In this document: piece after piece, positions 1 through 64,000 of the stretch
How the letters are laid out: every line of letters starts with the position of its first letter
How positions within the stretch are numbered: the stretch's first letter is position 1
Assembly: GCF_000443995.1 (NCBI RefSeq)
Contig: NZ_AUMC01000003.1
Span: 682,001 to 746,000, forward strand
Origin: Bacteriovorax sp. BAL6_X
Lineage (GTDB): Bacteria > Bdellovibrionota > Bacteriovoracia > Bacteriovoracales > Bacteriovoracaceae
Length of the DNA: 64,000 nucleotides
Reading direction: 5' to 3'
The notes under the pieces: model-generated
The model's database searches: none
What the model saw: the letters and a program-made list of their open reading frames with translations, nothing else
Told to the model about the DNA's origin: nothing
Made by a program: the position numbers and the translations under genes

Positions 1-314
1 ATCACTTTAATGGTTGGATTAACTTCAACATAAATGAGAGTGTAGGAAAAGAGTGCCACGATCATTGAGATGGCCATTATCTTCGATTTTACACTAACAA
101 CTCCATACTTATTCCAATCTGTGATTATTTGCCCAAATACCTTATGGTCAAGGAGCCACTGGTAGTACTTCTCATTACTTTGAGAAAAGAAGTATGCACT
201 TAGTAGGAGAAAAGGAGTAGTCGGTATAAGAGGAAGAAAAATACCAATAAAGGCAAGAATCACAAATGCAATTCCAAAGCTTAGGTAAATGGCCTTTTTA
301 CTCTTATTTATCAT
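1..314 (-). CDS. DUF454 (YbaN-like) inner-membrane protein, partial
   Basis: This is the N-terminal part of a small membrane protein whose C-terminus lies beyond the window start; 104 codons are present and the family is usually about 120 residues. The translation begins MINKSKKAIYLSFG, followed by a hydrophobic helix, the DUF454 signature FLPLIPTTPFLLLSAYFF and a region like the family's RWLL segment (YYQWLLDHKVFG). A second membrane helix follows. The ATG overlaps the last base of the cmoB stop codon, so it is probably translationally coupled to cmoB and is the third gene of the cmoA-cmoB operon. The function of DUF454 proteins is not established; the family assignment is confident. Confidence 0.8.
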   Translation of the reverse strand, partial: MINKSKKAIYLSFGIAFVILAFIGIFLPLIPTTPFLLLSAYFFSQSNEKYYQWLLDHKVFGQIITDWNKYGVVSVKSKIMAISMIVALFSYTLIYVEVNPTIKV

Positions 315-1243
315 TAAAAAGTCTTTATTGGTGAATGAGCCTTCTTCTTCGCTTTAATACAAAATCTTACCGGAGCAGGGTAGCCTTCAACTGTTTTAGT
401 ATTATCTTTTGGGTCCAGAAAATCTTGAAGGGATTGATGTGGAGGCGGACACCACTTTGTTTGTCTCTGCTCTTCAAAGTTAGTCGTTGAAACAGAAACA
501 ACTTCCATATCAACAAAGCCTGTACGATTTATCCAATTCTTTAGACAGTTAAGAGTTGGTAGAAACCATACATTTCTCATCTTTGAATAACGATCTTCAG
601 GGAAGAGGCAAATCGTTTCTTCACCCGGAATACCGATTGTTTCCATAATCATCTCTCCTCCAGGGACAAGAGATTCTCTAATTGAGATTAACTGCTCAAG
701 TGGATGGCGGTGATGATATAGAACACCCATTGAGAACACTACATCAAAGAATGATCTAAAATTTGGAAGGTCTTCAATTCCAAATAATTCAAATTTTAAA
801 TTATCGTATTTTTTAAAATGATTGATAAACTCAAACTGCGCCTGATTGTGTAGGACTGGGTCAATTCCAAGTACTAACTTTGGATCTTGTTTGGCCATCT
901 CAAACATATAGTATCCGTTATTGCAGCCTACATCTAAGACAACCTTATCCTTTAAGTTTGGTAGAGATTCTTTTAATCTTTGCCACTTCTTATCTGAGCG
1001 CCATTCTGCATCGATATCGAGTTCGCCAACTTGAAAAGGACCCTTACGCCAAGGAATAAGTTTTGTTGCTGTTTCTAGAGTTTCATTTGAATCTTCTTTA
1101 AGAGAAGGGATGATATCAAATATCTCTTTATATTCTTTTTGGTACTTTGTACGAAACATTTGTACCTTATCGGCTTTAAGCTTTCTTAAAGATTCAATAT
1201 CAACTCGATTACCAAATTTTTCTAAGTATTCTAAATTATCCAT
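314..1243 (-). CDS. cmoB: tRNA U34 carboxymethyltransferase CmoB
   Basis: CmoB transfers the carboxymethyl group of carboxy-S-adenosylmethionine to 5-hydroxyuridine at the tRNA wobble position, giving cmo5U. Family signatures visible are LIPWRKGPF, EWRSDKKW, the SAM-binding LDVGCNNGYYM, FSMGVLYHHRHPLEQL, PEDRYSKMRNVWFLPT, and the C-terminal FLDPKDNTKTVEGYPAPVRFCI, so the protein looks full length at about 309 residues. An upstream ATG at 1276 is in frame and would overlap cmoA, but the ATG at 1243 has AGGAAG directly before it and is preferred. It lies 7 bases after cmoA, which makes its cosubstrate. Assignment is very secure. Confidence 0.96.
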   Translation of the reverse strand: MDNLEYLEKFGNRVDIESLRKLKADKVQMFRTKYQKEYKEIFDIIPSLKEDSNETLETATKLIPWRKGPFQVGELDIDAEWRSDKKWQRLKESLPNLKDKVVLDVGCNNGYYMFEMAKQDPKLVLGIDPVLHNQAQFEFINHFKKYDNLKFELFGIEDLPNFRSFFDVVFSMGVLYHHRHPLEQLISIRESLVPGGEMIMETIGIPGEETICLFPEDRYSKMRNVWFLPTLNCLKNWINRTGFVDMEVVSVSTTNFEEQRQTKWCPPPHQSLQDFLDPKDNTKTVEGYPAPVRFCIKAKKKAHSPIKTF

Positions 1244-1250
1244 TCTCTTC

Positions 1251-2003
1251 CTATTTGATACATAGGTAACAAGCAAAATTATACCATCTGAAAATCATTT
1301 CTGATTTCTTAAACCCAGCTTCTTCAAGCATTCTAAGTTGTTGTTGAGGAGTAAGTGGCCTTAGAACATTTTCAAGGGCCTCTCGCTTTTGGGCAATTTC
1401 CATCTCACTATAGCCATTTCTACGTTTAAAATCGTAATAAAGGTCAATGAGTAGGTTATCAATTTGCTCGTCTTGGCAGATGATTTTTTCAGCTAAGATA
1501 AAGCACCCATTATCATTAAGGCCATTGTAGATATTTTTGAGAACATCTAAGCGTTCTTCGACAGGTAGAAATTGAAGAGTATAATTCATAATGGCCATAC
1601 CTGCGTTTTCAATCTCTACATCAGTAATCGACTCTTCTAGTAACTTTACATTTTCCTGTAGTCCGTGGGATCTAAGTTTCTGTCCCGCTTTTTCAAGCAT
1701 CGGTCTTGAAGTATCAATCCCAACAAACTGTGGTAGCTCCTTATCATTTTGGCGAAAGTAGTCGGCCATTAAAAGCATTGTTGTTCCTGTTGAACAACCA
1801 AAGTCATAGACCGTTCCTGTTTCATAAAAGCGTCTTGTTAGGTCGATGATAATTTTATGAATTTCATGATAATTAGGAATACTACGTGAGACCATGTCAT
1901 CAAATACTGAGGCCACATCTTGATTGAATTCAAAATCTGAGATTTTTTCAATTTTCTTTGCAAAAACTTGGTCTTTACCAGAGTTTAAAAATTTATTTTC
2001 CAT
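1251..2003 (-). CDS. cmoA: Carboxy-SAM synthase CmoA
   Basis: CmoA converts SAM and prephenate into carboxy-SAM, the cosubstrate of CmoB. The 250-residue class I methyltransferase-fold protein shows VASVFDDMVSRSIPNY, the SAM-binding VYDFGCSTGTTML, the acidic GIDTSRPMLEKA, NAGMAIMNYTLQFL, YYDFKRRNGYSEMEI and QKREALENVL, all typical of CmoA. It is the first gene of the cmoA-cmoB-DUF454 operon. The region before its ATG has only a weak ribosome site. Cytoplasmic. Assignment is very secure. Confidence 0.96.
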   Translation of the reverse strand: MENKFLNSGKDQVFAKKIEKISDFEFNQDVASVFDDMVSRSIPNYHEIHKIIIDLTRRFYETGTVYDFGCSTGTTMLLMADYFRQNDKELPQFVGIDTSRPMLEKAGQKLRSHGLQENVKLLEESITDVEIENAGMAIMNYTLQFLPVEERLDVLKNIYNGLNDNGCFILAEKIICQDEQIDNLLIDLYYDFKRRNGYSEMEIAQKREALENVLRPLTPQQQLRMLEEAGFKKSEMIFRWYNFACYLCIK

Positions 2004-2172
2004 GAGCCGAAACTAGAATATCTTTTCGATATTGTCCAATCGACTATAAAAAATACTCCGTATTTTCTCTTTAATTTCAGTAGTTTACTGATACGCGTGA
2101 TTTTTTTCTTTGAATAAGTAATTTTTATTGGTATGTAAACAAAATATATATTGAAATAACAGTGCAGGTTCT

Positions 2173-2817
2173 ATGAATAACGAATTGGATAGAGGGGAAG
2201 CTTTTAACGAAACACTAAGAGTTTTATCCCATGATTACTCGGGGCATATGCATTTGATTCGATTCTGTATTGATGAGTTAATGCAAGATCAGGATCAAGA
2301 TAACCCTTTTGTGAAAAAGTTAAACCAAGGTCTTGAACGCTTTGAAAATGATTTAAACCTTCTTAAGCAGTCGACGCCTTATTTTTTAGATGAAGAAATT
2401 CCATTAAGTAAAATTGTCGCAAGGGCCTTCGGCCAAGCACGTATCTACTTAAAGAAACACTTTGCCGATCTTACATGGACTATTGAGAATGACTCAACTG
2501 TAAAAGGGTCACAGGCCAATGATTTATGTGAACTACTGTTCTCTTTTGCCCACTTATTTTCGACTCTCGCAAAAAAAGAAGGCCGAGAGACATTTCATAT
2601 CACCCTAGAAATTAAAGACGAGTTAAGAAAATTAATTTTTATTAAGTCAGAATTAAACAAATACTTAAGACAAGAGTTAGATTCCATCTTAAACTTAGGT
2701 GACGAAAACGAAAAATCATTAAGAAGATACATCGGCATTCATAACTTTCTAGCGAAGGGAAAGGATTACGAAATTCTTGATGGGGACAACAATTTATCGG
2801 TGAGGTTTGAATTATGA
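2173..2817 (+). CDS. Histidine-kinase-like protein with degenerate ATPase region (ChpT-like?)
   Basis: A 214-residue soluble protein. Its N-terminus contains LSHDYSGHMHLIRF, resembling the phospho-acceptor H-box of a dimerization domain (His20). A C-terminal region of about 110 residues sits where a kinase ATPase domain would be, but no N-box, DxGxG or GxGxGL motif is visible, so it probably does not bind ATP in the usual way. This layout is like histidine phosphotransferases of the ChpT type, which relay phosphate rather than autophosphorylate. Its last codons overlap the start of the downstream response regulator (ATGA), so the two are coupled and probably act together. No sensor domain or membrane segment is seen. 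Phosphotransfer is inferred. Confidence 0.6.
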   Translation: MNNELDRGEAFNETLRVLSHDYSGHMHLIRFCIDELMQDQDQDNPFVKKLNQGLERFENDLNLLKQSTPYFLDEEIPLSKIVARAFGQARIYLKKHFADLTWTIENDSTVKGSQANDLCELLFSFAHLFSTLAKKEGRETFHITLEIKDELRKLIFIKSELNKYLRQELDSILNLGDENEKSLRRYIGIHNFLAKGKDYEILDGDNNLSVRFEL

Positions 2818-3566
2818 CAATGGCAACAGACAAGGAAATTTGGATTTTAGAGGATGATGAGGGATGTCGTTTTGTTTACGAACAAACACTCGTTCACCGC
2901 TACAACAATTTAAGATTCTTTACTTCAATAGAAGAGTTTCAAAAATCTCTTTCTAATACAGAAAAGAATCCTGCTCTAATAATTGCGGATCTTATGCTTG
3001 ATGATGGTAATTTTATGACATACCTAAATCACTCTAAAGATCGACGCCTAATGGTAATCCCATTTATTATTGTTTCAAGTATTGATGATATCGATGCTCT
3101 GAGATTTTGTTTTATGGAAGGTGCTCTAGATTACTTAACGAAACCTTTTAAGAAAAACGAATTAATCGTTAAGATCGAGAATGTATTTAATGGTAGCCCA
3201 AGAAGAATGGTACAGCCAATTGCCCACAAATCGATGCTTCTAGATGGTAAAGAAGTTGAACACTTAACAAGTAAGCAAAAACAACTTCTAGGACTATTTA
3301 TTAATTCTCCACATCGCATTGTAAGTCGCGATGACATCTTAGATAATGTTTGGGGCGATACAACTGTTCACCCAAAAACTGTAGATGTTCACTTATATAA
3401 TCTAAGAAGAAAACTTCATGACTATGGTTATATCATTCGTTCAGAAGGTGGTGGTAAGTGGTCATTAATTCCTGATACCTATGAAAAAACTGCAAGTACA
3501 GATGAATCAAATGTTTCATCTAGTGGTAAAGATAGTGAAAACTCAGTATCAGAAAACTCATTGTAA
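2814..3566 (+). CDS. OmpR-type response regulator (REC + winged helix)
   Basis: A 250-residue two-domain regulator. The receiver domain (about residues 8-125) has the acidic pocket ILEDDE, the phospho-acceptor Asp59 in LIIADLMLDD and the conserved lysine in YLTKPFKK. The C-terminal winged helix (about 140-225) has LTSKQKQLLGLFINSPHRIVSRDDILDNVWG and KTVDVHLYNLRRKLHDYGYIIRSE, typical of DNA-binding trans_reg_C domains. A Ser-rich tail follows. The start overlaps the preceding histidine protein by 4 bases, making that the likely phosphodonor. A strong terminator follows. The target promoter cannot be told from sequence. Confidence 0.9.
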   Translation: MTMATDKEIWILEDDEGCRFVYEQTLVHRYNNLRFFTSIEEFQKSLSNTEKNPALIIADLMLDDGNFMTYLNHSKDRRLMVIPFIIVSSIDDIDALRFCFMEGALDYLTKPFKKNELIVKIENVFNGSPRRMVQPIAHKSMLLDGKEVEHLTSKQKQLLGLFINSPHRIVSRDDILDNVWGDTTVHPKTVDVHLYNLRRKLHDYGYIIRSEGGGKWSLIPDTYEKTASTDESNVSSSGKDSENSVSENSL

Positions 3567-3580
3567 TTTTTAATTTTTAT

Positions 3581-3611
3581 AAATCGCCTCTACTTCTAAT
3601 AGAGGCGATTT
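3581..3611 (+). terminator. Hairpin terminator after the two-component operon
   Basis: A perfect 12-bp stem (AAATCGCCTCTA pairing with TAGAGGCGATTT) with a 7-base loop begins 15 bases after the response-regulator stop. The sequence before and after is T/A rich, so it may work in both directions. Confidence 0.8.
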
Positions 3612-3651
3612 TATATTTAGAAGAAGTTGATTTAAAGCAATTATAGTCAAT

Positions 3652-5127
3652 ATGATTGAGAAGAGACGCCAAGTGAATAAGCCGAATAGTAGCTTCAGCA
3701 AGGAGTTATTAAATTCGAATATCCATTATTGTCACATCGATTTTGATGGGGTGTGTATCTATGTCAATGATCTTTATCTTGGTTATGGCCTAAGTATTGG
3801 AACAAATATTTTTAAATATACTCCTGACGACAAAATGGAGTTCTTCCTTAGTCAAGTTGAAAAAGCAAAGAAAGGAGAAGCCTGCCACTTTTTTTCTGAA
3901 TGTATAAATTTACTAGGGGAGAGAGATCTGTGGGAAGTATGGCTTCAACCTGGCTATTCAGCGACTGGAAGTGAAGCTTCTTATATCGAAGTTTATAGCA
4001 GAAATACAAATGCTGGCCCGGAAAACTTTATTTCTACTTTATTTAAAAACTTCTATACCGCAACTGATGATGACTTATTTATTTTAAATAATCAGCTTGT
4101 TATTTTAGATATTAATAAGGTGACAAAACAGGCCCTTGTGGGATCAAAGTTTTCAGAAGTTATTTTTGATGATGAAGAATATCTTTTCTTTTTGAATACA
4201 TTTGAGCAAGCAAAACGACTTGATGGTGTAGCACTTAAGGTCACTCATCCTATTAATCGAAAGCGTCGTTCAAAAAAACGCTTTTGTCGCATCAGTGTAA
4301 CCTATATTGTTATTCAAGGTGTTGGACGCTATATGGTTCAGATTCGTGATGTTCATCAAGAACATACCAATCGCGTCACCTTGAAAATGCAAGAAAAGCA
4401 AATTGAAGAATTTGAAAGATGGCGATCTCTTGGACAAATGTCTGCTGGTATCGCTCACGAAATAAATAATCCATTATGTATTATTCGCATTCAGGCCGAA
4501 CAACTAAAAGATCGTTATGCAGGTAAGATCAAGGATTCTGACCCTGGCTATTTAAAGAAATTAGAAAGTATTATTAAGCAAGTTGATCGCATTGAAAATA
4601 TTGCAAATAGTTTGAAAATTTATTCTCGCTCATCAAATTCAATTTCAAAAGAAGTTCATAATCTTGATAATTTAATTCAAGACTCTTTAGGGCTCTTTCA
4701 GGCCCAAACTGGGCGTGAAATTTATATCGATTTTAAAAATCCATATCGTGGAGTAGAGATTGCTTGCAAGAAGAATGAATTCTATCAAGTCGTTTTAAGT
4801 CTTCTTACAAATTCATATCAGGCAGTTCATAAATTTGATAGTCTGGAAAAATGTTGGATTAAAATTTGGGTAGAGGAAACAATGCTTGATCACTACACTA
4901 TTTTTATTCAAGATGGTGGTGATGGAATTAAGGACAAAGACGTTAAGGATATTTTTACGCCTTTCTTTACAACAAAAGATGTAGGAGAGGGAACTGGGCT
5001 TGGATTAAGTATTTCGAAAAAGTTAGCGCTTGAAAATAATATGATTCTTGATTTTGAAAAAGAATTTGAATATACAACGTTTTCAATATCACTAGGCCAA
5101 AACGTAGTAAGGCCTAGCGATTCTTAA
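3652..5127 (+). CDS. Soluble PAS-domain sensor histidine kinase
   Basis: A 491-residue kinase without membrane segments. Two PAS-like regions occupy roughly residues 20-120 and 125-235, followed by a short coiled linker. The H-box is MSAGIAHEINNPLCIIRIQAEQL with His269, the N-box region is LLTNSYQAV, the G1 box is DGGDGI, the F-box FTPFFTTK and the G2 box GEGTGLGLSISKKLA, so it should autophosphorylate. It is separated from the upstream regulator operon by a terminator and has no adjacent receiver, so its partner is unknown. The sensed signal is unknown but cytoplasmic by topology. It converges on the glutaredoxin gene 7 bases away. Confidence 0.92.
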   Translation: MIEKRRQVNKPNSSFSKELLNSNIHYCHIDFDGVCIYVNDLYLGYGLSIGTNIFKYTPDDKMEFFLSQVEKAKKGEACHFFSECINLLGERDLWEVWLQPGYSATGSEASYIEVYSRNTNAGPENFISTLFKNFYTATDDDLFILNNQLVILDINKVTKQALVGSKFSEVIFDDEEYLFFLNTFEQAKRLDGVALKVTHPINRKRRSKKRFCRISVTYIVIQGVGRYMVQIRDVHQEHTNRVTLKMQEKQIEEFERWRSLGQMSAGIAHEINNPLCIIRIQAEQLKDRYAGKIKDSDPGYLKKLESIIKQVDRIENIANSLKIYSRSSNSISKEVHNLDNLIQDSLGLFQAQTGREIYIDFKNPYRGVEIACKKNEFYQVVLSLLTNSYQAVHKFDSLEKCWIKIWVEETMLDHYTIFIQDGGDGIKDKDVKDIFTPFFTTKDVGEGTGLGLSISKKLALENNMILDFEKEFEYTTFSISLGQNVVRPSDS

Positions 5128-5134
5128 AAACAAA

Positions 5135-5524
5135 TTAGCTATTTAGAATTTCTTGTAATTGTCCTGATTGGAACATTTCAGTGATAATATCGTTACCACC
5201 AACTAGCTCTCCCTTGAAGTAAAGTTGTGGGTAAGTTGGCCAGTTAGAGTAAGCTTTTAATCCTTCTCTGATATCCATATCTTCTAAAATATTGAATGTC
5301 TTATATGGTTTACCTACTGAGTTTAACATTGCAATTGTGTTTGCAGAGAAACCACACATTGGCATATCAGGTGTTCCTTTCATGAATAAGAAGAGGTCAG
5401 CTGATTTAATTAGTGTTTCGATTTGAATATTAAGTTCTTGTGACTTATCAGCACCAGAAACAGCTTCCCCTTGATTAATTGGAGTTGATTCTTTACCAAG
5501 AATGTTGAATGGATTATCGCTCAT
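5135..5524 (-). CDS. grxD: Monothiol CGFS glutaredoxin (Grx4 family)
   Basis: Grx4 proteins bind and transfer [2Fe-2S] clusters. The 129-residue protein has a 30-residue N-terminal extension rich in polar residues and then a full glutaredoxin domain with LFMKGTPDMPMCGFSANTIAML (CGFS active site), the cis-Pro segment WPTYPQLYFKGELVGGNDII and a C-terminal helix. The Grx domain alone is the usual 100-110 residues, so the N-terminal extension is a small oddity. AAGGA precedes the ATG. Confidence 0.93.
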   Translation of the reverse strand: MSDNPFNILGKESTPINQGEAVSGADKSQELNIQIETLIKSADLFLFMKGTPDMPMCGFSANTIAMLNSVGKPYKTFNILEDMDIREGLKAYSNWPTYPQLYFKGELVGGNDIITEMFQSGQLQEILNS

Positions 5525-5612
5525 ATTGATTCCTTTATTTCCTGAGTTTCAATTTCTTCTATCTTACCTAATAATGGAGGTTTTGGAAATAGCTTAGGGT
5601 AAGTGTCGAAAA

Positions 5613-6266
5613 TTAAAGACGTTGATTCAACCAGTTACGTAGTTGAATTACTTCATCGATATCAATTTCATGCTCCATTTCATAGGCATGGAATTGTGCA
5701 TTAGCTCCTAGGCCCACCAAATGCTCAATTCCTGCTCTTGTTTGATTAATATCAATAACGGGATCAAGACTTCCATGAGCACAGAATATATCTGTTTTCT
5801 TTAGACAATTTGAAAGCTCTTGAGGGCGCCTTTCCGGGTAGATTCTTGGTGACATAAGTACTATCCCTCCAAGCTTATGTTGAAGAAGGTAGGCCGTCTC
5901 AAGACTAATACAACCACCTTGTGAGAATCCTCCAATAAAGATATCGCTATAATCAATATGCTCATTATTGGCCACGATCTCATCAATGATCTTTGTTAAA
6001 ATTCTGACACTATTTTCTATTCCTGGAACAGGATTACTAGGTGGAATATCGTACCAACTATGGCCAAAGTAATACTTCTTTGGGGCATTAAGCAGTAGGT
6101 AGCTAAGGCCTGTGACATTAATTTCCTGAGTGAATACTTTGTAGGATTCTAAGCTATCTCCTAGGCCGTGCAGGATAATCATGACCTTTTGTGAACTGGT
6201 TGGAGTGATATCGCTTGCGGGTATATAGAAAGAGTCGAGTAACTGTGTTTTTAAGTCGGTTTTCAT
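5613..6266 (-). CDS. Carboxylesterase/phospholipase-type alpha/beta hydrolase
   Basis: A 217-residue cytoplasmic hydrolase of the acyl-protein thioesterase/carboxylesterase family. The oxyanion region is ILHGLGDS, the nucleophile elbow is GGFSQGGCISLE, the acidic residue lies in CAHGSLDPVIDINQ and the catalytic His is probably in YEMEHEI. Length fits the family. No signal peptide. Substrates in this family range from short-chain esters to lysophospholipids, so specificity is open. It lies 88 bases after grxD on the same strand (grxD is transcribed after it). Confidence 0.85.
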   Translation of the reverse strand: MKTDLKTQLLDSFYIPASDITPTSSQKVMIILHGLGDSLESYKVFTQEINVTGLSYLLLNAPKKYYFGHSWYDIPPSNPVPGIENSVRILTKIIDEIVANNEHIDYSDIFIGGFSQGGCISLETAYLLQHKLGGIVLMSPRIYPERRPQELSNCLKKTDIFCAHGSLDPVIDINQTRAGIEHLVGLGANAQFHAYEMEHEIDIDEVIQLRNWLNQRL

Positions 6267-6375
6267 AAGGAAAAAATATGTGATTGTGTGTTTTTATTCA
6301 AGTTTTATCTAAATTTTTTTTATGAACGGTCGATATAATACTATCTATTGAATCCACGGAACACAGGAGGAAAAT

Positions 6376-7011
6376 GTGTCAACAACTAGTATTTTAAAAG
6401 TTGAAACAAGAAAACCGGGAAGATCAACAACTCAAATGAGAAAAAACGGATATATTCCAGGAACTATTTACGGAAAAGGTTTTGCAGGAGCTCAATTCAT
6501 GGTTCCAAAGCATGGTCTTTCAAAGTTTCTACATACTTCAGGAAAAGTATTTGAAGTAGAGTTCGAAGGTAAGAAACACCTTGTAACTCTAGCAGATGTA
6601 CAAAGAGGACACCTAGGTACGGATTTTGTTCATTGCTCATTCCACAAAGTATCAGCAAAAGAGAAAGTTGTTATTTCTCTTCCAATTCACTTTGTTGGTG
6701 AAGCAGTTGGAACAAAAGCTGGTGGTCTAGTTAACTTCAATATGCATGAAGTTGAAGTAGAAGGTCTACCTAAAGATATGCCAGAATCACTAGAATTCGA
6801 TATCACTGGTCTTGAGCTTGATGGACACTGGTCACTAGAGCACTTTACTCTACCAACTGGTCTAACTTGGGCACATGAGCCAACTTCATCAGTTGTTTCT
6901 TGCCACCTACCAAAAGTAGTTGTTGAGCCAGAAGTTGAAGAAACTGAAATGGTTGTTGAAACTCACGCTGACGCTGAAGCGGCAGAAAAGAAAGAAGAAG
7001 CAGCTTCATAA
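6376..7011 (+). CDS. rplY: 50S ribosomal protein L25 (CTC form)
   Basis: A 211-residue two-domain L25 (general stress protein CTC type) that binds 5S rRNA. The N-terminal domain has ETRKPGRSTTQMRKNGYIPGTIYGKG and the C-terminal beta domain carries the family region HFVGEAVGTKAGGLVNFNMHEVEVEGLP. The tail is Glu/Ala rich, as is common. The start is GTG at 6376: AGGAGG lies 5 bases before it, and the ATG overlapping it at 6374 runs out of frame into an early stop. In many bacteria rplY precedes pth; here it stands alone between a divergent esterase and a terminator. Confidence 0.96.
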   Translation: MSTTSILKVETRKPGRSTTQMRKNGYIPGTIYGKGFAGAQFMVPKHGLSKFLHTSGKVFEVEFEGKKHLVTLADVQRGHLGTDFVHCSFHKVSAKEKVVISLPIHFVGEAVGTKAGGLVNFNMHEVEVEGLPKDMPESLEFDITGLELDGHWSLEHFTLPTGLTWAHEPTSSVVSCHLPKVVVEPEVEETEMVVETHADAEAAEKKEEAAS

Positions 7012-7040
7012 TTTTTTTCAAAATGATTATTCAATAATGA

Positions 7041-7069
7041 GGGAGGCCGTATGGTCTCCCTTTTTTTTT
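7041..7069 (+). terminator. Rho-independent terminator after rplY
   Basis: GGGAGGCC and GGTCTCCC form an 8-bp stem (one G-T pair) around GTAT, followed directly by nine T residues. It lies 29 bases after the L25 stop codon. Confidence 0.9.
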
Positions 7070-7086
7070 AGCAAATGATCTTTTGC

Positions 7087-7734
7087 TTATTTAATCCAGA
7101 AGTCTTCGTGATAATTAAATTTCGTTAGCTCTTTCACTTTCTGAAGGTAGATGTGAATTTGTGGAGGGAATTGGTACTCTGGAAAGATATACATTCCCCA
7201 CAAATGAGAAGCTAGAAGAATATCTAAGATCGTAAATTTATCACTTTCGTAAAAAGGTAGAAGCTTTGGTGGAAGTTGAGAAAGTGTTTGATCAAGGCCA
7301 TATAAGTACTCTGCCTTATTCTGTACTAGTAAATGAAATGGGCCACGCTTGGCCGATTTCTTTTTGATAAAGTACTCTCTTGCTTCAGGAGTAAACTCTT
7401 TTGACCACGCCCAGTAAGGCATACATAGGTTATGAACATCTTTTCCGAGTTGATCAAGATAGTCGCTGAGGAGCTTGTAGCTTTCACTATCAAGCTTTGA
7501 AAGATTTAGGTCTTTATCACTGTGACTTGCAAGGGCCTTAATTATATCAAGGGACTCGTTCATGACTTCGCCATCAATTTCCATTATTGGCAACATCTTT
7601 GTTCCAGTAAGCTCGACAGGTATCTGCTCATCGTTGTAATCTAGTACAACTGATTCATATTTGATTCCAAAAAAACCAAGTGCCATGCGAACTCTTACAC
7701 AGAATGGACAATGGATATAGTGATAAAGTTTCAT
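7087..7734 (-). CDS. grxB: Glutaredoxin 2 family protein
   Basis: A 215-residue GST-like glutaredoxin. The N-terminal thioredoxin fold has MKLYHYIHCPFCVRVRMALG (CPFC active site), KMLPIMEIDG (cis-Pro) and MNESLDIIKAL, matching the Grx2 pattern. The C-terminal part is an all-helical GST-C-like domain with YFIKKKSAKRGPF, also a Grx2 feature. It is expected to reduce glutathione mixed disulfides in the cytoplasm. Divergent from the flippase/acyltransferase gene. Confidence 0.9.
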   Translation of the reverse strand: MKLYHYIHCPFCVRVRMALGFFGIKYESVVLDYNDEQIPVELTGTKMLPIMEIDGEVMNESLDIIKALASHSDKDLNLSKLDSESYKLLSDYLDQLGKDVHNLCMPYWAWSKEFTPEAREYFIKKKSAKRGPFHLLVQNKAEYLYGLDQTLSQLPPKLLPFYESDKFTILDILLASHLWGMYIFPEYQFPPQIHIYLQKVKELTKFNYHEDFWIK

Positions 7735-7816
7735 ATAGATTCCTTTCGGGTTTATGCGTCATTACGTATCAGTAAATAATAGTACAATATTGTTAAGAAA
7801 TATTTAAGGAAAAACA

Positions 7817-9703
7817 ATGTCATTAGCAATGCTCTATAAAGAAAGAAAGTTCTGGCCTCTATTTTGGACGATGTTCCTGGGTGCCGCAAACGATAACGTA
7901 TTTAAAAATGCTTTAATTATCTTAATTACATATAAGAATGTTTCATTATTTGGACTTGGTGCAGAGTCACTAGTTGCCTTTGCAGGCGGTGCGTTTATTC
8001 TGCCGTATGTTTTATTCTCTGCAACATCTGGTCAGATATCAGACCACTATGACAAAGCGCAGGTAATTAAGGTTACTAAATATACAGAACTTGCTTTCAT
8101 GATTATTGGTGCAATTGGGCTTCTGCTAGAAAATTACGGCGTCTTAATGTTGACATTATTTCTCATGGGTGGACAGTCCTCATTCTTTTCTCCAGTAAAA
8201 TTCTCCTCTCTTAGAACAATTTTAAAAGATGAGGAGCTAACGACGGGAACAGCGCTTATTGGTGGGGGAACTTTCGTTGCTATTCTTATCGGAACAATTA
8301 TTGGTGGGCTTGCGGCTTCTGCGCCTGATGCAACCGGTACCGCGGCTTTTGCTATCTTGGCCTTTTCTGTCCTAGGTATTATCTCAGCGCGTTTTCAAAA
8401 TAAGATTAATGATATCAATGAAGATGTAAAAATAGATTACACTTTTGTAAAGCCGACTTTTAAACTTCTTAGAGACTCTTTAAGAGAGAGAAACTCGTTT
8501 CGTGCCATGATGGGAGTTTCTTGGTTTTGGTTCTTAGGATCATTTGTTCTTTCAGTTATGCCCGCTATTATAAAAAATGTTTTCTACGGTAGTGAAATGG
8601 TAACTAATATTTTTATGGCAACATTTACGGTAGGAATGGGATTAGGTTCTTGGATTTGCTCAAAACTATCGGGGAAGAGAATTGAAGTGGGGATGGTTCC
8701 TGTTGCAGCAGTCGGGATGTCTCTTGCTGTTTTTGACCTCTATTATATTTCGACTCAATGGCCGATGTCTGTTACAGGGGCACTAATGCCGCCTGGAGAG
8801 TTTTTTGCGCAACCACTTGCTCTAAGGGCCATTATTGATCTACTTTTAATTACTATTTTTGGCGGTAACTTCTATATTTCGCAATTAACTTTTATGCAGC
8901 ATAGTGCTCCTTTAGAGAAGCTTGCTCGTACAATAGCGGCCAATAATATTTGGAATGCTATTTTTATGGTTGTTGCGGCCGTATCAATTATTATCCTAAA
9001 CAAGATGGGCTCAAGTGCCCTTGATAACCTCCTTATCCTTGGGGGCTTGAATTTAATTTATGCCGGGATCAGCTACTACTTCTTTCATGAGGAAATGTGG
9101 CGTTTTGTTGTACAGCTTTTAACAACTTTTCTCTACGACATTCAGATAGAAGGTGAGGATAATATCCCTAAAGAGGGCAGACTTGTAATTGCTGCAAATC
9201 ATACATCTTTTGTTGACTGGGGTGTGGTAATGAGTCTTTCTCCAAGACCTATTCGTTGGGTAATAGACCATCGCTATTATAATATTCCGGGGCTTAAGCA
9301 ATTCTTTATGCAAGGACACCTAATTCCAATTGCAACGAGAAGAGAAGATCCTAGGGTACTTGATGAAGCGTATACAAAGCTAAATATGACTCTAAATGAA
9401 GAGCGTTGTGTAGGCTTCTTTCCAGAAGGGTGGATCACTCGTGATGGTGAGCCAAGAAGATATCAGCCTGGGATTAAGAAGGTCGTTGAGCAAACAAACG
9501 CACAGGTTGTACCAATTATTATTAAAGGCCTTTGGGGAAGCTTTTATTCATTTTCAGGAAAAGGCGTTTTTAAAGGAATTCGTTGGAATTTTTTAAAACG
9601 TAGAAAAATAAAAGTAGTTATACTGCCATCAATTCCACCAGAGAGATTTTGTTATAAAGACTTGGAAGACAAAATGGTTGTTGAATATAAAAAGCCTCTG
9701 TAG
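7817..9703 (+). CDS. Fused lysophospholipid transporter-like MFS + PlsC acyltransferase
   Basis: A 628-residue fusion. Residues about 1-420 form a 12-helix MFS domain like LplT, the lysophospholipid flippase (start MLYKERKFWPLFWTMFLGAANDNVFKNAL is typical). Residues about 430-628 form a PlsC acyltransferase with the HX4D motif NHTSFVD and the second motif FFPEGWITRDGE. E. coli splits this pathway between LplT and Aas; many bacteria have a longer three-domain fusion with an acyl-ACP synthetase, but no AMP-binding domain is present here, so acyl donor supply must be separate. Role: uptake and re-acylation of lysophospholipids at the inner membrane (inferred from family). ATG preceded by AAGGA. 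Confidence 0.9.
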   Translation: MSLAMLYKERKFWPLFWTMFLGAANDNVFKNALIILITYKNVSLFGLGAESLVAFAGGAFILPYVLFSATSGQISDHYDKAQVIKVTKYTELAFMIIGAIGLLLENYGVLMLTLFLMGGQSSFFSPVKFSSLRTILKDEELTTGTALIGGGTFVAILIGTIIGGLAASAPDATGTAAFAILAFSVLGIISARFQNKINDINEDVKIDYTFVKPTFKLLRDSLRERNSFRAMMGVSWFWFLGSFVLSVMPAIIKNVFYGSEMVTNIFMATFTVGMGLGSWICSKLSGKRIEVGMVPVAAVGMSLAVFDLYYISTQWPMSVTGALMPPGEFFAQPLALRAIIDLLLITIFGGNFYISQLTFMQHSAPLEKLARTIAANNIWNAIFMVVAAVSIIILNKMGSSALDNLLILGGLNLIYAGISYYFFHEEMWRFVVQLLTTFLYDIQIEGEDNIPKEGRLVIAANHTSFVDWGVVMSLSPRPIRWVIDHRYYNIPGLKQFFMQGHLIPIATRREDPRVLDEAYTKLNMTLNEERCVGFFPEGWITRDGEPRRYQPGIKKVVEQTNAQVVPIIIKGLWGSFYSFSGKGVFKGIRWNFLKRRKIKVVILPSIPPERFCYKDLEDKMVVEYKKPL

Positions 9704-9720
9704 AACAGAGGCTTTTTTTT
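9689..9720. terminator. Bidirectional terminator between convergent genes
   Basis: A perfect 13-bp stem AAAAAGCCTCTGT/ACAGAGGCTTTTT with a 3-base loop overlaps the stop codon of the acyltransferase fusion and reaches the stop codon of the convergent alkyl sulfatase. T runs exist on both strands. Confidence 0.9.
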
Positions 9721-11720
9721 TAAGGTGTCACGATATTAAAGGTACTAGGGAAGGTGTCCAGAGTTTCGTTGAGATTTTCAAATACTTTCTTATCTCCACT
9801 GTAGTTAATATTTTTTTCATCAAGTTCAGCAAAGGAAGTCATTCCCATTGCTAGTTTTACAAATTGGCCATGCTTTAATGAAATACTTGCTATATCGTTA
9901 GAGGCCAGTTGACGATTTTGCTCTTGAGGTTTTTTCATTGAATAATTAAGAACACTATTTCTTAATGTTAAGTAATACTTTTCATTTCTGTCTGTAATAT
10001 TTAGTTCAAGTGTTATGTCTGTACTATTGGCCTTTTCTGAATTAACTCTTACAGATAAATAATCTAGTAACAACTCTGTATTCATTTGAGAAAGAATAGC
10101 AGGAGATGCTGTTGGTGGTGCAGGCATACCAACACCGTAGCGTAGCTCTTGGGCCCCTTGCACATAGAAGTTTCTCCACGTGGCATTTTCTGCTTGATAG
10201 GCCAATTGTTCATATGTGTCCGCGAGTAACTGTTTGGCCTTTACGTTCTTAGGCTGAGCGAAGACAAGTTTATTTAAAACTTCAGCGACAAAGCGATATT
10301 CTCCAGCTTTATAGTCTTTAATGGCCATCTCCAATACATCACCAGCTCCACCCATATACGCAATAGTTTTCTTTGCTGACTGGACATCTGGTAGTGGATT
10401 AAGATGTGCAGGATTTCCATCGAAGAACCCTAGATACTTATCATAGACCGCTCGCGTGTTATGACTAAGACTTCCGTAGTAACCACGAGAAGAGAAGTTC
10501 TTAGCTAGATTCTTATTAAGTTCAATACTATCTGCGAGCTCTGTCCCTGAGAGTCCTTTGTTTAATCGATTTACAGATTGGTCGTGAATGAATTTATAGA
10601 GATCTCTTTGGGATACCATATGAGAAACGACTCGATCATTTCCAAAAGTCGGCCAATGGTGTGAGCTAAAGAGAACATCGGCCTTGCTATACTTTTCTAG
10701 TGCTCTTTGAATATGTTTAGACCACATGAGACTATCTCTAACTTGGGCACCTCTTAGTGTTTGGATATTATGCATAGTGTGGCCTAAAATCTCTGCACCA
10801 CAAAGCGCATTATCTCTTGGAAAGTAGGCCATCATCTCTGTGGGGGCTTCTGCTCCTGGAGTAAACATAAAGTCAATATTGACACCATCTACTCTTAGCC
10901 TTCTATCCTTATCAATCGTAATTGTGGGCCTTGCAATAGCATATTCACCACTAGGGGTATAGCTTCCTAGTCCCGTTCCAACTGAGCCATTAGGGCCAAA
11001 GTCTAGTGTTCGCGCATACATGTATTCAGCACGACGGCTCATCGCTGTGCCGGCTATAACATTCTCACTTACTGATTCATAGACAAAGTCTTTTGGTGCA
11101 ATAATTTGAATTTTACCGCTTTCTAGCTCTTGCTTACTTGCCATTCCATAGACACCGCCAAAGTGATCAATATGTGAGTGGGTAAAAATAATTGCAGTAA
11201 CTGGAAGATTTTCAACATTCTTTCTCACAAGTTCCAATGCTGTTTTGGCAGTTTCTGTTGTCATAAGTGGATCAATAATAATCCATCCCTTCTTTCCTCG
11301 AATAAAAGAAACGTTAGCAAGATCAATTCCCCTTACTTGGTAGATATGATCTGAGACGCGAAAAAGTCCATTAATCGCTGTTAATTGAGATTGACGCCAA
11401 AGACTAGGATTGACTGTTTCGGGTGGCTTCCCTTGGGTGAGAGAAGGGTATTTAGTTGGATCAAAAATCTCCTTCATTCCATCTTTAGATTTGATAGGCC
11501 CTTCAAGTTTTGCGATGAAACCTTTTTGAGAGTCTTTAAAATCTTGATCATCGTCAAAGTTTAACTCTTGAGTAATTTCTTTATGAACATCAAGAGTGTA
11601 GCGAGAAGCAGGCTTTGAGTTATTTGAAAAAGTGTACCTTGAAGCACGAGTACAACTTAGTAATGAACTAAGAGTTAAAATAGGGACAATGAGATAGAAT
11701 ACCTTCTTGGAATAAAACAC
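9720..11720 (-). CDS. Alkyl sulfatase, lipoprotein form (SdsA/YjcS family)
   Basis: A 666-residue metallo-beta-lactamase-fold sulfatase. The N-terminus is a lipoprotein signal (LIVPILTLSSLLSC, Cys about 23), so it should be anchored in the envelope. The catalytic region has RGIDLANVSFI, GWIIIDPLMTTETAK and the metal motif THSHIDHFGG; downstream ALCGAEILGHTMHN and FSSHHWPTFGN carry further metal ligands. A dimerization domain and a C-terminal SCP2-like domain follow. Family members hydrolyse primary alkyl sulfates such as SDS to alcohol and sulfate. The start is GTG, with AAGGAGG 4 bases upstream. Natural substrate here is unknown. Confidence 0.92.
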   Translation of the reverse strand: MFYSKKVFYLIVPILTLSSLLSCTRASRYTFSNNSKPASRYTLDVHKEITQELNFDDDQDFKDSQKGFIAKLEGPIKSKDGMKEIFDPTKYPSLTQGKPPETVNPSLWRQSQLTAINGLFRVSDHIYQVRGIDLANVSFIRGKKGWIIIDPLMTTETAKTALELVRKNVENLPVTAIIFTHSHIDHFGGVYGMASKQELESGKIQIIAPKDFVYESVSENVIAGTAMSRRAEYMYARTLDFGPNGSVGTGLGSYTPSGEYAIARPTITIDKDRRLRVDGVNIDFMFTPGAEAPTEMMAYFPRDNALCGAEILGHTMHNIQTLRGAQVRDSLMWSKHIQRALEKYSKADVLFSSHHWPTFGNDRVVSHMVSQRDLYKFIHDQSVNRLNKGLSGTELADSIELNKNLAKNFSSRGYYGSLSHNTRAVYDKYLGFFDGNPAHLNPLPDVQSAKKTIAYMGGAGDVLEMAIKDYKAGEYRFVAEVLNKLVFAQPKNVKAKQLLADTYEQLAYQAENATWRNFYVQGAQELRYGVGMPAPPTASPAILSQMNTELLLDYLSVRVNSEKANSTDITLELNITDRNEKYYLTLRNSVLNYSMKKPQEQNRQLASNDIASISLKHGQFVKLAMGMTSFAELDEKNINYSGDKKVFENLNETLDTFPSTFNIVTP

Positions 11721-11805
11721 GATTCCTCCTTATTATTTATTATATTTTCTTAAGGGGGATATCGGCTTAAGGTTAGTTATTGTGGGCCTAAAAAAAGTTA
11801 TAAAA

Positions 11806-11827
11806 AAGGCCTCATTTCTGAGGCCTT
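11806..11827 (-). terminator. Terminator of the transketolase gene
   Basis: AAGGCCTCA/TGAGGCCTT form a 9-bp stem with a TTTC loop. On the minus strand it lies just after the transketolase stop and is followed by a T run. Confidence 0.85.
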
Positions 11828-11834
11828 CGTTAAA

Positions 11835-13826
11835 TTAGAATTGATTGATCATTGCTTGTGCATCAAAGCCAAATTTCTTATAGAGCTCAAGTGCAGTGTA
11901 TGAAGACTGACCGAAGTGGCCATCATTTCCAAGAGACTTCATTTCAAACTCAAGTCCTTCTTGCTTTAGAGCGTGACATAATATCGCACCAGCACCAGCT
12001 GTTAATTGGTGATCTTCAACAGTTACAATTTTATTACCATTCTTTGTTAGTTGATCTTTAAATGTTTCAACATCAATCTTGTTAATGAATGGATTATTGA
12101 TAACAGTAATATTCTTACCTTTTGATTCAAGTTCTGTCGCGGCCTTAAGTGCCTGTTGAACAAGTGGCCCGTGAGTTACAATAATCCCATCTGTCCCTTG
12201 TCTTAGTACTTGTGCTTTTGCCCAGTTGTAGCTTCCACCTTCTATATATGATACTGGGTGCTTTTCACGGCCAAAGAAGAATACAGTTGTCTCTGGTGTT
12301 TCACCTTTGTTAATAGCTTCTTCGTATCTCTTAATCGCTTGATACATTAGACTTTCAGCTTCTTCTTTTGTTGAAAGGGCGATTACTGTTGTATTTGGAA
12401 TACCTGCGACTGCTGAGAAATAAGTTGTTGCTTGGTGAGAAGCACCATCAGCAGCATCTTGAAAGCCTGTATGCGAGAATAAACAAATCACTGCACCTTG
12501 TGAAAGTTGAGACATAATTAAAGGAAGATTCCCTTTTGTGACACCAAATTGTGCAAATGTATCGACAACTGGAATGAAGCCTTGTTTTGCCATTCCTACC
12601 GCAGTCGAAACCATATTAGATTCTGCAATACCAATGTCAACATAGTGACCTGGAAATTCTTTATGGAACCCCGCAACTCCTGTAGAGCCAGCAAGGTCAG
12701 ACGTTACAGAAAATACTGGAAGCCCTTCCTTTGTCGCTTTAATCATTGCATTGGCAAGACCTGGTTGAACCTTATCTGAAGGTACAGAACTCTTTGGGCC
12801 TTCTTTAGGTGCCGGTTTTGAAGCTAGGATTTCATTTGCCCAATTTGTAAATTCTTCTGGACAAGATTCACCGCTATAAATTTCTTCAAGGAAAGAGACA
12901 AGTTTGTCGTCATATGCCCCAAGTGGATAGCCGTGCCCACCAGATTTAGCTTCTTCAGTTGCTTTTACTCCATATCCTTTGACTGTCTTGATAACAAGAG
13001 CAACAGGCTTGAGTTCATTAGATTTTGCTTTTGCAATATTTTCTTCGATTGCTTGATAAACTCTTTCTAGATCGTGTCCTTCTTCTACTCTTACAACGTC
13101 CCACCCCATTTCTCTTAGGGCCAAAAAGCTTCCTTTCATATCAAAGCTATCTTCAGTAATACGTCCACCAAGTTTAGTATTATTATCACTGATGATCATA
13201 ACAAATGGATTCATCTTTCCTTTCTGTGCAAGACCAGGAATTGCGGCCATGGCCTCACGTGCTTCACCTTCCATACAGCCGCCATCTGAGATTGTACAAA
13301 TTGTTACACGATCGTTTCCAATCGCTCTATCCGCAAGAGCAAGACCTTGAGCTTGAGGAAGCCCTGAACCAAGTGGCCCGTTAGAAATGAAAACACCTTC
13401 TGGATTTAAGTGAGCCTCACCGTGACCAGTAAGTTTAGAAGTTATTGAACGAAAACCTCTTAGGCTTTCAAATGTAAGGCCATCAAAACCTAGGTTTGCA
13501 CGAAGAGCGTAGATCCCGTTTTCAGCGTGGCCAGCATCGTTTACAAAATTAAATTTCTCAAACCAATTTGGTCCTTGTGAGAACATAATTGAGTGTAAGG
13601 CACTCATCATCTCAGCGAAAGCCGCAGGGCCTCCCCAGTGGCAAGCAGCTCCACCAATTACAGCGTGTTGATTCATTAGGGCAACAAGAGCTCTCGTGGC
13701 CTTTGGGTCAGCAAGAGTGATTTCTTCTCCAGCTAAATTATGAATTTTGGTTGCGAAAATTGGGGCCGTTGTCGGTGCCGATGCAAGATGATTTTTTACT
13801 TTTAATGGGCTGATTGTTGCAGTCAT
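11835..13826 (-). CDS. tkt: Transketolase
   Basis: A 663-residue thiamine-diphosphate enzyme moving two-carbon units between sugar phosphates in the pentose phosphate pathway. Seen are the N-terminal HGEAHLNPEGVFISNGPLGSGLPQAQGLALA, the ThDP/Mg motif TISDGGCMEGEAREAM ending in IISDNN, the pyrimidine-domain segment FSVTSDLAGSTGV, the catalytic-Glu region DIGIAESNMVSTAVGMA and the C-terminal domain. Length fits transketolase (about 660). Sequence details differ from classical TktA, so a close family member cannot be excluded. GGAG sits 7 bases before the ATG. A complex inverted repeat lies upstream. Confidence 0.85.
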   Translation of the reverse strand: MTATISPLKVKNHLASAPTTAPIFATKIHNLAGEEITLADPKATRALVALMNQHAVIGGAACHWGGPAAFAEMMSALHSIMFSQGPNWFEKFNFVNDAGHAENGIYALRANLGFDGLTFESLRGFRSITSKLTGHGEAHLNPEGVFISNGPLGSGLPQAQGLALADRAIGNDRVTICTISDGGCMEGEAREAMAAIPGLAQKGKMNPFVMIISDNNTKLGGRITEDSFDMKGSFLALREMGWDVVRVEEGHDLERVYQAIEENIAKAKSNELKPVALVIKTVKGYGVKATEEAKSGGHGYPLGAYDDKLVSFLEEIYSGESCPEEFTNWANEILASKPAPKEGPKSSVPSDKVQPGLANAMIKATKEGLPVFSVTSDLAGSTGVAGFHKEFPGHYVDIGIAESNMVSTAVGMAKQGFIPVVDTFAQFGVTKGNLPLIMSQLSQGAVICLFSHTGFQDAADGASHQATTYFSAVAGIPNTTVIALSTKEEAESLMYQAIKRYEEAINKGETPETTVFFFGREKHPVSYIEGGSYNWAKAQVLRQGTDGIIVTHGPLVQQALKAATELESKGKNITVINNPFINKIDVETFKDQLTKNGNKIVTVEDHQLTAGAGAILCHALKQEGLEFEMKSLGNDGHFGQSSYTALELYKKFGFDAQAMINQF

Positions 13827-13885
13827 TAACTTCTCCGAATTCTTTGATTTTCAATAACTTATAAAAGGTATCACGAGGGAATTTT

Positions 13886-13936
13886 TTCTGGCCAGAGAAT
13901 ATTTACTGACCAAATAGTTTGGCAGTTTGGCCAGAA
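13886..13936. promoter_or_regulatory. Nested inverted repeats upstream of transketolase
   Basis: An outer pair TTCTGGCCA (13886-13894) and TGGCCAGAA (13928-13936) encloses an inner hairpin ACTGACCAAA/TTTGGCAGT (13905-13926, one bulge). It lies 60-110 bases before the transketolase start and about 130 bases before the small divergent gene. It could be an operator, a leader RNA structure or a protein-bound cruciform; the sequence does not decide. Confidence 0.45.
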
Positions 13937-14068
13937 TCTGTAAAACGTAAATATCTGAAAATACAGTAGCTATAAATTTATTAAGTTTTATTTTAGAATG
14001 ACGATAAAATCTATAGAAACTATTGTTAAAGACAATTTATCTATCTGAAATAATAAGGGGTTGTAGTA

Positions 14069-14308
14069 ATGTGTGATGCATGTTCAGCTGCAGGGCGTAA
14101 CTGGTCATTGGCCAACGGACCTCGCAGAAGCAAGATGATTAAAGCTAGGTTGTACTCAAGCTTTAATGGAAGAGAAGTTAAAATTAAGCTTTGCTATCTA
14201 TGTTCTATTAAATTATTTATGGGAGGAGAAGACCTCTTCTTAAAAGATAATCCCTCCTTGAATTATGAATTGACTACTCAGCATGCTGGAAGTGAGTTCG
14301 ATTTTTAA
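14069..14308 (+). CDS. Small two-CxxC (zinc-ribbon-like) protein
   Basis: A 79-residue protein not recognised by name. It has an N-terminal CDAC pair (Cys2, Cys5) and a second CYLC pair about 40 residues later, spaced as in a zinc ribbon, with several basic residues between (GPRRSKMIKARLYSS). This suggests a small metal-binding, possibly nucleic-acid-binding protein. AAGGGG precedes the ATG by 9 bases. A terminator hairpin follows 42 bases after the stop and reaches up to the aldehyde dehydrogenase start. Confidence 0.7.
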   Translation: MCDACSAAGRNWSLANGPRRSKMIKARLYSSFNGREVKIKLCYLCSIKLFMGGEDLFLKDNPSLNYELTTQHAGSEFDF

Positions 14309-14349
14309 GCAATATTAATTGACCCATGATTTTCACAATAGATACAATA

Positions 14350-14374
14350 CCACCTTAAGCAAGGTGGTTTTTTT
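14350..14374 (+). terminator. Terminator hairpin that also holds the SD of the next gene
   Basis: ACCACCTT and AAGGTGGT form a perfect 8-bp stem around AAGC, followed by six to seven T residues and then directly by the ATG at 14375. The 3' arm contains AAGGTGG, the only plausible ribosome-binding site for the aldehyde dehydrogenase, at 8 bases from its ATG. The same bases therefore look like terminator and ribosome site. Confidence 0.8.
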
Positions 14375-15805
14375 ATGCAAAATTTTTCGCAATTTCGTTC
14401 CTCATTTGTGGACGATGAATTTCTTTACGGTGAAAACTCAATAGAAGTTTTAAATAAATACGATCAAAGTATTTTAAACGAAGTGGATCTCTTAGCTTCT
14501 TACCAGTATGAAAAAGTTATGCAGTCGTCACTTAATGCATTTGAGGAGTTTCAAGATTTTGATAGCGCACAAAGAAGTAAGTTACTTTTTAAACTTGCTG
14601 ACTTCTTAGAGGAAGAGGCTTCATTCTTTTCTCATTTAATATGCTTAGAAGCAGGAAAACCAATTAGCTATGCGAAGGGTGAGATTAGACGTTGTGTGGA
14701 AACTATTAGACTTGCTGCGGAGAAGGCCCGTCATCACAGTAGCGAAACTCCTGATCTCTCTTATGGAGCAGGATCAGATAAGATGGCCATGGTTCGACAC
14801 GAACCAGAAGGGATCATTTTTGGTATCTCACCATTTAACTTTCCACTCAATCTAGCTCTTCATAAGATTGCACCAGCTCTTGCTGTTGGTTGTAGTATTA
14901 TCGTTAAGCCTTCACCGCAAACTCCAATTACTTTACTGGCCTTTGCTAAATTACTTTCACGTGTTGGATTTCCAAAGGGTGTTGTAAATATTGTGATCTG
15001 TGAAGACGAACTTGCACAAAGATTCTTAGAAGATGACAGAATTAATGTCTTCTCGTTTACGGGAAGTGCTAAAGTTGGTTGGGCCCTTAAGGCCTTAAGT
15101 GGAAAGAAGAAGTGTCTTTTAGAGCTTGGTGGAAACGCCGCCGTTATTGTTAATGACGTTGAGGATATGGAGGCCGTTACGTCACAGATTATTACCGGCT
15201 CATTTCTATACTCAGGACAAATTTGTATTTCAACCCAGAGAGTTTTTATCTCCAGTGAGATCTTTGAGGAGTTTGTAGAACAATTTCTTGAGCAAGTGGA
15301 GACTATTGGCTCAGGTGACCCTAGAGATGAGAGTGTTATCAATGGGCCTGTGATTAACGAGGCGTCTCTTGAGAGAATTCATCAGTGGGTGCAAGAGGCC
15401 ATCTCAAATGGGGCCGAGTTACTATGTGGCGGCCATATTATTGATGAAGATCATCATATCTATGCGCCAACAGTCCTAACGAATACAGACTTGGATATGA
15501 AGGTGGTTTCAGAGGAAATCTTTGGCCCTGTTGTAATTCTAGAACCTTATGACTCATTCTCGGAGGCCATTGAGCTTGTAAATGATTCAAAATATGGACT
15601 CCAAGCTGGTGTTTTTACGAACAGCTTAGTAAATATGAAGGAAGCTAGCCGAAGAATTGATGTTGGAGGAATTATCTTCAATAACGTCCCTGGATTTCGC
15701 ATGGATGCTATGCCTTATGGAGGGATTAAAGATTCTGGACTTGGCCGTGAGGGGATCGCGTATGCGATGGAAGATTATACTCGTAAGAAGCTAATCTTAT
15801 TTTAA
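14375..15805 (+). CDS. NAD(P)-dependent aldehyde dehydrogenase
   Basis: A 476-residue aldehyde dehydrogenase superfamily protein. Cofactor and catalytic landmarks are ISPFNFPLNLALHKIAPAL, VKPSPQTP, FTGSAKVGW, the general-base LLELGGNAAVIV and the nucleophile region YSGQICISTQRVF (Cys), with the C-terminal EEIFGPVVILEPY, VNDSKYGLQAGVFT and GGIKDSGLGREG. The features resemble the succinate-semialdehyde/lactaldehyde-type branch, but the substrate cannot be fixed from sequence. It begins a same-strand cluster with the cytochrome and GDPD genes. Its ribosome site lies within a hairpin. Confidence 0.93.
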   Translation: MQNFSQFRSSFVDDEFLYGENSIEVLNKYDQSILNEVDLLASYQYEKVMQSSLNAFEEFQDFDSAQRSKLLFKLADFLEEEASFFSHLICLEAGKPISYAKGEIRRCVETIRLAAEKARHHSSETPDLSYGAGSDKMAMVRHEPEGIIFGISPFNFPLNLALHKIAPALAVGCSIIVKPSPQTPITLLAFAKLLSRVGFPKGVVNIVICEDELAQRFLEDDRINVFSFTGSAKVGWALKALSGKKKCLLELGGNAAVIVNDVEDMEAVTSQIITGSFLYSGQICISTQRVFISSEIFEEFVEQFLEQVETIGSGDPRDESVINGPVINEASLERIHQWVQEAISNGAELLCGGHIIDEDHHIYAPTVLTNTDLDMKVVSEEIFGPVVILEPYDSFSEAIELVNDSKYGLQAGVFTNSLVNMKEASRRIDVGGIIFNNVPGFRMDAMPYGGIKDSGLGREGIAYAMEDYTRKKLILF

Positions 15806-15823
15806 ATTTTAGAGGGAGAGAGG

Positions 15824-17494
15824 ATGAAATCACTACTTTTACTGCTAATTAGTTTACAGGCTTTTTCATACGCACCTAATTGGGGCCGTGATGCTAAAAT
15901 TGAAAAGGGTGAGAATCGCGAAAACCTCTACCAACTCTCTCAAGAAGAATATGAACAAGTCACCCAAGATGGGCTTAAACATGCTCTCGTTTGGCCAGTA
16001 AGTGTTACGGGACTTCTAATTCCATATGAAGCTTTTAATAATTTCTTTGAACTTCGTGATGAAAAATTTGTTAATTTTGTTTTAACAACTCTTGGTGAAA
16101 AGAAATTTGGCGTTAATAGTGTTGAATCTTTTTATCAGTGGCTTGGACTTAACCCTTATAATGACGAAGATGCGAACGGGATTTATCGTATCCCTTATCC
16201 TGATGGTTATAAGCCAGACTACTATATGGGTGCTAGTATTGTTGATACGAAGTGGGGGAAAGGACTTACTTTTAGTTGTGCTACTTGCCACTCTGCAAGC
16301 CTCTTTGGAACATCTGTTATGGGGCTTACAAATAAAACAGTTAAGGCAAATGAGCTCTTTGTAAAAGCTAAGAAGCTACTACCATTTATTCCAACTAAGA
16401 CCTTCCAAAAAGTTACGAATGCTACTGATGATGAAGTAGCAATGCTTAAGAGAACAAAGAAGAATATTCATTCTGTTGGAGCGGCATCTCCAATGGTTCT
16501 AGGACTTGATACTTCTCTTCCTCAAGTAGCTCTTTCTCTTGCACACAGAAAGCAAGATGCGTATGCATCAAAGTCGAAATTAAATGAAGTCTTTCCAAGG
16601 TTTAATCCGCTTAAGTCAACAGTTGCTGACTCTAAGCCTATGCCTTGGTGGACGCTGAAATATAAAACTCGTTGGTTATCTGATGGATCAATTGTTGAAG
16701 GAAACCCAATCTTTACAAATTTTCTTTGGAATGAACTTGGGCGTGGTACTGATTTATATGAGCTAGAAAAATGGTTACAAGATAATCCTGAAATTATTAA
16801 GGAATTAACTGCTGCAGCATTCTCAACAAAAGCGCCTCGCATTGATGACTTCTTTGATGTTTCAAGGATTGATATTGATGCTGCAAAAAGAGGTCAAAAG
16901 CATTTTGAAAACCGTTGTCAAAAATGTCACGGAGAATATCAAAAGAATTGGGATCTTCCATTCTCTGGGCTGATGTCTAAGAGTGAGCAGATTAAAACAA
17001 GAAAGCTCATATATCACGAAAAGACTCCTGTTAAGGATGTTGGAACTGATCCACTTCGCTACCAAGGAACGGCCTACTTTGCTGATGCTTTAAATGAACT
17101 TGCGATATCTAAGTGGATGAAGACAGTAGTTGAGCCACAAAAGGGTTACGTACCACCTCCATTAAATGGAATTTGGGCGCGTTGGCCATATATGCACAAT
17201 AACTCTATTCCAAACCTTTGTGAGCTTATGACTCCGCCATCAAAACGAGTGAAGGAATTCTACCAGATTCCGGCAGTTGATCCTATGCTAGACTTCGATT
17301 TTGATTGTAATGGTTTTCCTGTTGGGATGGATATACCTGAAGAGAGACGAATTAGAGAAGCATATTACAATACAAAGTTACCTGGACTTTCAAATTCGGG
17401 TCACTATAATCGAATCTTTACGGATAAAGAGGGGAACGAACTACTTAGTGAAGAGGACAAATCAGATCTTCGTATGTTCTTAAGAACATTATAA
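15824..17494 (+). CDS. Exported di-heme c-type cytochrome protein
   Basis: A 556-residue protein with an N-terminal signal peptide (MKSLLLLLISLQAFSYA). Two CxxCH heme-binding motifs are visible: CATCHS at about residue 150 and CQKCHGEY at about 370, so it should bind two c-type hemes in the periplasm. The C-terminal PLNGIWARWPYMHNNSIPNLCELM and the final GHYNRIFT segment resemble large cytochromes related to di-heme peroxidase/dehydrogenase partners; I do not recognise a named enzyme. AGGGAG precedes the ATG. The stop overlaps the next start (TAATG). It may pass electrons in envelope oxidation reactions. Confidence 0.85.
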   Translation: MKSLLLLLISLQAFSYAPNWGRDAKIEKGENRENLYQLSQEEYEQVTQDGLKHALVWPVSVTGLLIPYEAFNNFFELRDEKFVNFVLTTLGEKKFGVNSVESFYQWLGLNPYNDEDANGIYRIPYPDGYKPDYYMGASIVDTKWGKGLTFSCATCHSASLFGTSVMGLTNKTVKANELFVKAKKLLPFIPTKTFQKVTNATDDEVAMLKRTKKNIHSVGAASPMVLGLDTSLPQVALSLAHRKQDAYASKSKLNEVFPRFNPLKSTVADSKPMPWWTLKYKTRWLSDGSIVEGNPIFTNFLWNELGRGTDLYELEKWLQDNPEIIKELTAAAFSTKAPRIDDFFDVSRIDIDAAKRGQKHFENRCQKCHGEYQKNWDLPFSGLMSKSEQIKTRKLIYHEKTPVKDVGTDPLRYQGTAYFADALNELAISKWMKTVVEPQKGYVPPPLNGIWARWPYMHNNSIPNLCELMTPPSKRVKEFYQIPAVDPMLDFDFDCNGFPVGMDIPEERRIREAYYNTKLPGLSNSGHYNRIFTDKEGNELLSEEDKSDLRMFLRTL

Positions 17495-18213
17495 TGGCAT
17501 TCTATCTCGATACATATATTGCCCATCGTGGTTTGCACGACGACAAAAAACCTGAAAATACAATGGCCGCTTTCAAGGCGGCCATTAAATATAATTACGC
17601 TATTGAATTAGACGTCCACTTATCAAGTGATGGCCATGTGGTGGTCTTTCATGATGAAACTCTTGAGCGTCTAACTGGTAGCAACGGAAAGGTCTCTCAG
17701 TACACGCTTGATAGCCTAAAGCAACTCTATATCAAAGAAACAAAAGAGAAGATTCCAACGCTTAAGGAAGTTTTGGAGTTAGTAAACGGGCAAGTTCCAC
17801 TTATTATTGAACTTAAGGTTTTTGAGCATACAGGAGAGCTTGAGTCAGAAGTGATGAAGGTCCTTCAAGGATATGAAGGGGATTATACAATTCAATCCTT
17901 TAATCCATTTACCTTAAAGTGGTTTCGCAAGCACTATCCGGCCGTGATCTTAGGCCTTCTTGTCACAAGAGACTTTAGTGACACGACTCTAAACCCTCTC
18001 AAGCAGAAGCTCTTAGAAAATATGACTTTCATTCCTGTTATCAGGCCTGACTATATTGGCCTTGATATCGACACATACTCAAAGGTACAGCTTAGTATCA
18101 TCAAACATTTTACTTTTAATAAAATTGTCTTTTGGACAGTAAGAACTAAAGAACAAATGAGGACAGCTAAGCGTTTAGGTGCTAATATAATATTTGAAAA
18201 TATTAAACCTTGA
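17494..18213 (+). CDS. Glycerophosphodiester phosphodiesterase
   Basis: A 239-residue GDPD-domain enzyme without signal peptide, like cytoplasmic UgpQ. It hydrolyses glycerophosphodiesters to glycerol-3-phosphate and an alcohol. Motifs: IAHRGLHDDKKPENTMAAF (catalytic His-Arg and Glu-Asn), IELDVHLSSDGHVVVFHDETLERLTG (metal ligands and second catalytic His), LIIELK and YTIQSFNPFTLKWFR, and a C-terminal VFWTVRTKEQM. Start overlaps the cytochrome stop by one base. It could follow phospholipid turnover, fitting the lysophospholipid enzyme elsewhere in the window. Confidence 0.93.
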   Translation: MAFYLDTYIAHRGLHDDKKPENTMAAFKAAIKYNYAIELDVHLSSDGHVVVFHDETLERLTGSNGKVSQYTLDSLKQLYIKETKEKIPTLKEVLELVNGQVPLIIELKVFEHTGELESEVMKVLQGYEGDYTIQSFNPFTLKWFRKHYPAVILGLLVTRDFSDTTLNPLKQKLLENMTFIPVIRPDYIGLDIDTYSKVQLSIIKHFTFNKIVFWTVRTKEQMRTAKRLGANIIFENIKP

Positions 18214-18221
18214 GTTAATTT

Positions 18222-18878
18222 ATGAAAAAAATCGTAATTGCAATAATCATACTTGCCATCGCAGCCGGTGGTGCCTACTTCTTTAATTCTCAACAATCAA
18301 ATTTAAAAACAGCTAAAGACAATGAGGCCAAGGATATTATGACCTCTAAAATTCAAGTTGTTGAATTTGAGGATATGCCAGCTAAGAAGATTACTGCTGG
18401 CAATGATGATAGTGCTGAGGCCGTTGAAGCTAATGATGATGGGACAAAGTTAGAGCTGGACGTCGTTGACGATGAGGATCTTGAGAGAAGGCTAGAGGCC
18501 AAAGAGGAAGAGTTTGATCGTCTTGAAGAAGAATGGCTGAAAAATGTAAAAGAGCTCTTCATTTCTGAACTTGGCCTTACTGAGAGAGAATATAAAGACT
18601 ATTTGAATATGAGAGAAGGTCTCTTTAACGATAAGGTATCGGCGTTTGAAGAAATGCATGAACAGTTAGAAGAGAAGTACGGTGAAAACTACACTTACAA
18701 TCCGACTGAAGAAGAGATGGCCTTTGATCGCGAAATTCAAAAGAAATATGATGACCTTCTGTTAGAAAAAGTCGGAAAGGATGCCTTTATAAAATATCTT
18801 GAATTAAGAGATCGCACTAATGAGAGAATCTTAGAGTCAACAAAGGCAAATGATGCTGCGATGCTAATGGAGTTCTAG
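18222..18878 (+). CDS. Acidic single-pass membrane or secreted protein, unknown
   Basis: A 218-residue protein with one N-terminal hydrophobic helix (IVIAIIILAIAAGGAYFF) followed by a very acidic, helix-prone region. A Glu-rich coiled-coil-like part (about residues 85-115) precedes a Glu/Lys-rich helical C-terminal part. Most of the protein is probably periplasmic. No domain recognised. It is 8 bases after the GDPD gene and 8 before the NUDIX gene, so it is part of the operon. Confidence 0.7.
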   Translation: MKKIVIAIIILAIAAGGAYFFNSQQSNLKTAKDNEAKDIMTSKIQVVEFEDMPAKKITAGNDDSAEAVEANDDGTKLELDVVDDEDLERRLEAKEEEFDRLEEEWLKNVKELFISELGLTEREYKDYLNMREGLFNDKVSAFEEMHEQLEEKYGENYTYNPTEEEMAFDREIQKKYDDLLLEKVGKDAFIKYLELRDRTNERILESTKANDAAMLMEF

Positions 18879-18886
18879 GAGTTTAG

Positions 18887-19417
18887 ATGGAAAAGTGGAT
18901 TATTAAAGAGAGAAAGAATGTCTATCGTGGCAATATCTTTTTATATGAAACCATTATTGCAACTCATCCAACAAAGCCAATTGGCGCAGGCCCTTATGAT
19001 ATTATCCGTCTTGCCGACTGGGTAAATATTGTCGCCATTACCGAAGATGATAAAGTCGTTCTTGTTAAGCAGTACCGCTTTGGTAAGGATGTTATCACAA
19101 TAGAGACTCCGGCCGGAGCTGTTGAGCGCGGTGAAGATCCACTTGCTGCTGCAAAGAGAGAGCTGGAGGAAGAGACTGGCTATATCAGTGATGAGTGGGA
19201 GAGTCTTGGTCCGGTAAGTGTTAACCCTGCTTTCTTGAGCAACACTGCTCACTTCTACCTTGCTAAAAATTGTCGTCCTGATGGAAAACAAAATTTTGAT
19301 GAAGACGAGGATATCGAATTAGAATTTGTTCCTGTCGCTGAACTCAAAGAGAAGCTAAAGGAAGTCGATCACTCTTTATCTGAGCTTTGTCTAAGTCGAT
19401 ATCTCCTTCAGTCTTGA
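18887..19417 (+). CDS. NUDIX hydrolase (ADP-ribose pyrophosphatase-like)
   Basis: A 176-residue protein with a complete NUDIX box GAVERGEDPLAAAKRELEEETGY, fitting the pattern GX5EX7REUXEEXGU. The N-terminal beta-rich part (VYRGNIFLYETIIA) and the AVVLVKQYRFG-type segment (VVLVKQYRFGKDVITIETPAG) are as in ADP-ribose/nucleotide-sugar pyrophosphatases. Cytoplasmic. Last gene of the rightward cluster; it converges on the NYN protein with one base between stops. Confidence 0.92.
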   Translation: MEKWIIKERKNVYRGNIFLYETIIATHPTKPIGAGPYDIIRLADWVNIVAITEDDKVVLVKQYRFGKDVITIETPAGAVERGEDPLAAAKRELEEETGYISDEWESLGPVSVNPAFLSNTAHFYLAKNCRPDGKQNFDEDEDIELEFVPVAELKEKLKEVDHSLSELCLSRYLLQS

Positions 19418-19418
19418 G

Positions 19419-19940
19419 TTAGTTACGCTTATTCTTACTATACTTCTTTGGCCTTGCCTGTCTTGATTGACCTTGCAGTTCAAACCAATCACTTTCATCA
19501 ATTTCATGATAATAATCGGCTTCTTCCACAAGAAGGCTAGAAGTCGTTTCTGGGATCGAGGCGATTTCAACACGAACACCTTCTGATCTTAAGTGGCGAA
19601 CAAGCTCGATATAGTCAGAGTCTCCTGAAAGGATGATAATTGTATCAACTTTTGAGGCCAGCTGTGTCGCTTTAATAGTCAGAGGGATATCAGCACTCTT
19701 GTGGCAAGGGATAACCGAACCGTAGTAGTGATTATGTAATCGCTCAGTAAGTTTAGAAGAGATATTCTTACCCTCTCTAAAATAGATCAGGCGGTTCAGA
19801 CCGCGATTATCTAGGAGTTTTGGGATGAGCGTATCAAAATTAACCATCGTATTTGAGTTATTTGTTACGCTGTGAATACTTCTTTCGATATTGTTGCCAT
19901 CGATTAGGATGGCAACAGTTTGATTAATGAAAATTTCCAT
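19419..19940 (-). CDS. NYN/LabA-like (DUF88) ribonuclease-fold protein
   Basis: A PIN-like NYN domain protein of about 173 residues. Conserved acidic positions are in AILIDGNNIERS, HKSADIPLTIKA and ILSGDSDYIELVRHLRSEGVRVEI, the expected metal-binding cluster of this RNase fold. A basic C-terminal tail (RQARPKKYSKNKRN) may bind RNA. An in-frame GTG at 19952 exists but has no spacing to its SD; ATG at 19940 is preferred. The start overlaps the end of the large lipoprotein gene, so expression is probably coupled. RNA substrate unknown. Confidence 0.85.
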   Translation of the reverse strand: MEIFINQTVAILIDGNNIERSIHSVTNNSNTMVNFDTLIPKLLDNRGLNRLIYFREGKNISSKLTERLHNHYYGSVIPCHKSADIPLTIKATQLASKVDTIIILSGDSDYIELVRHLRSEGVRVEIASIPETTSSLLVEEADYYHEIDESDWFELQGQSRQARPKKYSKNKRN

Positions 19941-22900
19941 AAAATGCTTCACTTCCGTTTGATTGAACGTAGTCAGCGTGACATTGCTTAATTTGCGCTT
20001 CGATCATTTCAATACTTAGTCCCTTGAAAATCTCGTTTAGCTCATCTTCATCAACATCAGATCTACCGAGTGCACAAGCTGCCAATTCTTCCTTAAACAT
20101 AATTGAAGGATCCTCTGGCTTTCGCTTGTCTACTAAGAATCTTAGTAGCTCACTGATATCAAGACGCTTGGCCTCAAAATCATTAAAGTATTTCTTAAAC
20201 CACACATGAGTCCAGGCGATATTAATCGCACCCGGGTCTTTGTGGTACTTTAATAGGTAGAAGAATGCTGTACGTCCAAAGGTCTTTAATTTACCTTTTA
20301 GTTTAGCAATACTAATGATTGCGTTTTTATATGCATTCTTGTAACCGCGATCTAGTTCACCACGGTCCAATTTATTATCTGCGTTTCTATCAAAACGAAT
20401 ATAAGTCGATTCGATATTTAACATTGCTCCAAGTACAAGTGTGAAGTCTTTCTTTCTCCACCAAATTTTATCAACGTCTTCAACACTTCTTGAGAAGATC
20501 TCAACACCTTTGATAAACTCAACAACGTGTTCTCTGCTATTGTTGTTTACGTATTCTTTAAGACGAGGGAAGTACTTAGAAAGGTTTAGCTCTCTCTCTC
20601 CAAATAACTTATCAAAGAATTTTGTACGAATACACTTTGAGTCCATCACTGAGAAGCCTGCTTCATCAATTCTAGTATCACATTCTTTTTCTTCGTATAG
20701 ATTCTCTTCGATCAGAGTTGTAATCTTTGCTGCTGTAAAGATCAGTTCAATGAACTCACTCACTTCATCAAGGTTGATGAAAAGGTCACCACCAGAAGTT
20801 GCCTGGAAGAGATCTGATAGAAGAAGAATATTCTCACCAAAAGTCTTAAAATCTTCTGTCCACAGTCCCATCTCTTCAAGAGCGGCCTTTAGTCCAACTA
20901 GGGCATTGTTAAGTTGGTTATCAGATAGGCCCTTCGATAGTCTTGGAGGAGTTGTGTCGCCTTCTGTCTTGTAGCCCTCAAGCACATGCGGAAGCACATT
21001 TCTAAAGAGCATGATTGAGTTGAATCCTGTTTTGTTTCTAACGATATCTGCTTGATAAGTTGGGAAGCCATCTTTATTTCTAAAGTAGCGGTAGTCGCGC
21101 GCAACTTTCGTAAACTCTTCAATTAGAACGACATATGATCTCTTCGTTATTAGCTTATACTCTGGAACTTCTTTTTCCGTTGGGTACTCTCGACGATCAA
21201 TATATAACGGCTTAGGGGTATTCATTCTTTTGTTAAAGAATTGGAAAGTCGAATCTGAGAATAGAAGTGTTTCAAATGCGCTATCTGCAATATCAAGAAT
21301 GCGATTAACAGCATCACTTGTAATCATAAGGTCAAAATTTTCACTTCCCGGAGGATCGATTTCTGTACAAATCCACTTAGAACTACCTTGCTTATCTGCA
21401 TCGTAAGCAGGGTTTGGCTTACATGGAATTGGATACATAAGCTCCGAGCGTGGGATTGGATCAAAAATACGCTGAGTAAAGTCAATTAGTGTGCGCTTAA
21501 AGTTTGAAAGCTTTAGTAGCTCACTTTCATCTTTAGGAGTATCTGACTTGCGATTAATTTCTTTAATTAGCTCATCACCAAATGAAAGAATCTCTTTTGC
21601 TGTAAAGTAATTCTTCTTTTCAGTTATAGGGTGGAAGATTGAGCGAGTCTTACGTAGAAGCTCAAGAACCTTCGCCGTATTCTGTACTGACTGAGTCTCA
21701 TCTGAGAAGTCTGTGAAGAATGCATCATAAAGAACTTCTGCAAGAGTTTGTGACTTTTCAGTTAGGTGATAAAGATCATCACGATTTAAAATAAGGTTAT
21801 TGCCACCAAGAACTAGGCCTTTAAGGGCCATGGCCTCTGAGTAAAGCTTCCAGTTAAATGGTTCCTTAAACATTCCACCTGACTCTTTAAGGCGAGCGAT
21901 TAGTGATTTAATAAGTCCATCTTGATTAATAAAGTCCTTATCAAGAAGGTAATTTGCTAATTCAGTTTTAATTGAAAGGAATTGGTTTACATATTCCTTA
22001 CGCGAGATAACTTTTCTGGCCGTTTTTGAACCGTCATCTTTAAAAAGCTTAACATTCTCAATATGCATATCAAGGAATGCTAGGTAGCGATAAACAATAG
22101 CAACTACATTTACTGTCGATTTAAATTGTTTAAATGAAAGATAATCAACTTCTGGCGGAAGTCTTAAAATATTATCTTTATAATTAAGAACAAGGTTCTT
22201 AATAGCGATCCCTTTATCAAGATCTTCAGGCTTATTAAAGAATTGTTCAATCAGCTTATTAATATCTGTAATTGTAATAACTTGATCATTTTCAAGCTCA
22301 TTTAGAATAAGGTCTTGAACAGATCTAACCTGAGCTAGGAAGAAGTTATTCTTCTCTAGTGGAGTCTTTTCTAGGTATTCCTTAGCTAGATATTTCAGGT
22401 CAAAGAATAGGGCCGCAAGAGGATCTGTCTTTGATAGAAGCGTCATAAGCTCCGGGAAAAGAAGTGTTTCGCGGCTACCACCTGTTGTAACAACTTTGAG
22501 TGCCATAAATGACTTAACAACGTCTTCGATAAGATCAATATCATAAAGCTTGATTGTGTCATTAGCGAATTTAAGAACATTCATTTCGTGATTACGAGGA
22601 ATCGAGATATCCTCGTCTAAAAGCTTCTTTGCATTCTCACTTAGGCGTCCAACTTCTGCACGGAATTGCTTCTTAATTTCAATTTTACTATTAAAATCCT
22701 TGTCTTCGATCTCCTTAACAAGATCATTTAAGATGTTTACTGATTCAAAAGATCTTAGTGCAACGTTAACGACACCAAGTGATAGCTCAACATCAGCATA
22801 AGAGAAGACTTCTGGATTTCCACGAATTAGGTCTCTTTTTGCATAACGAATAAGTGACTTAAGTTTAACGTTAGTATCTTTATTAGTACCAAGAATTGTC

Positions 22901-23880
22901 GAAATAAAGTCATCATCTTCGTTAAAGAATTCATCAATGATATTGTTGATATCGGCAATCGTAATAATATTTTCTTCTTTCTGGTGCTCGTAAACAAAGA
23001 GCTTCAGCTCTTCAAGATTATTTGCAAGCTTGTTAAAGTATTCAGAACCATCTTCAAAGTATTCCTTCTTAAGGAAGAAGATATCAATTGTGTTTTGTAA
23101 GAAAACTGGGAAGAAAGTGAATAGCTGGGCAAACTCATCAGAGTCAACGTAGATACGTGAACCACCAAGAAATAGCTTCTTAGCAAATAGTAGTGAGTTT
23201 AGAAGTTCCTTACCAAGTTTGAAGTCTTTAAGGTCTCTCGTAATATCGAGAATTAGACTTTGAATATCAATGGCCTGTGCAGGGCCAGGAATTTGTTGAA
23301 GGATTTCATTTAGGTTTGCAGAAAAAGCATCGGCCTGTGCTCTAAGGATCGCCGAAGTCTTATAATAATCTTCTTTTGATTTTACATCTTGTAGCTCTTT
23401 TACTGTGGCTACAATCTTAACTGCTGAGCGGTTAAATTCTTTTAGGATTTGAAAGAATGAATCAATCTTTGTTCGAGACATTTGTCCCGGGATATCTCTT
23501 TGTAGAAGAGTGTTCAGTTTGAAAAGAAGGTCTAAGCCTTCAATAATATCGTCAGCAGAACCAGCTGGATTATTCATATATTTACGAGCAAATTTCACGA
23601 TATCTTCACGGAAGAAGAAACGATTATCTCTGGACTCAACATATTTGAATTTATTCAGAGTATCTTGGACGCAATTAAGATCTTTTTCGATATTAATTTC
23701 GAATAGCTTTTTGATACGATCCGTGTCAATTTTGCAACTAGCTGAAATTCCGTCATACTCAGCGATATCTGCACCCTCGACAGGGTCATCATTGATGAAA
23801 CCACAAGACGAAACTAGTAGCGCTACCAGAAGGTAGGCAATGAAATCTCGTAATTTCAGTAACTTAGTGTGTTTGGTCAT
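19924..23880 (-). CDS. Very large repeat-containing lipoprotein with EF-hand
   Basis: A 1318-residue lipoprotein (lipobox LLVALLVSSC near residue 26). Not recognised as a named family. Four internal repeats are visible, each opening with a Gly-Gly turn and a short beta segment plus acidic residues: GGSRIYVDSDEF (about residue 239), GGSRETLLFPEL (467), GGNNLILNRDDL (692) and GGDLFINLDEV (1030). Within repeats 1 and 2 a shared ITIADINNIIDEFF / ITITDINKLIEQFF segment follows about 70 residues on. A textbook EF-hand loop DRNADNKLDRGE lies near residue 1164. ATG at 23880 follows GAGGGAATT and beats the TTG at 23895. Probably a surface or periplasmic calcium-binding scaffold. Confidence 0.85.
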   Translation of the reverse strand: MTKHTKLLKLRDFIAYLLVALLVSSCGFINDDPVEGADIAEYDGISASCKIDTDRIKKLFEINIEKDLNCVQDTLNKFKYVESRDNRFFFREDIVKFARKYMNNPAGSADDIIEGLDLLFKLNTLLQRDIPGQMSRTKIDSFFQILKEFNRSAVKIVATVKELQDVKSKEDYYKTSAILRAQADAFSANLNEILQQIPGPAQAIDIQSLILDITRDLKDFKLGKELLNSLLFAKKLFLGGSRIYVDSDEFAQLFTFFPVFLQNTIDIFFLKKEYFEDGSEYFNKLANNLEELKLFVYEHQKEENIITIADINNIIDEFFNEDDDFISTILGTNKDTNVKLKSLIRYAKRDLIRGNPEVFSYADVELSLGVVNVALRSFESVNILNDLVKEIEDKDFNSKIEIKKQFRAEVGRLSENAKKLLDEDISIPRNHEMNVLKFANDTIKLYDIDLIEDVVKSFMALKVVTTGGSRETLLFPELMTLLSKTDPLAALFFDLKYLAKEYLEKTPLEKNNFFLAQVRSVQDLILNELENDQVITITDINKLIEQFFNKPEDLDKGIAIKNLVLNYKDNILRLPPEVDYLSFKQFKSTVNVVAIVYRYLAFLDMHIENVKLFKDDGSKTARKVISRKEYVNQFLSIKTELANYLLDKDFINQDGLIKSLIARLKESGGMFKEPFNWKLYSEAMALKGLVLGGNNLILNRDDLYHLTEKSQTLAEVLYDAFFTDFSDETQSVQNTAKVLELLRKTRSIFHPITEKKNYFTAKEILSFGDELIKEINRKSDTPKDESELLKLSNFKRTLIDFTQRIFDPIPRSELMYPIPCKPNPAYDADKQGSSKWICTEIDPPGSENFDLMITSDAVNRILDIADSAFETLLFSDSTFQFFNKRMNTPKPLYIDRREYPTEKEVPEYKLITKRSYVVLIEEFTKVARDYRYFRNKDGFPTYQADIVRNKTGFNSIMLFRNVLPHVLEGYKTEGDTTPPRLSKGLSDNQLNNALVGLKAALEEMGLWTEDFKTFGENILLLSDLFQATSGGDLFINLDEVSEFIELIFTAAKITTLIEENLYEEKECDTRIDEAGFSVMDSKCIRTKFFDKLFGERELNLSKYFPRLKEYVNNNSREHVVEFIKGVEIFSRSVEDVDKIWWRKKDFTLVLGAMLNIESTYIRFDRNADNKLDRGELDRGYKNAYKNAIISIAKLKGKLKTFGRTAFFYLLKYHKDPGAINIAWTHVWFKKYFNDFEAKRLDISELLRFLVDKRKPEDPSIMFKEELAACALGRSDVDEDELNEIFKGLSIEMIEAQIKQCHADYVQSNGSEAFYGNFH

Positions 23881-23969
23881 AATTCCCTCACCCAAATTCT
23901 AGAAAATTTCTAGTTAAATGAAAAGGAATAACCGAATATTTTGAAATGTTTTTACAGACTGCGTTAAAA

Positions 23970-24012
23970 GTGTACACAATTCCTAACGGTATACTGTCAA
24001 AAGTGTTAACAC
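23970..24012. promoter_or_regulatory. Paired GTGT-n-ACAC palindromes in a divergent promoter
   Basis: GTGTACAC (23970-23977) and GTGTTAACAC (24003-24012), each preceded by AAA, lie between the divergent large lipoprotein and outer-membrane barrel genes. Two similar palindromes 33 bases apart suggest a dimeric repressor or activator site. Confidence 0.4.
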
Positions 24013-24083
24013 CTAAGGTAATAGCTACCAAATCCGAGTTAAAAGCTTCTATTTACGAATCTTTTCTGATTTAATTAACTTTA

Positions 24084-25436
24084 ATGAATAAATTCATCAA
24101 AAAAGTTACATTATTATGCGTGTCGTTATCTGGCCTTGCTGTCTACGCACAGCTTGATGGAAGCGTATCTTATGAGAAATTCCAGCGATTAAATGATCCA
24201 GCTAAGAAGTCAGAGTATGATGACTGGGCCCAGATTGAAGGAAGTTACGAGACAAGAGCATGGAATGGAAAAGTCTACGGTGAATTTGCAGCAAGGGCCT
24301 ATGTGACAAAAGAGCCTGCCTTTAATTTCTCTATGCCGGAAGCCTATATCGAGTTCAAAGATGAGGACAATCGTATCTCACTTGGGCGACAGCTTCTAAA
24401 GTGGAATGAGAATGAGGATTACTGGCTACTTAGTACCCTAAACCCTAATCAAGGTTTCTACTTACTTTCTGAAAAGAAGGAAGGTGTAGTAGGTATTCAA
24501 TACGACCGCAAATTTAATAAGAATCTAAATTTCTCAGTATTTTTCTCATACTTCTTTGTGCCAGGGATGAATCCAGGACTAGAGATTGAAAGTGGGAATG
24601 TATCGAGTAAGAGTGAGTGGGTAAGACTTCCTCCAAAGTACACGGTACTTGAAGGTAATGTTCTTCCTCTTTATTACACTATTGATATGCCTAATATCTA
24701 TAATGACGTTGTAAAGAATAAGTCACTTGGATTTAGACTTTCTGGAACTAATGAAGAGAAGAGTTCTGAAATTTCGGCCTTCTTTATCTATAAGCCGCAA
24801 AATAGTCTGCAGATGAATGCTGATGCTCGTTTTGATCAAGATCGCGATGTCATTGCCGTTGATGCTTCACCAGTTGTTAACCACCATCTTTATTATGGGA
24901 TTCAATACAAGCAACAATTAGGTGACGTGCAAATGGTTGCTGGTGTTGATATGAGTGACCCGACAGCTACTTTTGGAAATGACTTTAAGGTTGTAGATTT
25001 TAGTCGAGAAGAAAATAAGAAATTTGAATCAGAATATTTCAATATCGAGCCTAACTACGAAAAAGAGAGTTACGCTTCTATCTCATTTAACGTCAATCAA
25101 GGTTACTATATGTTTTCTTTAAACTATATCAACCTGCTTACTAATAATGAACGTGGATCAGATGATTTCTTCTCTGATACGGCGAAGTGGAGTAATGCTC
25201 TTGGTATGCGTGGCCGTTATTACTTTAATGACTTCATCAATGTGATGGGAGATTTAAAATATGACTTTGATCGCGATGATATTATCTTAAAAGCTGAAGC
25301 GACTTATGCTTTCTGGCGTGGTGCTGCTAGTTTAAATTTAGGTGCCGAGCTGATTAAGTCGCCAAATAAGAATTCTTATTGGTCAGCTTATCGAGCTAAC
25401 GACACCATTTATTCTTCACTTAAATTTGCTTTCTAG
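24084..25436 (+). CDS. Outer-membrane beta-barrel protein
   Basis: A 450-residue protein with a signal peptide (MNKFIKKVTLLCVSLSGLAVYA) and alternating hydrophobic/polar beta strands rich in Tyr, Phe and Asn, ending in an aromatic residue (SSLKFAF), the usual barrel-assembly signal. An early ISLGRQLLKWNENEDYWLLS segment resembles porin-like barrels in which an inner loop lines the pore. No exact family recognised; substrate unknown. It is divergent from the large lipoprotein and the two may share regulation through the palindromes between them. Confidence 0.8.
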   Translation: MNKFIKKVTLLCVSLSGLAVYAQLDGSVSYEKFQRLNDPAKKSEYDDWAQIEGSYETRAWNGKVYGEFAARAYVTKEPAFNFSMPEAYIEFKDEDNRISLGRQLLKWNENEDYWLLSTLNPNQGFYLLSEKKEGVVGIQYDRKFNKNLNFSVFFSYFFVPGMNPGLEIESGNVSSKSEWVRLPPKYTVLEGNVLPLYYTIDMPNIYNDVVKNKSLGFRLSGTNEEKSSEISAFFIYKPQNSLQMNADARFDQDRDVIAVDASPVVNHHLYYGIQYKQQLGDVQMVAGVDMSDPTATFGNDFKVVDFSREENKKFESEYFNIEPNYEKESYASISFNVNQGYYMFSLNYINLLTNNERGSDDFFSDTAKWSNALGMRGRYYFNDFINVMGDLKYDFDRDDIILKAEATYAFWRGAASLNLGAELIKSPNKNSYWSAYRANDTIYSSLKFAF

Positions 25437-25437
25437 T

Positions 25438-27201
25438 TTAGACTGCTCCTGTCTGAACATTCCAAAGAGCTTTATATAATCCTTCTTGAGCGATGAGTTC
25501 TTCATGAGTTCCACGTTGCTCAATTTTTCCTTCATTTAATACGCAGATTTGATCTGCATGAATAATTGTCGAAAGCCTGTGGGCCACCATGACTGTTGTG
25601 CGCCCTTTTGTGATTGTCTTAAGAGAGCGCTGAATGGCCGCTTCTGTTTCATTATCGATGGCACTTGTGGCCTCGTCGAAAATGAAAAGCTTCGGATCTT
25701 TTAAAATGGCACGAGCAATGGCAATACGCTGCCTTTGGCCTCCTGAAAGTTTTTGTCCTCGCTCACCAACAATTGTCTGGTAACCATTTGGTAGAAGCTC
25801 TATAAAATCGTGGGCCTCAGCAAGCTTTGCCGCTCTCATAGCATCAACTTCAGATGCACCTTGTGAGCCATAGATGATATTTTCTAATACGCTTCCGTGA
25901 AAGAGATATGTTTCTTGCGAGACAAATCCAATATGTGAGCGAAGAGAGTTCTGCTTTAGATCGCGAATATTGTGGCCATCAAAGTTTACGGCCCCTGTTT
26001 GAGGATCATAGAAGCGTTGGAGAAGCTTTAACATTGTGGACTTTCCTGAACCTGTAGGACCTACAAGGGCAATGGTTTGGCCTTCATCAATTTTTAGATT
26101 GATATCTTTCAGACCTGTATTATCTTCTTCGTCGTATTTAAAGTTAATGCCACTAAACTCAACAGCGCCTTTAAATTCTTGAAGCTCCTTACCACCATCA
26201 GTTACTTTAACTTCTGTTTCAATTAACTCCATCACTCGAGATGTTGAGGCCATTGATCTTTGGTAAAGATCAAAAGTTTCACCAAGTCTTGTTAGTGGCC
26301 AAAGAAGTCTTTGAACTAAGAAGATTAGAACAGAGTAAGAACCTACTTCTAACTTTCCATCAAGAACGTCGATACCACCAATGATGAGAGTAAAGAGGAA
26401 TCCACATAGAACGGCCATTCTAATGATTGGGCTAAAAGAAGAAGAGACGCGAATGGCATCTTTATTGGCCTTAGCATATTGATTAGACTGCTTCTCTAGG
26501 CGATCGTACTCAAACTTTTGAGCAACGTAGGACTTAATCGTCATCATCCCTGCAATATTATTCACAAGCATGCTAGCAAGTAATCCAGCTTCGCTTCTAA
26601 CATTTTGATAACGAGGTTGTACTTTCTTTTGAAAGTAGAAACTTCCCCAAAGAATAAATGGCACTGGTGTCAGTGAGAGCAGGGCAATTTGAGGCGAAAG
26701 GTAAAAGAAGATTCCACCGATTGAAACAACAGTTGTTAGCGTTTGAATAATATCATTGGCGCCAACATCTAAAAAGCGTTCGAGTTGGTTGATATCATCA
26801 TTAAGAATTGTCGCTAAATTCCCAGAGTTATTATCTTGGTAGAAAGAAATATGTAGGTTTTGAAGATGGTCGTAGGCTTCCATTCGAAGATCATGTTGTA
26901 CTTCTTGGGCCAACCCACGCCACCATAATTTAAGAAGGTATTCAAAGAGGGACTCAAGGGCCCAGATCACAAATGTGAGAAAACCTAGGATATAGATTTG
27001 CTCGACCTTATCACTTACTCCCATGCCAGCAAGAAATGAGTCTTCTTGTTTGACGACAGTGTCAACGGCAAGACCAATTAACAGGGGAGGAGCAATGTCG
27101 AATACTTTATTTAAGATTGAAAAGAACGAGGCCGTATAGATTTGGCCGCGTTTATTTTTGAAATGATTAATTAATTTATGTAATGGGGATTGAGTTTCCA
27201 T
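25438..27201 (-). CDS. MsbA-like ABC exporter (permease-ATPase fusion)
   Basis: A 587-residue half-transporter. A six-helix type IV exporter domain spans residues about 15-320, and the nucleotide-binding domain has Walker A GPTGSGKST, Q-loop GFVSQETYLF, signature LSGGQRQRIAIARAIL, Walker B LFIFDEATSAID and H-loop VAHRLSTI. It should work as a homodimer exporting lipids, peptides or drugs. It stands alone, with an outer-membrane barrel gene converging from the left. No specific substrate motif. Confidence 0.94.
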   Translation of the reverse strand: METQSPLHKLINHFKNKRGQIYTASFFSILNKVFDIAPPLLIGLAVDTVVKQEDSFLAGMGVSDKVEQIYILGFLTFVIWALESLFEYLLKLWWRGLAQEVQHDLRMEAYDHLQNLHISFYQDNNSGNLATILNDDINQLERFLDVGANDIIQTLTTVVSIGGIFFYLSPQIALLSLTPVPFILWGSFYFQKKVQPRYQNVRSEAGLLASMLVNNIAGMMTIKSYVAQKFEYDRLEKQSNQYAKANKDAIRVSSSFSPIIRMAVLCGFLFTLIIGGIDVLDGKLEVGSYSVLIFLVQRLLWPLTRLGETFDLYQRSMASTSRVMELIETEVKVTDGGKELQEFKGAVEFSGINFKYDEEDNTGLKDINLKIDEGQTIALVGPTGSGKSTMLKLLQRFYDPQTGAVNFDGHNIRDLKQNSLRSHIGFVSQETYLFHGSVLENIIYGSQGASEVDAMRAAKLAEAHDFIELLPNGYQTIVGERGQKLSGGQRQRIAIARAILKDPKLFIFDEATSAIDNETEAAIQRSLKTITKGRTTVMVAHRLSTIIHADQICVLNEGKIEQRGTHEELIAQEGLYKALWNVQTGAV

Positions 27202-27269
27202 TTAAACCTCGTGAGCGTGAACTTTGTAGTGGGAGCATTATGGCCTAAATTTCTTAATTTGAAAAAGTT

Positions 27270-27324
27270 CCTCAGGTGTACTCAAATTATATTGAATCGA
27301 AGTGCTTGTTGAGTACACCTGAGG
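27270..27324 (-). terminator. Perfect 16-bp inverted repeat, probable terminator
   Basis: CCTCAGGTGTACTCAA (27270-27285) and its exact complement (27309-27324) flank a 23-base loop. On the minus strand it follows the XRE gene and is followed by AACTTTTT, fitting a terminator; its long perfect arms could also bind a protein near the ABC exporter promoter. Confidence 0.6.
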
Positions 27325-27345
27325 GGAATCGAAGTCACCCTGTAA

Positions 27346-27723
27346 TTAGATGACTAAACTGCTGGCAAATTCAAAATTACCCTTCAGTTCCTTGTCACTA
27401 GTTGCTGAAGCGTCCCTTGCTTCAACACTCGCGCTGGCCTGTTCTTGTAGGGCCGCTTCCGCGAAGTAGTTATCAATCGTTTGCTCGTAATCTTTAAGCA
27501 GTACTTCTTTAAGCTCTTCTTTCGATACTTTTAAAACACTACAAACAGTATTCAGTGAACGTAGTGGAACAGAGCATAGTCCGCGTTCAATATTACTTAT
27601 AAATTGTCCGTTCTTATAACCTAGGCGGTACGACAATCCTTGTTGTGACACCTTAGGTGATAAAGAACGTCTTTTGACTTTTATTAATTCAGCGATGTTC
27701 TCAAACACTCTTCTTTCTTTCAT
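27346..27723 (-). CDS. XRE-family transcriptional regulator
   Basis: A 125-residue protein with a helix-turn-helix domain (about residues 10-70): SPKVSQQGLSYRLGYKNGQFISNIERGLCSVPLRSLNTVCSVLKVSKEEL. The C-terminal 50 residues are Ala/Glu rich without a known domain. It is divergent from the tandem response-regulator-like genes, and an inverted repeat between them could be its operator. Confidence 0.88.
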   Translation of the reverse strand: MKERRVFENIAELIKVKRRSLSPKVSQQGLSYRLGYKNGQFISNIERGLCSVPLRSLNTVCSVLKVSKEELKEVLLKDYEQTIDNYFAEAALQEQASASVEARDASATSDKELKGNFEFASSLVI

Positions 27724-27746
27724 CCATAACCTCCAGTTTTATTATT

Positions 27747-27767
27747 TACCAACTATTGTTATTGGTA
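27747..27767. promoter_or_regulatory. Candidate operator between XRE gene and regulator pair
   Basis: TACCAA and TTGGTA face each other across 9 bases in the 103-base divergent spacer. Position and symmetry fit an XRE dimer site, but no second copy is seen. Confidence 0.4.
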
Positions 27768-27826
27768 CAACATGATGATAATATGTTTAGGCAATATTAT
27801 TTACTTACAAATACGTAAGGTTTACT

Positions 27827-28441
27827 ATGTCAATAAAATTAAAAGCTTACACGTCTAATCATAAGAAAATCTTTAGGGAGTCGGAAATAGAGGCCCTCTA
27901 TGGTGCCAAGTTTGAGTACTTAGACGAACTTCCATTTGAACTTCCTCCGGGCGAAATACTCATTTTAGATTTAGATGAGATCACTGATGAGTTCATTGAA
28001 AAGGTCCAGTATACAAGGGTTAAATTCGTGACGCTGGTTAGTACACTTAAGCAAAATAACCTTAATCGCCTCCTGCCAATTGGCGGTCATCTATTTGCAG
28101 TGAAGGGGATTCCGTTTGAAGACTTCATGGAGATTCTCACAAGTCGTATTCACCAAATGGAAATGTTCAAGATGCTCCACCTCGTTAGTCATACCGATAC
28201 TGAATTATTTCGTTTTATCTTAAGGGCCGGAAACGGTCAGAAGTCAAAATTAAGTGAACTTATTTTTGGCTCCACAAGTGAGAGTACAATGGATGTTAAC
28301 TTAAGCCGCTTAAGAAAGAAGTTACGCGATCCTGAAATTGGAGATGATTTCTTTCGTATTATCACAAAGAGTGGAAGACTCTATATTGTGAGTCGTTTAA
28401 CGAATTACGAAATTCCAAAACATTTATTAGAAAAAAAATAA
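27827..28441 (+). CDS. Atypical response-regulator-like winged-helix protein, copy 1
   Basis: A 204-residue protein with an N-terminal receiver-like region of about 110 residues that lacks the usual acidic pocket and clear phospho-Asp/Lys set (it has ILILDLDEITDEF where DLxxP would be), then a C-terminal OmpR-like winged helix: KLSELIFGSTSESTMDVNLSRLRKKLRDPEIGDDFFRIITKSGRLYIV. It is probably a phosphorylation-independent DNA-binding protein. The next gene is a close paralog in the same direction 44 bases on. Sensing mechanism is unknown. Confidence 0.75.
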   Translation: MSIKLKAYTSNHKKIFRESEIEALYGAKFEYLDELPFELPPGEILILDLDEITDEFIEKVQYTRVKFVTLVSTLKQNNLNRLLPIGGHLFAVKGIPFEDFMEILTSRIHQMEMFKMLHLVSHTDTELFRFILRAGNGQKSKLSELIFGSTSESTMDVNLSRLRKKLRDPEIGDDFFRIITKSGRLYIVSRLTNYEIPKHLLEKK

Positions 28442-28485
28442 GATCTCATTGAAGTGCTTTCAAGTAAAATTACTTGGAGGTAGAG

Positions 28486-29091
28486 ATGAAAATTTTGGCC
28501 TACACCACAGATAAGAGAAAGCTCTTTTATGCAGATGCTATTGAAGAGGCATTCGGTCTTCCTATTGAGTATCTCGATGAAATACCTTCTCAAACTGGAG
28601 TAGGTGAACTTCTTATTGTTGAACTTGATACCATTCCTGATGAATTAATCGAAGAAGTAAAATACACCACTCTTAAGTATGTCTATGTTGTCGATGACTT
28701 CACCCAAAGAAACCTAAATCGCTTCTTACCACTTGGTGGAAATCTTTGTGTCTTAAAGAGCATGGGAGTGGACGATTTTATCGAGGCCCTCTTTGGCCGT
28801 TTTCACTTGATGGAAATTTATAAACTCTTTCACATCATTAGTCGTACCGATATGGAACTCTTTCGCCTCATCAATCGCGCGGGTAATGGAGAAAAGGGAA
28901 AGCTCTCTGATATTCTCTTTGGTTCAACGAGTGAGAATACAATGGATGTAGGCCTTAGTCGTCTTAGAAAAAAACTTCGCGATCCGGAAATGGGAAATGA
29001 CTTCTTTCGTATCATTACAAAGAAGGGCAGACTCTATTTGGTCAATCAAATTAACCACTATAAAATTGATAATTATCTCTTAGTTGAATAA
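28486..29091 (+). CDS. Atypical response-regulator-like winged-helix protein, copy 2
   Basis: A 201-residue paralog of the preceding gene; both share FGSTSE-TMDV, LSRLRKKLRDPE, FFRIITK and GRLYLV in the winged helix and a similar degenerate receiver (LLIVELDTIPDELIEEVKYTTLKYV). The ATG at 28486 follows GGAGG by 6 bases and is preferred over the TTG at 28474. The pair looks like a tandem duplication with divergence, which would allow heterodimers. It converges with mutM two bases after its stop. Confidence 0.75.
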   Translation: MKILAYTTDKRKLFYADAIEEAFGLPIEYLDEIPSQTGVGELLIVELDTIPDELIEEVKYTTLKYVYVVDDFTQRNLNRFLPLGGNLCVLKSMGVDDFIEALFGRFHLMEIYKLFHIISRTDMELFRLINRAGNGEKGKLSDILFGSTSENTMDVGLSRLRKKLRDPEMGNDFFRIITKKGRLYLVNQINHYKIDNYLLVE

Positions 29092-29093
29092 TT

Positions 29094-29921
29094 CTACTTC
29101 TGACACTTCGGACAGTAGTAGGTCCCTCTTTGAGCAAGTGTAATCTTCTTCACTTCACTCTTCTTACAGAGCTGACAAGTTTTCTGATAAAAGACCACTA
29201 GATTTTTAACGCCTTCACCTTTTTCACCAAAGGCATCTTGATAGCCCCCTGAAAAAGTCGTTCCACCAGTTGCGATAGAATCATCGAGAACAATTCTTAT
29301 GGCCATGAAAACTTTTTCTAACTCAAGCTTTGTGAGTGTTTTCATTCGACGAGTTGGGCGAACTCCTGCGTGAGCACAAATCTCACTTGCCATATAATTA
29401 CCAACACCCGAAAAAAAGTTCTGCTCCAAAAGAAATGGTTTTAAAACCTTATTAGGCCTTTCTTTTTTAAGCATCAAAAGATACTCAAGTGTGAACTCAG
29501 CCTTAGAAACATCAGGGCCTAGACGTGTTAACCAAGTCGCTTCATTAGGTGGAGAGTAGAGATGAAAAACACCAAAGCGTCTCGGGTCAATATAGCCCAA
29601 GTGCAGCGGGCCTTTGGCATTTGTACCAATGAGTTTTATATGAGTATGCTTTTCTGTAATTTCTTCAGTTGCAATTCGCCACGATCCCGACATTCCTAAA
29701 CCTGAAATTGCACGCCACTCATTGCCGTGTGTATCGGTGAAAAAGAAGCGCAGAACTTTTCCTTGTCGCTCGACTCTTTGGAGAGTCATGCCTCGCGGAT
29801 TGAAGTCCTTGTCTTTCACAATTGAGTCACTCACATCTGAGTAGACGACGTCTTGGATCTCCATTGGGAGAACGTTGGATAATTGTGATTTGATGGTCTC
29901 GACCTCCGGGAGCTCGGGCAC
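29094..29921 (-). CDS. mutM: Formamidopyrimidine-DNA glycosylase MutM (Fpg)
   Basis: Removes oxidised purines such as 8-oxoguanine and cleaves the abasic site. The 275-residue protein has catalytic Pro1-Glu2 in MPELPEVETI, the conserved lysine region, the helix-two-turn-helix FLLEQNFFSGVGNYMASEI, and a C-terminal zinc finger CQLCKK...YYCPKCQK. The start is GTG and lies within attL of the integrated element; the original ATG with its ribosome site is now 12.8 kb away at attR. The protein is intact because the recombination site encodes the same N-terminal residues. Expression probably depends on element transcription through the adjacent integrase gene. Confidence 0.96.
   Translation of the reverse strand: MPELPEVETIKSQLSNVLPMEIQDVVYSDVSDSIVKDKDFNPRGMTLQRVERQGKVLRFFFTDTHGNEWRAISGLGMSGSWRIATEEITEKHTHIKLIGTNAKGPLHLGYIDPRRFGVFHLYSPPNEATWLTRLGPDVSKAEFTLEYLLMLKKERPNKVLKPFLLEQNFFSGVGNYMASEICAHAGVRPTRRMKTLTKLELEKVFMAIRIVLDDSIATGGTTFSGGYQDAFGEKGEGVKNLVVFYQKTCQLCKKSEVKKITLAQRGTYYCPKCQK
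29904..29920. other. attL core of integrated element
   Basis: The 17-base sequence CTCCGGGAGCTCGGGCA encodes, on the minus strand, the start of MutM (Pro-Glu-Leu-Pro-Glu). A copy with one difference is at 42741-42757 in the same orientation, and a tyrosine integrase gene begins 67 bases away. This is the expected layout of an attachment-site pair. Confidence 0.85.
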
Positions 29922-29973
29922 TTGCTTTATAACCTCATGTTTTAATTAGATTTTACTCAGTGAGTTAGTTTAA

Positions 29974-30010
29974 GTAATCAGTGGTAATCAGTCAATTACC
30001 AACTGATTAC
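29974..30010. repeat. Integrase arm-type repeats, left end
   Basis: GTAATCAGT occurs at 29974-29982 and 29984-29992, and its inverse ACTGATTAC at 30002-30010, overlapping the 3' end of the integrase gene. The same 9-mer family occurs at the other end of the element. Confidence 0.7.
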
Positions 30011-31274
30011 CTTGATTAACTCTAAAGCTACTTAGTGGAATAACATTGTGATAATGATTTTGAATAGGTAAAGCTTCGTCTTTATACCCAAGTTCAATCA
30101 TTTTCTTCTTAATCTCTTCAGTAACTTTTAAAGAAACTTCTTTATTGAGCTCCTCGTCAAGCTTTGAGTAGTGGTCTGCTAACTTAAAGTCCTTATGGCC
30201 AGTCATTGCTATAACCGCATCAAGTCCACCACCAATTTTACGAGCTAGTTTTGCCATTCCATGTCTCAATATATGAGTACCTGAGTGTGGAATACCTGCT
30301 CGTCTTTGAGCTTGGCGGTAGTTCTTCTGAATAGTGCCGTAATTTAGAGGCTTACCGTTAACATGAAAAACAAAGTTACTTCCTTCAAACCTATCTTCTT
30401 GTCTCCTTAAAAGTATAGCCTTTAAAATTGGTGTTAAATAGAAAGGTCGTGGTTCTTTGTTTTTAGGAGAATCGTTCAAAGATACAAAAGTTTTAGAGGA
30501 GTTATCCCAGTAACATGTCTCCATAATTGTTGCTTTGTTCCTTGAAAAATCAACTCTATGCCACTGAAGTCCTGCAATTTCACCAATCCTACTTGCTGTA
30601 AGATATTGAAACATAGCTAAATCTCTGTATAGAGGATTAAGATGTTCAAAGAATCTAAGACATTCTTCTACTGAAATATTCATATCCCTAACAGGCTTCG
30701 GTCTAATAATACCTAGCTTCTTATGTTCGGTTCTTACAGGATTAATTAAGAACTTTGCTTCTTGTTCATACAGCTCATGTTTCTGATACCAGTTGAAAAT
30801 TGTGGTGAACAAGTTAAGCTCATTATCAAGATTACACCTTTTTGCTTTTCCACGAGAACTTCCTTCATAAAAGTCACTTTTGAAATACTCAACGTTTTCT
30901 TCAACCCAAGACCTTACTTTACTTCTCGTAATGAGGTTCATAGGTAGATGTTCAAGAGTTTTCAAAAGTTGATAGCGTCTTAACCAAATTGTCTTCGTAC
31001 TTTTGGCGAGTGTTGGAAAGTGATGTTTCTGCATCGAGTCCCAGACTTCCTTAAGGGATGCATATTGCCTTTCTTGACTTTGGTCTTCGTCAACCCCATT
31101 AAAAGTAATTAGCCAGTTCTTAGCTTGTCTGAGACTTTCAAACGTTCTCCTCGTAGTCTTATTGCGTATCGTTTTAGTCGCTTGGTAGTTTCCTGTGTTT
31201 TTGTGCTTACATATCCCTCTACAGCTTGGTACAGGGATATACATGTTTTCACGCTTTTGTTGTTTTTTACTCAT
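29988..31274 (-). CDS. int: Tyrosine recombinase / integrase of the mutM element
   Basis: A 428-residue phage-type integrase. An N-terminal arm-binding region, a core-binding SAM-like domain (about 70-180) and a catalytic domain (about 200-390) can be made out. Catalytic residues lie in LTASRIGEIAGLQW (Arg), HILRHGMAKLA (His-x-x-Arg), MTGHKD (His) and DHYSKL (Tyr nucleophile). The gene ends 67 bases from mutM and is read towards it, so integrase transcripts may now supply mutM. Adjacent excisionase-like gene fits integration/excision control. Confidence 0.94.
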   Translation of the reverse strand: MSKKQQKRENMYIPVPSCRGICKHKNTGNYQATKTIRNKTTRRTFESLRQAKNWLITFNGVDEDQSQERQYASLKEVWDSMQKHHFPTLAKSTKTIWLRRYQLLKTLEHLPMNLITRSKVRSWVEENVEYFKSDFYEGSSRGKAKRCNLDNELNLFTTIFNWYQKHELYEQEAKFLINPVRTEHKKLGIIRPKPVRDMNISVEECLRFFEHLNPLYRDLAMFQYLTASRIGEIAGLQWHRVDFSRNKATIMETCYWDNSSKTFVSLNDSPKNKEPRPFYLTPILKAILLRRQEDRFEGSNFVFHVNGKPLNYGTIQKNYRQAQRRAGIPHSGTHILRHGMAKLARKIGGGLDAVIAMTGHKDFKLADHYSKLDEELNKEVSLKVTEEIKKKMIELGYKDEALPIQNHYHNVIPLSSFRVNQGNQLVID

Positions 31275-31276
31275 TC

Positions 31277-31543
31277 TTAATCTCCTTCTTCAATCCAATT
31301 AAGGATTTTTTCTGGGTCAAAGAATAATCTGCCACAACGCTTCATATAGGGAATAAAATTCCCTCGCTTACTTCTCGTCTTACGCTTCCTTTCAATGGAA
31401 ATACGGTTTTGAATAGTTTTGGCCGACAATCCAGTGAATAAGGAAACATCTTTTAATTCCCATATCTTCTTTTTAAAGAGCTTTTCATGCAAATCATAAT
31501 CAACGTTATTAAGTTTGTCCTCCAAATCAATTCTTTGATTCAT
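31277..31543 (-). CDS. Excisionase-like helix-turn-helix protein
   Basis: An 88-residue basic protein with a MerR/HTH_17-type helix: KKIWELKDVSLFTGLSAKTIQNRI, then basic residues and a beta-hairpin region RCGRLFFDPEKILNWIEEG typical of excisionase-like DNA-binding domains. AAGGAG lies 6 bases before the ATG at 31543, which is preferred over the upstream in-frame start at 31612. It ends 2 bases before the integrase start, so the two are co-transcribed. Recombination directionality role is inferred from fold and position. Confidence 0.75.
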   Translation of the reverse strand: MNQRIDLEDKLNNVDYDLHEKLFKKKIWELKDVSLFTGLSAKTIQNRISIERKRKTRSKRGNFIPYMKRCGRLFFDPEKILNWIEEGD

Positions 31544-31823
31544 TATTATCTCCTTTTTTTGTGCGAGTACTCTTTCTTTGCTTTCTATCTTTAATTTCCT
31601 TATCAATGGCATCTTTTTGATGCTTAAGGTAACTCACTGAGCTAAATACTGAGTAAGTACAATATTCTTCATAAAAACTTTCAATAAATTCACCATAAAA
31701 ATTCTTTGATAATGGAATGCCTCTTGTTGCTTCTAGTGCATGTTTAAATGCATTGTGGTCAATGTCTTTTTCACCGTAAGCTTGTAGAGCAATAGCTCCG
31801 TGGAACTCTCTTGAGTTAATCAT
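31527..31823 (-). CDS. Small hypothetical element protein
   Basis: A 98-residue protein not recognised. N-terminal part is Ala/His rich and probably helical; the C-terminus is strongly basic and polar (IKDRKQRKSTRTKKGDNNESKN). It overlaps the preceding gene (ATGA, 4 bases) and the next one by 17 bases, so it is translated as part of the same operon as the replication-like protein and the excisionase-like protein. Confidence 0.65.
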   Translation of the reverse strand: MINSREFHGAIALQAYGEKDIDHNAFKHALEATRGIPLSKNFYGEFIESFYEEYCTYSVFSSVSYLKHQKDAIDKEIKDRKQRKSTRTKKGDNNESKN

Positions 31824-33040
31824 TTCTGTCCTCCGTAATTAAAATTGCGTGTGATTAATGCTGAATATTTTGGATTTAGCTCAAAGGTAGAACGAACCCC
31901 TCCCTTTGTTAAAATCCCTTTGTTAACGAGATTTAAAACATTTCTGTAACCTCGCTCTTTTGACTTTATAGTTATGGAGCCTGCATTTGAGGTAAGCTTT
32001 TGAATAAGCTTTTTAAAGTGTTTTCCACCGTGAGGAATAAAATCCTCGATGCACTCTTCATAAGTTAGACTTTCTTGATTTAAAGACCTATTTACAAGAA
32101 TCCTTCTAAGTACTCGCTCTGTCTTTAGTCGAAGTTGTTCAAGAACATATCCAAGGCCTTCGTTCTTGTATTGTTTATTTTTGTGATATGAAAAATGTCT
32201 GTCAGAATAGACTATCTCGACTTTGATTAGGTCTTCAGTTTTTCGATAAACCTTAATATATGAGCCAATGTAATCCTTTGTATTAAAATGGTAGATAATT
32301 GGGCCTACGATATTACCTCTTGAATCCTTTTCAGACCTTGGTACACCAAACTCATCCCTTATCTTCTTTTCAAATATATTTAAGTCTTGGCTAGGTGAGT
32401 GAGTCTTAACCATTGTATAGAGTTCAAGATGAGAGAATTTTACATTAAAGTTAATACGAACATCGCTATGCTTTAAGATATGGTAGTAAATTTTTCCAAA
32501 AATCGAGCGTACATAGCTTTCAAATCCAACTAAGTGATTTTGAATATAGTCCCAATGACACTTACCATTTGTATAATTAATTTCATCTTCAAAAATATTA
32601 TCATTCCCGTCGATAGATGTTTTTGATAGTGTTTCCTTCATCAATCTTTGAGATATAAGTTTAGTAAGGTTTCCAATTTTATGAAGAACACCAAAAGAGT
32701 ATTGTTCAAAAACCTGCATAACGATAACACAGATAGAGTTATCGTCCCTTTTACGAAGTCTTCTAACGACATCTATATTCTGCTTAGATAAGTATCTAAT
32801 TACTCTTCTACGCTTATAAATTCCATTGCTGAAAGTAGAACCTGTCGCTGAGCCTTTTGCATGATACTTATCAGCATTAGTGTAGCTAATGGATTCGAGC
32901 ATCTTTCTATTTGGATTACTCCATTCTTTGAGTGTCCATGGCCCATTTTCCTTCTCTTCATCAATAATTAGATTGGTGTTTGTTTTGACGAGTTTTTCTG
33001 CTCTCTTAGATATACTTAAAGCTTGAGTTTCTCTTCTCAC
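31820..33040 (-). CDS. Possible phage/plasmid-type replication protein
   Basis: A 406-residue basic protein, first of the leftward operon ending in integrase. Its central YIGSYIKVYRKTEDLIKVEIVYSDRHF segment recalls the beta-strand pattern seen in rolling-circle or phage gene II/X type replication proteins (KVYxK then IRxExxxR), and the C-terminal half resembles a winged helix. I see no certain catalytic tyrosine motif. Replication initiation is therefore a weak inference; an uncharacterised element protein is equally possible. Confidence 0.45.
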   Translation of the reverse strand: MRRETQALSISKRAEKLVKTNTNLIIDEEKENGPWTLKEWSNPNRKMLESISYTNADKYHAKGSATGSTFSNGIYKRRRVIRYLSKQNIDVVRRLRKRDDNSICVIVMQVFEQYSFGVLHKIGNLTKLISQRLMKETLSKTSIDGNDNIFEDEINYTNGKCHWDYIQNHLVGFESYVRSIFGKIYYHILKHSDVRINFNVKFSHLELYTMVKTHSPSQDLNIFEKKIRDEFGVPRSEKDSRGNIVGPIIYHFNTKDYIGSYIKVYRKTEDLIKVEIVYSDRHFSYHKNKQYKNEGLGYVLEQLRLKTERVLRRILVNRSLNQESLTYEECIEDFIPHGGKHFKKLIQKLTSNAGSITIKSKERGYRNVLNLVNKGILTKGGVRSTFELNPKYSALITRNFNYGGQK

Positions 33041-33216
33041 TTATCTCTCCTTTGTACTTACTAATATGGATGCAAGCGGGTGCATCGAATCTTTGTTAGA
33101 AACAATTCTTTATTGAAGGTATTTAAAGCATTTAATAGAGGTGTTTAGAAATGTAGAATAGATGGAGGTTATCGTAGAAGAGTTTAGCTTGTCGTAGAAA
33201 AAAGTTTTGCAAAGAG

Positions 33217-34056
33217 TTAGAGAATCACTCTGAAGTTTGGGGGAAGCTTAATTTTGTATGCTGTGTTTTTTCTTTCTCCCTTGATTTTAATTAAATGTGC
33301 CTCTGTTTTTCCAATAAGTTCCTTCTTAGATTTAAATATATCAGAAAGCCTTTGGATATTTGAGTAGCTAATATTTTCAATCTCAAATCCAGAGTTGTTA
33401 TCAATTCTTGATAGTCCAAATCTATTCAATTCATTGCCTTCAGTTTGTCTATAAAGTTCCCATGCTTTTGTGATTATTTCTTTAGAAGTGAACTCATCAA
33501 GTTGTGAATTTTGTTTAAGAGATAGAAGAGAGTAAATGATGTATGCTTGTGATGAGCTTAGTTTAATAAGACTTTCATCATAGAATATATGAAGAGTTTT
33601 TAAGTTTAATGAAGGATGTGTGGTTCTATTTATAAGTTCTGTTAACTTGTTCTTGTCTTCTTTCTTTATATAAATGTTTGATAAAGATGCTTTGTTCGTT
33701 GGTTCATAGAAACAGTCACTCTCTGCTTCAATAAAACAAGGGAATTCCTCATCTAGAGTGAACAACCATCCTGCTTGTTTGGAAGCAGTTAGTATTTCGT
33801 TTTTATCAATCGTTAAAAACTTATAGCTTTCTAAAAGATTTTCCGATTCATTCTTATTTAAAAAACTATTTCCAGTTACTGGTATAATGATATCTGTTAG
33901 GTCTGGTCTTGGATTTCCAAATATTTTCTCAATATAAAAATGAATATTTTTAAAATCAATGTTTCTAGTGAGTGATTTAAAAATTGAACCATAGAATAAG
34001 TCCTCTGTGATAGAGAGTTCATCTAAAAGAATGGTAAGTGGTATGTAATATTTCAT
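33217..34056 (-). CDS. Hypothetical element protein
   Basis: A 279-residue protein, not recognised. Soluble, without signal peptide or membrane segment. The C-terminal half contains a helical stretch (ASSQAYIIYSLLSLKQNSQLDEFTSKEIITKAWELYRQ-like) and ends in a basic, beta-rich region with a GERKNTAYKIKLPP segment that could be the wing of a winged-helix domain, since it follows two predicted helices. AT-rich codon use like the rest of the element. Cargo or regulator; function unknown. Confidence 0.6.
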   Translation of the reverse strand: MKYYIPLTILLDELSITEDLFYGSIFKSLTRNIDFKNIHFYIEKIFGNPRPDLTDIIIPVTGNSFLNKNESENLLESYKFLTIDKNEILTASKQAGWLFTLDEEFPCFIEAESDCFYEPTNKASLSNIYIKKEDKNKLTELINRTTHPSLNLKTLHIFYDESLIKLSSSQAYIIYSLLSLKQNSQLDEFTSKEIITKAWELYRQTEGNELNRFGLSRIDNNSGFEIENISYSNIQRLSDIFKSKKELIGKTEAHLIKIKGERKNTAYKIKLPPNFRVIL

Positions 34057-34186
34057 CTTTTGAATTTGTTTGAAGTCCGCTTTTTTCCGTTGAAAAAGCT
34101 ATAGTTAATAAAATTCAATATTTATTTTATAAACTAGGTTTATTCAATATTTGACACGAAATGTAAACCTCTGAAATTTAGTAGAG

Positions 34187-34564
34187 TTAGAGTCTGGATT
34201 CAAAATCATCACCAAGAAAGTAAAATTTCCAGTACTTCTTACATTCCTTTGATGAAGCGTCCTTGGTGCCGTACTTTTTTTCGAGACTTTGAATTAATAG
34301 ACGCTTTTTTGATAGTTTATCAGTTTCGACTTTAAACCACTGTTCGTATGACTTTTTCGTAGAGGAATTTCTTTTGTAATACTCTTGTTGTCGTGTATAG
34401 CTAATTCTTTCTTGTGTTCTAGTAATCCACTTTTGATTCTTAGCTTTCATATTAGCTACATAACAACTTTTGTACTCTTTAGTAGTCGGTGGAAGTGGCT
34501 TGTCTTCTCCGTACGCATTAGCACAGAGTAGTATTAAAAGAGGAAAGATGTGCTTAATAACCAT
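34187..34564 (-). CDS. Small secreted protein of the element
   Basis: A 125-residue protein with a signal peptide (VIKHIFPLLILLCANAYG). The mature part is very basic and Tyr/Lys/Gln rich and has two Cys residues (SCYVANMK and SKECKKYW) that could form a disulfide. Its ATG is directly beside the stop of the upstream membrane-protein gene, so the two form an operon. Resembles small phage-lysis or entry-exclusion type products only in layout; function unknown. Confidence 0.6.
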   Translation of the reverse strand: MVIKHIFPLLILLCANAYGEDKPLPPTTKEYKSCYVANMKAKNQKWITRTQERISYTRQQEYYKRNSSTKKSYEQWFKVETDKLSKKRLLIQSLEKKYGTKDASSKECKKYWKFYFLGDDFESRL

Positions 34565-35107
34565 TTATCTCTTAAGCCTTGTTAAGGCGTTATGCTCTAG
34601 GAATTGAGCCATCTCAACTTCGGAATACCACTTGTCCATACCATCAATAGTGAAGTTTTCATCTTTTACAGCTTCTCTAAAAATTTCTGCATACTTTTTT
34701 GAGTACTCTGATTCTGGTACTCCTTGCTTCATAGCATTCATAAGGTACTTGTCTTTTTTAAACATATTTGCACACCATTTCAGTTGTGCTTTATAAACAT
34801 CTTCTTGAAATTTATAAGTTGGTTTAGGGAGATTATTGCAAAGCTTATTAAGCTCCGCCACAAGTGAGTCTTGTTCAGAAATAGTTGTAGGTTGTGATTC
34901 TCTTAGTTCCTGCATCTTAAAGAATGTTTTTGCGATAGCCTCTTTGTGATTTAAATAATTCTCAATATCACTTTTATAAGGGCCATTCATTGCTTTGTAT
35001 TTTTTGTATTTGGGGACAGCTATAGCTACTCCAATAAGAAATAGTGCAAAATACTTTGGAATCTTCCAAATAGACGATTTTTTCTTTTTATTATTTTTAT
35101 TTTCCAT
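34565..35107 (-). CDS. Single-pass membrane protein of the element
   Basis: A 180-residue protein with a Lys/Asn-rich N-terminus, one membrane helix (IPKYFALFLIGVAIAVP, about residues 17-34) and a helical, charged C-terminal part. It has two Cys (NNLCNN-type LCNNLPK and WCANMFKK). Adjacent to the secreted protein gene with no gap. No family recognised; the pair may act together in the envelope. Confidence 0.6.
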   Translation of the reverse strand: MENKNNKKKKSSIWKIPKYFALFLIGVAIAVPKYKKYKAMNGPYKSDIENYLNHKEAIAKTFFKMQELRESQPTTISEQDSLVAELNKLCNNLPKPTYKFQEDVYKAQLKWCANMFKKDKYLMNAMKQGVPESEYSKKYAEIFREAVKDENFTIDGMDKWYSEVEMAQFLEHNALTRLKR

Positions 35108-35144
35108 ATTTTCCTCGATAGTTAGCCTTGTCGGTAAAAATTAT

Positions 35145-35432
35145 TTATTCTTTAATTGGTCTTAGTACTACTTCAAATCTTCCTGCGTAGATTTCATCTT
35201 GAAACTGCTTGATAACTTCTTTTGACTTCTCCTCAATAGTACTAAAGCATAGGTCATCTAAGCTTACAGAGAGAGTATTTGCCACTAATTTGACTTGTCC
35301 TAAGTCTCTAGGAGATTGACCTTTAAGCCAGTTGTGAATTGTCTGAGTATTCACCCCTGATTCTTTTGCTAGCTTTGGAACAGACCAATCAAACTCTGAT
35401 AATAAAGTTCTTAGATTTATAGATAGTTGCAT
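35145..35432 (-). CDS. XRE-family regulator of the element
   Basis: A 95-97-residue HTH protein: WSVPKLAKESGVNTQTIHNWLKGQSPRDLGQVKLVANTLSVSLDDLCF, followed by a C-terminal helix. The ATG at 35432 has AAGG at a good distance, the one at 35438 does not. It is probably the element's repressor. It lies before the membrane pair in the same direction. No operator stands out. Confidence 0.8.
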   Translation of the reverse strand: MQLSINLRTLLSEFDWSVPKLAKESGVNTQTIHNWLKGQSPRDLGQVKLVANTLSVSLDDLCFSTIEEKSKEVIKQFQDEIYAGRFEVVLRPIKE

Positions 35433-35499
35433 CTTCATACCTTATTCATCGGGTCTAAATTTTAATTTGTAACATGCTGAGAGATAAATGATTTATCTC

Positions 35500-36105
35500 T
35501 CAGGATACGGCACTAGTCTCACCTAGCTTGTAAGCCTTGATAATTCTAGAGACAGAGGAGGGGCTTGCTTTCACTATTTTAGATATTTCAATGTTAGTTA
35601 ATGATTTCTTGTGAAGACTTATTACAGTCTCTCTACAAATAACTCTTTCACGTCCAATCCTCTTTCCTTGAGCCTTTGCATGCTCAAGACCTCTCTTGAC
35701 CCTGTCTGAAATTTGGTTCTTTTCAAGTTCCGCAATACTCCCTGTGACAGATAGAATCATTTTTCCAATAGGCGTAGAAAAATCAATTTGCTCATTTATT
35801 GAGATTAGTTTTACGGACATAGAGGCAAGCTCATTAGCGACATCAAGAAGGTGTCTAAGAGAGCGAGAAAGCCTTGATAAGGAAACAACTATAACAGTAT
35901 CAATCAAGTCATTTCTACAGTCTTCTATTAGTTTATTAAGAGCAATTCTGTCTGATTTTGCTCCACTTATCTTGTCTTCATAGATGAGGTAGTCCTCAAC
36001 TGAATAGCTCTGGGATTTACAATAGTTCTCTGCTCTTAGCCTTTGGGATGCTAAATCCTGCCTTTGGGTGGAGACTCTAAGGTAGATAGCTTTTTTTGAC
36101 TTCAT
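35500..36105 (-). CDS. Small serine recombinase (resolvase/invertase family)
   Basis: A 201-residue recombinase of the Tn3-resolvase/Pin type. The catalytic serine is in IYLRVSTQRQDLASQ, the arginine patch in VVVSLSRLSRSLRHLLD, and the E-helix in GKMILSVTGSIAELEKNQISDRVKRGLEHAKAQGKRIGR, followed by a short C-terminal HTH (SLTNIEISKIVKASPSSVSRIIKAYKLG). Size fits resolvases rather than large integrases. It may resolve multimers or invert DNA; no flanking inverted repeats were found. Divergent from the ribbon-helix-helix gene. Confidence 0.92.
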   Translation of the reverse strand: MKSKKAIYLRVSTQRQDLASQRLRAENYCKSQSYSVEDYLIYEDKISGAKSDRIALNKLIEDCRNDLIDTVIVVSLSRLSRSLRHLLDVANELASMSVKLISINEQIDFSTPIGKMILSVTGSIAELEKNQISDRVKRGLEHAKAQGKRIGRERVICRETVISLHKKSLTNIEISKIVKASPSSVSRIIKAYKLGETSAVS

Positions 36106-36184
36106 AATACATTATAACACGCAGTGTCTTTTTATGCAACTAAAAAATGGTATCATTAATAAGTGTCGTTAATGAGGAGAGAGT

Positions 36185-36358
36185 ATGGCCAAGTTTAAAC
36201 CCAAGAAAGAAAGTAGTGAGGATGTTGCTGTAACTTTGAGATTACCTAAAGAGTTACATTCTGTTTTAAAAGCTTATGCCGAGAATGAGGAGCTTAGCCT
36301 TAATAAAATGATTGTACAGATGATAGAGCATTGTCTAGAAGAAGCTAATCAACTGTAG
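36185..36358 (+). CDS. Small ribbon-helix-helix protein
   Basis: A 57-residue protein with an Arc/CopG-like pattern: a beta-strand segment SSEDVAVTLRLPKELHSVLKAYA followed by two helices (NEELSLNKMIVQMIEHCLEEA). GAGGAGAGAGT precedes the ATG. It is the only rightward gene in this part of the element, divergent from the serine recombinase, and its end overlaps the convergent gene by 14 bases. Its size and fold suggest a DNA-binding repressor or antitoxin without a clear toxin partner. Confidence 0.75.
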   Translation: MAKFKPKKESSEDVAVTLRLPKELHSVLKAYAENEELSLNKMIVQMIEHCLEEANQL

Positions 36359-36968
36359 GCCTCATTGTAAAGTCGAGACTATTGAAGTCTTTTCTTACGA
36401 TTCTACTTCTATAGCTTGGAAGTATTTTCTCTTCTAGGTTTTCTTTTGCTTCAAAGTATTTCTTTTGTTCCATTTCTCTTTTGTGCCAATATAGGTGAGC
36501 AAAGCCTAACTCATCTTGATAAGTGAATCTACTCCTAGATTGATAATTCTTTCTTTTGGATAAGTATGTAAAATTTAAAAGTTTAGAGGGGAGAAAATTA
36601 AACTTAAATGGCTCTAAAAATAGCTTTCTACTAAATATCCCATTAGTATTGAAAAGAAGTGAGCCATCTTTTTGAATTTCAATGAGTATTTCTGTTTCAG
36701 GGCCATTCTCAAAAAAAAGCATTTCATCTAATTGAATGACTCTTTGTGGGACTCTTAATTTAATTCTTACCTGATTATTTCTCCAATCTCTCAGATATAC
36801 CTCAAGAAGGAGTCTCTTCTCTGGGTAGATTAATGCTTCTCTCTGCTTCGACTCTATCAGTTCTCCCTCTGTATATAGATTATAGTCATTAAAAATACGG
36901 GTATATTCAAACTCTCTTATATCTAATTCAAGCATTGATTCTCTCATGAGCTTGTAGCTTTTACTCAT
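36345..36968 (-). CDS. Hypothetical element protein
   Basis: A 207-residue protein, not recognised. Soluble, mixed beta and charged helical content; contains VRIKLRVPQRVIQLDEMLFF and repeated aromatic-rich stretches, and a basic ERKNYQSRSRFTYQ-like region. The ATG at 36968 has AAGGAG 7 bases upstream and overlaps the preceding stop by 8 bases; the ATG at 37001 would overlap by 41. Last of a three-gene translationally coupled set (37940 to 36345). Confidence 0.65.
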   Translation of the reverse strand: MSKSYKLMRESMLELDIREFEYTRIFNDYNLYTEGELIESKQREALIYPEKRLLLEVYLRDWRNNQVRIKLRVPQRVIQLDEMLFFENGPETEILIEIQKDGSLLFNTNGIFSRKLFLEPFKFNFLPSKLLNFTYLSKRKNYQSRSRFTYQDELGFAHLYWHKREMEQKKYFEAKENLEEKILPSYRSRIVRKDFNSLDFTMRPTVD

Positions 36969-37530
36969 TGAAGTACTCCTTGAAGAAATGTTCACTTTCA
37001 AATGGAGAAATCAGTTTTTGGAAAAGACCTGTCTTATCGTATTGAATTTTGGATTCTACTTCACCAAATACACCACAGACTAACATTTGCTGTACAAACT
37101 CTGGTTGAGAATTACTTTTATGTTTATCAAAAGACTTCATTATATTGGGCATTTCCACACCGTGAAGTTCTTTATAGGAGCATCTTAATATCTCTTCCTT
37201 TAATCGTAGTAATTTCATGCTTTCCTGTGCTTTAAGAATGCTATTTTCAAGAGAGGGGATAAGTAATTCTCTTAAATACTGTAGTCCTTTTTCACAATCA
37301 CTTAGCGTCGAGATTCGTAGTCCTCGTGTAATGCGAGGAGCTAGCCACTTCTTACTTTTGTCCGTGATAAACTCTAGTTCCTCATAAAGGGAAGTTTTTG
37401 TTAAGTTTGAAATGATAGATGCAACTTGTATCGTGAAATAGTCTTCCCAGTTTTTAAAGTGTTCTATGGGAAGTTCGTGGGTCTTTCTTTGCTTAGCTCG
37501 CTTTCGAGTGCAGACGCTTGCATCCGTCAA
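36961..37530 (-). CDS. Hypothetical element protein
   Basis: A 189-residue soluble helical protein, not recognised. The start is TTG and overlaps the upstream stop (TTGA). It includes Leu-rich helical stretches (SLYEELEFITDKSKKWL and SMKLLRLKEEILRCSY) and a Cys-containing VCGVFGEVESK segment. Coupled to its neighbours on both sides, which suggests one complex or pathway. Confidence 0.6.
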   Translation of the reverse strand: MTDASVCTRKRAKQRKTHELPIEHFKNWEDYFTIQVASIISNLTKTSLYEELEFITDKSKKWLAPRITRGLRISTLSDCEKGLQYLRELLIPSLENSILKAQESMKLLRLKEEILRCSYKELHGVEMPNIMKSFDKHKSNSQPEFVQQMLVCGVFGEVESKIQYDKTGLFQKLISPFESEHFFKEYFNE

Positions 37531-37940
37531 ATCTTACTCAAATCTATGAAATAGGATTTAAAAGTGAGCTGTGTCTCCCTGTCTGGGATTGGCTTTCTCG
37601 GTGGGCTTATAGGTTTAGGTGGTCTTGTCGAAGTTGCAGGGTCTTTAGTTACTCTCTTTTTTTTGAGTCTCTTAGATGGATTAAGAGTGAATACTATATC
37701 GCCATTTGTCCGATATACGCCGTCTCCATCAATCTTACCGACCCAAACCTTATCTTCCCAACGCCAAATATTGTTCTTCTTGACGTACATGATAGGATTC
37801 ATTTCTTCGTCAAAGATATTTTCCCCAATAAACCATCCCGCAAAGAATCCATTCTTATCGAAGAGAGAAACGTGCTTTTGGTTCTCCATCATTATCTTGT
37901 GTATTGAATTGTTAATCTTGTCTAGATATGGCTTATTCAT
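37527..37940 (-). CDS. Beta-flower-like repeat protein with Pro-rich tail
   Basis: A 137-residue protein. Residues about 22-85 show four similar short beta units of the form D-x-x-G-x-x-x-x-W/Y-hydrophobic (VSLFDKNGFFAGWF, NIFDEEMNPIMYV, WRWEDKVWVGKI, GVYRTNGDIVF), which recalls the 4-fold beta-flower fold. A Pro/Arg-rich segment (RPPKPISPPRKPIPDRE) and hydrophobic end follow. Family assignment is by eye. First gene of the three-gene coupled set; function unknown. Confidence 0.6.
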   Translation of the reverse strand: MNKPYLDKINNSIHKIMMENQKHVSLFDKNGFFAGWFIGENIFDEEMNPIMYVKKNNIWRWEDKVWVGKIDGDGVYRTNGDIVFTLNPSKRLKKKRVTKDPATSTRPPKPISPPRKPIPDRETQLTFKSYFIDLSKI

Positions 37941-37988
37941 ACTACTATTTTATCAGTAGAAACTAATGATGTGAGCACATTTTGTATT

Positions 37989-39059
37989 TTAACTGGAAAC
38001 TTTTTGTTCTACCTTTATACAAGTAAAGTCATCTTCATTAAAGAAAACATAGTTTACACCATCTCCTAAAGAGCTTTTGAACATTAATCCGTCATATTTA
38101 TTATGCTTAATTCTTTCACTTATATATTGAGTTGGTAGGTAATCAAAATATGGGTCGTGAGAATTTGTCTTACTAGACATCTCTTGAATGTACATCTTTA
38201 AGATTTCGAGGTCTTGTATATACGACTTCAGTTCTGGGCCTAGAGCAAATGGAGATGTGATGTAGTAATTACTCAGGTCAACTACTACTTTTGGTTCCTT
38301 TAAAGAAAATTCTCCTATGGAATATGTTTCGCCAGTTTTAATTTTGATTTCTTTTTCACAGATAGAGGTATTAGACCCCAAGTAGAAATAGGAAATACCC
38401 TTAGGATTTGCTCTACCCACAGAAGCGAACTTACAAGGAGGTGGCCCCATTTCATTTTTATTAAGTACTTTGTCAGAAGGTCTTGCTCGGTAGAAGACTG
38501 TATCAATACTAACAGTTCTTTTTCTTGTTTGAAATATTTTATCTAGATTATCTAATTGAATTTGGTTATCTGGAAAAAAACGATTTGAGTGCTTTAGTTC
38601 TTCTTTAAAGGATTCCCAGAAATCATACTCCATTTGACTATCTTCATCATGGATAAAACAATTATCAAATCTATAACATGGGTCTTCTGATAATGACTTT
38701 AGTTGCCAATTTTTCTCAATATTTGGGAATGCTCCAATAATTATATCTGTAATCATTCTATAATTATCTGAGTGGTAATAGTCATCGAATACACCAAAAT
38801 CCTCTTGAATAAGTTCTGAAACGTGGGGGCCTTCATCTTCATGGCTTCCTCCTTCAAATAGTGATGAAGCCGAATATCTATCATAGGGAATATACAGCCC
38901 TAGCAATGGTTCAAATAAGGAAGTTAAATCACTGACCTCTATGCATTCTTCAGACTCTTCTTCTCCAATTTCACACTTTCCAGTCTTTAATTTAGCTTGA
39001 AGGTTTTCTAGTAAGTATGAGTCTTGGAAATATTTAATATCTATATATGTTTTTGTCAT
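37989..39059 (-). CDS. RES-domain protein with N-terminal HEPN/RES-like region
   Basis: A 356-residue protein. The C-terminal half is a RES domain: FYRARPSDKVLNKNEMGPPP, GRANPKGISYFYLGSNTSICEKEI and YISERIKHNKYDGLMFKSS match the Arg-Glu-Ser pattern of NAD+-degrading RES toxins. The N-terminal 175 residues resemble the HEPN-RES N-terminal region (SSLFEPLLGLYIPYD and VSELIQEDFGVFDD). RES toxins usually pair with an Xre antitoxin; no such gene is adjacent, so it may be activity-gated by its own N-terminal domain. Divergent from the channel operon 89 bases away, so possibly part of the same defence module. GAGG precedes the ATG. Confidence 0.8.
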   Translation of the reverse strand: MTKTYIDIKYFQDSYLLENLQAKLKTGKCEIGEEESEECIEVSDLTSLFEPLLGLYIPYDRYSASSLFEGGSHEDEGPHVSELIQEDFGVFDDYYHSDNYRMITDIIIGAFPNIEKNWQLKSLSEDPCYRFDNCFIHDEDSQMEYDFWESFKEELKHSNRFFPDNQIQLDNLDKIFQTRKRTVSIDTVFYRARPSDKVLNKNEMGPPPCKFASVGRANPKGISYFYLGSNTSICEKEIKIKTGETYSIGEFSLKEPKVVVDLSNYYITSPFALGPELKSYIQDLEILKMYIQEMSSKTNSHDPYFDYLPTQYISERIKHNKYDGLMFKSSLGDGVNYVFFNEDDFTCIKVEQKVSS

Positions 39060-39148
39060 AAATTAGACCTCGTTTGTTCATTAGGGTTAAATAATTCTAG
39101 TTTTTATGATATACCCAGTCAAAAACAATTAGTATGAAGGTCAATAGA

Positions 39149-40603
39149 ATGAAAAAGCTTGGTCGCTTTATAGAAGAACATGAAATATTTTTGAACTTTA
39201 AGTTTTATTTATTTCTTATCCCTTTAATAATACTTGGATTCACCTTTATTTTTATGAAGATGAATGAAAGTTTTGTAGTGAATTATACTGTAGGCAGTTC
39301 ATTTGAGCAGAATGCAGTAGAAGAGTTTTTTGATGACTTTTGTAAAGAAAACTCGAAACTTTATATTTTAGAAAGGTCGTTGAATAAGTGTAAGTTTTCT
39401 TTTGCCCCACCTGTATCTTTCTCTTCGTATAAAGATAAGCCCAACTACGTTATTGAGGAAATTTCTATTTCGTATAATCGTTTTGAAGAAAATATATTAA
39501 AGTTATCATATTCAGTTAATTATTCACAGCATACAAATGAGAAGAAGGAAGACTCTGGAGTATTAGAGTTTAGATTTGAGAATTATAATAAAGACCATAT
39601 TGAAAGATATATCCTCTTTAAGGCTGTTCCACACGTTTCTTACCCTAAGGGAAATCCTCTTTTTAAAATTGAACCAAAAAATGGTAGTCAAACTCAAGTT
39701 GCAGGGCCACACAAAGCGTTGGATTTTCTTTCTTTGGGTGTGATGAATATTAAGAAAACTGGTGGCTCAATTACTTCAGGTAAAGATTGGAGTTACTTTC
39801 ATTTAAAGCCAAGTAACTCATTGACAAATATTTACATGTCCTTAGTCGAGGGGAAACCTATTCTAAATAAGGTTAGTAATTTGTTCCCACTGTTTATTTA
39901 TTATAGTGGTATTACTTTTATGACGGTTGGATATGGGGATGTTACACCTGTAACAAATATAGCTAGAATCTTAGCTGTATTTGAGTCCTTTTTAGGGATT
40001 GTTTTTATGGGACTTTTATCAGGTAGTTTCTTTGCTCATGTTGTTAACTTATTTACTAAGCCGTGGAAGCAGTTTGAGAAACATTTAACGAAGCATGATG
40101 ATTGGACTAGGTCAGAGGACCCTGAAACTGGTGTTGAAAGTTATTATTATATTCCTAATCCTGAATTTAAAATAATCGTTGGAAATAACTCTGTTAGTTA
40201 CAATGAGCCATGGTCTCAAAATTTTACCGATAGAGATTCAAGAGCTTCTACCTATAGTTTAAAGTATAAGGATACTATTTTATATAACTTTAGGTTTGTT
40301 TACTGTGATGGTGCTCGTGGTATTCATATTCAACCTGAACAAAAGGTAATGTATGAAGGAAATGCGTATAGTTTACCTTTTAATCGTTATTATTACATGA
40401 TTAGAAATTCATTTAAAGATAAACTCAACAAGTTAATACAGTCAAAGTCTATATCCGAGTTAAGGTTTCAAATTAATTACTTCGATAGTGAAGAGGATGC
40501 ATTAATGAAAATTGAAGAATCTTTTAGTGGCAATGATGAAACTCTTACTTGTTATAGGATAGAAGTTTCTGGTGGAGAATATACTCTTATAAATCGTTTG
40601 TAA
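39149..40603 (+). CDS. K+-channel-like membrane protein with large external domain
   Basis: A 484-489-residue protein. TM1 is near residues 18-37 (FYLFLIPLIILGFTFIFMK). A roughly 205-residue domain follows, then a pore helix and the K+ selectivity filter TVGYGD (about 259-264), and TM2 (IARILAVFESFLGIVFMGLLSGSFFAHVV). The C-terminal 170 residues are soluble and beta-rich. Two-helix pore proteins normally have a short turret, so the 205-residue insertion, on the outside by topology, is unusual. The in-frame ATG at 39134 lacks an SD; 39149 has AAGGT. First of three genes followed by two HEPN-motif proteins, hence a candidate membrane effector or sensor. Confidence 0.85.
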   Translation: MKKLGRFIEEHEIFLNFKFYLFLIPLIILGFTFIFMKMNESFVVNYTVGSSFEQNAVEEFFDDFCKENSKLYILERSLNKCKFSFAPPVSFSSYKDKPNYVIEEISISYNRFEENILKLSYSVNYSQHTNEKKEDSGVLEFRFENYNKDHIERYILFKAVPHVSYPKGNPLFKIEPKNGSQTQVAGPHKALDFLSLGVMNIKKTGGSITSGKDWSYFHLKPSNSLTNIYMSLVEGKPILNKVSNLFPLFIYYSGITFMTVGYGDVTPVTNIARILAVFESFLGIVFMGLLSGSFFAHVVNLFTKPWKQFEKHLTKHDDWTRSEDPETGVESYYYIPNPEFKIIVGNNSVSYNEPWSQNFTDRDSRASTYSLKYKDTILYNFRFVYCDGARGIHIQPEQKVMYEGNAYSLPFNRYYYMIRNSFKDKLNKLIQSKSISELRFQINYFDSEEDALMKIEESFSGNDETLTCYRIEVSGGEYTLINRL

Positions 40604-40619
40604 GTATAGTTAATCGTCT

Positions 40620-41603
40620 ATGAATATATCATATTTCAAAACTCAAAACATAAAGACAACACCGAATAAAGTAACTCGAGAGTTAGCCAAATATATAATT
40701 AATACTTCATTGAATCAAAATTATAGTATTGGAAAGCTAAAAAAGTTAGGTACCCAAAGCTTTACTTGGCAAGGTAAGAATGGGACTCAATCGGGTCAAG
40801 TAGAATATAGATTCCTGTTAAATCATCTTCATTCAAGAAGAAGTCTTGATAATAAAAAATTTAATTTTCCACATGGGACTAATTACATTGATACTGGTGT
40901 TGAAATGTCTATGCCTCAGCCAATCAATGCATCAGATGGTTCAGTGAAAATAGGCTTACCTCTTTCTGAATTAGGAAAGACGTTTCCTATCTCACCTGTG
41001 CTAAATAGGGAAGGACTAGCAAGCTCAAACTTAGTAAATACAGTCTGTAAGAACATTGTATTTCTCTATAAACAGCTTGCTGTGAATAGCCATGATGCTG
41101 TGAAGATAAATAGCCAGTGGTTTCTTAATTTTAGAATGTTAATTAATGAGCTAGTATCCGTTGTTGATATGACTTTGAATAAAATGTATTTGCTTGCAGA
41201 GTATGGACAAGTCCCAAACTGGAAATTTGATAAGAGTGTTCTTGGCGAAAGGCATGGAAGAAGATTTGATGATAAATTGAAGTGGGTTTATCAAATTACT
41301 GGAGTGCATTTACCTCAATTTAAAAATGAATTAGATTCTTTAAAAATTGTGAAAGGCCTTCGTAATCACCTAAGTCATTTTGACCCACCTTGTTTATCAA
41401 TCTCAGTGGAGGAGCTTGTAAAGTATGCGAATTATACTAGAGATATTGGACTTGTTATGTGGAATCTTAGGAGGATTTCTAATTTTAAACTTTCAGAACC
41501 TCTTATTGAAATGATACTTCTTCAGAATTACGACTTTAATTCTCCATATGCCAGACCAATTGATTCTAATCCAGATTGTTATGATACGAGTAAATGGCCA
41601 TGA
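40620..41603 (+). CDS. HEPN-motif protein 1
   Basis: A 327-residue soluble protein. Near the C-terminal third a helical segment LDSLKIVKGLRNHLSHFDPP contains Arg248-x4-His253, the RNase motif of HEPN domains, preceded by helices (FRMLINELVSVVDMTLNKMYLLA). The N-terminal 160 residues are not recognised. It lies 17 bases after the channel gene and overlaps the next gene. RNA cleavage is inferred from the motif only. Confidence 0.65.
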   Translation: MNISYFKTQNIKTTPNKVTRELAKYIINTSLNQNYSIGKLKKLGTQSFTWQGKNGTQSGQVEYRFLLNHLHSRRSLDNKKFNFPHGTNYIDTGVEMSMPQPINASDGSVKIGLPLSELGKTFPISPVLNREGLASSNLVNTVCKNIVFLYKQLAVNSHDAVKINSQWFLNFRMLINELVSVVDMTLNKMYLLAEYGQVPNWKFDKSVLGERHGRRFDDKLKWVYQITGVHLPQFKNELDSLKIVKGLRNHLSHFDPPCLSISVEELVKYANYTRDIGLVMWNLRRISNFKLSEPLIEMILLQNYDFNSPYARPIDSNPDCYDTSKWP

Positions 41604-42595
41604 GTAAAGCTAAGCTAAATGAGTTCTATAGTAGCTATAGGCGATATAGTGAACATCATATTTCAGAGAAACAGCTTAATAAGCTTGTTCCTTGTTTGAA
41701 AAGGTGTGTTTCTTCATTATCTGAAAGAGATAATTCAGAAATACTTGAAGTTAGAGAGATTTATACAAAGCCTCTAATTGAATATTGTGGTGATAATTCA
41801 TTTCTCGGCCTATATAATTGGGGGGGAGATGACAAGAGCTTTGTTATCGGTGTTAAAGGACCATTCTGGAAAAGAGGATGGAGAAAAGTAATAAATAATG
41901 AGGAGCTGTATGACCACGTCTCATGGTTCTTTCACTTTGCTAATCAATATGTAACTAGAGGTCGAGCTATTGAACCTCTTGGGGCACTGTCCTTAACTTT
42001 TGATGAAACTTTTGAATATATCGGAAGTCCTAGGATATCAGAAAGGTCTTTTTTAAACTCAATACCACTTAATTTTCCTTGTGATTTTGATAATGATAAA
42101 TATACCATTTTTGACAACTGGATTAATAAGATAAACGGGATGGACCCTTTTATTCAGAGAGCATTATATTTCTATTTTCGCTTCATAGACTTAAGAAATC
42201 ACGGATACTTTGATGAGGCAATTACAGCTTTAGATAAAGTAATAGATATTGGGCATAAGTTTTTACTTGAACGTAAGGTTGAGTGTAGAAGAGATGATTT
42301 TGTTAAATTTTATTCTCTCGAAAAGGATATTCAGACTTGGGTGAATCAAATTTATGAAGTACGCTCCTTGTTTGGGGGACACCCAAGTAATACGAAGTGG
42401 TGGGATAGTGAAGAGCTTTATGGCGAATGGTTAGATGAATCTACTCCATTTATAAAGCAATTCTTATCTGCTATGTTTGATTATGAAAATAATAATAGAT
42501 TGATAGAGAAGAATCCTCTTCTGTGGTCAGAATGGTTTAAACAAAATTGTATGACAATTTATAACTCCGTTTGGTTTCATAAGCTTCCATTTTAG
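41600..42595 (+). CDS. HEPN-motif protein 2
   Basis: A 331-333-residue soluble protein. A C-terminal helical region has ALYFYFRFIDLRNHGYFDEAITALDKVIDIG and then QIYEVRSLFGGHPSNTKWW, where Arg255-x5-His261 resembles the HEPN (ApeA-like) Arg-x-x-x-x-x-His motif. N-terminal half unknown, Trp-rich. The ATG at 41600 gives an ATGA overlap with the upstream stop; the one at 41594 is also possible. It ends just before the arm-type repeats at the right end of the element. Functional call is inferred. Confidence 0.6.
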   Translation: MSKAKLNEFYSSYRRYSEHHISEKQLNKLVPCLKRCVSSLSERDNSEILEVREIYTKPLIEYCGDNSFLGLYNWGGDDKSFVIGVKGPFWKRGWRKVINNEELYDHVSWFFHFANQYVTRGRAIEPLGALSLTFDETFEYIGSPRISERSFLNSIPLNFPCDFDNDKYTIFDNWINKINGMDPFIQRALYFYFRFIDLRNHGYFDEAITALDKVIDIGHKFLLERKVECRRDDFVKFYSLEKDIQTWVNQIYEVRSLFGGHPSNTKWWDSEELYGEWLDESTPFIKQFLSAMFDYENNNRLIEKNPLLWSEWFKQNCMTIYNSVWFHKLPF

Positions 42596-42621
42596 TAATC
42601 AACGTAATCAGAGTAATCAGT
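42595..42621. repeat. Integrase arm-type repeats, right end
   Basis: Three tandem 9-mers GTAATCAAC, GTAATCAGA and GTAATCAGT run head to tail from 42595 to 42621, about 120 bases inside attR. The same 9-mer occurs three times near attL. Confidence 0.7.
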
Positions 42622-42740
42622 CGAATTAGGGAAAATCAGGAATATTCAGGAAAGAACAGGAAGTAAACGGAAACGTTGAAATACAGTCTATATCTTTAAC
42701 TTAATGATTTAATTGAAGTTCTTTTGGTATGCCATTTAAA

Positions 42741-42758
42741 CTCCGGGAGCTCCGGCAT
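42741..42758 (-). other. attR core with the original mutM start
   Basis: CTCCGGGAGCTCCGGCA repeats the attL core with one mismatch. On the minus strand it reads ATGCCGGAGCTCCCGGAG (Met-Pro-Glu-Leu-Pro-Glu) after AAGGAATAAAAT, a good ribosome site, then leaves the mutM frame. This is the displaced native start of mutM. Confidence 0.85.
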
Positions 42759-42810
42759 ATTTTATTCCTTTTTTTGTGTGAAGAGTAGCTTAACATTTTC
42801 GAAAATTTAT

Positions 42811-42876
42811 TTCGACTTTTTTATCTTTAGGTGCGGTTTAGGTTGAGGTCGTAAGGTGTTCATTTTGTTGTTGGGG
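42811..42876. repeat. 66-bp direct repeat, left copy
   Basis: Matches 49191-49256 with three mismatches at the same relative positions (offset 6380). Weaker similarity continues on both sides for about 100 bases, up to the ribosome sites of two unrelated genes. It contains TTATCTTTAGGTGCGGTTTA. The 42622-42992 gap holds only this repeat and attR. Confidence 0.85.
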
Positions 42877-42992
42877 CGGTTTGAGATGGTATGTATGTGG
42901 CTGGAATTGTTGGAGTTTTGGTGATGTGAGAGGGTTAAGTTTTGGGTGGTGAATGGCGATGGGGGATTATATTATTTTTCTCGGAGTTTAGT

Positions 42993-43289
42993 TTGTTTCG
43001 AAATTATATCGTATTCATTATTCTTATTTTTTCAATTGATGTCTTAGCACACTCTGGAAGAACAAACTCCTCAGGCTGTCATAACAATAGAAAGACTGGC
43101 CAGTATCATTGTCATAACTCAGGAACGTCTAGTTCTAGTCAGTATAAGAAGTCATACAAGAATTCTAATTTTAATAAAGTGAATAGTGCCTGTTGCAAAG
43201 TATGTCGTAAAGGTAAGGCGTGTGGGGATACTTGTATTTCTCGCTCGTATCAATGTTATCAGCCGAAGGGATGTGCTTGTGATGGGTAG
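42993..43289 (+). CDS. Small secreted Cys/His-rich protein
   Basis: A 98-residue protein with a signal peptide (FRNYIVFIILIFSIDVLA). The start of the mature part HSGRTNSSGCHNNRKTGQYHCHN matches a widespread Cys/His motif of small exported proteins of unknown function. The C-terminus has eight Cys (CCKVCRKGKACGDTCISRSYQCYQPKGCACDG), probably disulfide or metal bound. TTG at 42993 follows GGAG by 6 bases; longer in-frame starts lack it. Repeat P1 follows 7 bases after the stop. Confidence 0.7.
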   Translation: MFRNYIVFIILIFSIDVLAHSGRTNSSGCHNNRKTGQYHCHNSGTSSSSQYKKSYKNSNFNKVNSACCKVCRKGKACGDTCISRSYQCYQPKGCACDG

Positions 43290-43296
43290 TAAAATT

Positions 43297-43334
43297 GGTG
43301 CGTGTTTTTTATGTGTGGTCAACGAAAAAGCACC
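43297..43334. repeat. Palindromic repeat P1
   Basis: GGTGC (43297) and GCACC (43330-43334) with T/A-rich arms and the inner GGTCAACGAAAAAG match the family core, followed by CTGAACCAAGGTT. Degenerate copy. An out-of-frame 38-codon ORF (43282-43401) crosses it and stops 2 bases before qatB. Confidence 0.65.
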
Positions 43335-43403
43335 TGAACCAAGGTTTGAATCTAAATATGAGCTAAAGAAGATTGATATGGATTATTTTATAGAGGATTA
43401 ATT

Positions 43404-43997
43404 ATGGGAACATCTGTTTCGCAACCATCTCCTACAGCTAGTTCAGAAGGTGGGAATGAGTGGAATGACGTTAAAGATTCAATTAGGAATTTTACAAATA
43501 TAGAAAATATAACTTCAAAACTTGTTGTTGCTTATGAATCTCAGTACGACGCTAGTGCTTCTGAGGTTATTGTCGACAGAGGTGTTGAAAGTGTAATCAC
43601 ATCTCTAGAAAGACAAATCTCAGCTAATACTTCAAGTGAAGAAAAAGTACTTAATATGATGCTGGCATCACGAAAGGAATTAGCCATAAATAACTGTAAC
43701 TCTTTTTTTGCCGAAATCGCTTTATCAGCAGCATCTACAGCCTTAATGTCAAACAATGCAGATGTTATGAAGAAATTTGCATCAAATTACGCCAAAAGGA
43801 TAATAGACTACATTGCCTCTCGAGACCTTCCTATGAATATTGGCACGAAGGGATTGACAAATTTAGGCTCTTTAGATCGCGTACTATCTAGTTCTGAACA
43901 ATATTTTGAGAGTAAACTTAACCAATCACAGACTGGAACTATTACTGAAAAATTAAAAAGCATATTTACGCAGTCTGGAGAGGTCACGGATGAGTGA
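43404..43997 (+). CDS. qatB-like: QatB-like defence protein
   Basis: A 197-residue soluble protein whose N-terminus MGTSVSQPSPTASSEGG matches the Met-Gly-Thr-Ser start seen in QatB of the Qat anti-phage system. After Met removal a Gly would be exposed; QueC-like partners in related systems are reported to modify such an N-terminal glycine. The rest is helical and Ser/Ala rich. It overlaps the next gene by 8 bases, and that gene is QatC-like, which supports the call. QatB is usually longer, so this is a short or divergent form. Confidence 0.6.
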   Translation: MGTSVSQPSPTASSEGGNEWNDVKDSIRNFTNIENITSKLVVAYESQYDASASEVIVDRGVESVITSLERQISANTSSEEKVLNMMLASRKELAINNCNSFFAEIALSAASTALMSNNADVMKKFASNYAKRIIDYIASRDLPMNIGTKGLTNLGSLDRVLSSSEQYFESKLNQSQTGTITEKLKSIFTQSGEVTDE

Positions 43998-45720
43998 ATA
44001 TAATGTTTATGTAGACAGGTCAAAATTAGAGCTACAGATTAGCAATAATAATATTTATCTCCCTTATGCTAAAGATGGCAGATATTGGAATGATATTTGT
44101 CGATCAGTAAAGCTAACTTCTCAGGATGGAAATGCTACAGATGAGGTTCGGGATCTCGTGGATGTTTCTATTGCGATTTTCAACTTAGATAAATTGTGTC
44201 CAAGAGAGATGCGAGAAAGGTGGGTTAGGAGAATAAACTTACACATAGGTCTCAGAAATGCGGCTGCGTTCAGACAAATAAAAGATAAACTTGAGTGGGC
44301 ACTTAGCGTTCTTGGTGCGGATAACATAAACTTTGTAATTAGTGATTATGTTGATCAAGAATTTACTTCATTCCGTCCTAACAAATTCTCAAGAAAAATA
44401 AGGAATGCTACTGATATTTGTCTACTCTCTGGTGGCCAAGATAGTCTTGTAGGAGCTGCAAAATTACTTGATGAAGATAAGAATCTTATTTTTGTCCGTA
44501 TAAACACAAACGATCGTGCAAATTTATCCCAGATTCAAGGGCATCTTGGAGTCGTTGAGAATGGATCATTTAACTTCTTTTCTCAAACAGCTGTAAATCC
44601 TGGTGACACACCTTACGAGAAAGAAAGTAGTCAAAGACTTCGTTCATTTCATTTTTTGAGTATAGCAAGTGTAATTGCAAAATTAAATAATCTTGAAGAT
44701 ATATACATAAATGAGAATGGCATTATGGCAGTTCACTTGCCCCTCGATGTAGCACGTTCCTCATCATTCTCTACTAGAACCGCATATCCTTTATTTTTAA
44801 AATTATTTGGTGAAGTTGTTAGTACATGGTTAGATACGACTATTAATATTAAAAATAAGTTAGCACTGTACACGAAGGCAGAGGTTTTGGAACTTGGTTA
44901 CAGTCTGAATATTGATGACGCAATAGATTGGACTGTTTCTTGTGCTCATTCAGGTACTATTCAACAAACTGTAAAAAAGCAGAGAAGCAAAGATTATTTA
45001 ATGGCACCAACAGCAGATGAGTATCACTGTGGTTACTGCTTTCCTTGTGTGTTAAGACGATTGTCTATGTGGAAAAATGGCAAAGGTGATGATGATGTAA
45101 TTTATGCAACGAATCCTTTTAAAGTAATAGTTGATGGCAGCGCAAAGGACTTCAAATTCGTTTATGAGGCTTCGACTGCAATTTTAGGCTTAATTAGATT
45201 TGTTAAGAAGTTTGAAGGGATGAGTAGAGCTGAAATAATTAGCGACTATCCTCAAGTGCTTGAGTGTGGATATGTATTAGGAGTAGGTTCGGTTGATGAA
45301 ATTATTTTAATGCATGAGAGATTTAAAGATGATGTGTTTAACTATATCAATCAAGAAGCTAGTTATTTGCTTTTTCTACTAGATGATAATATTGCAAGTC
45401 AAATGGAAGAGCGTATGCAGAATATAGGAGTGGATGAACTTATGAACTCTGCTTTAAACAGAGCAAATGTAGAACTTACGGATGCATTTTATAAACAAGC
45501 TGAAAATATGTTCGATTTTCTAAGATTGAGAATTCAGGTTGCACTAGCTACCGGTCAAATGAATGAATCAGAAATGAAAACATTGGTTTCTAGAGTAATT
45601 GAGGAAATAGTGCCCAGTAATAGTAATGGAGTTACTAAATTAACAATGAGAGATAGTAGAGAATTTAAAGAGAAAGTGTGGGGCAAAATTACAGATCAGC
45701 CATGCCCTCCCTTTTGGTGA
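43990..45720 (+). CDS. qatC-like: QatC/QueC-like PP-loop protein
   Basis: A 576-residue protein. The ATP-pyrophosphatase PP-loop is CLLSGGQDSLVGA (SGGQDS at 147-152), and the zinc cluster is Cys318 plus HCGYCFPCVLRR with Cys347, 350 and 353, as in QueC (7-cyano-7-deazaguanine synthase). It is twice the length of QueC: extra N-terminal 140 and C-terminal 200 residues match defence-associated QatC-type proteins rather than housekeeping QueC, and no queC-pathway gene is nearby. It likely adenylates a deazaguanine acid or amide and passes it on to a protein partner such as the upstream QatB-like gene (inference). Confidence 0.8.
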   Translation: MSEYNVYVDRSKLELQISNNNIYLPYAKDGRYWNDICRSVKLTSQDGNATDEVRDLVDVSIAIFNLDKLCPREMRERWVRRINLHIGLRNAAAFRQIKDKLEWALSVLGADNINFVISDYVDQEFTSFRPNKFSRKIRNATDICLLSGGQDSLVGAAKLLDEDKNLIFVRINTNDRANLSQIQGHLGVVENGSFNFFSQTAVNPGDTPYEKESSQRLRSFHFLSIASVIAKLNNLEDIYINENGIMAVHLPLDVARSSSFSTRTAYPLFLKLFGEVVSTWLDTTINIKNKLALYTKAEVLELGYSLNIDDAIDWTVSCAHSGTIQQTVKKQRSKDYLMAPTADEYHCGYCFPCVLRRLSMWKNGKGDDDVIYATNPFKVIVDGSAKDFKFVYEASTAILGLIRFVKKFEGMSRAEIISDYPQVLECGYVLGVGSVDEIILMHERFKDDVFNYINQEASYLLFLLDDNIASQMEERMQNIGVDELMNSALNRANVELTDAFYKQAENMFDFLRLRIQVALATGQMNESEMKTLVSRVIEEIVPSNSNGVTKLTMRDSREFKEKVWGKITDQPCPPFW

Positions 45721-45731
45721 TGAGGTATATT

Positions 45732-46280
45732 ATGAAGGATAAGAAAGACATTGATATCTATTCAAATGGTATGAGTAGTATGATTACAATTGCGACAGCA
45801 GGATTAGCTGCAGCTACAGCCTTGATGCAACTTAGAGGAGAAGGAGCAGGTTCTTCATTTTTATATATTTTAGCAATCATACTTTTCTTTGTTGCATTAT
45901 TAACATGTTTCTTAACAATATCTGGAATTATTGGGCAAGCAACAAAGGATGACTACGATATAAACGTCAAAAACATTAAACTTCCAGCACTTGGCTCATT
46001 CTTCTTAGTTCTTCTTGGTTTTGTATTCCTTGCTAAGGGAGCATATGATATTTCTGAAAAAAGTGTTACGACAGCTACATTAGAAGTGAGCCTAGTCGAA
46101 ATATTAAAATGTGACTCTCTAGATGACACTAAAAAGCCTGCATGTTATGAGGCAATTATTTCTAATAACCTAAATAAGATATCTATAGATAAGCTTGATT
46201 ATTCTAATATGAACAAGAGTGAGAAAACGTGGGTTAAAAGATTTCTTTTGAAAAGCACCCAAGTTAAAGTAAAAAAATAA
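45732..46280 (+). CDS. Membrane protein linked to QatBC-like pair
   Basis: A 182-residue protein with probably three hydrophobic segments: SSMITIATAGLAAATALMQL, FLYILAIILFFVALLTCFLTISGIIG and ALGSFFLVLLGFVFLAKGAY, and then a soluble C-terminal part of about 65 residues with two Cys. ATG at 45732 has GAGG 6 bases upstream; it follows the QatC-like stop by 11 bases. In known Qat loci QatA (ATPase) and QatD (TatD nuclease) are present; here this protein takes their place, so it may be the membrane-damaging effector. This is inference from gene order. Confidence 0.65.
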   Translation: MKDKKDIDIYSNGMSSMITIATAGLAAATALMQLRGEGAGSSFLYILAIILFFVALLTCFLTISGIIGQATKDDYDINVKNIKLPALGSFFLVLLGFVFLAKGAYDISEKSVTTATLEVSLVEILKCDSLDDTKKPACYEAIISNNLNKISIDKLDYSNMNKSEKTWVKRFLLKSTQVKVKK

Positions 46281-46303
46281 TTGAACATAAATATGAAGTA
46301 AGG

Positions 46304-46324
46304 TTCCAGGTGCTTTTTCTTTAC
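46304..46324. repeat. Palindromic repeat P2, left half
   Basis: TTCCAGGTGCTTTTTC plus TTTAC is the left arm of the P family. The matching right arm is 110 bases away at 46435-46454, split by a gene fragment. Confidence 0.75.
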
Positions 46325-46328
46325 TAAC

Positions 46329-46391
46329 AAGAATTTTGAATTTGATGATGGGAATGATGTTGTTGTTATTGTTGCGGAGTTAGTTGGGTAG
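46329..46391 (+). pseudogene. 3'-terminal fragment of the 49373-50110 gene family
   Basis: The 21 codons (KNFEFDDGNDVVVIVAELVG and stop) match the C-terminus of the membrane protein at 49373-50110 (KNFEFDDGDDVVVLDVSL), with most of the DNA conserved over the first 45 bases. It begins right at the left half of P2, so a cassette was probably truncated by recombination or deletion at the repeat. Confidence 0.75.
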
Positions 46392-46434
46392 ATTTGATTT
46401 ATATTTTTCGTTGTTGTTTTTTACTGATGCAGAA

Positions 46435-46454
46435 TCAACGAAAAGCACCAGAAA
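46435..46454. repeat. Palindromic repeat P2, right half
   Basis: TCAACGAAAAGCACCAGAAA is the right arm of a P element, followed by CTCAAGTTTGGG (compare ACCAAAGTT after other copies). It directly follows the gene fragment, as P follows intact genes elsewhere. Confidence 0.7.
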
Positions 46455-46611
46455 CTCAAGTTTGGGTTCATAGAGTAACTTTTCAGGTTGTCCTTGCGTA
46501 TGAAGACCTTGTTTTTACACCTTTGCACAAGATAAGGTTTATACTGTAAAAATTCAGAATCCTGATGGTTTCAGGTTCTTAGGGCAGAGAAAGTAGTAGA
46601 TAGGAGATAAT

Positions 46612-47046
46612 GTGTTAAAAATTATATTAGAGAAAATTGTCGGTAATAACGACTATTCTGAAGATCTATCTGATACAACTATTGAGCAATGGGTAACATC
46701 GAACAGATCAAGAGTAATGTCTTCTGGATCTTATCGTGACCTTTATCGTGTTCAAGGAGATCGTGACACGAGAAAGACCAAGTACTTATCATGCACGAAG
46801 GCAAGCAATGATGATGAATTAAAAAAGATTGCCGCGGGATTAGGATATTCAACGGAACCAGTGATTTATAAAGTTGTACCTAAAGCAAGTGTTCAGGGGA
46901 GCAATCATGTTTTTATTGATGTTGACTTATTGTCAAAGGATGAGAGTTTGGTTAGCAGTCTGCCTAATGATGCTTTTAAAAGAACGGTGAAGTTGGAAAG
47001 AGAGGTAATTGTTATTTCTGAAGAGGTCGAATTGATAGAGGTTTAG
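46612..47046 (+). CDS. Possible ADP-ribosyltransferase-fold protein
   Basis: A 144-residue cytoplasmic protein, no confident family. Three segments fit the ART fold order R-S-E: DLYRVQG (Arg near a first beta strand), KYLSCTKAS (the Ser-Thr-Ser-like strand) and KLEREVIVISEEVELIEV (Glu-x-x-hydrophobic strand at the end). If right, it would be a mono-ADP-ribosyltransferase-like toxin or effector; the match is weak and by eye. GTG start after AGGAGATAAT; the overlapping ATG leads to an immediate stop. The gap 46392-46611 may contain another decayed ORF. P3 follows. Confidence 0.45.
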   Translation: MLKIILEKIVGNNDYSEDLSDTTIEQWVTSNRSRVMSSGSYRDLYRVQGDRDTRKTKYLSCTKASNDDELKKIAAGLGYSTEPVIYKVVPKASVQGSNHVFIDVDLLSKDESLVSSLPNDAFKRTVKLEREVIVISEEVELIEV

Positions 47047-47139
47047 GTGACTCTTCTGAAGTAAGAGGAATTTGAAAATTATTATACTGAATGAAAAAGA
47101 GTGAAGTAAAAAAGCTCGAATCAATGTTAAAATAGTGCT

Positions 47140-47182
47140 CTAGGTGCTTTGGGCGACCATGCGTAGTGAAAAAGGCACCTAG
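47140..47182. repeat. Palindromic repeat P3
   Basis: CTAGGTGCTTT (47140-47150) and AAAGGCACCTAG (47171-47182) pair with one bulge. It lies about 90 bases after the ART-like gene. Confidence 0.8.
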
Positions 47183-47244
47183 GATGATTCTTTATATAAC
47201 AAGATTTAATAATAATAGTAATAGTTGTTTTGTAGGAGTCAGAT

Positions 47245-47964
47245 ATGAAGAGTTTTGGTCTTGTCGAAAATAGAATTCTCGAATGTGATTACTTATTGAA
47301 TCGTTTAATTGAAGTTGAGCAAAAACTAAATATCTTTCAAATGAGATGTTATTTAAATTCTTTTATAACGATGTCTAGAGGGTTAACATTTGTACTCAAG
47401 TCTTCGCTTAATGGACTTCCTAAATTAGAAGAGTGGTTTCAAATTCAGATGGAGCTTTTATCAGAAAATGAATTCTCTCGATCATTTGTCTTAGCAAGGA
47501 ATGAAGTTGAAAAAGTTGGTATACCACATCTTAACTCTGGTCAGTTTATTGATGGGAAAAGCGTGACGTATATTGACCTTCCAATTACAAACTCTGGAAA
47601 GAATAGAATAAGGGTCAAGACTATCGATGCCTGCTGCTCATATTTTAAAACATTACTAGAAGTTATCCATAACTCATACGTTGATTATGGTGTTTATATT
47701 GACCCTGAACAATATTACTCTCTTAAAGGATTAGCATTTCATAATTTAACAATTGAAGATGTGGAGGAAGAGCATGGCATTCCTAGAGGGTATACCGAAT
47801 ATGGCCGTAACGAGAATAATTTACTTATTAAATTAACTGACGAAGAAAGACTCGATATGCTGTGGAGACATATACCAATGAATTTAGAGATAGCTCAGTT
47901 CTTGAAAAAAACTACAGGACGAATGAAAAACTCTACTGTAAATACCGACTGGTTAGATGCTTGA
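47245..47964 (+). CDS. Hypothetical protein, HEPN-like helical bundle possible
   Basis: A 239-residue soluble, largely helical protein, not recognised. An N-terminal helical section (ILECDYLLNRLIEVEQKLNIFQMRCYLNSFITMSRGLTFVL) and FSRSFVLARNEVEKVG resemble the helical pattern of HEPN or antitoxin-like proteins, but the Arg-x4-6-His motif is missing. TAGGAG precedes ATG by 6 bases. It is one of the single-gene cassettes; an L1 leader and P4 follow at 48016-48104. Confidence 0.55.
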   Translation: MKSFGLVENRILECDYLLNRLIEVEQKLNIFQMRCYLNSFITMSRGLTFVLKSSLNGLPKLEEWFQIQMELLSENEFSRSFVLARNEVEKVGIPHLNSGQFIDGKSVTYIDLPITNSGKNRIRVKTIDACCSYFKTLLEVIHNSYVDYGVYIDPEQYYSLKGLAFHNLTIEDVEEEHGIPRGYTEYGRNENNLLIKLTDEERLDMLWRHIPMNLEIAQFLKKTTGRMKNSTVNTDWLDA

Positions 47965-48015
47965 TTTTAAGAATCTGGTCCTCGAGCAGAGCTAACGAAT
48001 TAGCATTAAGAAACT

Positions 48016-48049
48016 AAGTTAATCTTTTGGAGTCGTAATGAATAATTGT
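48016..48049 (+). repeat. Duplicated leader L1
   Basis: A 34-base block including AATCTTTTGGAGTCGTAATG is repeated at 50298-50331 with two differences. It has a ribosome site (TTTTGGAG) and an ATG starting MNNC, but here P4 follows almost at once, so only a remnant of a gene remains. Confidence 0.75.
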
Positions 48050-48060
48050 GAATTAATGTT

Positions 48061-48104
48061 CCAGGTGCTTTTTCTTTACGCAAGGTCAACGAAAAGGTAC
48101 CTGG
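48061..48104. repeat. Palindromic repeat P4 (best copy)
   Basis: CCAGGTGCTTTTTC and GAAAAGGTACCTGG form a 14-bp stem with G-T pairs, loop about 16 bases with TTTACGCAAGG. It is followed by CTGGAACCAAAGTT. The most complete copy of the family and the best seed for a search. Confidence 0.85.
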
Positions 48105-48130
48105 CTGGAACCAAAGTTCGAGACATTGAT

Positions 48131-48424
48131 TTAAGCTGAGATCTGCTTTGGAAGATTTATTTTCATGTTTTTCAGTTCCCATAGATCATTGGCCACTTGT
48201 AGATTCATCCAAAACTCAGGAGTAGTTCCAAGGGCCGAAGCCATTTTTAGGGCAAGGGGAGGAGTTACGGAAGTTTTACCGTTAACAAGTCTATTAATAG
48301 TCTTAACGTCTAAGCCTAAGTGTTCAGCAAATGCTTTTTGGGTTAATTCGAGTGGAATTAAAAACTCTTCACTTAGGATTTCTCCAACAGATGTTGGTTT
48401 ACGTGTTCTTGTTCTCTTTTTCAT
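48131..48424 (-). CDS. higA: HigA-type antitoxin
   Basis: A 97-residue HigA (VapI) family antitoxin with TSVGEILSEEFLIPLELTQKAFAEHLGLDVKTINRLVNGKTSVTPPLALKMASALGTTPEFWMNLQ, the typical XRE helix-turn-helix of HigA. It lies 8 bases downstream of higB, the usual toxin-first order, and should bind the operator before higB and neutralise HigB. The pair is reverse to all other genes of region 2. Confidence 0.93.
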   Translation of the reverse strand: MKKRTRTRKPTSVGEILSEEFLIPLELTQKAFAEHLGLDVKTINRLVNGKTSVTPPLALKMASALGTTPEFWMNLQVANDLWELKNMKINLPKQISA

Positions 48425-48432
48425 AAATCACC

Positions 48433-48726
48433 TCAGTGGTAATCAGTTATTTCAACTTCTTCTAATTGATTATTACTATTGACCTTAAAGATAATTCTCC
48501 ATTGGTCATTGATTCTTATAGAAGCAAAGCCTGTGAGATCACCCTTAAGCCATTTAAATTTATTATTTGGAGGAATCTTGAAATCTTCTACTGTGTGGCC
48601 ATAAATGAGTATATCTAACTTACGTCTTGCTATCTTTTCAACATTGGCCCACTTACATCCTTTCTTCACTTTACCATCAAGGTCGAAGTTTTCCGTTTCC
48701 TTATTTCCGTAACTTACTATTTGCAC
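48433..48726 (-). CDS. higB: HigB-type toxin (RelE superfamily)
   Basis: A 97-residue mRNA interferase-like toxin. The C-terminal part LKGDLTGFASIRINDQWRIIFKV...EITDYH is the HigB signature. The start is taken as GTG at 48726 with AAAAGG 6 bases upstream; the in-frame ATG at 48756 lies inside the operator palindrome and would add 10 residues not found in HigB. HigB cleaves mRNA on the ribosome when free of HigA. Confidence 0.9.
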   Translation of the reverse strand: MQIVSYGNKETENFDLDGKVKKGCKWANVEKIARRKLDILIYGHTVEDFKIPPNNKFKWLKGDLTGFASIRINDQWRIIFKVNSNNQLEEVEITDYH

Positions 48727-48749
48727 AAAATCCCTTTTGTTAAAAAAAT

Positions 48750-48785
48750 ATACCATATATTGGTATACCTGTCAATGGTATATGT
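48750..48785. promoter_or_regulatory. higBA operator palindromes
   Basis: TACCATATATTGGTA (48751-48765), the overlapping GGTATACC (48762-48769), and a further TGGTATAT half-site (48776-48783) form an array of inverted repeats just upstream of higB, as expected for HigA autorepression. AT-rich, with promoter-like content. Confidence 0.7.
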
Positions 48786-48959
48786 GTTGCTGTCGCTTAT
48801 ACGATCTCTCACGATATTTTTAGTGAGCAGATGTGAAAAATCGTGAAATGAAATGAGAATAAATGAAATGACGAAAGCGCGGGAAAGCCCATTAGGAGCG
48901 AAACTTATTGATTTTGTTCGTTTTTGAAAGAGGCTAAAGATAGATCGGCTAGTACTGGC

Positions 48960-49170
48960 ATGCGACACGTCCTGAGTAAAGCTCAGGTCCAAAATGCGAG
49001 AGCATTTTGACGGTCGCTTTACTGTTGTGCAATCGCGACGGGAAAAGACTTCAAGTCAAAGTCGTTGTACGTCTGCGATGCATGGGCGGAGACCATCTCC
49101 GCCTGTAATTGCGTGCCATTTTACCTGGACGCATTGAAGTTCGCAATTACGAATTCGCACAAATCTTTTT
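48960..49170 (+). ncRNA. Highly structured GC-richer segment, possible ncRNA
   Basis: Five or six adjacent stem-loops in 200 bases: CCTGAG-TAAAG-CTCAGG (48971-48987), AAAATGC-GAGA-GCATTTT (48991-49008, GNRA loop), GTCGC/GCGAC (49013-49039), GGCGGAG-ACCAT-CTCCGCC (49085-49103), and GTAATTGCG/CGCAATTAC (49105-49150). A T run at 49166-49171 could terminate a + strand transcript. No ORF explains it. It is clearly less AT-rich than its surroundings. No known family matches; strand and existence of a transcript are inferred. Confidence 0.5.
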
Positions 49171-49190
49171 TGAAAATATTTTGAATTTTT

Positions 49191-49256
49191 TTCGATTTTT
49201 TTATCTTTAGGTGCGGTTTAGGTTGAGGTTGTAAGGTGTTCATTTTGTTATTGGGG
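49191..49256. repeat. 66-bp direct repeat, right copy
   Basis: Second copy of the block at 42811-42876. Here it precedes the membrane protein gene at 49373; in the left copy it precedes the Cys/His-rich secreted protein. Confidence 0.85.
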
Positions 49257-49372
49257 GTGTATGGATGCAGTTGTATATACTTATATCGTTGATGTTTTGG
49301 AGCTTGTTAAGGCTTAAATTTCTGGGGTTAGGTGGCGATGTGTGATTATAATAATCAACTATGTCAGGTCTT

Positions 49373-50110
49373 ATGAATAAACTCATAAAAATTAATCACG
49401 TATTGCAATTTATTGTTTATGTCGTATTTATTATTTTTTTAAGCGTTATGACTTATTCAAGTCTTTCAGCCTTAAGAGGCAATTCAGCAGAAGAAGTAGA
49501 TCTAAATAAGGGCGAGAGTGAAGATAAGCTTGGTGAGTATGTCTCTATTCCTGTAACAGCTTCTAATGATAAGTTTCTTGTTTCATATGTTGTTAACTTT
49601 GATAAGAATAGAAGTTCGTACAAGAGCTTCAAGTCATCTGCTAGTAATGAAAAATACACCTCTTTTTTAAGTTCCAACTTATGGGGATGTTATCGTTGTT
49701 CCATTTCAAATTTAAAAATAATTAATCGTAAGACTTCAAAGTCTAAAGACTTATTTGATGAAAGAGAAGTTATTGGTGGTTTTGCTGTACCAAGAAATAA
49801 AGATCAAAATGGTAAGCCCTCTAAAAATAAACTAGATCGAATATTCTTCTCAAAAATTGATTCTGATTACAATTCTGACGAAGTTTTAAGTTCAAAAGAT
49901 GGATATCGACTTTATATATCTGATTTTGATGGGAAGAGTAAGGTGGCATTATCTCCTGAGGGAACAGATGTCGTTAGCTACCGTGTCGATTACGAATTTA
50001 AGAAGATATACATACAAGTAAAGAAAGATAGTAATAAGAATTTTGAGTTTGATGATGGTGATGATGTGGTTGTTCTGGATGTTAGCTTGAGTGAGTACTT
50101 TGAGGGTTGA
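49373..50110 (+). CDS. Membrane-anchored hypothetical protein
   Basis: A 245-249-residue protein with an N-terminal membrane helix (VLQFIVYVVFIIFLSVMTYS) and a soluble, probably periplasmic domain with one WGCYRCS pair. Near the C-terminus DSNKNFEFDDGDDVVVLDVS is Asp-rich and could bind calcium. A fragment of the same family lies at 46329-46391. ATG at 49373 has CAGG at 6 bases; ATG at 49361 is also in frame. Function unknown. Confidence 0.7.
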   Translation: MNKLIKINHVLQFIVYVVFIIFLSVMTYSSLSALRGNSAEEVDLNKGESEDKLGEYVSIPVTASNDKFLVSYVVNFDKNRSSYKSFKSSASNEKYTSFLSSNLWGCYRCSISNLKIINRKTSKSKDLFDEREVIGGFAVPRNKDQNGKPSKNKLDRIFFSKIDSDYNSDEVLSSKDGYRLYISDFDGKSKVALSPEGTDVVSYRVDYEFKKIYIQVKKDSNKNFEFDDGDDVVVLDVSLSEYFEG

Positions 50111-50137
50111 GTGATGAACTTGATTATAAAGAATAAG

Positions 50138-50170
50138 TTCTTTTTCTTAATGCTAAATCAATGAAAAGGC
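50138..50170. repeat. Degenerate palindromic repeat P6
   Basis: TTCTTTTTCTTAATGC and TCAATGAAAAGG keep the inner part of the P family 27 bases after the membrane protein stop, but the outer CCAGGTGC arm has been lost. Confidence 0.5.
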
Positions 50171-50248
50171 GTATGGAGCTAAAACTCACAATATGATTAA
50201 TATGGGTGGTTTCTAGTGCTTAAGAGAATTAGTAAAGTAGAATAGTAT

Positions 50249-50300
50249 CCAGGTGCCTTTTCTTTACGCAAGGTCAATCAAAAGGTAGATTAAACCAAAG
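50249..50300. repeat. Palindromic repeat P5
   Basis: CCAGGTGCCTTTTC with TTTACGCAAGGTCAA matches P4; the right arm has degenerated (AAAAGGTAGATT), but the tail TAAACCAAAGTT remains and leads into leader L2. Confidence 0.75.
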
Positions 50301-50331
50301 TTAATCTTTTGGAGTTGTAATGAATAACTGT
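50298..50331 (+). repeat. Duplicated leader L2
   Basis: Second copy of the 34-base leader block of 48016-48049 (two differences), holding GGAG at 7 bases from the ATG of the HIT-like fragment. Confidence 0.75.
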
Positions 50332-50475
50332 ATATTTTGTAAAATCTTAAAAGGTGAGGCTGATGCAAGATTTGAAGATGACGGTCATCGAATGGGCTTT
50401 TCTGGCACTGATCCTGATGAGTCATCAAGAGACAAGTTAAACAAAACAGCTAAGTTGATAGCTGATAAACTTTAA
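50320..50475 (+). pseudogene. HIT-family N-terminal fragment joined to foreign sequence
   Basis: The 51-codon ORF begins MNNCIFCKILKGEADA, the zinc-binding N-terminus of HIT-family hydrolases (CxxC plus KILKGE), but continues with RFEDDGHRMGFSGTDPDESS, which does not match HIT and lacks the HxHxH motif. It looks like a truncated or chimeric gene remnant. Confidence 0.75.
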
Positions 50476-50544
50476 AATAGCATTCTAGAAATTTGTGTCT
50501 AGACTGAAATGTGACAATTATAGGATTTGAGTTATAATTTATCC

Positions 50545-50646
50545 ATGGATATCAAATTCTTAGAAAACGGAAACCCTGAAATCTGCAACACAATTCTGCG
50601 CTCACTTCCAAAGTGGCCTGCGGGAAGAACCCTCATGTCTTTGTAA
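50545..50646 (+). pseudogene. GNAT-type acetyltransferase N-terminal fragment
   Basis: A 33-codon ORF MDIKFLENGNPEICNTILRSLPKW resembles the start of a GNAT acetyltransferase, followed by a shift and stop. A different frame continues for 25 codons (VFVKGSISTVGLVVFDW) without a full domain. Decayed gene; it marks the right edge of the cassette-like region. Confidence 0.6.
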
Positions 50647-50694
50647 AAGGAAGTATCTCTACCGTTGGGTTAGTAGTCTTTGACTGGAGAAATA

Positions 50695-51660
50695 TTGAAA
50701 ATATATAATGAGCACTTTATCAAAACAGCTGAAATTCAAACTGAATTCTACAATGAAGAGTTAAAGATTGGTGGAAGTAATGCAAACTTTTCCAAACACT
50801 GTGGCCTAAAGAAGGTTGCGGCCCATTATTTTCAAATTCCTCCTGGGTATAGAACATCTGAACCACATGCAGAGAGTTTAGAAGAAGAGTTTGTCTATGT
50901 CATCTCTGGAGAAATTGATCTTTGGTTAAATGGCAAGGTTAAGAAAATGACAAAAGGTGATTGCATTGGCTTTCCTGCTGGAACTGGTGTTGGTCACTGC
51001 TTTATCAATAATTATGAGTACTCTTGTGAATTATTTGTCTCTGGTGATCGAACAAAGCCAGATAATCAATATCATTTTCATCTAGATCAAAGTCTTGAAA
51101 AAGAATGTGGTGATAGGTGGTGGAAGGATATGCCAACACAAGTTCTTGGTGGACATGATGGTTGGCCGGGGGAGTTTGATTCTTCACTCATAGATAATGA
51201 GATAGTAGTTTTAAATGCTTTTGATAAATTTACTGAAGATAGCTTTACTTATCCCGGAGATTCAGAAGAGTTTATTAATGCTGTCTATATGAGTCGTCAT
51301 TTTGGCATGAAGGATATTGCGATAAACTTAGTTCGCATTCCTGTTGGAAGAAGAAGTTCTTGGCCACACGCTCATTCTAAAGAAGAAGAGTTTGTCTTTG
51401 TTCTAGAAGGGGCCCCTTTTGTTAGTCTTAATGGTGAAGAGTATGAGGCCAGGCCTTTTACTGGAATAGACTTTAAAGCTGGCTCAGGTGTTGCTCATAC
51501 ACTAATAAACAAATCGGATGATTATATTTACTATCTTTGTGTCGGGGAATGTGATGCAAAGGGGGATCAAATTTATTATCCCGAGCACCCTCACCGTAAT
51601 GAGCAGGTACGTGAAGAAGGATGGCTCTGGGAAGAGATGGATATTTCTCTAAAAGCTTAG
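50695..51660 (+). CDS. Double-cupin-domain protein
   Basis: A 321-residue soluble protein with two cupin barrels. Cupin 1 has PPGYRTSEPHAESLEEEFVYVISGEIDLWLNGK and FPAGTGVGHCFIN; cupin 2 has RIPVGRRSSWPHAHSKEEEFVFVLEGAPFVSLNGEEY and KAGSGVAHTLINKS. The HAHSKEEE set looks like a metal site. Substrate unknown; resembles small-sugar or oxalate-type cupins. TTG at 50695 with GGAG 5 bases upstream is preferred to 50680. The protein is intact and looks chromosomal. Confidence 0.85.
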   Translation: MKIYNEHFIKTAEIQTEFYNEELKIGGSNANFSKHCGLKKVAAHYFQIPPGYRTSEPHAESLEEEFVYVISGEIDLWLNGKVKKMTKGDCIGFPAGTGVGHCFINNYEYSCELFVSGDRTKPDNQYHFHLDQSLEKECGDRWWKDMPTQVLGGHDGWPGEFDSSLIDNEIVVLNAFDKFTEDSFTYPGDSEEFINAVYMSRHFGMKDIAINLVRIPVGRRSSWPHAHSKEEEFVFVLEGAPFVSLNGEEYEARPFTGIDFKAGSGVAHTLINKSDDYIYYLCVGECDAKGDQIYYPEHPHRNEQVREEGWLWEEMDISLKA

Positions 51661-51676
51661 ACGGTGCCAATGCCTA

Positions 51677-52633
51677 TTATAAATGCTCAGTATCTTCCAG
51701 AAGCTTTAGCCATCTTTTGATCTCATCTAAGAGTTCATAGTAGTACTTATTATCTCTATTATCGAGCTTTTCTAAGTTGGCCATTAGTTGCAAGCGACTT
51801 GCTTTTGTAAAGGCATATAAATCATTTCTCAGTTGAAAGTGTTGTGTTCTTCTTGCTTCTGTTGTGACTTCGTAGGCTAGAAGTGTTTCATTAAAGAGAT
51901 ATGATACCTCTAGCGAATCTATCTTTTCTTGTGCTCTTTTTACACTGTAGTAGTCTTCATTTTTAAGTAGATCGTTTATTTCAATTTTTTCTTCTTCTAA
52001 GCGTGTGGAGAATCGATTAAAAGTTGGAGTAAAACGCCAATGTTCAACTTTTTGGGACTCTTCTAGACCCTCGACATAGTCCTTATTATTTATCATCCAT
52101 TCAAACATTGACTCTTCTTCGGCCAAGATTTCATTAAGTTTTCTATTAGCAAGATCTACCAGTGAGGGGTCTCTGTCTAAGAATGCTGATTTTTCGACAA
52201 CTTCTTTGTAAAGAGCATCAAGTTCTTCATCGACTTCTTTATCGAACACTTTTTCTGGTGTTGAGATATCGTTTATTGCATGAAACCAGGCCACTTTATG
52301 CTTGGCCATTAGAATTTTAGTTTTAACGACATTTAAGTCTCTAAGATAGACGATAGGATGTTCGAACTTATGATAGCGAAAACTTGGGATGTATTTTGCC
52401 TCGCTAATATCTCGTATGTTGGCATTCCAATAAGTCACAACATTATTAAGGTGATCAAACCTTGCCAGCATATTCTTTGCATATTTAGAATACCATTTCG
52501 TGTACTCATCAACTTGTTCAGTGAGTTCTTTTAATGTTTCTTTATCTAGTTTTACGAGATCCACTTTTTCAGGCGTAGTCTTGGAGCAAGATAAAATAAA
52601 TAAGCATGTGATAGCGATATAAAATGTCTTCAT
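51677..52633 (-). CDS. Helical lipoprotein of unknown function
   Basis: A 318-residue lipoprotein (MKTFYIAITCLFILSCSK, lipobox ILSC). The mature protein is almost entirely helical and charged, with long coiled-coil-like stretches (for example EEEKIEINDLLKNEDYYSVKRAQEKIDSLEVSY). No domain recognised. Convergent with the cupin gene 16 bases away. Confidence 0.75.
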   Translation of the reverse strand: MKTFYIAITCLFILSCSKTTPEKVDLVKLDKETLKELTEQVDEYTKWYSKYAKNMLARFDHLNNVVTYWNANIRDISEAKYIPSFRYHKFEHPIVYLRDLNVVKTKILMAKHKVAWFHAINDISTPEKVFDKEVDEELDALYKEVVEKSAFLDRDPSLVDLANRKLNEILAEEESMFEWMINNKDYVEGLEESQKVEHWRFTPTFNRFSTRLEEEKIEINDLLKNEDYYSVKRAQEKIDSLEVSYLFNETLLAYEVTTEARRTQHFQLRNDLYAFTKASRLQLMANLEKLDNRDNKYYYELLDEIKRWLKLLEDTEHL

Positions 52634-52858
52634 AGATTTTATTTAATATATGTAGCGAACCTTTTTGAAAAGATAATCTATAAATATTTCAATAGGTTAT
52701 ATTGTATTTCGAGATCAGTGCCATAATTTCAGTAACTAAGCCACTTATTCTTAAGCTAAATATTATATAAAAAATATTGTTTAGAACTCGTTCAATAGCT
52801 CCGATACTTCATATACTTAGAGTAAACATCGTACTTTTATAAAGTGAATAGGATATCT

Positions 52859-53368
52859 GTGTATCGAATAATTTTACTTCTTTCTTTCTTGTTTTCTTTC
52901 TCTGCCCTCGCTTCAGGTGACGATTTTCTAAACCGCTTAACGATAGGAAATTTTGGTTTTTCAACAGGGGAGGGTTATCTCTATTCAGTTGATGCATTGA
53001 GAGTATTTAAAGATAAGCACAGTTTTATATTTCGAACTAATCAAGCTTCGGACTCAAGTCAGTCTGATTACTTGGCCGGCTATCGATATTATTGGGCCGA
53101 TAAAGCATCACATGATTCATGGTTTTCAGAAGTAGGTTATCGATGGGGAAGGGATGTTGATTATTCAAAAGATTTCGATTTCGTTACAGGTACATTCTAT
53201 GATGTAACTGAGATTGAGAAGAAAGAGTCTATTGATGTAACTTCAGGCTATCAATTTGTTTTCTTTGATCAAATGACCTTTGAGTATAGTGTAGGCTATG
53301 CTTTTAATATTAAAGATTCTGAGAGAGGTGGTGTTACAGGTACAATCTCTATTGGCTGCTTATTCTAA
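52859..53368 (+). CDS. Small outer-membrane beta-barrel protein
   Basis: A 169-174-residue protein with a signal peptide (IILLLSFLFSFSALA) and repeated amphipathic beta strands (SDYLAGYRYYWAD, WFSEVGYRWGRDVDYS, FEYSVGYAFNI), ending in GTISIGCLF with a C-terminal Phe, like OmpW/OmpX-type small barrels. GTG at 52859 has AGGA at 5 bases; the GTG at 52844 does not. The last residues include a Cys before LF. Confidence 0.75.
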   Translation: MYRIILLLSFLFSFSALASGDDFLNRLTIGNFGFSTGEGYLYSVDALRVFKDKHSFIFRTNQASDSSQSDYLAGYRYYWADKASHDSWFSEVGYRWGRDVDYSKDFDFVTGTFYDVTEIEKKESIDVTSGYQFVFFDQMTFEYSVGYAFNIKDSERGGVTGTISIGCLF

Positions 53369-53377
53369 AATAAAACT

Positions 53378-54343
53378 CTAATCTAAAAAAGCCGGATTAA
53401 GATCCTGCTCAAGAATCCATTCAACGACGTCATTGTAGTGATCGATGGATTTTGCTTTCTTTACTTTCTTATAAACCTTATGTTCGTTTTCAAAGATATC
53501 TTTAAAATACAGCCAATGGCCACGCATCTTTTGTAGGTAGTCTGATTTAGCATTATCCATCGAAAGATATTCTTCTGTCATAAGCCTATGCATTTCAATG
53601 AATTTTGCCAGATAGGTTTGTTCATTAAATTTAGAGCCTTTGATCTGCGCCATAAGGGCCGGGTTTGAAAGGCCCGCACGTCCAACCATCCAGCGGTTAA
53701 TCTGTGGGAACCTTGCCTTATAGGCCTTGAAGTCTTCTACCGTATTAATATCTCCGTTATAGCAAGGAGGTGTATTTAAAAGAGGCAAACACTCTTCAAA
53801 GGCATCGAGATCCACGCCACCAACATAAATCTGTTTTCCATAGCGAGCATGGATAGTGAAATCATTAATTTCTAATTTATTAATCATGGGAATGATCTCT
53901 TTAATTTCCGAGACATCCTCACGCCCAAGGCGAATCTTAACCGTAAATTCGATGGGACATTTTTCTTTTATACCCGTTAAAAGCTTTTCTACTTTTTGGG
54001 GATGAAGAAGAAGCCCTGAGCCTTTCGTTCGATTGGCCACCATTGGATACGGGCAGCCCATATTTAAATTCACTTTTTTAACACCAAAGTCTTTATAGAT
54101 ATTGGCCACATACAAGAATTGATCTATTTCCTTTGTGAGAATTTGGGCCGTTGTAGGAATAAGGTTCTTCTCTGGTATAACATCTTGAAGCTGACGTTGG
54201 TTGAGCTCATTTGATTCTTTCGTCACAATATAGGGAGCGATGGCACTATCAGCGCCAGAAAAAGTCTGCTCCAAGGCATTGCGATAAACATAGTTGGTTA
54301 CGCCGCGAATGGGGGCGAGGACCAGGTGATCAGTAAAACTCAT
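53378..54343 (-). CDS. dus: tRNA-dihydrouridine synthase
   Basis: A 321-residue FMN enzyme reducing uridine to dihydrouridine in tRNA. The TIM barrel has LAPIRGVTNYVYRNAL, KKVNLNMGCPYPMVANRTKGSGLL (catalytic Cys, FMN-binding), FTVKIRLGRED, FTIHARYGKQIYVGGVD, NGDINTVEDF and MVGRAGLSNPALM. Subfamily (A, B or C) is not clear; the sequence is closest to DusC-like or short variants by length. Stands alone on the strand. Confidence 0.93.
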   Translation of the reverse strand: MSFTDHLVLAPIRGVTNYVYRNALEQTFSGADSAIAPYIVTKESNELNQRQLQDVIPEKNLIPTTAQILTKEIDQFLYVANIYKDFGVKKVNLNMGCPYPMVANRTKGSGLLLHPQKVEKLLTGIKEKCPIEFTVKIRLGREDVSEIKEIIPMINKLEINDFTIHARYGKQIYVGGVDLDAFEECLPLLNTPPCYNGDINTVEDFKAYKARFPQINRWMVGRAGLSNPALMAQIKGSKFNEQTYLAKFIEMHRLMTEEYLSMDNAKSDYLQKMRGHWLYFKDIFENEHKVYKKVKKAKSIDHYNDVVEWILEQDLNPAFLD

Positions 54344-54702
54344 AGATCACTTTTTACACCAAAATAGCTCCTTTGGCATAGGAGAAACAAGGGGCCGTGT
54401 AACATATAAATCTATCTCATCGCAAATAATTGTTTTCCTAAAACGTGTAGTTTCTAAATCTATTGATTATTTCAAAAAAGCTCCCTTAAATAAGCTTCCA
54501 TGTGATTTATCTTTGCAAAACACTCTTAACTCTTTCATTTAATTTAAGTATTTGAAATTAAAAGCTCATGACTAAGTTTTTTACAGATAAATAGTACATG
54601 TATTTCAACTTCGTCCTATATGCACTCAGAGATCATGGTACTTTTTATTTAGAAAAATGAATTTATGAAATAAGAAAAACAAGGTATCTAAAGGAGTATC
54701 TC

Positions 54703-55260
54703 ATGAAAAAAATGCTATTAACTACTATGTTACTAATGTCAACTTCAGCATTTGCTGGGACAAATGACGTCGCTAGAACGTCATATAAGCCTCTTAAAAA
54801 CGTAGTACCAACTGGAAAGGCATTTACATTTGAACGCAATATTACGTTAAAAGCGGGAACAAGTTCAAAGGTCATCGCTGGAGATAACTCAACATTTTGT
54901 AGACTACATTATACAAAAAATAATAATACAGATAGAGTCATAAGCGCTGGAAGTAAGCTTAATATTCATAAAGTTTCACAGAAACTCAATGAAGTTTTTA
55001 AAGATACAATGACTTCAACAATGGTAATCTCATTTAATATCCTAGAATATAGTGTGAAAATAGACCTGAGCAAATCTGGTAAGACTTATCTTAACTGTTT
55101 TAGAAATAGAAAAGAGAACTCTGTAGCAGGCTTTCATGAAGTAAGAAGTGATGCGGAAGCTTTTACTAATGATGAACTTAGAGATCTATTACTAGACACT
55201 GTAGTAGTTCCAAGATTTGAAAAAGTTGTAATTAAGCCAGTTGCTTTTGAGGCCGACTAG
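54703..55260 (+). CDS. Small secreted protein, unknown
   Basis: A 185-residue protein with a signal peptide (KMLLTTMLLMSTSAFA). Mature part has two Cys (STFCRLHY and YLNCFRNR), likely a disulfide, and mostly beta structure. AAGGAG precedes the ATG. No family recognised. The 358-base gap before it (54344-54702) shows no gene and no clear motif. Confidence 0.75.
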   Translation: MKKMLLTTMLLMSTSAFAGTNDVARTSYKPLKNVVPTGKAFTFERNITLKAGTSSKVIAGDNSTFCRLHYTKNNNTDRVISAGSKLNIHKVSQKLNEVFKDTMTSTMVISFNILEYSVKIDLSKSGKTYLNCFRNRKENSVAGFHEVRSDAEAFTNDELRDLLLDTVVVPRFEKVVIKPVAFEAD

Positions 55261-55306
55261 AATAGCCTCTAATTTTGAATGTTTTATATAAAGACTTAAT
55301 ATATTT

Positions 55307-55347
55307 TATGTGCTTTATCTTTGCATAACGCAAATTTAAAGCACATA
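55307..55347 (+). terminator. Nested hairpin after the secreted protein gene
   Basis: TATGTGCTTTA/TAAAGCACATA (11 bp perfect) encloses TTTGC-ATAAC-GCAAA. A weak T-rich stretch follows. Shape and the GTGCTTT core are reminiscent of the P repeats, but the arms differ. Confidence 0.6.
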
Positions 55348-55359
55348 GTTTCTTTTCAA

Positions 55360-55461
55360 TTACAAATCAAAAAAACGAACTTCAGATCCATCCCATCCAA
55401 CTTGAAAACTATGATCCTTCTTTCCAGTAAAAGTTACGTCAACAACTTTTGAATCACGCTT
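55360..55461 (-). pseudogene. C-terminal gene fragment
   Basis: On the minus strand the 32 codons before a TAA at 55360 read VVDVTFTGKKDHSFQVGWDG and SEVRFFDL, looking like the conserved end of a beta-rich protein, but no start or upstream part exists. A remnant. Confidence 0.45.
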
Positions 55462-55549
55462 AGACGATATCCATCAAACAATCACTGAGCTTAGGGAAGA
55501 GATGCATTTGGAGTGCCTCAAGCATGAAAAATCTGCAAAGGGGCAATAA
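55462..55549 (+). pseudogene. Helical C-terminal gene fragment
   Basis: A rightward open frame reads DDIHQTITELREEMHLECLK, HEKSAKGQ and stop, a helical end with no matching start. Adjacent to another remnant, suggesting a decayed locus. Confidence 0.4.
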
Positions 55550-55612
55550 AAAAAGAGACGATACGAAATAATATGTTAAGTAACATAAAATACAAATTTT
55601 AAGGATTTACAT

Positions 55613-56068
55613 ATGAATAAGGCATTCTTCTTAATTGCTCTAGCGACAACTTTAAATGTAAGTGCGGCAATGGACTTCAATAAGGTTCGCAAAATGTTCA
55701 AAGAGGGAAGCTCCCTTAGCAGTCCACAAATGCTTAATGAGATTCAAGGTAGAGTCTGGAATGGCCGTTGTTATCAGCCAGATTCTGTTAATGAAAAATT
55801 AGGTAGTATTCTCTATGTAAGAAAAAGTAAATCATATGAGCTCTTAACAGTAGTTTCTAATTATGAAAACTACCTTGATTCCATGACAAGGTTTGAACTT
55901 CTAGACAAGTATGAGGATTCGTTTAATGAACTTAATCTTGATTCAGATCTTAGTATCTCTCACAACGACGGAAAGAAAACTGTTTATAGAGGAGCTGATG
56001 AGTATCTCGTTTCTAAGTATCGAAACTTCACTGGGAATTTAAGATACTGCATTTACTTTGAAAGATAA
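55613..56068 (+). CDS. Small secreted protein, unknown
   Basis: A 151-residue protein with signal peptide (AFFLIALATTLNVSA). The mature part has two Cys (GRCYQPD and RYCIYFE) and mixed alpha/beta structure. AAGGA precedes ATG. Its Cys spacing recalls the neighbouring 185-residue secreted protein, but sequence similarity is not obvious. Confidence 0.72.
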   Translation: MNKAFFLIALATTLNVSAAMDFNKVRKMFKEGSSLSSPQMLNEIQGRVWNGRCYQPDSVNEKLGSILYVRKSKSYELLTVVSNYENYLDSMTRFELLDKYEDSFNELNLDSDLSISHNDGKKTVYRGADEYLVSKYRNFTGNLRYCIYFER

Positions 56069-56230
56069 TTAAATATAAAACATTTTTACTTCATCGCGGT
56101 TAAAACGCTAATTTTTTATTCATCATTTTCTATCATGGAATAATCCTTGAGCACTTATAGGACACGCGCTCACCATATACTTTTTGTAATTCTTCTGTAT
56201 TATTCAATTGTTAATATTTTGTGAGATTTT

Positions 56231-57361
56231 ATGAAAACAAAAAGAATTTACTCAATTGATGCGTTAAGAGGAATCGTTATGATGATCATGCTTTTTGATC
56301 ATGTAAGAGAGCGCTTCTTTATGCATGAACAGGTCTTAGACCCGATGGATTTATCTGAAACATCTACGCTGCTTTTTTTGACACGTTTCATGGCACATTT
56401 CTGTGCACCTGTATTTGTTTGTTTAACAGGCCTATCTGCTTGGTTGTATGGGCAAAAAGAAGGGAATACAAAAAGGGATGTCTCTGAATTTCTTCTAAAG
56501 CGAGGTTTGTTTCTAATATTTCTTGAGTTAACATTAATTAACTTTTCTTGGGTAGGTAGCTTTGAGACAATATGGCTACAAGTAATTTGGGCGATTGGAC
56601 TTAGTATGATCTTATTATCTGGCCTTATTCATTTACCTAAAAAAGCTCTTTTAGTATTAGCGCCAATCATTATATTTGGTCACAATTTACTAGATCCTAT
56701 TCATTTTGATAAAGGAGAGTTTGGTTATACACTCTGGTCTATCTTACATGACAGAGGTCTAATCTTAGAAACAGATATTTTAAATATTAAGGCAAGTTAT
56801 CCAATACTTCCTTGGATTGGTGTTATTACTTTAGGTTACTGCTTAGGTCCTATTTTTGCTAAGGAGTTTTCTCCTCAAAGAAGATGGAAGCTTCTTACAT
56901 ATCTTGGTTCAAGCGCATGGATGATATTTATTTGCCTTCGTCTTTTAAATATATATGGAGAAAAGCCTTGGGTGACTCATTCTAGCTATCTCAAGACATT
57001 TCTTTCTTTTATCAATGTTACAAAGTATCCGCCAAGTCTCGCGTTTTTGTTAATTACTTTAGGGACAATGTTTTTTGCACTTAAAGCATTAGAGAAGTTA
57101 GGCGAAAATAAGGCAAAGGTTTTGTCAGTTTTTGGTGCTGCTCCTATGTTCTTTTATATCGTTCACCTCTATGTTTTACTTCTTTCATATACAGTAGCGA
57201 GCTTATTTATGGAGCCAAATCATGGTGATTATATTGGCTTTAATTCTGTGTCTTTTGTCTGGTTAGTAGGAGTTTTACTAAATATCGCATTGTATTTTCC
57301 TACAAGGGCCTTTGCAAAATATAAACAGAAGAGTAATTCAAAAATACTGAAGTATTTTTAA
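56231..57361 (+). CDS. DUF1624/HGSNAT-like membrane acyltransferase protein
   Basis: A 376-residue protein with about ten membrane segments. The start RIYSIDALRGIVMMIMLFDHVRERFF is the signature of the DUF1624/heparan-alpha-glucosaminide N-acetyltransferase catalytic family, which moves acetyl groups from cytoplasmic acetyl-CoA to an extracytoplasmic acceptor. FLTRFMAHFCAPVFVCLTG and LPWIGVITLGY also match. Acceptor unknown. It is 11 bases before the antiporter gene, perhaps an operon. Confidence 0.9.
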   Translation: MKTKRIYSIDALRGIVMMIMLFDHVRERFFMHEQVLDPMDLSETSTLLFLTRFMAHFCAPVFVCLTGLSAWLYGQKEGNTKRDVSEFLLKRGLFLIFLELTLINFSWVGSFETIWLQVIWAIGLSMILLSGLIHLPKKALLVLAPIIIFGHNLLDPIHFDKGEFGYTLWSILHDRGLILETDILNIKASYPILPWIGVITLGYCLGPIFAKEFSPQRRWKLLTYLGSSAWMIFICLRLLNIYGEKPWVTHSSYLKTFLSFINVTKYPPSLAFLLITLGTMFFALKALEKLGENKAKVLSVFGAAPMFFYIVHLYVLLLSYTVASLFMEPNHGDYIGFNSVSFVWLVGVLLNIALYFPTRAFAKYKQKSNSKILKYF

Positions 57362-57372
57362 TGAGGTAATAA

Positions 57373-58332
57373 ATGTTACTTTTTGGCATTGCTATTATAG
57401 TAGGACTTGCTTTAATGGTTTTAAGTGCTGACAAGTTTGTGGATGGGGCATCCACAATTGCAGGCCACTATGGCATGTCTCCACTTTTAATAGGAATGGT
57501 TGTTGTAGGCTTTGGAACTTCAGCACCTGAAATGGTCGTTTCGGTACTTTCATCAATTCAAGGGAACTCGGGTATTGCTCTTGGAAATGCTTACGGCTCG
57601 AATATTACTAATATTGGGCTAATTCTTGGTGTGGTATCTATCTATGTTCCAATTACTTTTCATACACAAGTGCTAAAGAAAGAGCTGCCTATTTTATTTT
57701 TTGCTACAATCGTTAGTGCTTGGATTTTATTTGATTTAAACCTATCACGCTCTGATGCCGTTATTTTACTTTTATTATTTATAATAATTGTTGGATGGAC
57801 TATCAGGCAAGGTGTTAATAGTAAGGATGCTCTCACAAAAGAGATTCAAGTTGGAATTAATGAAACTAAAACTTCAGTTTTGGCATCTTGTATCATCGTT
57901 ATTGGTAGTCTTGCTGTTCTTATTCTTAGCTCACGACTTCTTGTCTATGGTGCGGTCGGAATTTCAACGGCCCTTGGGGTTCCTGATATTCTCATTGGAC
58001 TAAGTGTTGTTGCTGTCGGTACATCTCTGCCTGAGCTAGCATCTTCTATTATTGCGGCAAGAAAAGGGGAGCCAGATATTGCCCTTGGTAATATTTTAGG
58101 TTCTAATCTGTTTAATACGCTGGCTGTCATGGGGGCCTCCGGTCTCATAGATCCTATAACAATTGAAGAAAATGTATTCTATCGTGATATAGGTTTCATG
58201 ACATTTCTAACAATGTTGTTGTTCTTATTCGGTTACGGTTTTAAAAGCAATGGAAAGATCAGTCGAGTTGAAGGGAGTCTTCTTTTGGTTGCATATATTG
58301 CTTACACATCTTATTTGGTTTTCAAGCACTGA
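57373..58332 (+). CDS. Ca2+/Na+ antiporter (YrbG family)
   Basis: A 319-residue CaCA-superfamily exchanger with ten membrane helices and the two inverted alpha-repeats: GFGTSAPEMVVSVLSSIQGN with IALGNAYGSNITNIGL, and AVGTSLPELASSIIAARKGE with IALGNILGSNLFNTL. These contain the conserved cation-binding Glu/Asn residues. GAGG precedes ATG. Probably exports Ca2+ using the Na+ gradient. Confidence 0.95.
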   Translation: MLLFGIAIIVGLALMVLSADKFVDGASTIAGHYGMSPLLIGMVVVGFGTSAPEMVVSVLSSIQGNSGIALGNAYGSNITNIGLILGVVSIYVPITFHTQVLKKELPILFFATIVSAWILFDLNLSRSDAVILLLLFIIIVGWTIRQGVNSKDALTKEIQVGINETKTSVLASCIIVIGSLAVLILSSRLLVYGAVGISTALGVPDILIGLSVVAVGTSLPELASSIIAARKGEPDIALGNILGSNLFNTLAVMGASGLIDPITIEENVFYRDIGFMTFLTMLLFLFGYGFKSNGKISRVEGSLLLVAYIAYTSYLVFKH

Positions 58333-58461
58333 GAAGCTTATTAAGGTCTTTGATAAGAATATGGCCATATTTTAAAAAAAATCGTTAAGTAGTAGGTAAG
58401 AGTTTCACTAAAATCAAAAATTGAATTAATAAATGAGGACTTTAAAGCTATATTAGTTCCC

Positions 58462-59382
58462 ATGGAAGAGAATTATACGCAAATATTAGAAAGGATTTAT
58501 ACTGAAATCCTACCAATTATTGGCAAGGGAAATGTCGCTGACTATATCCCTGAACTAAGTAAAGTTGACCCTAACCAATTCGGTATGTCAATTTGTACCA
58601 ATAATGGGCATGAGTATATTATTGGTAATGCCCAAAAATCATTTTCCATTCAATCAATCACTAAAGTCTTTTCATTAGTTCTGGCATATCAGAAGCTCGA
58701 TTCAAAATTATGGTCGCGTGTAGGCCTTGAACCTTCAGGAAATCGTTTTGATTCACTTGTACTTCTTGAAAATGAAGCAGGGATACCTCGCAATCCATTC
58801 ATCAATGCTGGTGCTATCGTTGTTGTGGATACACTTATTGATCTTTATGATGATCCTGTGGATGAGGTTTTAAGATTCGTTCGCGAATTAAGTGGTAACG
58901 AAAGTATTTACATTAATGAGTCTGTAAGGGCCTCTGAGCTTGATTGTGCTAATCGAAACTACGCTCTGACATACTTCATGAAAAGCTTTGGAAATATTAA
59001 TAATGAAGTTTCAAAAGTCATTGATCTATATACAACAATTTGTTCTATCGAAATGTCATGCGTTGACTTAGCAAGATCCTTTAGACTTTTTAGTTCGAAT
59101 GGACAAAACCCTTGGAATGGAAAGAAGATTTTAACGAAGAGTCAAAATAAGAGAATGAATGCTATTATGATGACATGTGGACTTTATAACTCTGTCGGAG
59201 ACTTTGCTTACCGAGTTGGTATCCCGGCAAAGTCAGGAGTCGGTGGTGGAATCGTTGGTGTTATTCCAAATGAAATGTCGATTTCAACTTGGTCACCTTG
59301 CTTAGATGATACAGGTAATTCTTTAGCGGGAATTCAAGCACTAGAGCTTTTTACAACATATTCTGAGCAATCTATTTACTAA
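58462..59382 (+). CDS. glsA: Glutaminase
   Basis: A 306-residue serine-dependent glutaminase converting glutamine to glutamate and ammonia. The catalytic segment is FSIQSITKVFSLVLAYQ (Ser-x-x-Lys), with EPSGNRFDSLVLLE, PRNPFINAGAIVVV, NYALTYFMKSFGN and GGIVGVIPNEMSISTWSP, all glutaminase family motifs. Length is standard. No strong SD before the ATG. Terminator downstream. Confidence 0.96.
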   Translation: MEENYTQILERIYTEILPIIGKGNVADYIPELSKVDPNQFGMSICTNNGHEYIIGNAQKSFSIQSITKVFSLVLAYQKLDSKLWSRVGLEPSGNRFDSLVLLENEAGIPRNPFINAGAIVVVDTLIDLYDDPVDEVLRFVRELSGNESIYINESVRASELDCANRNYALTYFMKSFGNINNEVSKVIDLYTTICSIEMSCVDLARSFRLFSSNGQNPWNGKKILTKSQNKRMNAIMMTCGLYNSVGDFAYRVGIPAKSGVGGGIVGVIPNEMSISTWSPCLDDTGNSLAGIQALELFTTYSEQSIY

Positions 59383-59479
59383 TAAATTAAAATAGTATGT
59401 GATGTGGCATTCTTTTTTCATTAAATTGACCAAGTACATGATGGTTTTAGGTAAGCTAGACAGCATGACATGAAAGAAG

Positions 59480-59506
59480 AAGGCCCTTAATCTAGGGCCT
59501 TTTTAG
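59480..59506 (+). terminator. Terminator after glutaminase
   Basis: AAGGCCCT and AGGGCCTT form an 8-bp stem around TAATCT with five T residues; it lies just before the stop of the convergent metalloprotease. Confidence 0.85.
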
Positions 59507-59508
59507 AG

Positions 59509-60558
59509 TTATCTATTTTGCAACCAATTTAATACAAGATTATAATAATTTGTTTCAAACTCGCCATAGCTCGATAGGGGGGAAGTTGAGCTATTTAAGA
59601 TATCATTGAATTGGTATTCAAAATTGTTCATCACATTGGCAGGGGCAACACATGCGCCAGTAAAGACTCGATCAGAAGGACAAGGACTTGTGTCGATTGT
59701 ATCGAGGCCATGCCAACGATCCTTTTGGATAAATAATTTAAAGGCACTTGGCCCTAAGCCTTGAGACTGGAGGTATGCAACGATTGTTGTATATAAAGGA
59801 TAAGCATTGTAACTCCCTGACTCTGCCTGGCCATCGGCGATGATATTGCGAGATGGTGCATACTTGTTATGGTAGCTTGCCCACTGTTTCGCACTTAGAA
59901 TAGGAGCACCTGATGATAGCTCTGCTAAACCTTCAACCCACCAACCTGGGGTAACATTAAAGCCATGTTCGTTATGATTGAATTGAGAGTCTAAGATATG
60001 CATAAGCTCATGTTTATGGAGAGTATACTCATAGCTAAAGCCATTATCAGCATTACTATTATAAGCACTAATAACGAGTGCCGAACCATGACCTGACCCA
60101 TGGGAAGAAGTTCTATTTAGTACACAAATTCCAATCCTACCACCAAAGGCAACAGTGATTAGATCTGTGTTATTTAAGTTGAGATGGCCAGCAAACATCT
60201 CAAGATTAACTTCTGCCATTGCTACAATCTTTTGTAGAATGCTTCGTGGAATACTATCGCTATCAGCTGCAATCTCAAAATGATCGGACCAGAAAGCTGG
60301 CCTTCCATGACATGCCGGTTCTTCATAATGTTGTGTTCTGGATATGTAGATCCCACCGTCAGTTGAACTAGGTTTTGTAATAATTGCTGGAACATTATTC
60401 ATTTTACTTTTAACTTTCTCAATACTAAGGCCACTTGCGCCCCAACCGAAGTTGCCTCCATTGGCCTGAGGTCCATCATCCCCACCTGGCTCACACGAGG
60501 TAAGTAGTGAAGTGAGTATTAAGAGTAGAAATGTGAAGGTTGATACTTTTTTTAACAT
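59509..60558 (-). CDS. Lipoprotein metalloprotease, collagenase (M9)-like
   Basis: A 349-residue lipoprotein (FTFLLLILTSLLTSCEP). The zinc motif HELMHILDSQFN plus GWWVEGLAELSSG about 22 residues later matches gluzincins such as M9 collagenases (HExxH, then a Glu in WWxEGLAE). An N-terminal half with several aromatic residues may be a binding part. If active it degrades proteins at the cell surface or in the periplasm, plausible for attack on prey. ATG at 60558 follows AAGGA by 5 bases. Confidence 0.85.
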   Translation of the reverse strand: MLKKVSTFTFLLLILTSLLTSCEPGGDDGPQANGGNFGWGASGLSIEKVKSKMNNVPAIITKPSSTDGGIYISRTQHYEEPACHGRPAFWSDHFEIAADSDSIPRSILQKIVAMAEVNLEMFAGHLNLNNTDLITVAFGGRIGICVLNRTSSHGSGHGSALVISAYNSNADNGFSYEYTLHKHELMHILDSQFNHNEHGFNVTPGWWVEGLAELSSGAPILSAKQWASYHNKYAPSRNIIADGQAESGSYNAYPLYTTIVAYLQSQGLGPSAFKLFIQKDRWHGLDTIDTSPCPSDRVFTGACVAPANVMNNFEYQFNDILNSSTSPLSSYGEFETNYYNLVLNWLQNR

Positions 60559-60775
60559 CAATATCCTTTTTTGACTGTATGTTATTGAATTTACTATTGT
60601 AGCACTAGAGGTGATCAGTGTTCACTAAGGGTATTTTCTATCTATCGATTGAATCTATTGGAGTAAGCTAATTGATATGAAGTGCAAATTCATGGCCCAA
60701 AGTATCGTTTAAGAAATAATCAATTAGTTAGCTGTAAGGATATTTGGTTTAAACTATAAGCTGAGACAAAGATAT

Positions 60776-60808
60776 AAAAAAGCCCTATTCAGTGAAAAGG
60801 GCTTTTTT
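60776..60808. terminator. Bidirectional terminator in an intergenic gap
   Basis: AAAAAAGCCCT/AGGGCTTTTTT form an 11-bp stem with T runs on both strands. It lies in the 60559-61026 gap with no gene next to it; a small RNA upstream could use it, but none is evident. The rest of the gap shows nothing clear. Confidence 0.8.
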
Positions 60809-61026
60809 GTTATGCCGCACACGCAACGATGTGCTGTACGTAGAGTGGTCATTCTCAAACAAGAAATAACACTAACTACATATTACCAGTAAAACAAATT
60901 CATAGATTTAATTTTAGTTAAATTCTTCTAAACCCTACATGGCCTTGTCAGTGCTTAGTTTTAAGGATTCCTTGAGATAAGATTTCCTATGTCCTCTAGA
61001 TTAAATAAGTCTTATAGGGTAACATC

Positions 61027-62415
61027 TTGCTCGATATTGAGGAAAATTTGAATATTAGTAATAAAGCAGTCCATGCATACATTAATTACATCGTCGAAAA
61101 TAATGATGACCCAAGGTCTTTCTTTGAAGCTTTAGGTTATGACTATTCTATTGTTAGTGATGAAAAAAAGTATATGACATGGAATGATTACCGTCTCATT
61201 ACAGAATCACTTAATGACAAATACGATAAGTTCTATGAAGGAATGACGAAGCACGGGCTGACAAATAAGTACGTCAAACGTGTCCTTGATATCCTCTCTA
61301 GAATGATTAGCTTTCGTTTTGTTGGTGACTTCATTTTAAAATATTCTTTTAAAACATTCTATACTGATGCTGTGAAGATTGAGCTCGTTGAAACAGGAAA
61401 GATTTCTTTTGATATCAAGCTCACTTTTGATCGACCTGAAGATATTTTCCCTGTCTTTGTGGATATGTATCGAACCGTCTTCTTGGCCCTACCAAAAATG
61501 GTTTCAGAATCAATGTCTTGGGATGTGGAGATATCTCAAAATGAGAATGTCTTGATATACCACGTTGATGAGTATTCAAGTGCACCGTCTATTTTTGCTA
61601 CTATTCAGATATTTATTTTAAGACTATTTAAACTCGATAAATATTATAAGAATCTTATTATTGAAAACCTTCAGCATAATAACGAATTGGAACGAGCAAA
61701 TCTTGAGCTAGAGATGGCCGAAAAAAAGATACGTGAGGCCCATAAAGAAGTTTTACTCGCCAATCGTATTATTAGCCATGATATCGCAAATAAGATGCTT
61801 ATCGTTGAACATGTGAAAAGACTTATCGCTCGTGGCGAAATAGAAAAGGCCAATCAAAAATTGGATATCTACTATAAGTCTGTAAAGGCAATCATTGAAA
61901 ATACGAGAAATGTTGTCGATGACAATTTAAATTCATTTAATATGACAGAGTTTCCTATCAAGGAAATGCTGGAAGAGCTTATTTTTGAATATCAGGATCA
62001 GGCATCAGAAAAGAATATCAAACTAGTTCTAGATTCAAATATTGATACACAATTTTCCATAAGAACAAATAAAGAAGCTCTAAAAGATAGTGTCTTAGGA
62101 AATATTCTTCAAAATGCGATTAAATTCTCTCCTGAAAACTCAGAAGTTAAATTCAAACTAGAAGTTACTGGAAATGAATTCTTCCTTTCTTGTAAAGACC
62201 ACGGTATTGGTATTGAGGCAAGCTTAGTTAATGAAATCAATCGAAATGAAGATAAGATCTTTAAGAGTACGGTTGGAACACATGGTGAGAAGGGAAGAGG
62301 ACTTGGCCTATTCATTATTAGAAAGGTTTGTCGTGAACTAGGACTAGATGTTCGCTTCGTTTCTGAACTCGGAAATGGAACAAAGGTCATTATCTCACAA
62401 CCATACAAATGTTGA
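61027..62415 (+). CDS. Sensor histidine kinase with N-terminal unknown domain
   Basis: A 462-residue kinase with no membrane helix. An N-terminal domain of about 190 residues is unknown (heme-NO-binding associated kinases have a similar layout), then a coiled linker and a kinase core: H-box VLLANRIISHDIANKMLIVEHVK, N-box LGNILQNAIKFSPE, G1 CKDHGIGI and G2 GEKGRGLGLFIIRKV. Start is ambiguous: TTG at 61027 (AGGG upstream) or TTG at 61048 (GAGG 5 bases upstream). Its 3' end overlaps the convergent pcm gene by 21 bases, so there is mutual transcription interference. No partner regulator adjacent. Confidence 0.88.
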   Translation: MLDIEENLNISNKAVHAYINYIVENNDDPRSFFEALGYDYSIVSDEKKYMTWNDYRLITESLNDKYDKFYEGMTKHGLTNKYVKRVLDILSRMISFRFVGDFILKYSFKTFYTDAVKIELVETGKISFDIKLTFDRPEDIFPVFVDMYRTVFLALPKMVSESMSWDVEISQNENVLIYHVDEYSSAPSIFATIQIFILRLFKLDKYYKNLIIENLQHNNELERANLELEMAEKKIREAHKEVLLANRIISHDIANKMLIVEHVKRLIARGEIEKANQKLDIYYKSVKAIIENTRNVVDDNLNSFNMTEFPIKEMLEELIFEYQDQASEKNIKLVLDSNIDTQFSIRTNKEALKDSVLGNILQNAIKFSPENSEVKFKLEVTGNEFFLSCKDHGIGIEASLVNEINRNEDKIFKSTVGTHGEKGRGLGLFIIRKVCRELGLDVRFVSELGNGTKVIISQPYKC

Positions 62416-63231
62416 TTCATTCTGTTTCATCATATGGCGACAGGGAATATCGATCTCTTTATTATTTGGATAAATTCTCAACGTGTTAGTTAGTGCCATT
62501 GGATGATTAAATTCAGTGATTTTATGCTTTGCTGTCGTTGACACTGGAACAAAACTACAGGAAACTGCCTTTGTCGAAATAAAACAGCCTTCTTCATCGC
62601 ACTTCTTCAATACATATAAAATATCAGAATTGAGATCACCTTTGAGAACAAAGATTAGAATAGCTTCATCTTCAAGTTGCTTATGAAAGACGGCCGGAAG
62701 ATCATAAGTACCTGCTGTAAAGATTGCTCTATCGTAAGGTGCTTCATCAATATATCCCTCTGTTCCATCTCCTTGTATAATCTTTACGTTCTTTATATGA
62801 AGTCTATCTAAGCAAGACTTGGCCCTATCTACGAGATCGGGAATAATTTCAATACTGATCACTCGTCCATACCTTCCTATGATATGACCCATCAGGGCCG
62901 CATTCCATCCACTACCTGAGCCTAGTTCAAAAACTTTGTGCCCTGGCTTAAGCTCTAGAAAATCCAGAATCGTTAAAACAAATGAAGGCTGAGAAATCGT
63001 GGAGATGACTTGTTCAACTCCAAAAATAGCAAGGGGATGATCAGCATAAAGTATGGATAGATATTCTTCCACATTATCTTCTGTAATGGTGATCCACTTA
63101 TCAGGATAGTCTCTCAGGTATGGAACGAACATATGGCGTGGAACACTATAGTAGGCATCGATAACTTCTTTCGAAAACCCTGTGTTTTGAGCGATAAAAC
63201 GGTCTTGAAGCTCTTTATATAGTTCCGTCAT
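62395..63231 (-). CDS. pcm: Protein-L-isoaspartate O-methyltransferase-like
   Basis: A 278-residue PCMT-family SAM methyltransferase that repairs isoaspartyl residues. Seen are VPRHMFVP, SQPSFVLTILDFL, the SAM motif VFELGSGSGWNAALMGHI, VISIEIIPDLVDRAK, IIQGDGTEGYIDEAPYDRAIFTAGT and a C-terminal extension of 70 residues. The usual enzyme is about 210 residues, so extra C-terminal sequence and a His/Asp-rich N-terminal loop are differences. Convergent with the kinase. Confidence 0.88.
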   Translation of the reverse strand: MTELYKELQDRFIAQNTGFSKEVIDAYYSVPRHMFVPYLRDYPDKWITITEDNVEEYLSILYADHPLAIFGVEQVISTISQPSFVLTILDFLELKPGHKVFELGSGSGWNAALMGHIIGRYGRVISIEIIPDLVDRAKSCLDRLHIKNVKIIQGDGTEGYIDEAPYDRAIFTAGTYDLPAVFHKQLEDEAILIFVLKGDLNSDILYVLKKCDEEGCFISTKAVSCSFVPVSTTAKHKITEFNHPMALTNTLRIYPNNKEIDIPCRHMMKQNESTFVWL

Positions 63232-63397
63232 TTACTTAGAGTAATGACTATTAAGAGTTTTCACAAAGTAAGATTGGTAAAAAACAAAGCTTAAGAAAGT
63301 TAAGACCTAATGAATTTATTTCAATATTATTAGTGGGTTAGCTCTTTACTTGATAAAAATACTAAAGCATGGCGATGCCTTAACCGATAAGAAACTT

Positions 63398-64000
63398 ATG
63401 AAAAAAGTAAGCATTCTTCTATTATTAGTAACTTCCACTGCAACCTATGGGCGAAATGAAGTTGATCATTATAAATACTCTCAAAAATGCCCAGATGGTT
63501 ATCTCTATAAACTTACGGAAGTGAACGGTAAGAATAAAACAACTACCTTTAGTTGTGTGGCGGACTCTGGAAAGGTTCACCCTGGTTATTCGTTTAAAAT
63601 CGCGAATTGGAAAAGTGGTGATTATCTACTGGAAGAAAATGTTGGAAAGATTAAAATGAAGTTTCAATATAATAACGAAGGAAAGGTTAAGTCTGTAACT
63701 CAATCAGTAAATGGTGTGGATTTTTCAAGTAAGTGTGATTTTTTCTACAAAGATGGGAAGCTTATGCCTTCTAAGATCGAACAATGTAAAGAAATTCAAA
63801 AAGAGTTCGGAAATATGACAACATCAATTAAGCATGAAGTTTTTTGTGAACCTAATGCTACTGAGTCCGCGTGTACGACAAGTGATGGCCGCGTCTTTAG
63901 GCCTTCAACAAAAGAAACTGGTGTCCTTAGGTACTTCTATGAAAACGGCCATGTTGTTGATGAAGTTGAGGTTAGGCCGTCTTCAAATAGTCGTGCAATT
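63398..64000 (+). CDS. Secreted protein, partial (runs past window end)
   Basis: 201 codons without a stop. Signal peptide MKKVSILLLLVTSTATYG, then repeated Tyr/Asp-rich beta segments with several Cys (QKCPDGYLYK, FSCVADSG, SKCDFFYKDGK, VFCEPNAT, ACTTSDG). YKDGKLMPSKIE and YENGHVVDEVEVR resemble toxin-antitoxin MORN-like (YENG) strands found in exported proteins. Function unknown. Confidence 0.7.
   Translation, partial: MKKVSILLLLVTSTATYGRNEVDHYKYSQKCPDGYLYKLTEVNGKNKTTTFSCVADSGKVHPGYSFKIANWKSGDYLLEENVGKIKMKFQYNNEGKVKSVTQSVNGVDFSSKCDFFYKDGKLMPSKIEQCKEIQKEFGNMTTSIKHEVFCEPNATESACTTSDGRVFRPSTKETGVLRYFYENGHVVDEVEVRPSSNSRAI

Follow-up and report, generated by a model that had tools for sequence, protein, structure and literature searches.

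A terminator hairpin over the Shine-Dalgarno sequence of an aldehyde dehydrogenase gene in Bacteriovorax: a candidate lock on read-through RNA that exempts the gene's own promoter

In the 64,000 nucleotides of the Bacteriovorax sp. BAL6_X genome analysed here (the window, to which all coordinates refer), a small hairpin directly in front of an aldehyde dehydrogenase gene probably acts as a composite boundary, a reading to which we give a probability of roughly 70%: one that combines a terminator with a translational lock on read-through RNA and lets the gene's own promoter escape. Analysis of the locus shows the anatomy of this element, its conservation, covariation in its stem and a computed difference in the accessibility of the Shine-Dalgarno sequence (SD). 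In the proposed mechanism, RNA from the upstream gene would meet the hairpin and the seven T residues behind it (T7) as an intrinsic terminator, and any RNA that escaped would leave the aldehyde dehydrogenase untranslated because the same hairpin covers the SD. The gene's own promoter would be built into the element, with the 5' arm of the stem (the anti-SD) serving as the DNA between the -10 box and +1; own-start RNA, without most or all of the anti-SD, could not form the terminator and would have its SD exposed. The own promoter would be exempt from the lock because its start lies inside the hairpin, and since own-start RNA would escape both controls, aldehyde dehydrogenase expression would depend on local initiation. 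If this holds, terminator, translational lock and promoter are packed into about 60 bp and a promoter evades its own terminator by starting within it, which would offer a test of chromosomal guarding against read-through at the translation step. It would also caution against taking every gene that sits immediately after a terminator for an annotation error.

All features lie on the + strand. The upstream gene, taken from the open reading frame list, encodes a 79-aa protein (14069..14308) and is separated by 66 bp from the ATG (14375..14377, read from the sequence) of a 476-aa aldehyde dehydrogenase family protein (14375..15805). A promoter-like pair occupies this space, consisting of a -35 box TTGACC (14319..14324), an 18-bp spacer and a -10 box TACAAT (14343..14348) whose last base is directly 5' of the stem. 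The hairpin has an 8-bp stem spanning 14349-14368, loop included: a 5' arm ACCACCTT (14349..14356), which is the anti-SD in read-through RNA and would also be the promoter's -10-to-start stretch, a loop AAGC (14357..14360), and a 3' arm AAGGTGGT (14361..14368) that holds the SD, AAGGTGG (14361..14367). The T7 run of the putative terminator (14368..14374) reaches right up to the start codon. The original prediction had described just this arrangement, with an 8-bp terminator stem directly before the gene, its only SD in the 3' arm and a T run ending at the ATG, and inspection of the sequence upholds it; inspected by eye, the 20 nt upstream of the ATG contain no second SD. Its placement of the hairpin start at 14350 was one base late.

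The identity of the downstream gene is clear from its alignment with PF00171 (E 3e-142). The annotated ATG is supported because M1 is invariant in an alignment of six orthologs, and the reading frame offers no other start codon until a GTG 33 nt downstream. The 79-aa protein has two CxxC motifs, an N-terminal CDAC and a central CYLC, and matches no family in Pfam or NCBIfam. Its gene has an ortholog directly upstream of the dehydrogenase in all six genomes of the genus sample (the window's own, G000, and G001-G005), and its transcript would run into the hairpin.

The element shares with ordinary intrinsic (rho-independent) terminators a GC-containing stem, a short loop and a T7 run, here a stable stem-loop of eight pairs with T7 immediately after it. 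An ordinary intrinsic terminator, by contrast, neither supplies the SD of the gene behind it, as this 3' arm does, nor holds, as is predicted here, the transcription start of the following promoter. A terminator scan of 3.4 kb returned five sites against 2.6 +/- 1.4 expected, two of which are this palindrome, one per strand, with the most pairs of all. Short + strand pieces out-fold their shuffles (z -3.1, with 1 of 200 shuffles as good, and z -3.4, with none of 200), the result being less clear for a 112-nt read-through piece (z -1.9, 8 of 200 as good). Three longer read-through contexts (132, 191 and 372 nt) all keep the hairpin in their minimum free energy (MFE) structure. The upstream message would probably be terminated at the hairpin.

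The same architecture is found throughout the genus sample. All six genomes encode the dehydrogenase, the other five proteins being 49-55% identical to that of the window, and in all six a TTGA, a spacer of 17-18 and a TANAAT stand at the foot of an SD-pairing stem that is followed by the ATG; the stem, drawn at its longest, extends into the -10 box in G002 and G005. Across species, 45 of 46 cells are paired when eight pairs are counted, against at most 68% of cells in slid-register controls. Two pairs have changed on both sides, one of them showing four pair types, and three of the eight are invariant. Of 500 shuffles, 3 reached the observed percentage of paired cells, 3 the covariation score and 3 the count of cells changed on both sides; the count of pairs changed on both sides was reached by 63 and that of pair types by 101, in a test whose six sequences give it limited power. 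By this comparison, stem pairing is apparently maintained by compensatory changes. A covariance model of the element (R1), run on the six genomes with at most the best 150 candidates per genome scored, ranked the six orthologous sites as its six best hits (E 6e-8 to 3e-4); the seventh (E 0.002) comes from the G005 site read on its other strand, and the remaining hits have E > 0.03.

Could the hairpin be a plain terminator that belongs to the upstream gene and has come to lie hard against the dehydrogenase gene, with its purine-rich 3' arm serving as the SD for lack of space? The anatomy would be identical and the difference would lie in what is selected, the translational block of read-through RNA becoming an unselected by-product. 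The canonical stem with its T7 run fits this account, as does the small intergenic space (66-73 nt from stop to ATG in the six genomes), and SD-covering hairpins are not enriched as a class in the survey described below. One species in the genus argues the other way. T7 is retained in five species, whereas G002 reads GGTGGTATTTC-ATG instead; the terminator there is, judging by its T run, weak or lost, yet a 10-bp stem over the SD has been retained. This suggests that the lock is maintained apart from termination, since G002 lost the T run and kept the stem.

Relatives outside the genus also speak against a plain terminator. A dehydrogenase match at E <= 1e-125 is present in 38 other genomes of the family, of which 27 loci were scanned and 25 gave usable frames; a first contig search for relatives found none and a second found 80 more distant relatives. 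At 21 of the 25 the gene is present but the region around the first start codons tested holds no such stem, and several of these loci carry a plain SD. At 4 of the 25 a stem ends no more than 14 nt from a start codon among the first four tested, and the genus-type element was seen at none of these 25 scored loci. G084 (L130) has a terminator just upstream of a separate SD-like GAGGAG, and G092 (L119) has the hairpin CCCTATAATAGAGTTATAGGG, with a TATAAT -10 box inside its 5' arm and a 3' arm ending in GGG that adjoins an AG (SD). The stem at L011 lies within the reading frame, and at L012 a -10-like box lies in a stem adjoining the ATG. Some 6 nt upstream of the ATG, the dehydrogenase starts at these last two loci (G012 and G010, respectively) show a -10-like box, which suggests leaderless mRNA. 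Given the G002 stem and the stemless relatives, we regard a plain terminator as unlikely.

The exemption of the dehydrogenase's own promoter, as the composite boundary requires it, depends on where transcription starts. A promoter scan of the single sequence over 3.4 kb found four sites against 7.2 expected, no better than chance, and the promoter call therefore rests on conservation. Transcription from sigma70 promoters starts about 6-9 nt after the -10 box. As the -10 box ends at the base before the stem, the expected start lies inside the hairpin (14354..14357), past most of the anti-SD, and the predicted leader of the own-promoter RNA is 18-21 nt long. The position of the -10 box at the stem foot is read directly from the sequence in 6/6 genus genomes; the start itself is a prediction, a guess within 4 nt. 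We infer in this way both promoter activity and the start site of the aldehyde dehydrogenase.

Computed folding separates the two transcripts widely. In read-through RNA the SD is paired in all six species, with a joint accessibility at 37 °C of 1e-10 to 3e-7, in agreement with the original prediction of a hidden SD; for starts 6-9 nt after the -10 box it is 0.001 to 0.14. By computation, every one of the six species opens the SD at least some 2e4 times more in own-start than in read-through RNA, and at the locus in the window the difference at 37 °C is about a million-fold. When the start is shifted base by base at 20 °C, computed opening rises from 7e-8 (start at 14349) to 4e-3 (14354) and is level until 14359, so that initiation a mere 1-3 nt past the -10 box would leave the SD mostly closed (7e-8 to 1e-4). 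The SD of own-promoter RNA is itself incompletely free, with a computed mean unpaired fraction of 0.10-0.64 at 37 °C across the six species (lowest in G003, 0.10-0.12) and a computed joint opening of only 0.000-0.018 at 20 °C. Because of these computed opening values, the element appears much more closed to upstream RNA than to its own, and on this model translation of read-through RNA would be blocked.

A second alternative is a regulated leader, in which transcription starts upstream of 14349 and a protein, a ligand or temperature opens the hairpin, as in an attenuator, riboswitch or thermometer. A stable stem that hides the SD is indeed what such elements have. However, an Rfam scan of 13800-14700 gave nothing at or above a gathering score, its one match (E 0.84, 17.6 bits against a gathering score of 46) lying away from the hairpin, and a riboswitch or other Rfam cis-regulator was rejected on this basis. 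The loop differs among species in both sequence and length, and the hairpin persists in the MFE of all three read-through contexts. An RNA thermometer was likewise rejected, with the stem computed to stay closed at living temperatures: opening in read-through RNA is 6e-11 at 20 °C, and melting is unlikely because it is still about 4e-6 at 50 °C. The original prediction had left a factor, melting or a start inside the hairpin as ways to expression; melting fares badly, and the third is favoured by a -10 box that abuts the stem in 6/6 genomes. The expected start would thus match the condition that the prediction itself had named against the need for a factor or melting, a start within the stem-loop that leaves the SD free. 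A regulated leader is accordingly improbable. That the dehydrogenase is made mainly from the upstream transcript and translated despite the hairpin, by ribosome melting or re-initiation, is very improbable even with a conserved gene order on the same strand, as close translational coupling is unlikely with the upstream stop 66 nt before the ATG, the hairpin bears a terminator T run in 5/6 species and the intergenic space holds a conserved promoter-like pair.

How common are such composite boundaries? A survey of 2.06 Mb from five genomes covered 1,794 called genes, 1,382 of them with an SD, their starts assigned by a simple rule. SD-covering hairpins as a class numbered 10 against 9.7 in shuffles, and the idea of a widespread genome feature was rejected for this lack of enrichment. 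Those with a T run numbered 5 against 0.80 among the 1,382 SD genes; L285 and L346 are two of these five cases, and L146, also among them, was discarded because its called start is wrong and falls within a longer frame. Adding an abutting -10 box left 2 against 0.15, the dehydrogenase locus of the window being one of the two by selection.

Elsewhere in the window's own genome, manC (mannose-1-phosphate guanylyltransferase; G000:C10:818812-818840, L405 and L365) carries a second composite, in which the extended -10 TGATACGAT is followed by a stem hiding TAAGG, a T6 run and the ATG; the name, like those of the carboxylase and decarboxylase below, is our reading of the sequences. A manC match exists in 65 family genomes, and 4 of the 30 loci examined carry the composite: G000, G001 (extended -10 TGATATAAT), G004 (extended -10 TGATACAAT) and G015, which belongs to another genus and has a TAAAAT adjoining a stem over AGGAG. 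The G004 3' arm is GGGG, a poor SD that the SD rule used left unscored. G003 and G002 are without the manC composite, and G005 has no manC match. Pattern and model searches of the family brought up further composites at a carboxylase-like gene (G061, G062) and at a gene in G114. At a decarboxylase-like gene (L276-L279), all four fetched species, of one genus, have a stem CTCCTGA..TCAGGAG over the SD, T7 and ATG, with a -10-like sequence that is merely A/T-rich. The -35 is unconvincing in the manC, carboxylase, decarboxylase and G114 cases, with 3-5 of 6 matches.

Several observations lie beside these cases. Upstream of the -10 and about 27 nt before the stem of the carboxylase-like gene (L196, L265; G061, G062) lies CCTCCTAAAGAA, a stretch able to base-pair along the full TTCTTTAGGAGG arm (12-14 bp); this pairing would be an alternative, longer lock in that gene's read-through RNA. 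At L135:5085-5115 a strong terminator follows a glutamate dehydrogenase-like gene near the ATG of a signal-peptide-like gene, with no SD seen. At L412 (G005) a stem over GAGAGG, followed by T7, leads straight into the ATG of a signal-peptide-like frame of 139 aa, with no clear -10. At an rpoN-like gene (L273, G004), an SD hairpin and T7 abut the ATG 11 nt past the preceding frame, and no promoter was seen. This gene, an rplJ-like gene (L267) and L270 were left uncounted for want of a convincing -10.

In the 125 family genomes, with the best 55 candidates of each scored, model R1 gave a hit at E <= 0.05 in 34; among 34 loci inspected from this search and the genus search together, a frame of 60 aa or more begins at the model's end in two (L189, L196), and most of the rest resemble ordinary terminators. 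Twenty regions were chosen by eye from model and pattern matches; in 11 of them the ATG opens a frame of 40 aa or more, L267, L270 and L273 being among these 11. The numbers from the pattern searches themselves (125 genomes each) were set aside, as ordinary terminators and coding matches abound and backwards controls match too. The composite class is rare in the family, and the cases counted were selected rather than gathered exhaustively. It is a tentative suggestion, which we hold at less than even odds, that Bacteriovoracaceae repeatedly evolve a self-exempting terminator, a palindrome of about 20-30 bp that terminates, locks escaped RNA and carries the next +1, confining translation to RNA begun within it. 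Were that so, the position of the start within a few nucleotides would set the strength of translation.

By analogy, the logic of the element resembles that of phage T4 gene e and Bacillus subtilis sigG. Read-through RNA also hides the transposase start in IS10/IS50, where the purpose is mobile element protection and the hairpin is not known to be a terminator. No description of the composite in this bacterial group was found in the open-access literature, and the available excerpts of PMC3890552, PMC7858274, PMC4448216 and PMC3627812 have no direct bearing on it. In phage T4, according to excerpts of two papers (PMC3014915, PMC2988022), a long early RNA hides the start of gene e and of I-TevI and the late-promoter RNA is without the 5' arm; soc and 49 are named there as further SD/AUG hairpins, and a 100-fold effect is reported for the lysozyme. 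Gene e shares with the present locus an SD hidden in RNA reading in from upstream and an own promoter immediately upstream whose RNA is, or here would be, without the hairpin's 5' part. It differs in having a phage late promoter and a role in timing, whereas here a sigma70-like promoter serves a metabolic gene on a bacterial chromosome, and the same excerpts describe neither a terminator role nor a T run abutting the start codon (PMC3014915, PMC2988022). In B. subtilis, an excerpt of PMC5942855 proposes that a hairpin blocks the read-through RNA entering sigG (spoIIIG) from the upstream operon and is unable to form in own-promoter RNA, which would likewise give a chromosomal gene a read-through lock absent from its own transcript. 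That stem has 20 or more pairs, belongs to the world of sporulation sigma factors and is not described in the excerpt as a terminator (PMC5942855), whereas here an 8-bp terminator stem directly follows the -10 box. What is new here is that the putative lock is itself a predicted intrinsic terminator, with a T run reaching the start codon and a 5' arm that would be the promoter's -10-to-+1 stretch.

What the first reader, a model, noticed from the sequence alone, without database searches (positions are those of the whole stretch)
48960..49170. Cluster of stem-loops with no ORF: candidate structured RNA
Five or six consecutive hairpins, one with a GNRA loop (GAGA) and one closing 9-bp stem, in sequence less AT-rich than the neighbourhood, ending in a T run. 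It sits between higBA and a duplicated block in a defence-like region. It matches no RNA family I know; possibilities are a retron-like or regulatory ncRNA.
Basis: partly seen in the sequence, partly recalled or inferred. Interest (0 to 1): 0.65.

Follow-up and report, generated by a model that had tools for sequence, protein, structure and literature searches.

The report
Mobile folded repeat of predatory bacteria

Summary
In detail: 48955-49160 folds far better than shuffled sequence (z -4.5) and holds no gene. It matches no Rfam family. It is not a retron: the genome has no reverse transcriptase. It is the only copy, in this Halobacteriovorax-like genome, of a dispersed element present in 1-8 copies in 23 of 129 Bacteriovoracaceae genomes, and found nowhere else in its phylum, in viruses or in plasmids. 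The conserved part is about 48960-49089: an outer stem, an AAAATGC/GCATTTT hairpin, the linker TTTA, and a long stem CYGTTGTGC...GCATGGGCGG. Covariation is very strong: 23 of 26 pairs show double changes. G-U pairs outnumber A-C mismatches 179 to 19, so one strand is under selection. Copies are mobile: congeners have empty sites, and several copies are flanked by 13-37-bp duplications. 14 of 49 copies begin within 3 nt of a same-strand stop codon (p about 1e-16 against random intergenic placement). Best reading: a non-autonomous, SINE/REP-like mobile structured element. The mobilising enzyme, and whether it acts as RNA or single-stranded DNA, are unknown.

The parts
48830..48959 (+). leader module with GTGAA-type repeats, GGGAAAGCCC mini-hairpin and CGGCTAGTACTGG, found only with the hairpin-1-bearing subtype
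   Evidence: 67-71% match to upstream flanks of copies in G081, G084 (twice) and G087, and to a leader without core in G015; function unknown
48962..48966 (+). outer stem, 5' arm GCGAC (pairs with 49013-49017 GTCGC); the 5' boundary of the element lies here (TGCGACAC)
   Evidence: covaries by eye (GCGAT/ATCGC, GCCCG/CGG-A-GC); target duplications end here in other copies
48971..48987 (+). hairpin 1 (CCTGAG/CTCAGG), optional: subtype A only
   Evidence: CCTTGG/CCAAGG and CCTG/CAGG in relatives
48990..49009 (+). hairpin 2, CAAAATGC-GAGA-GCATTTTG (the GNRA hairpin)
   Evidence: 97.5% of cells paired over 61 copies, all 7 modelled pairs with double changes
49013..49017 (+). outer stem, 3' arm GTCGC
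49018..49030 (+). near-invariant TTTACYGTTGTGC: unpaired TTTA then 5' strand of stem 3
   Evidence: invariant columns; motif 0 times in reversed control
49031..49079 (+). distal part of hairpin 3, hypervariable in sequence, about 23 nt longer here than in most copies
49080..49089 (+). near-invariant GCATGGGCGG, 3' strand of stem 3 (one bulged G)
   Evidence: stem 3 keeps 91.6% of cells paired, 10 of 13 pairs with double changes
49085..49103 (+). alternative hairpin 4, GGCGGAGA-CCA-TCTCCGCC, exclusive with the base of stem 3; present in a subset of copies
49105..49150 (+). 9-bp stem GTAATTGCG/CGCAATTAC and inner hairpin: private to this copy
   Evidence: not aligned in any relative

Best explanation
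It is a copy of a low-copy, non-autonomous mobile element, like a bacterial SINE or REP, restricted to Bacteriovoracaceae. One strand folds into a conserved outer stem, hairpin and long GU-containing stem. A trans-acting enzyme, not identified, presumably recognises that fold in a single strand (RNA or ssDNA) and inserts the element into non-coding positions: directly after stop codons, beside terminators, inside tRNA genes with duplication of 13-37 bp of target, and in a riboswitch loop. Shown here: family, fold and covariation, strand specificity, dispersal, empty sites, target duplications, stop-codon preference. Inferred: recognition of the fold by a mobilising enzyme, and arrival of the window copy on the genomic island that carries higBA and a QatC-like gene.
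For: 54 matches in 23 of 129 family genomes, 1-8 per genome, in unrelated places. Covariation score 0.411 against 0.167 shuffled and at most 0.103 slid, also on an alignment not fitted to structure. GU 179 against AC 19. Empty sites downstream of ssb in 4 of 6 congeners and at two tRNA genes. Direct repeats of 13-37 bp abutting the 5' boundary in 6 copies. 14 of 49 copies within 3 nt of a same-strand stop codon against 1.2% expected. Tandem 86-90-bp arrays inside cobalamin riboswitches. Window context: phage integrase, resolvase, RES, QatC.
Against: No enzyme co-occurs convincingly: reverse transcriptase p 1.0, IS110 p 1.0, REP-associated transposase only p 0.03 and not adjacent. Most copies lack target duplications. 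Duplication length varies and one case (L119/L127) may be a tandem duplication. Compensatory change at one retained site (L132/L140) suggests a function beyond mobility.
Confidence: 0.7

Rival explanations
1. A host-selected RNA element: it sits at mRNA 3' ends, directly after the stop codon, or in tRNA leaders, and is bound by a protein or RNase to stabilise, process or regulate abundant transcripts; dispersal built a small regulon.
For: Sense orientation and 0-3-nt stop-codon spacing in 14 of 49 copies against 1 antisense; host genes are ssb, dnaK, ribonucleotide reductase, FKBP and others, with groEL and HU near by, and tRNAs; strand-specific GU pairs; fold kept with compensatory changes at the same site in two genomes (L132/L140).
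Against: Copies are absent from the same sites in congeners, and antisense to genes or in riboswitches elsewhere; the window copy follows no same-strand gene and is the only one in its genome.
Confidence: 0.22
2. A REP-type palindrome moved by a REP-associated tyrosine (Y1) transposase.
For: All 15 well-assembled positive genomes carry a Y1_Tnp gene against 42 of 58 others; one Y1_Tnp gene lies between two copies in G001.
Against: No copy near any of the 30 Y1 loci examined; Y1 loci L183, L187 and L192 carry other GGTGCC-type palindromes; G020 has five copies but only a Y1 fragment.
Confidence: 0.1
3. A retron msr-msd or other reverse-transcriptase ncRNA.
For: Stable multi-hairpin structure beside a defence region.
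Against: No reverse transcriptase domain in this genome; no association across the family.
Confidence: 0.01
4. An IS110-type bridge RNA or an integron attC site.
For: Insertion at hairpin-like targets such as tRNA arms; structured element in a cassette-like region.
Against: IS110 transposase in 3 of 23 carriers, none here; no RYYYAAC or GTTRRRY core site in 48900-49180.
Confidence: 0.02

Closest known systems
REP elements, GTAG and CGTC superfamilies (PMC3733652, PMC8266576)
   Same: dispersed intergenic palindromes with variable stems, close to or overlapping stop codons; CGTC next to an A/T-starting stem; CGTC families also lack a known enzyme
   Different: about 100-270 nt and multi-hairpin instead of 20-50 nt; 1-8 copies instead of tens to thousands; the CGTC pairs with GACG here instead of being an unpaired tag; long target duplications
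Other short interspersed elements: ERIC, Rickettsia palindromic elements, Nostoc small dispersed repeats (from memory)
   Same: structured, non-autonomous, insert next to or inside RNA genes
   Different: no sequence similarity known to me; different hosts; not compared by alignment here
Eukaryotic SINEs (from memory)
   Same: strand-specific structured element, variable-length target duplications, some 5'-shortened copies
   Different: no reverse transcriptase association found, no A-rich tail

Membership tests
REP (GTAG/CGTC) | 20-50-nt single palindrome with an unpaired GTAG or CGTC tag | tested here: not met
   core is 80-103 nt with two or more helices; CGTC of copies without hairpin 1 pairs with GACG
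REP (GTAG/CGTC) | many copies per genome | tested here: not met
   one copy here, 1-8 in relatives
REP (GTAG) | copies flank a cognate Y1 transposase gene | tested here: not met
   no copy in 30 Y1 loci; one loose pair in G001
Retron | reverse transcriptase gene next to msr-msd | tested here: not met
   no RVT_1 match in the genome
Any Rfam family | covariance-model match at gathering score | tested here: not met
Integron attC | RYYYAAC and GTTRRRY core sites | tested here: not met
   none in 48900-49180 on either strand
IS110 bridge RNA | DEDD transposase next to the RNA | tested here: not met
   no PF01548 in the genome
Bacterial short interspersed mobile element | dispersed copies with empty sites in relatives | tested here: met
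Bacterial short interspersed mobile element | demonstrated transposition and its enzyme | not testable with these tools
   needs experiment

The most novel reading that the evidence does not exclude
A bacterial element that moves through a folded RNA (or a transcription-exposed single strand), preferring 3' ends of highly expressed genes and tRNA genes, with SINE-like variable target duplications, and that is then kept as a 3'-UTR regulatory element in predatory bacteria.
Probability: 0.15. Interest if true: 0.85.

Novelty: new variant of a known kind. Interest (0 to 1): 0.55.

Why it matters
Strong covariation is usually read as proof of a functional RNA gene. Here it belongs to a mobile repeat, with a stop-codon and tRNA insertion preference that no REP family I know of shows in this form. 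It offers a defined family, with empty and filled sites in cultured Halobacteriovorax relatives, to ask how small folded elements move and what they do to the transcripts they join.

Tried and rejected
Retron: no reverse transcriptase here. Rfam: no match; the best weak hit, a poxvirus element on the other strand at E 0.026, is taken as chance. REP-associated Y1 transposase: present in the genome but not next to copies. IS110: absent here. attC core sites: none. Plasmids, phages and viral contigs: no match. Genome-wide pattern scan: only Bacteriovoracaceae-type records. Terminator: none found. Literature: no description of such a repeat found for Bacteriovorax or Halobacteriovorax.

Full report
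Observation. The stretch 48955-49160 folds at -80.2 kcal/mol against -59.5 +/- 4.6 for dinucleotide shuffles (z -4.5, 0 of 200), and the opposite strand also folds well (z -5.1), so folding alone gives no strand. The GAGA hairpin (48990-49009), the exact 9-bp stem (49105-49113 with 49142-49150) and the higher GC are real. There is no Rfam match in the window at gathering score and none of note near the element at relaxed score. The T run is not part of a recognisable terminator, and no sigma-70-like promoter was found on the + strand.

What it is. A nucleotide search of relatives returned short, multi-copy matches in different contexts. The exact motif GCTTTACNGTTGTGC occurs in 14 of 129 family genomes and never in the reversed control. 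A covariance model of the shared core finds 54 matches in 23 of 129 Bacteriovoracaceae genomes, 1 to 8 per genome, and one in the window's genome. A search of 369 genomes of the phylum gives the same 23. A scan of 84,980 species genomes with a combined motif finds only Bacteriovoracaceae, Halobacteriovoraceae and related MAGs. Viral contigs, phages and plasmids have none.

Anatomy. Consensus: TGCGAC-A-CG [optional hairpin 1] AAAATGC-loop-GCATTTT-GACGGTCGC-TTTA-CCGTTGTGC-[variable hairpin]-GCATGGGCGG, often followed by AGACCATCTCCGC. In the window these are 48962-48966 with 49013-49017, 48971-48987, 48990-49009, 49018-49030, 49031-49079 and 49080-49089. GGCGG can pair either in stem 3 or in hairpin 4 (49085-49103). 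A subtype with hairpin 1, to which the window copy belongs, also carries a leader of about 130 nt.

Selection on the fold. On a structure-blind MAFFT alignment of 15 copies, 11 pairs show changes on both sides and the covariation score is 0.283 against 0.122 shuffled. On 61 distinct copies, 23 of 26 pairs do, with score 0.411 against 0.167 shuffled and 0.103 at most when slid (this alignment was fitted to the model, so it leans towards it). G-U pairs outnumber A-C mismatches 179 to 19, or 73 to 15 without the three wobble columns. The strand under selection is therefore the one read here (window + strand), as RNA or as single-stranded DNA.

Mobility. Downstream of ssb, G001 and G004 carry the element directly after the stop codon, while four congeners, the window's genome included, have an ordinary short 3' UTR and terminator. 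At two tRNA genes, congeners show the empty site. Six copies are flanked by direct repeats of 13-37 bp that abut the 5' boundary: five at tRNA ends (L119 and L127 being orthologues) and one, L138, covering the end of a ribonucleotide reductase gene. In L146, L150 and L122 the break lies at the same place, the end of the tRNA D-stem 5' strand (read by eye). The L119/L127 repeats may instead come from tandem duplication. Tandem 86-90-bp arrays occur in three genomes, in two of them inside cobalamin riboswitches, antisense. Two near-neighbour pairs flank accessory genes.

Site preference. 14 of 49 copies start within 3 nt of a same-strand stop codon, against 1.2% expected for a block placed at random in the same intergenic space; the antisense arrangement occurs once. 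Two gene pairs are orthologous, so about 12 are independent. Host genes include ssb, dnaK, ribonucleotide reductase, an FKBP isomerase, a T2SSE-type ATPase and a nucleoside transporter; groEL and HU are close by. That these are highly expressed is inference from general knowledge.

Mechanism. Shown: family, fold, strand, gains, duplications, placement. Inferred: a trans-acting enzyme recognises the folded strand. Reverse transcriptases and IS110 transposases do not co-occur with the element (p 1.0 each), and Y1 transposases do so weakly (p 0.03, confounded by phylogeny) without adjacency. The window copy lies near higBA on a region with a phage integrase (29988-31274), a resolvase (35500-36105), a RES-domain protein and a QatC-like protein, and other hairpin-1 copies or leaders lie near toxin-antitoxin or defence-like genes (G015; G081 HepT/nucleotidyltransferase pair; G086 AAA_13 protein). 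It most likely came in with such cargo, which is inference.

Comparison. REPs are 20-50-nt palindromes with an unpaired GTAG or CGTC tag, in high copy; GTAG families are tied to Y1 transposases and CGTC families have no known enzyme; GTAG ends may supply stop codons (PMC3733652, PMC8266576). The present element shares dispersal, palindromes, closeness to stop codons and lack of an enzyme with these, but fails on size, tag and copy number, so it is filed as a new variant of the short interspersed element kind, not as a REP.

Noticed in passing
window 46305-46344, 47139-47185, 48060-48105, 50248-50290: A second dispersed palindrome, AGGTGCTTTTTCTTTACGCAAGGTCAACGAAAAGGTACCT type, separates small single genes like cassette boundaries. 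Similar GGTGCCATGCACTTTTGGTTTCGC repeats flank Y1 transposase genes in relatives (L183, L187).
   Followed up: partly
window 42804-42961 and 49184-49340; 46322-46374 and 50029-50081: Two diverged duplicated blocks bracket, in copy 1, the QatC-like gene region, as if the defence genes were inserted into one copy of the 49361-50110 gene cassette.
   Followed up: partly
window 43990-45720: QatC-like (QueC-related) protein with unassigned neighbours 43404-43997 and 45678-46280; no PADLOC hit for QatA, B or D among the proteins tested.
   Followed up: partly
window 29988-31274, 35500-36105, 37989-39059, 39134-40603: Tyrosine integrase, serine resolvase, RES-domain protein and ion channel: a genomic island probably spanning about 30-50.5 kb.
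   Followed up: partly
L133 3953-8707 (G001): Two nearly identical element copies flank a 4-kb set of small accessory genes inserted downstream of ssb.
   Followed up: partly
L143 3993-4335 and L130 3981-4231 (G015, G059): Four and three tandem element copies sit inside or directly beside the variable region of a cobalamin riboswitch, antisense to it.
   Followed up: partly
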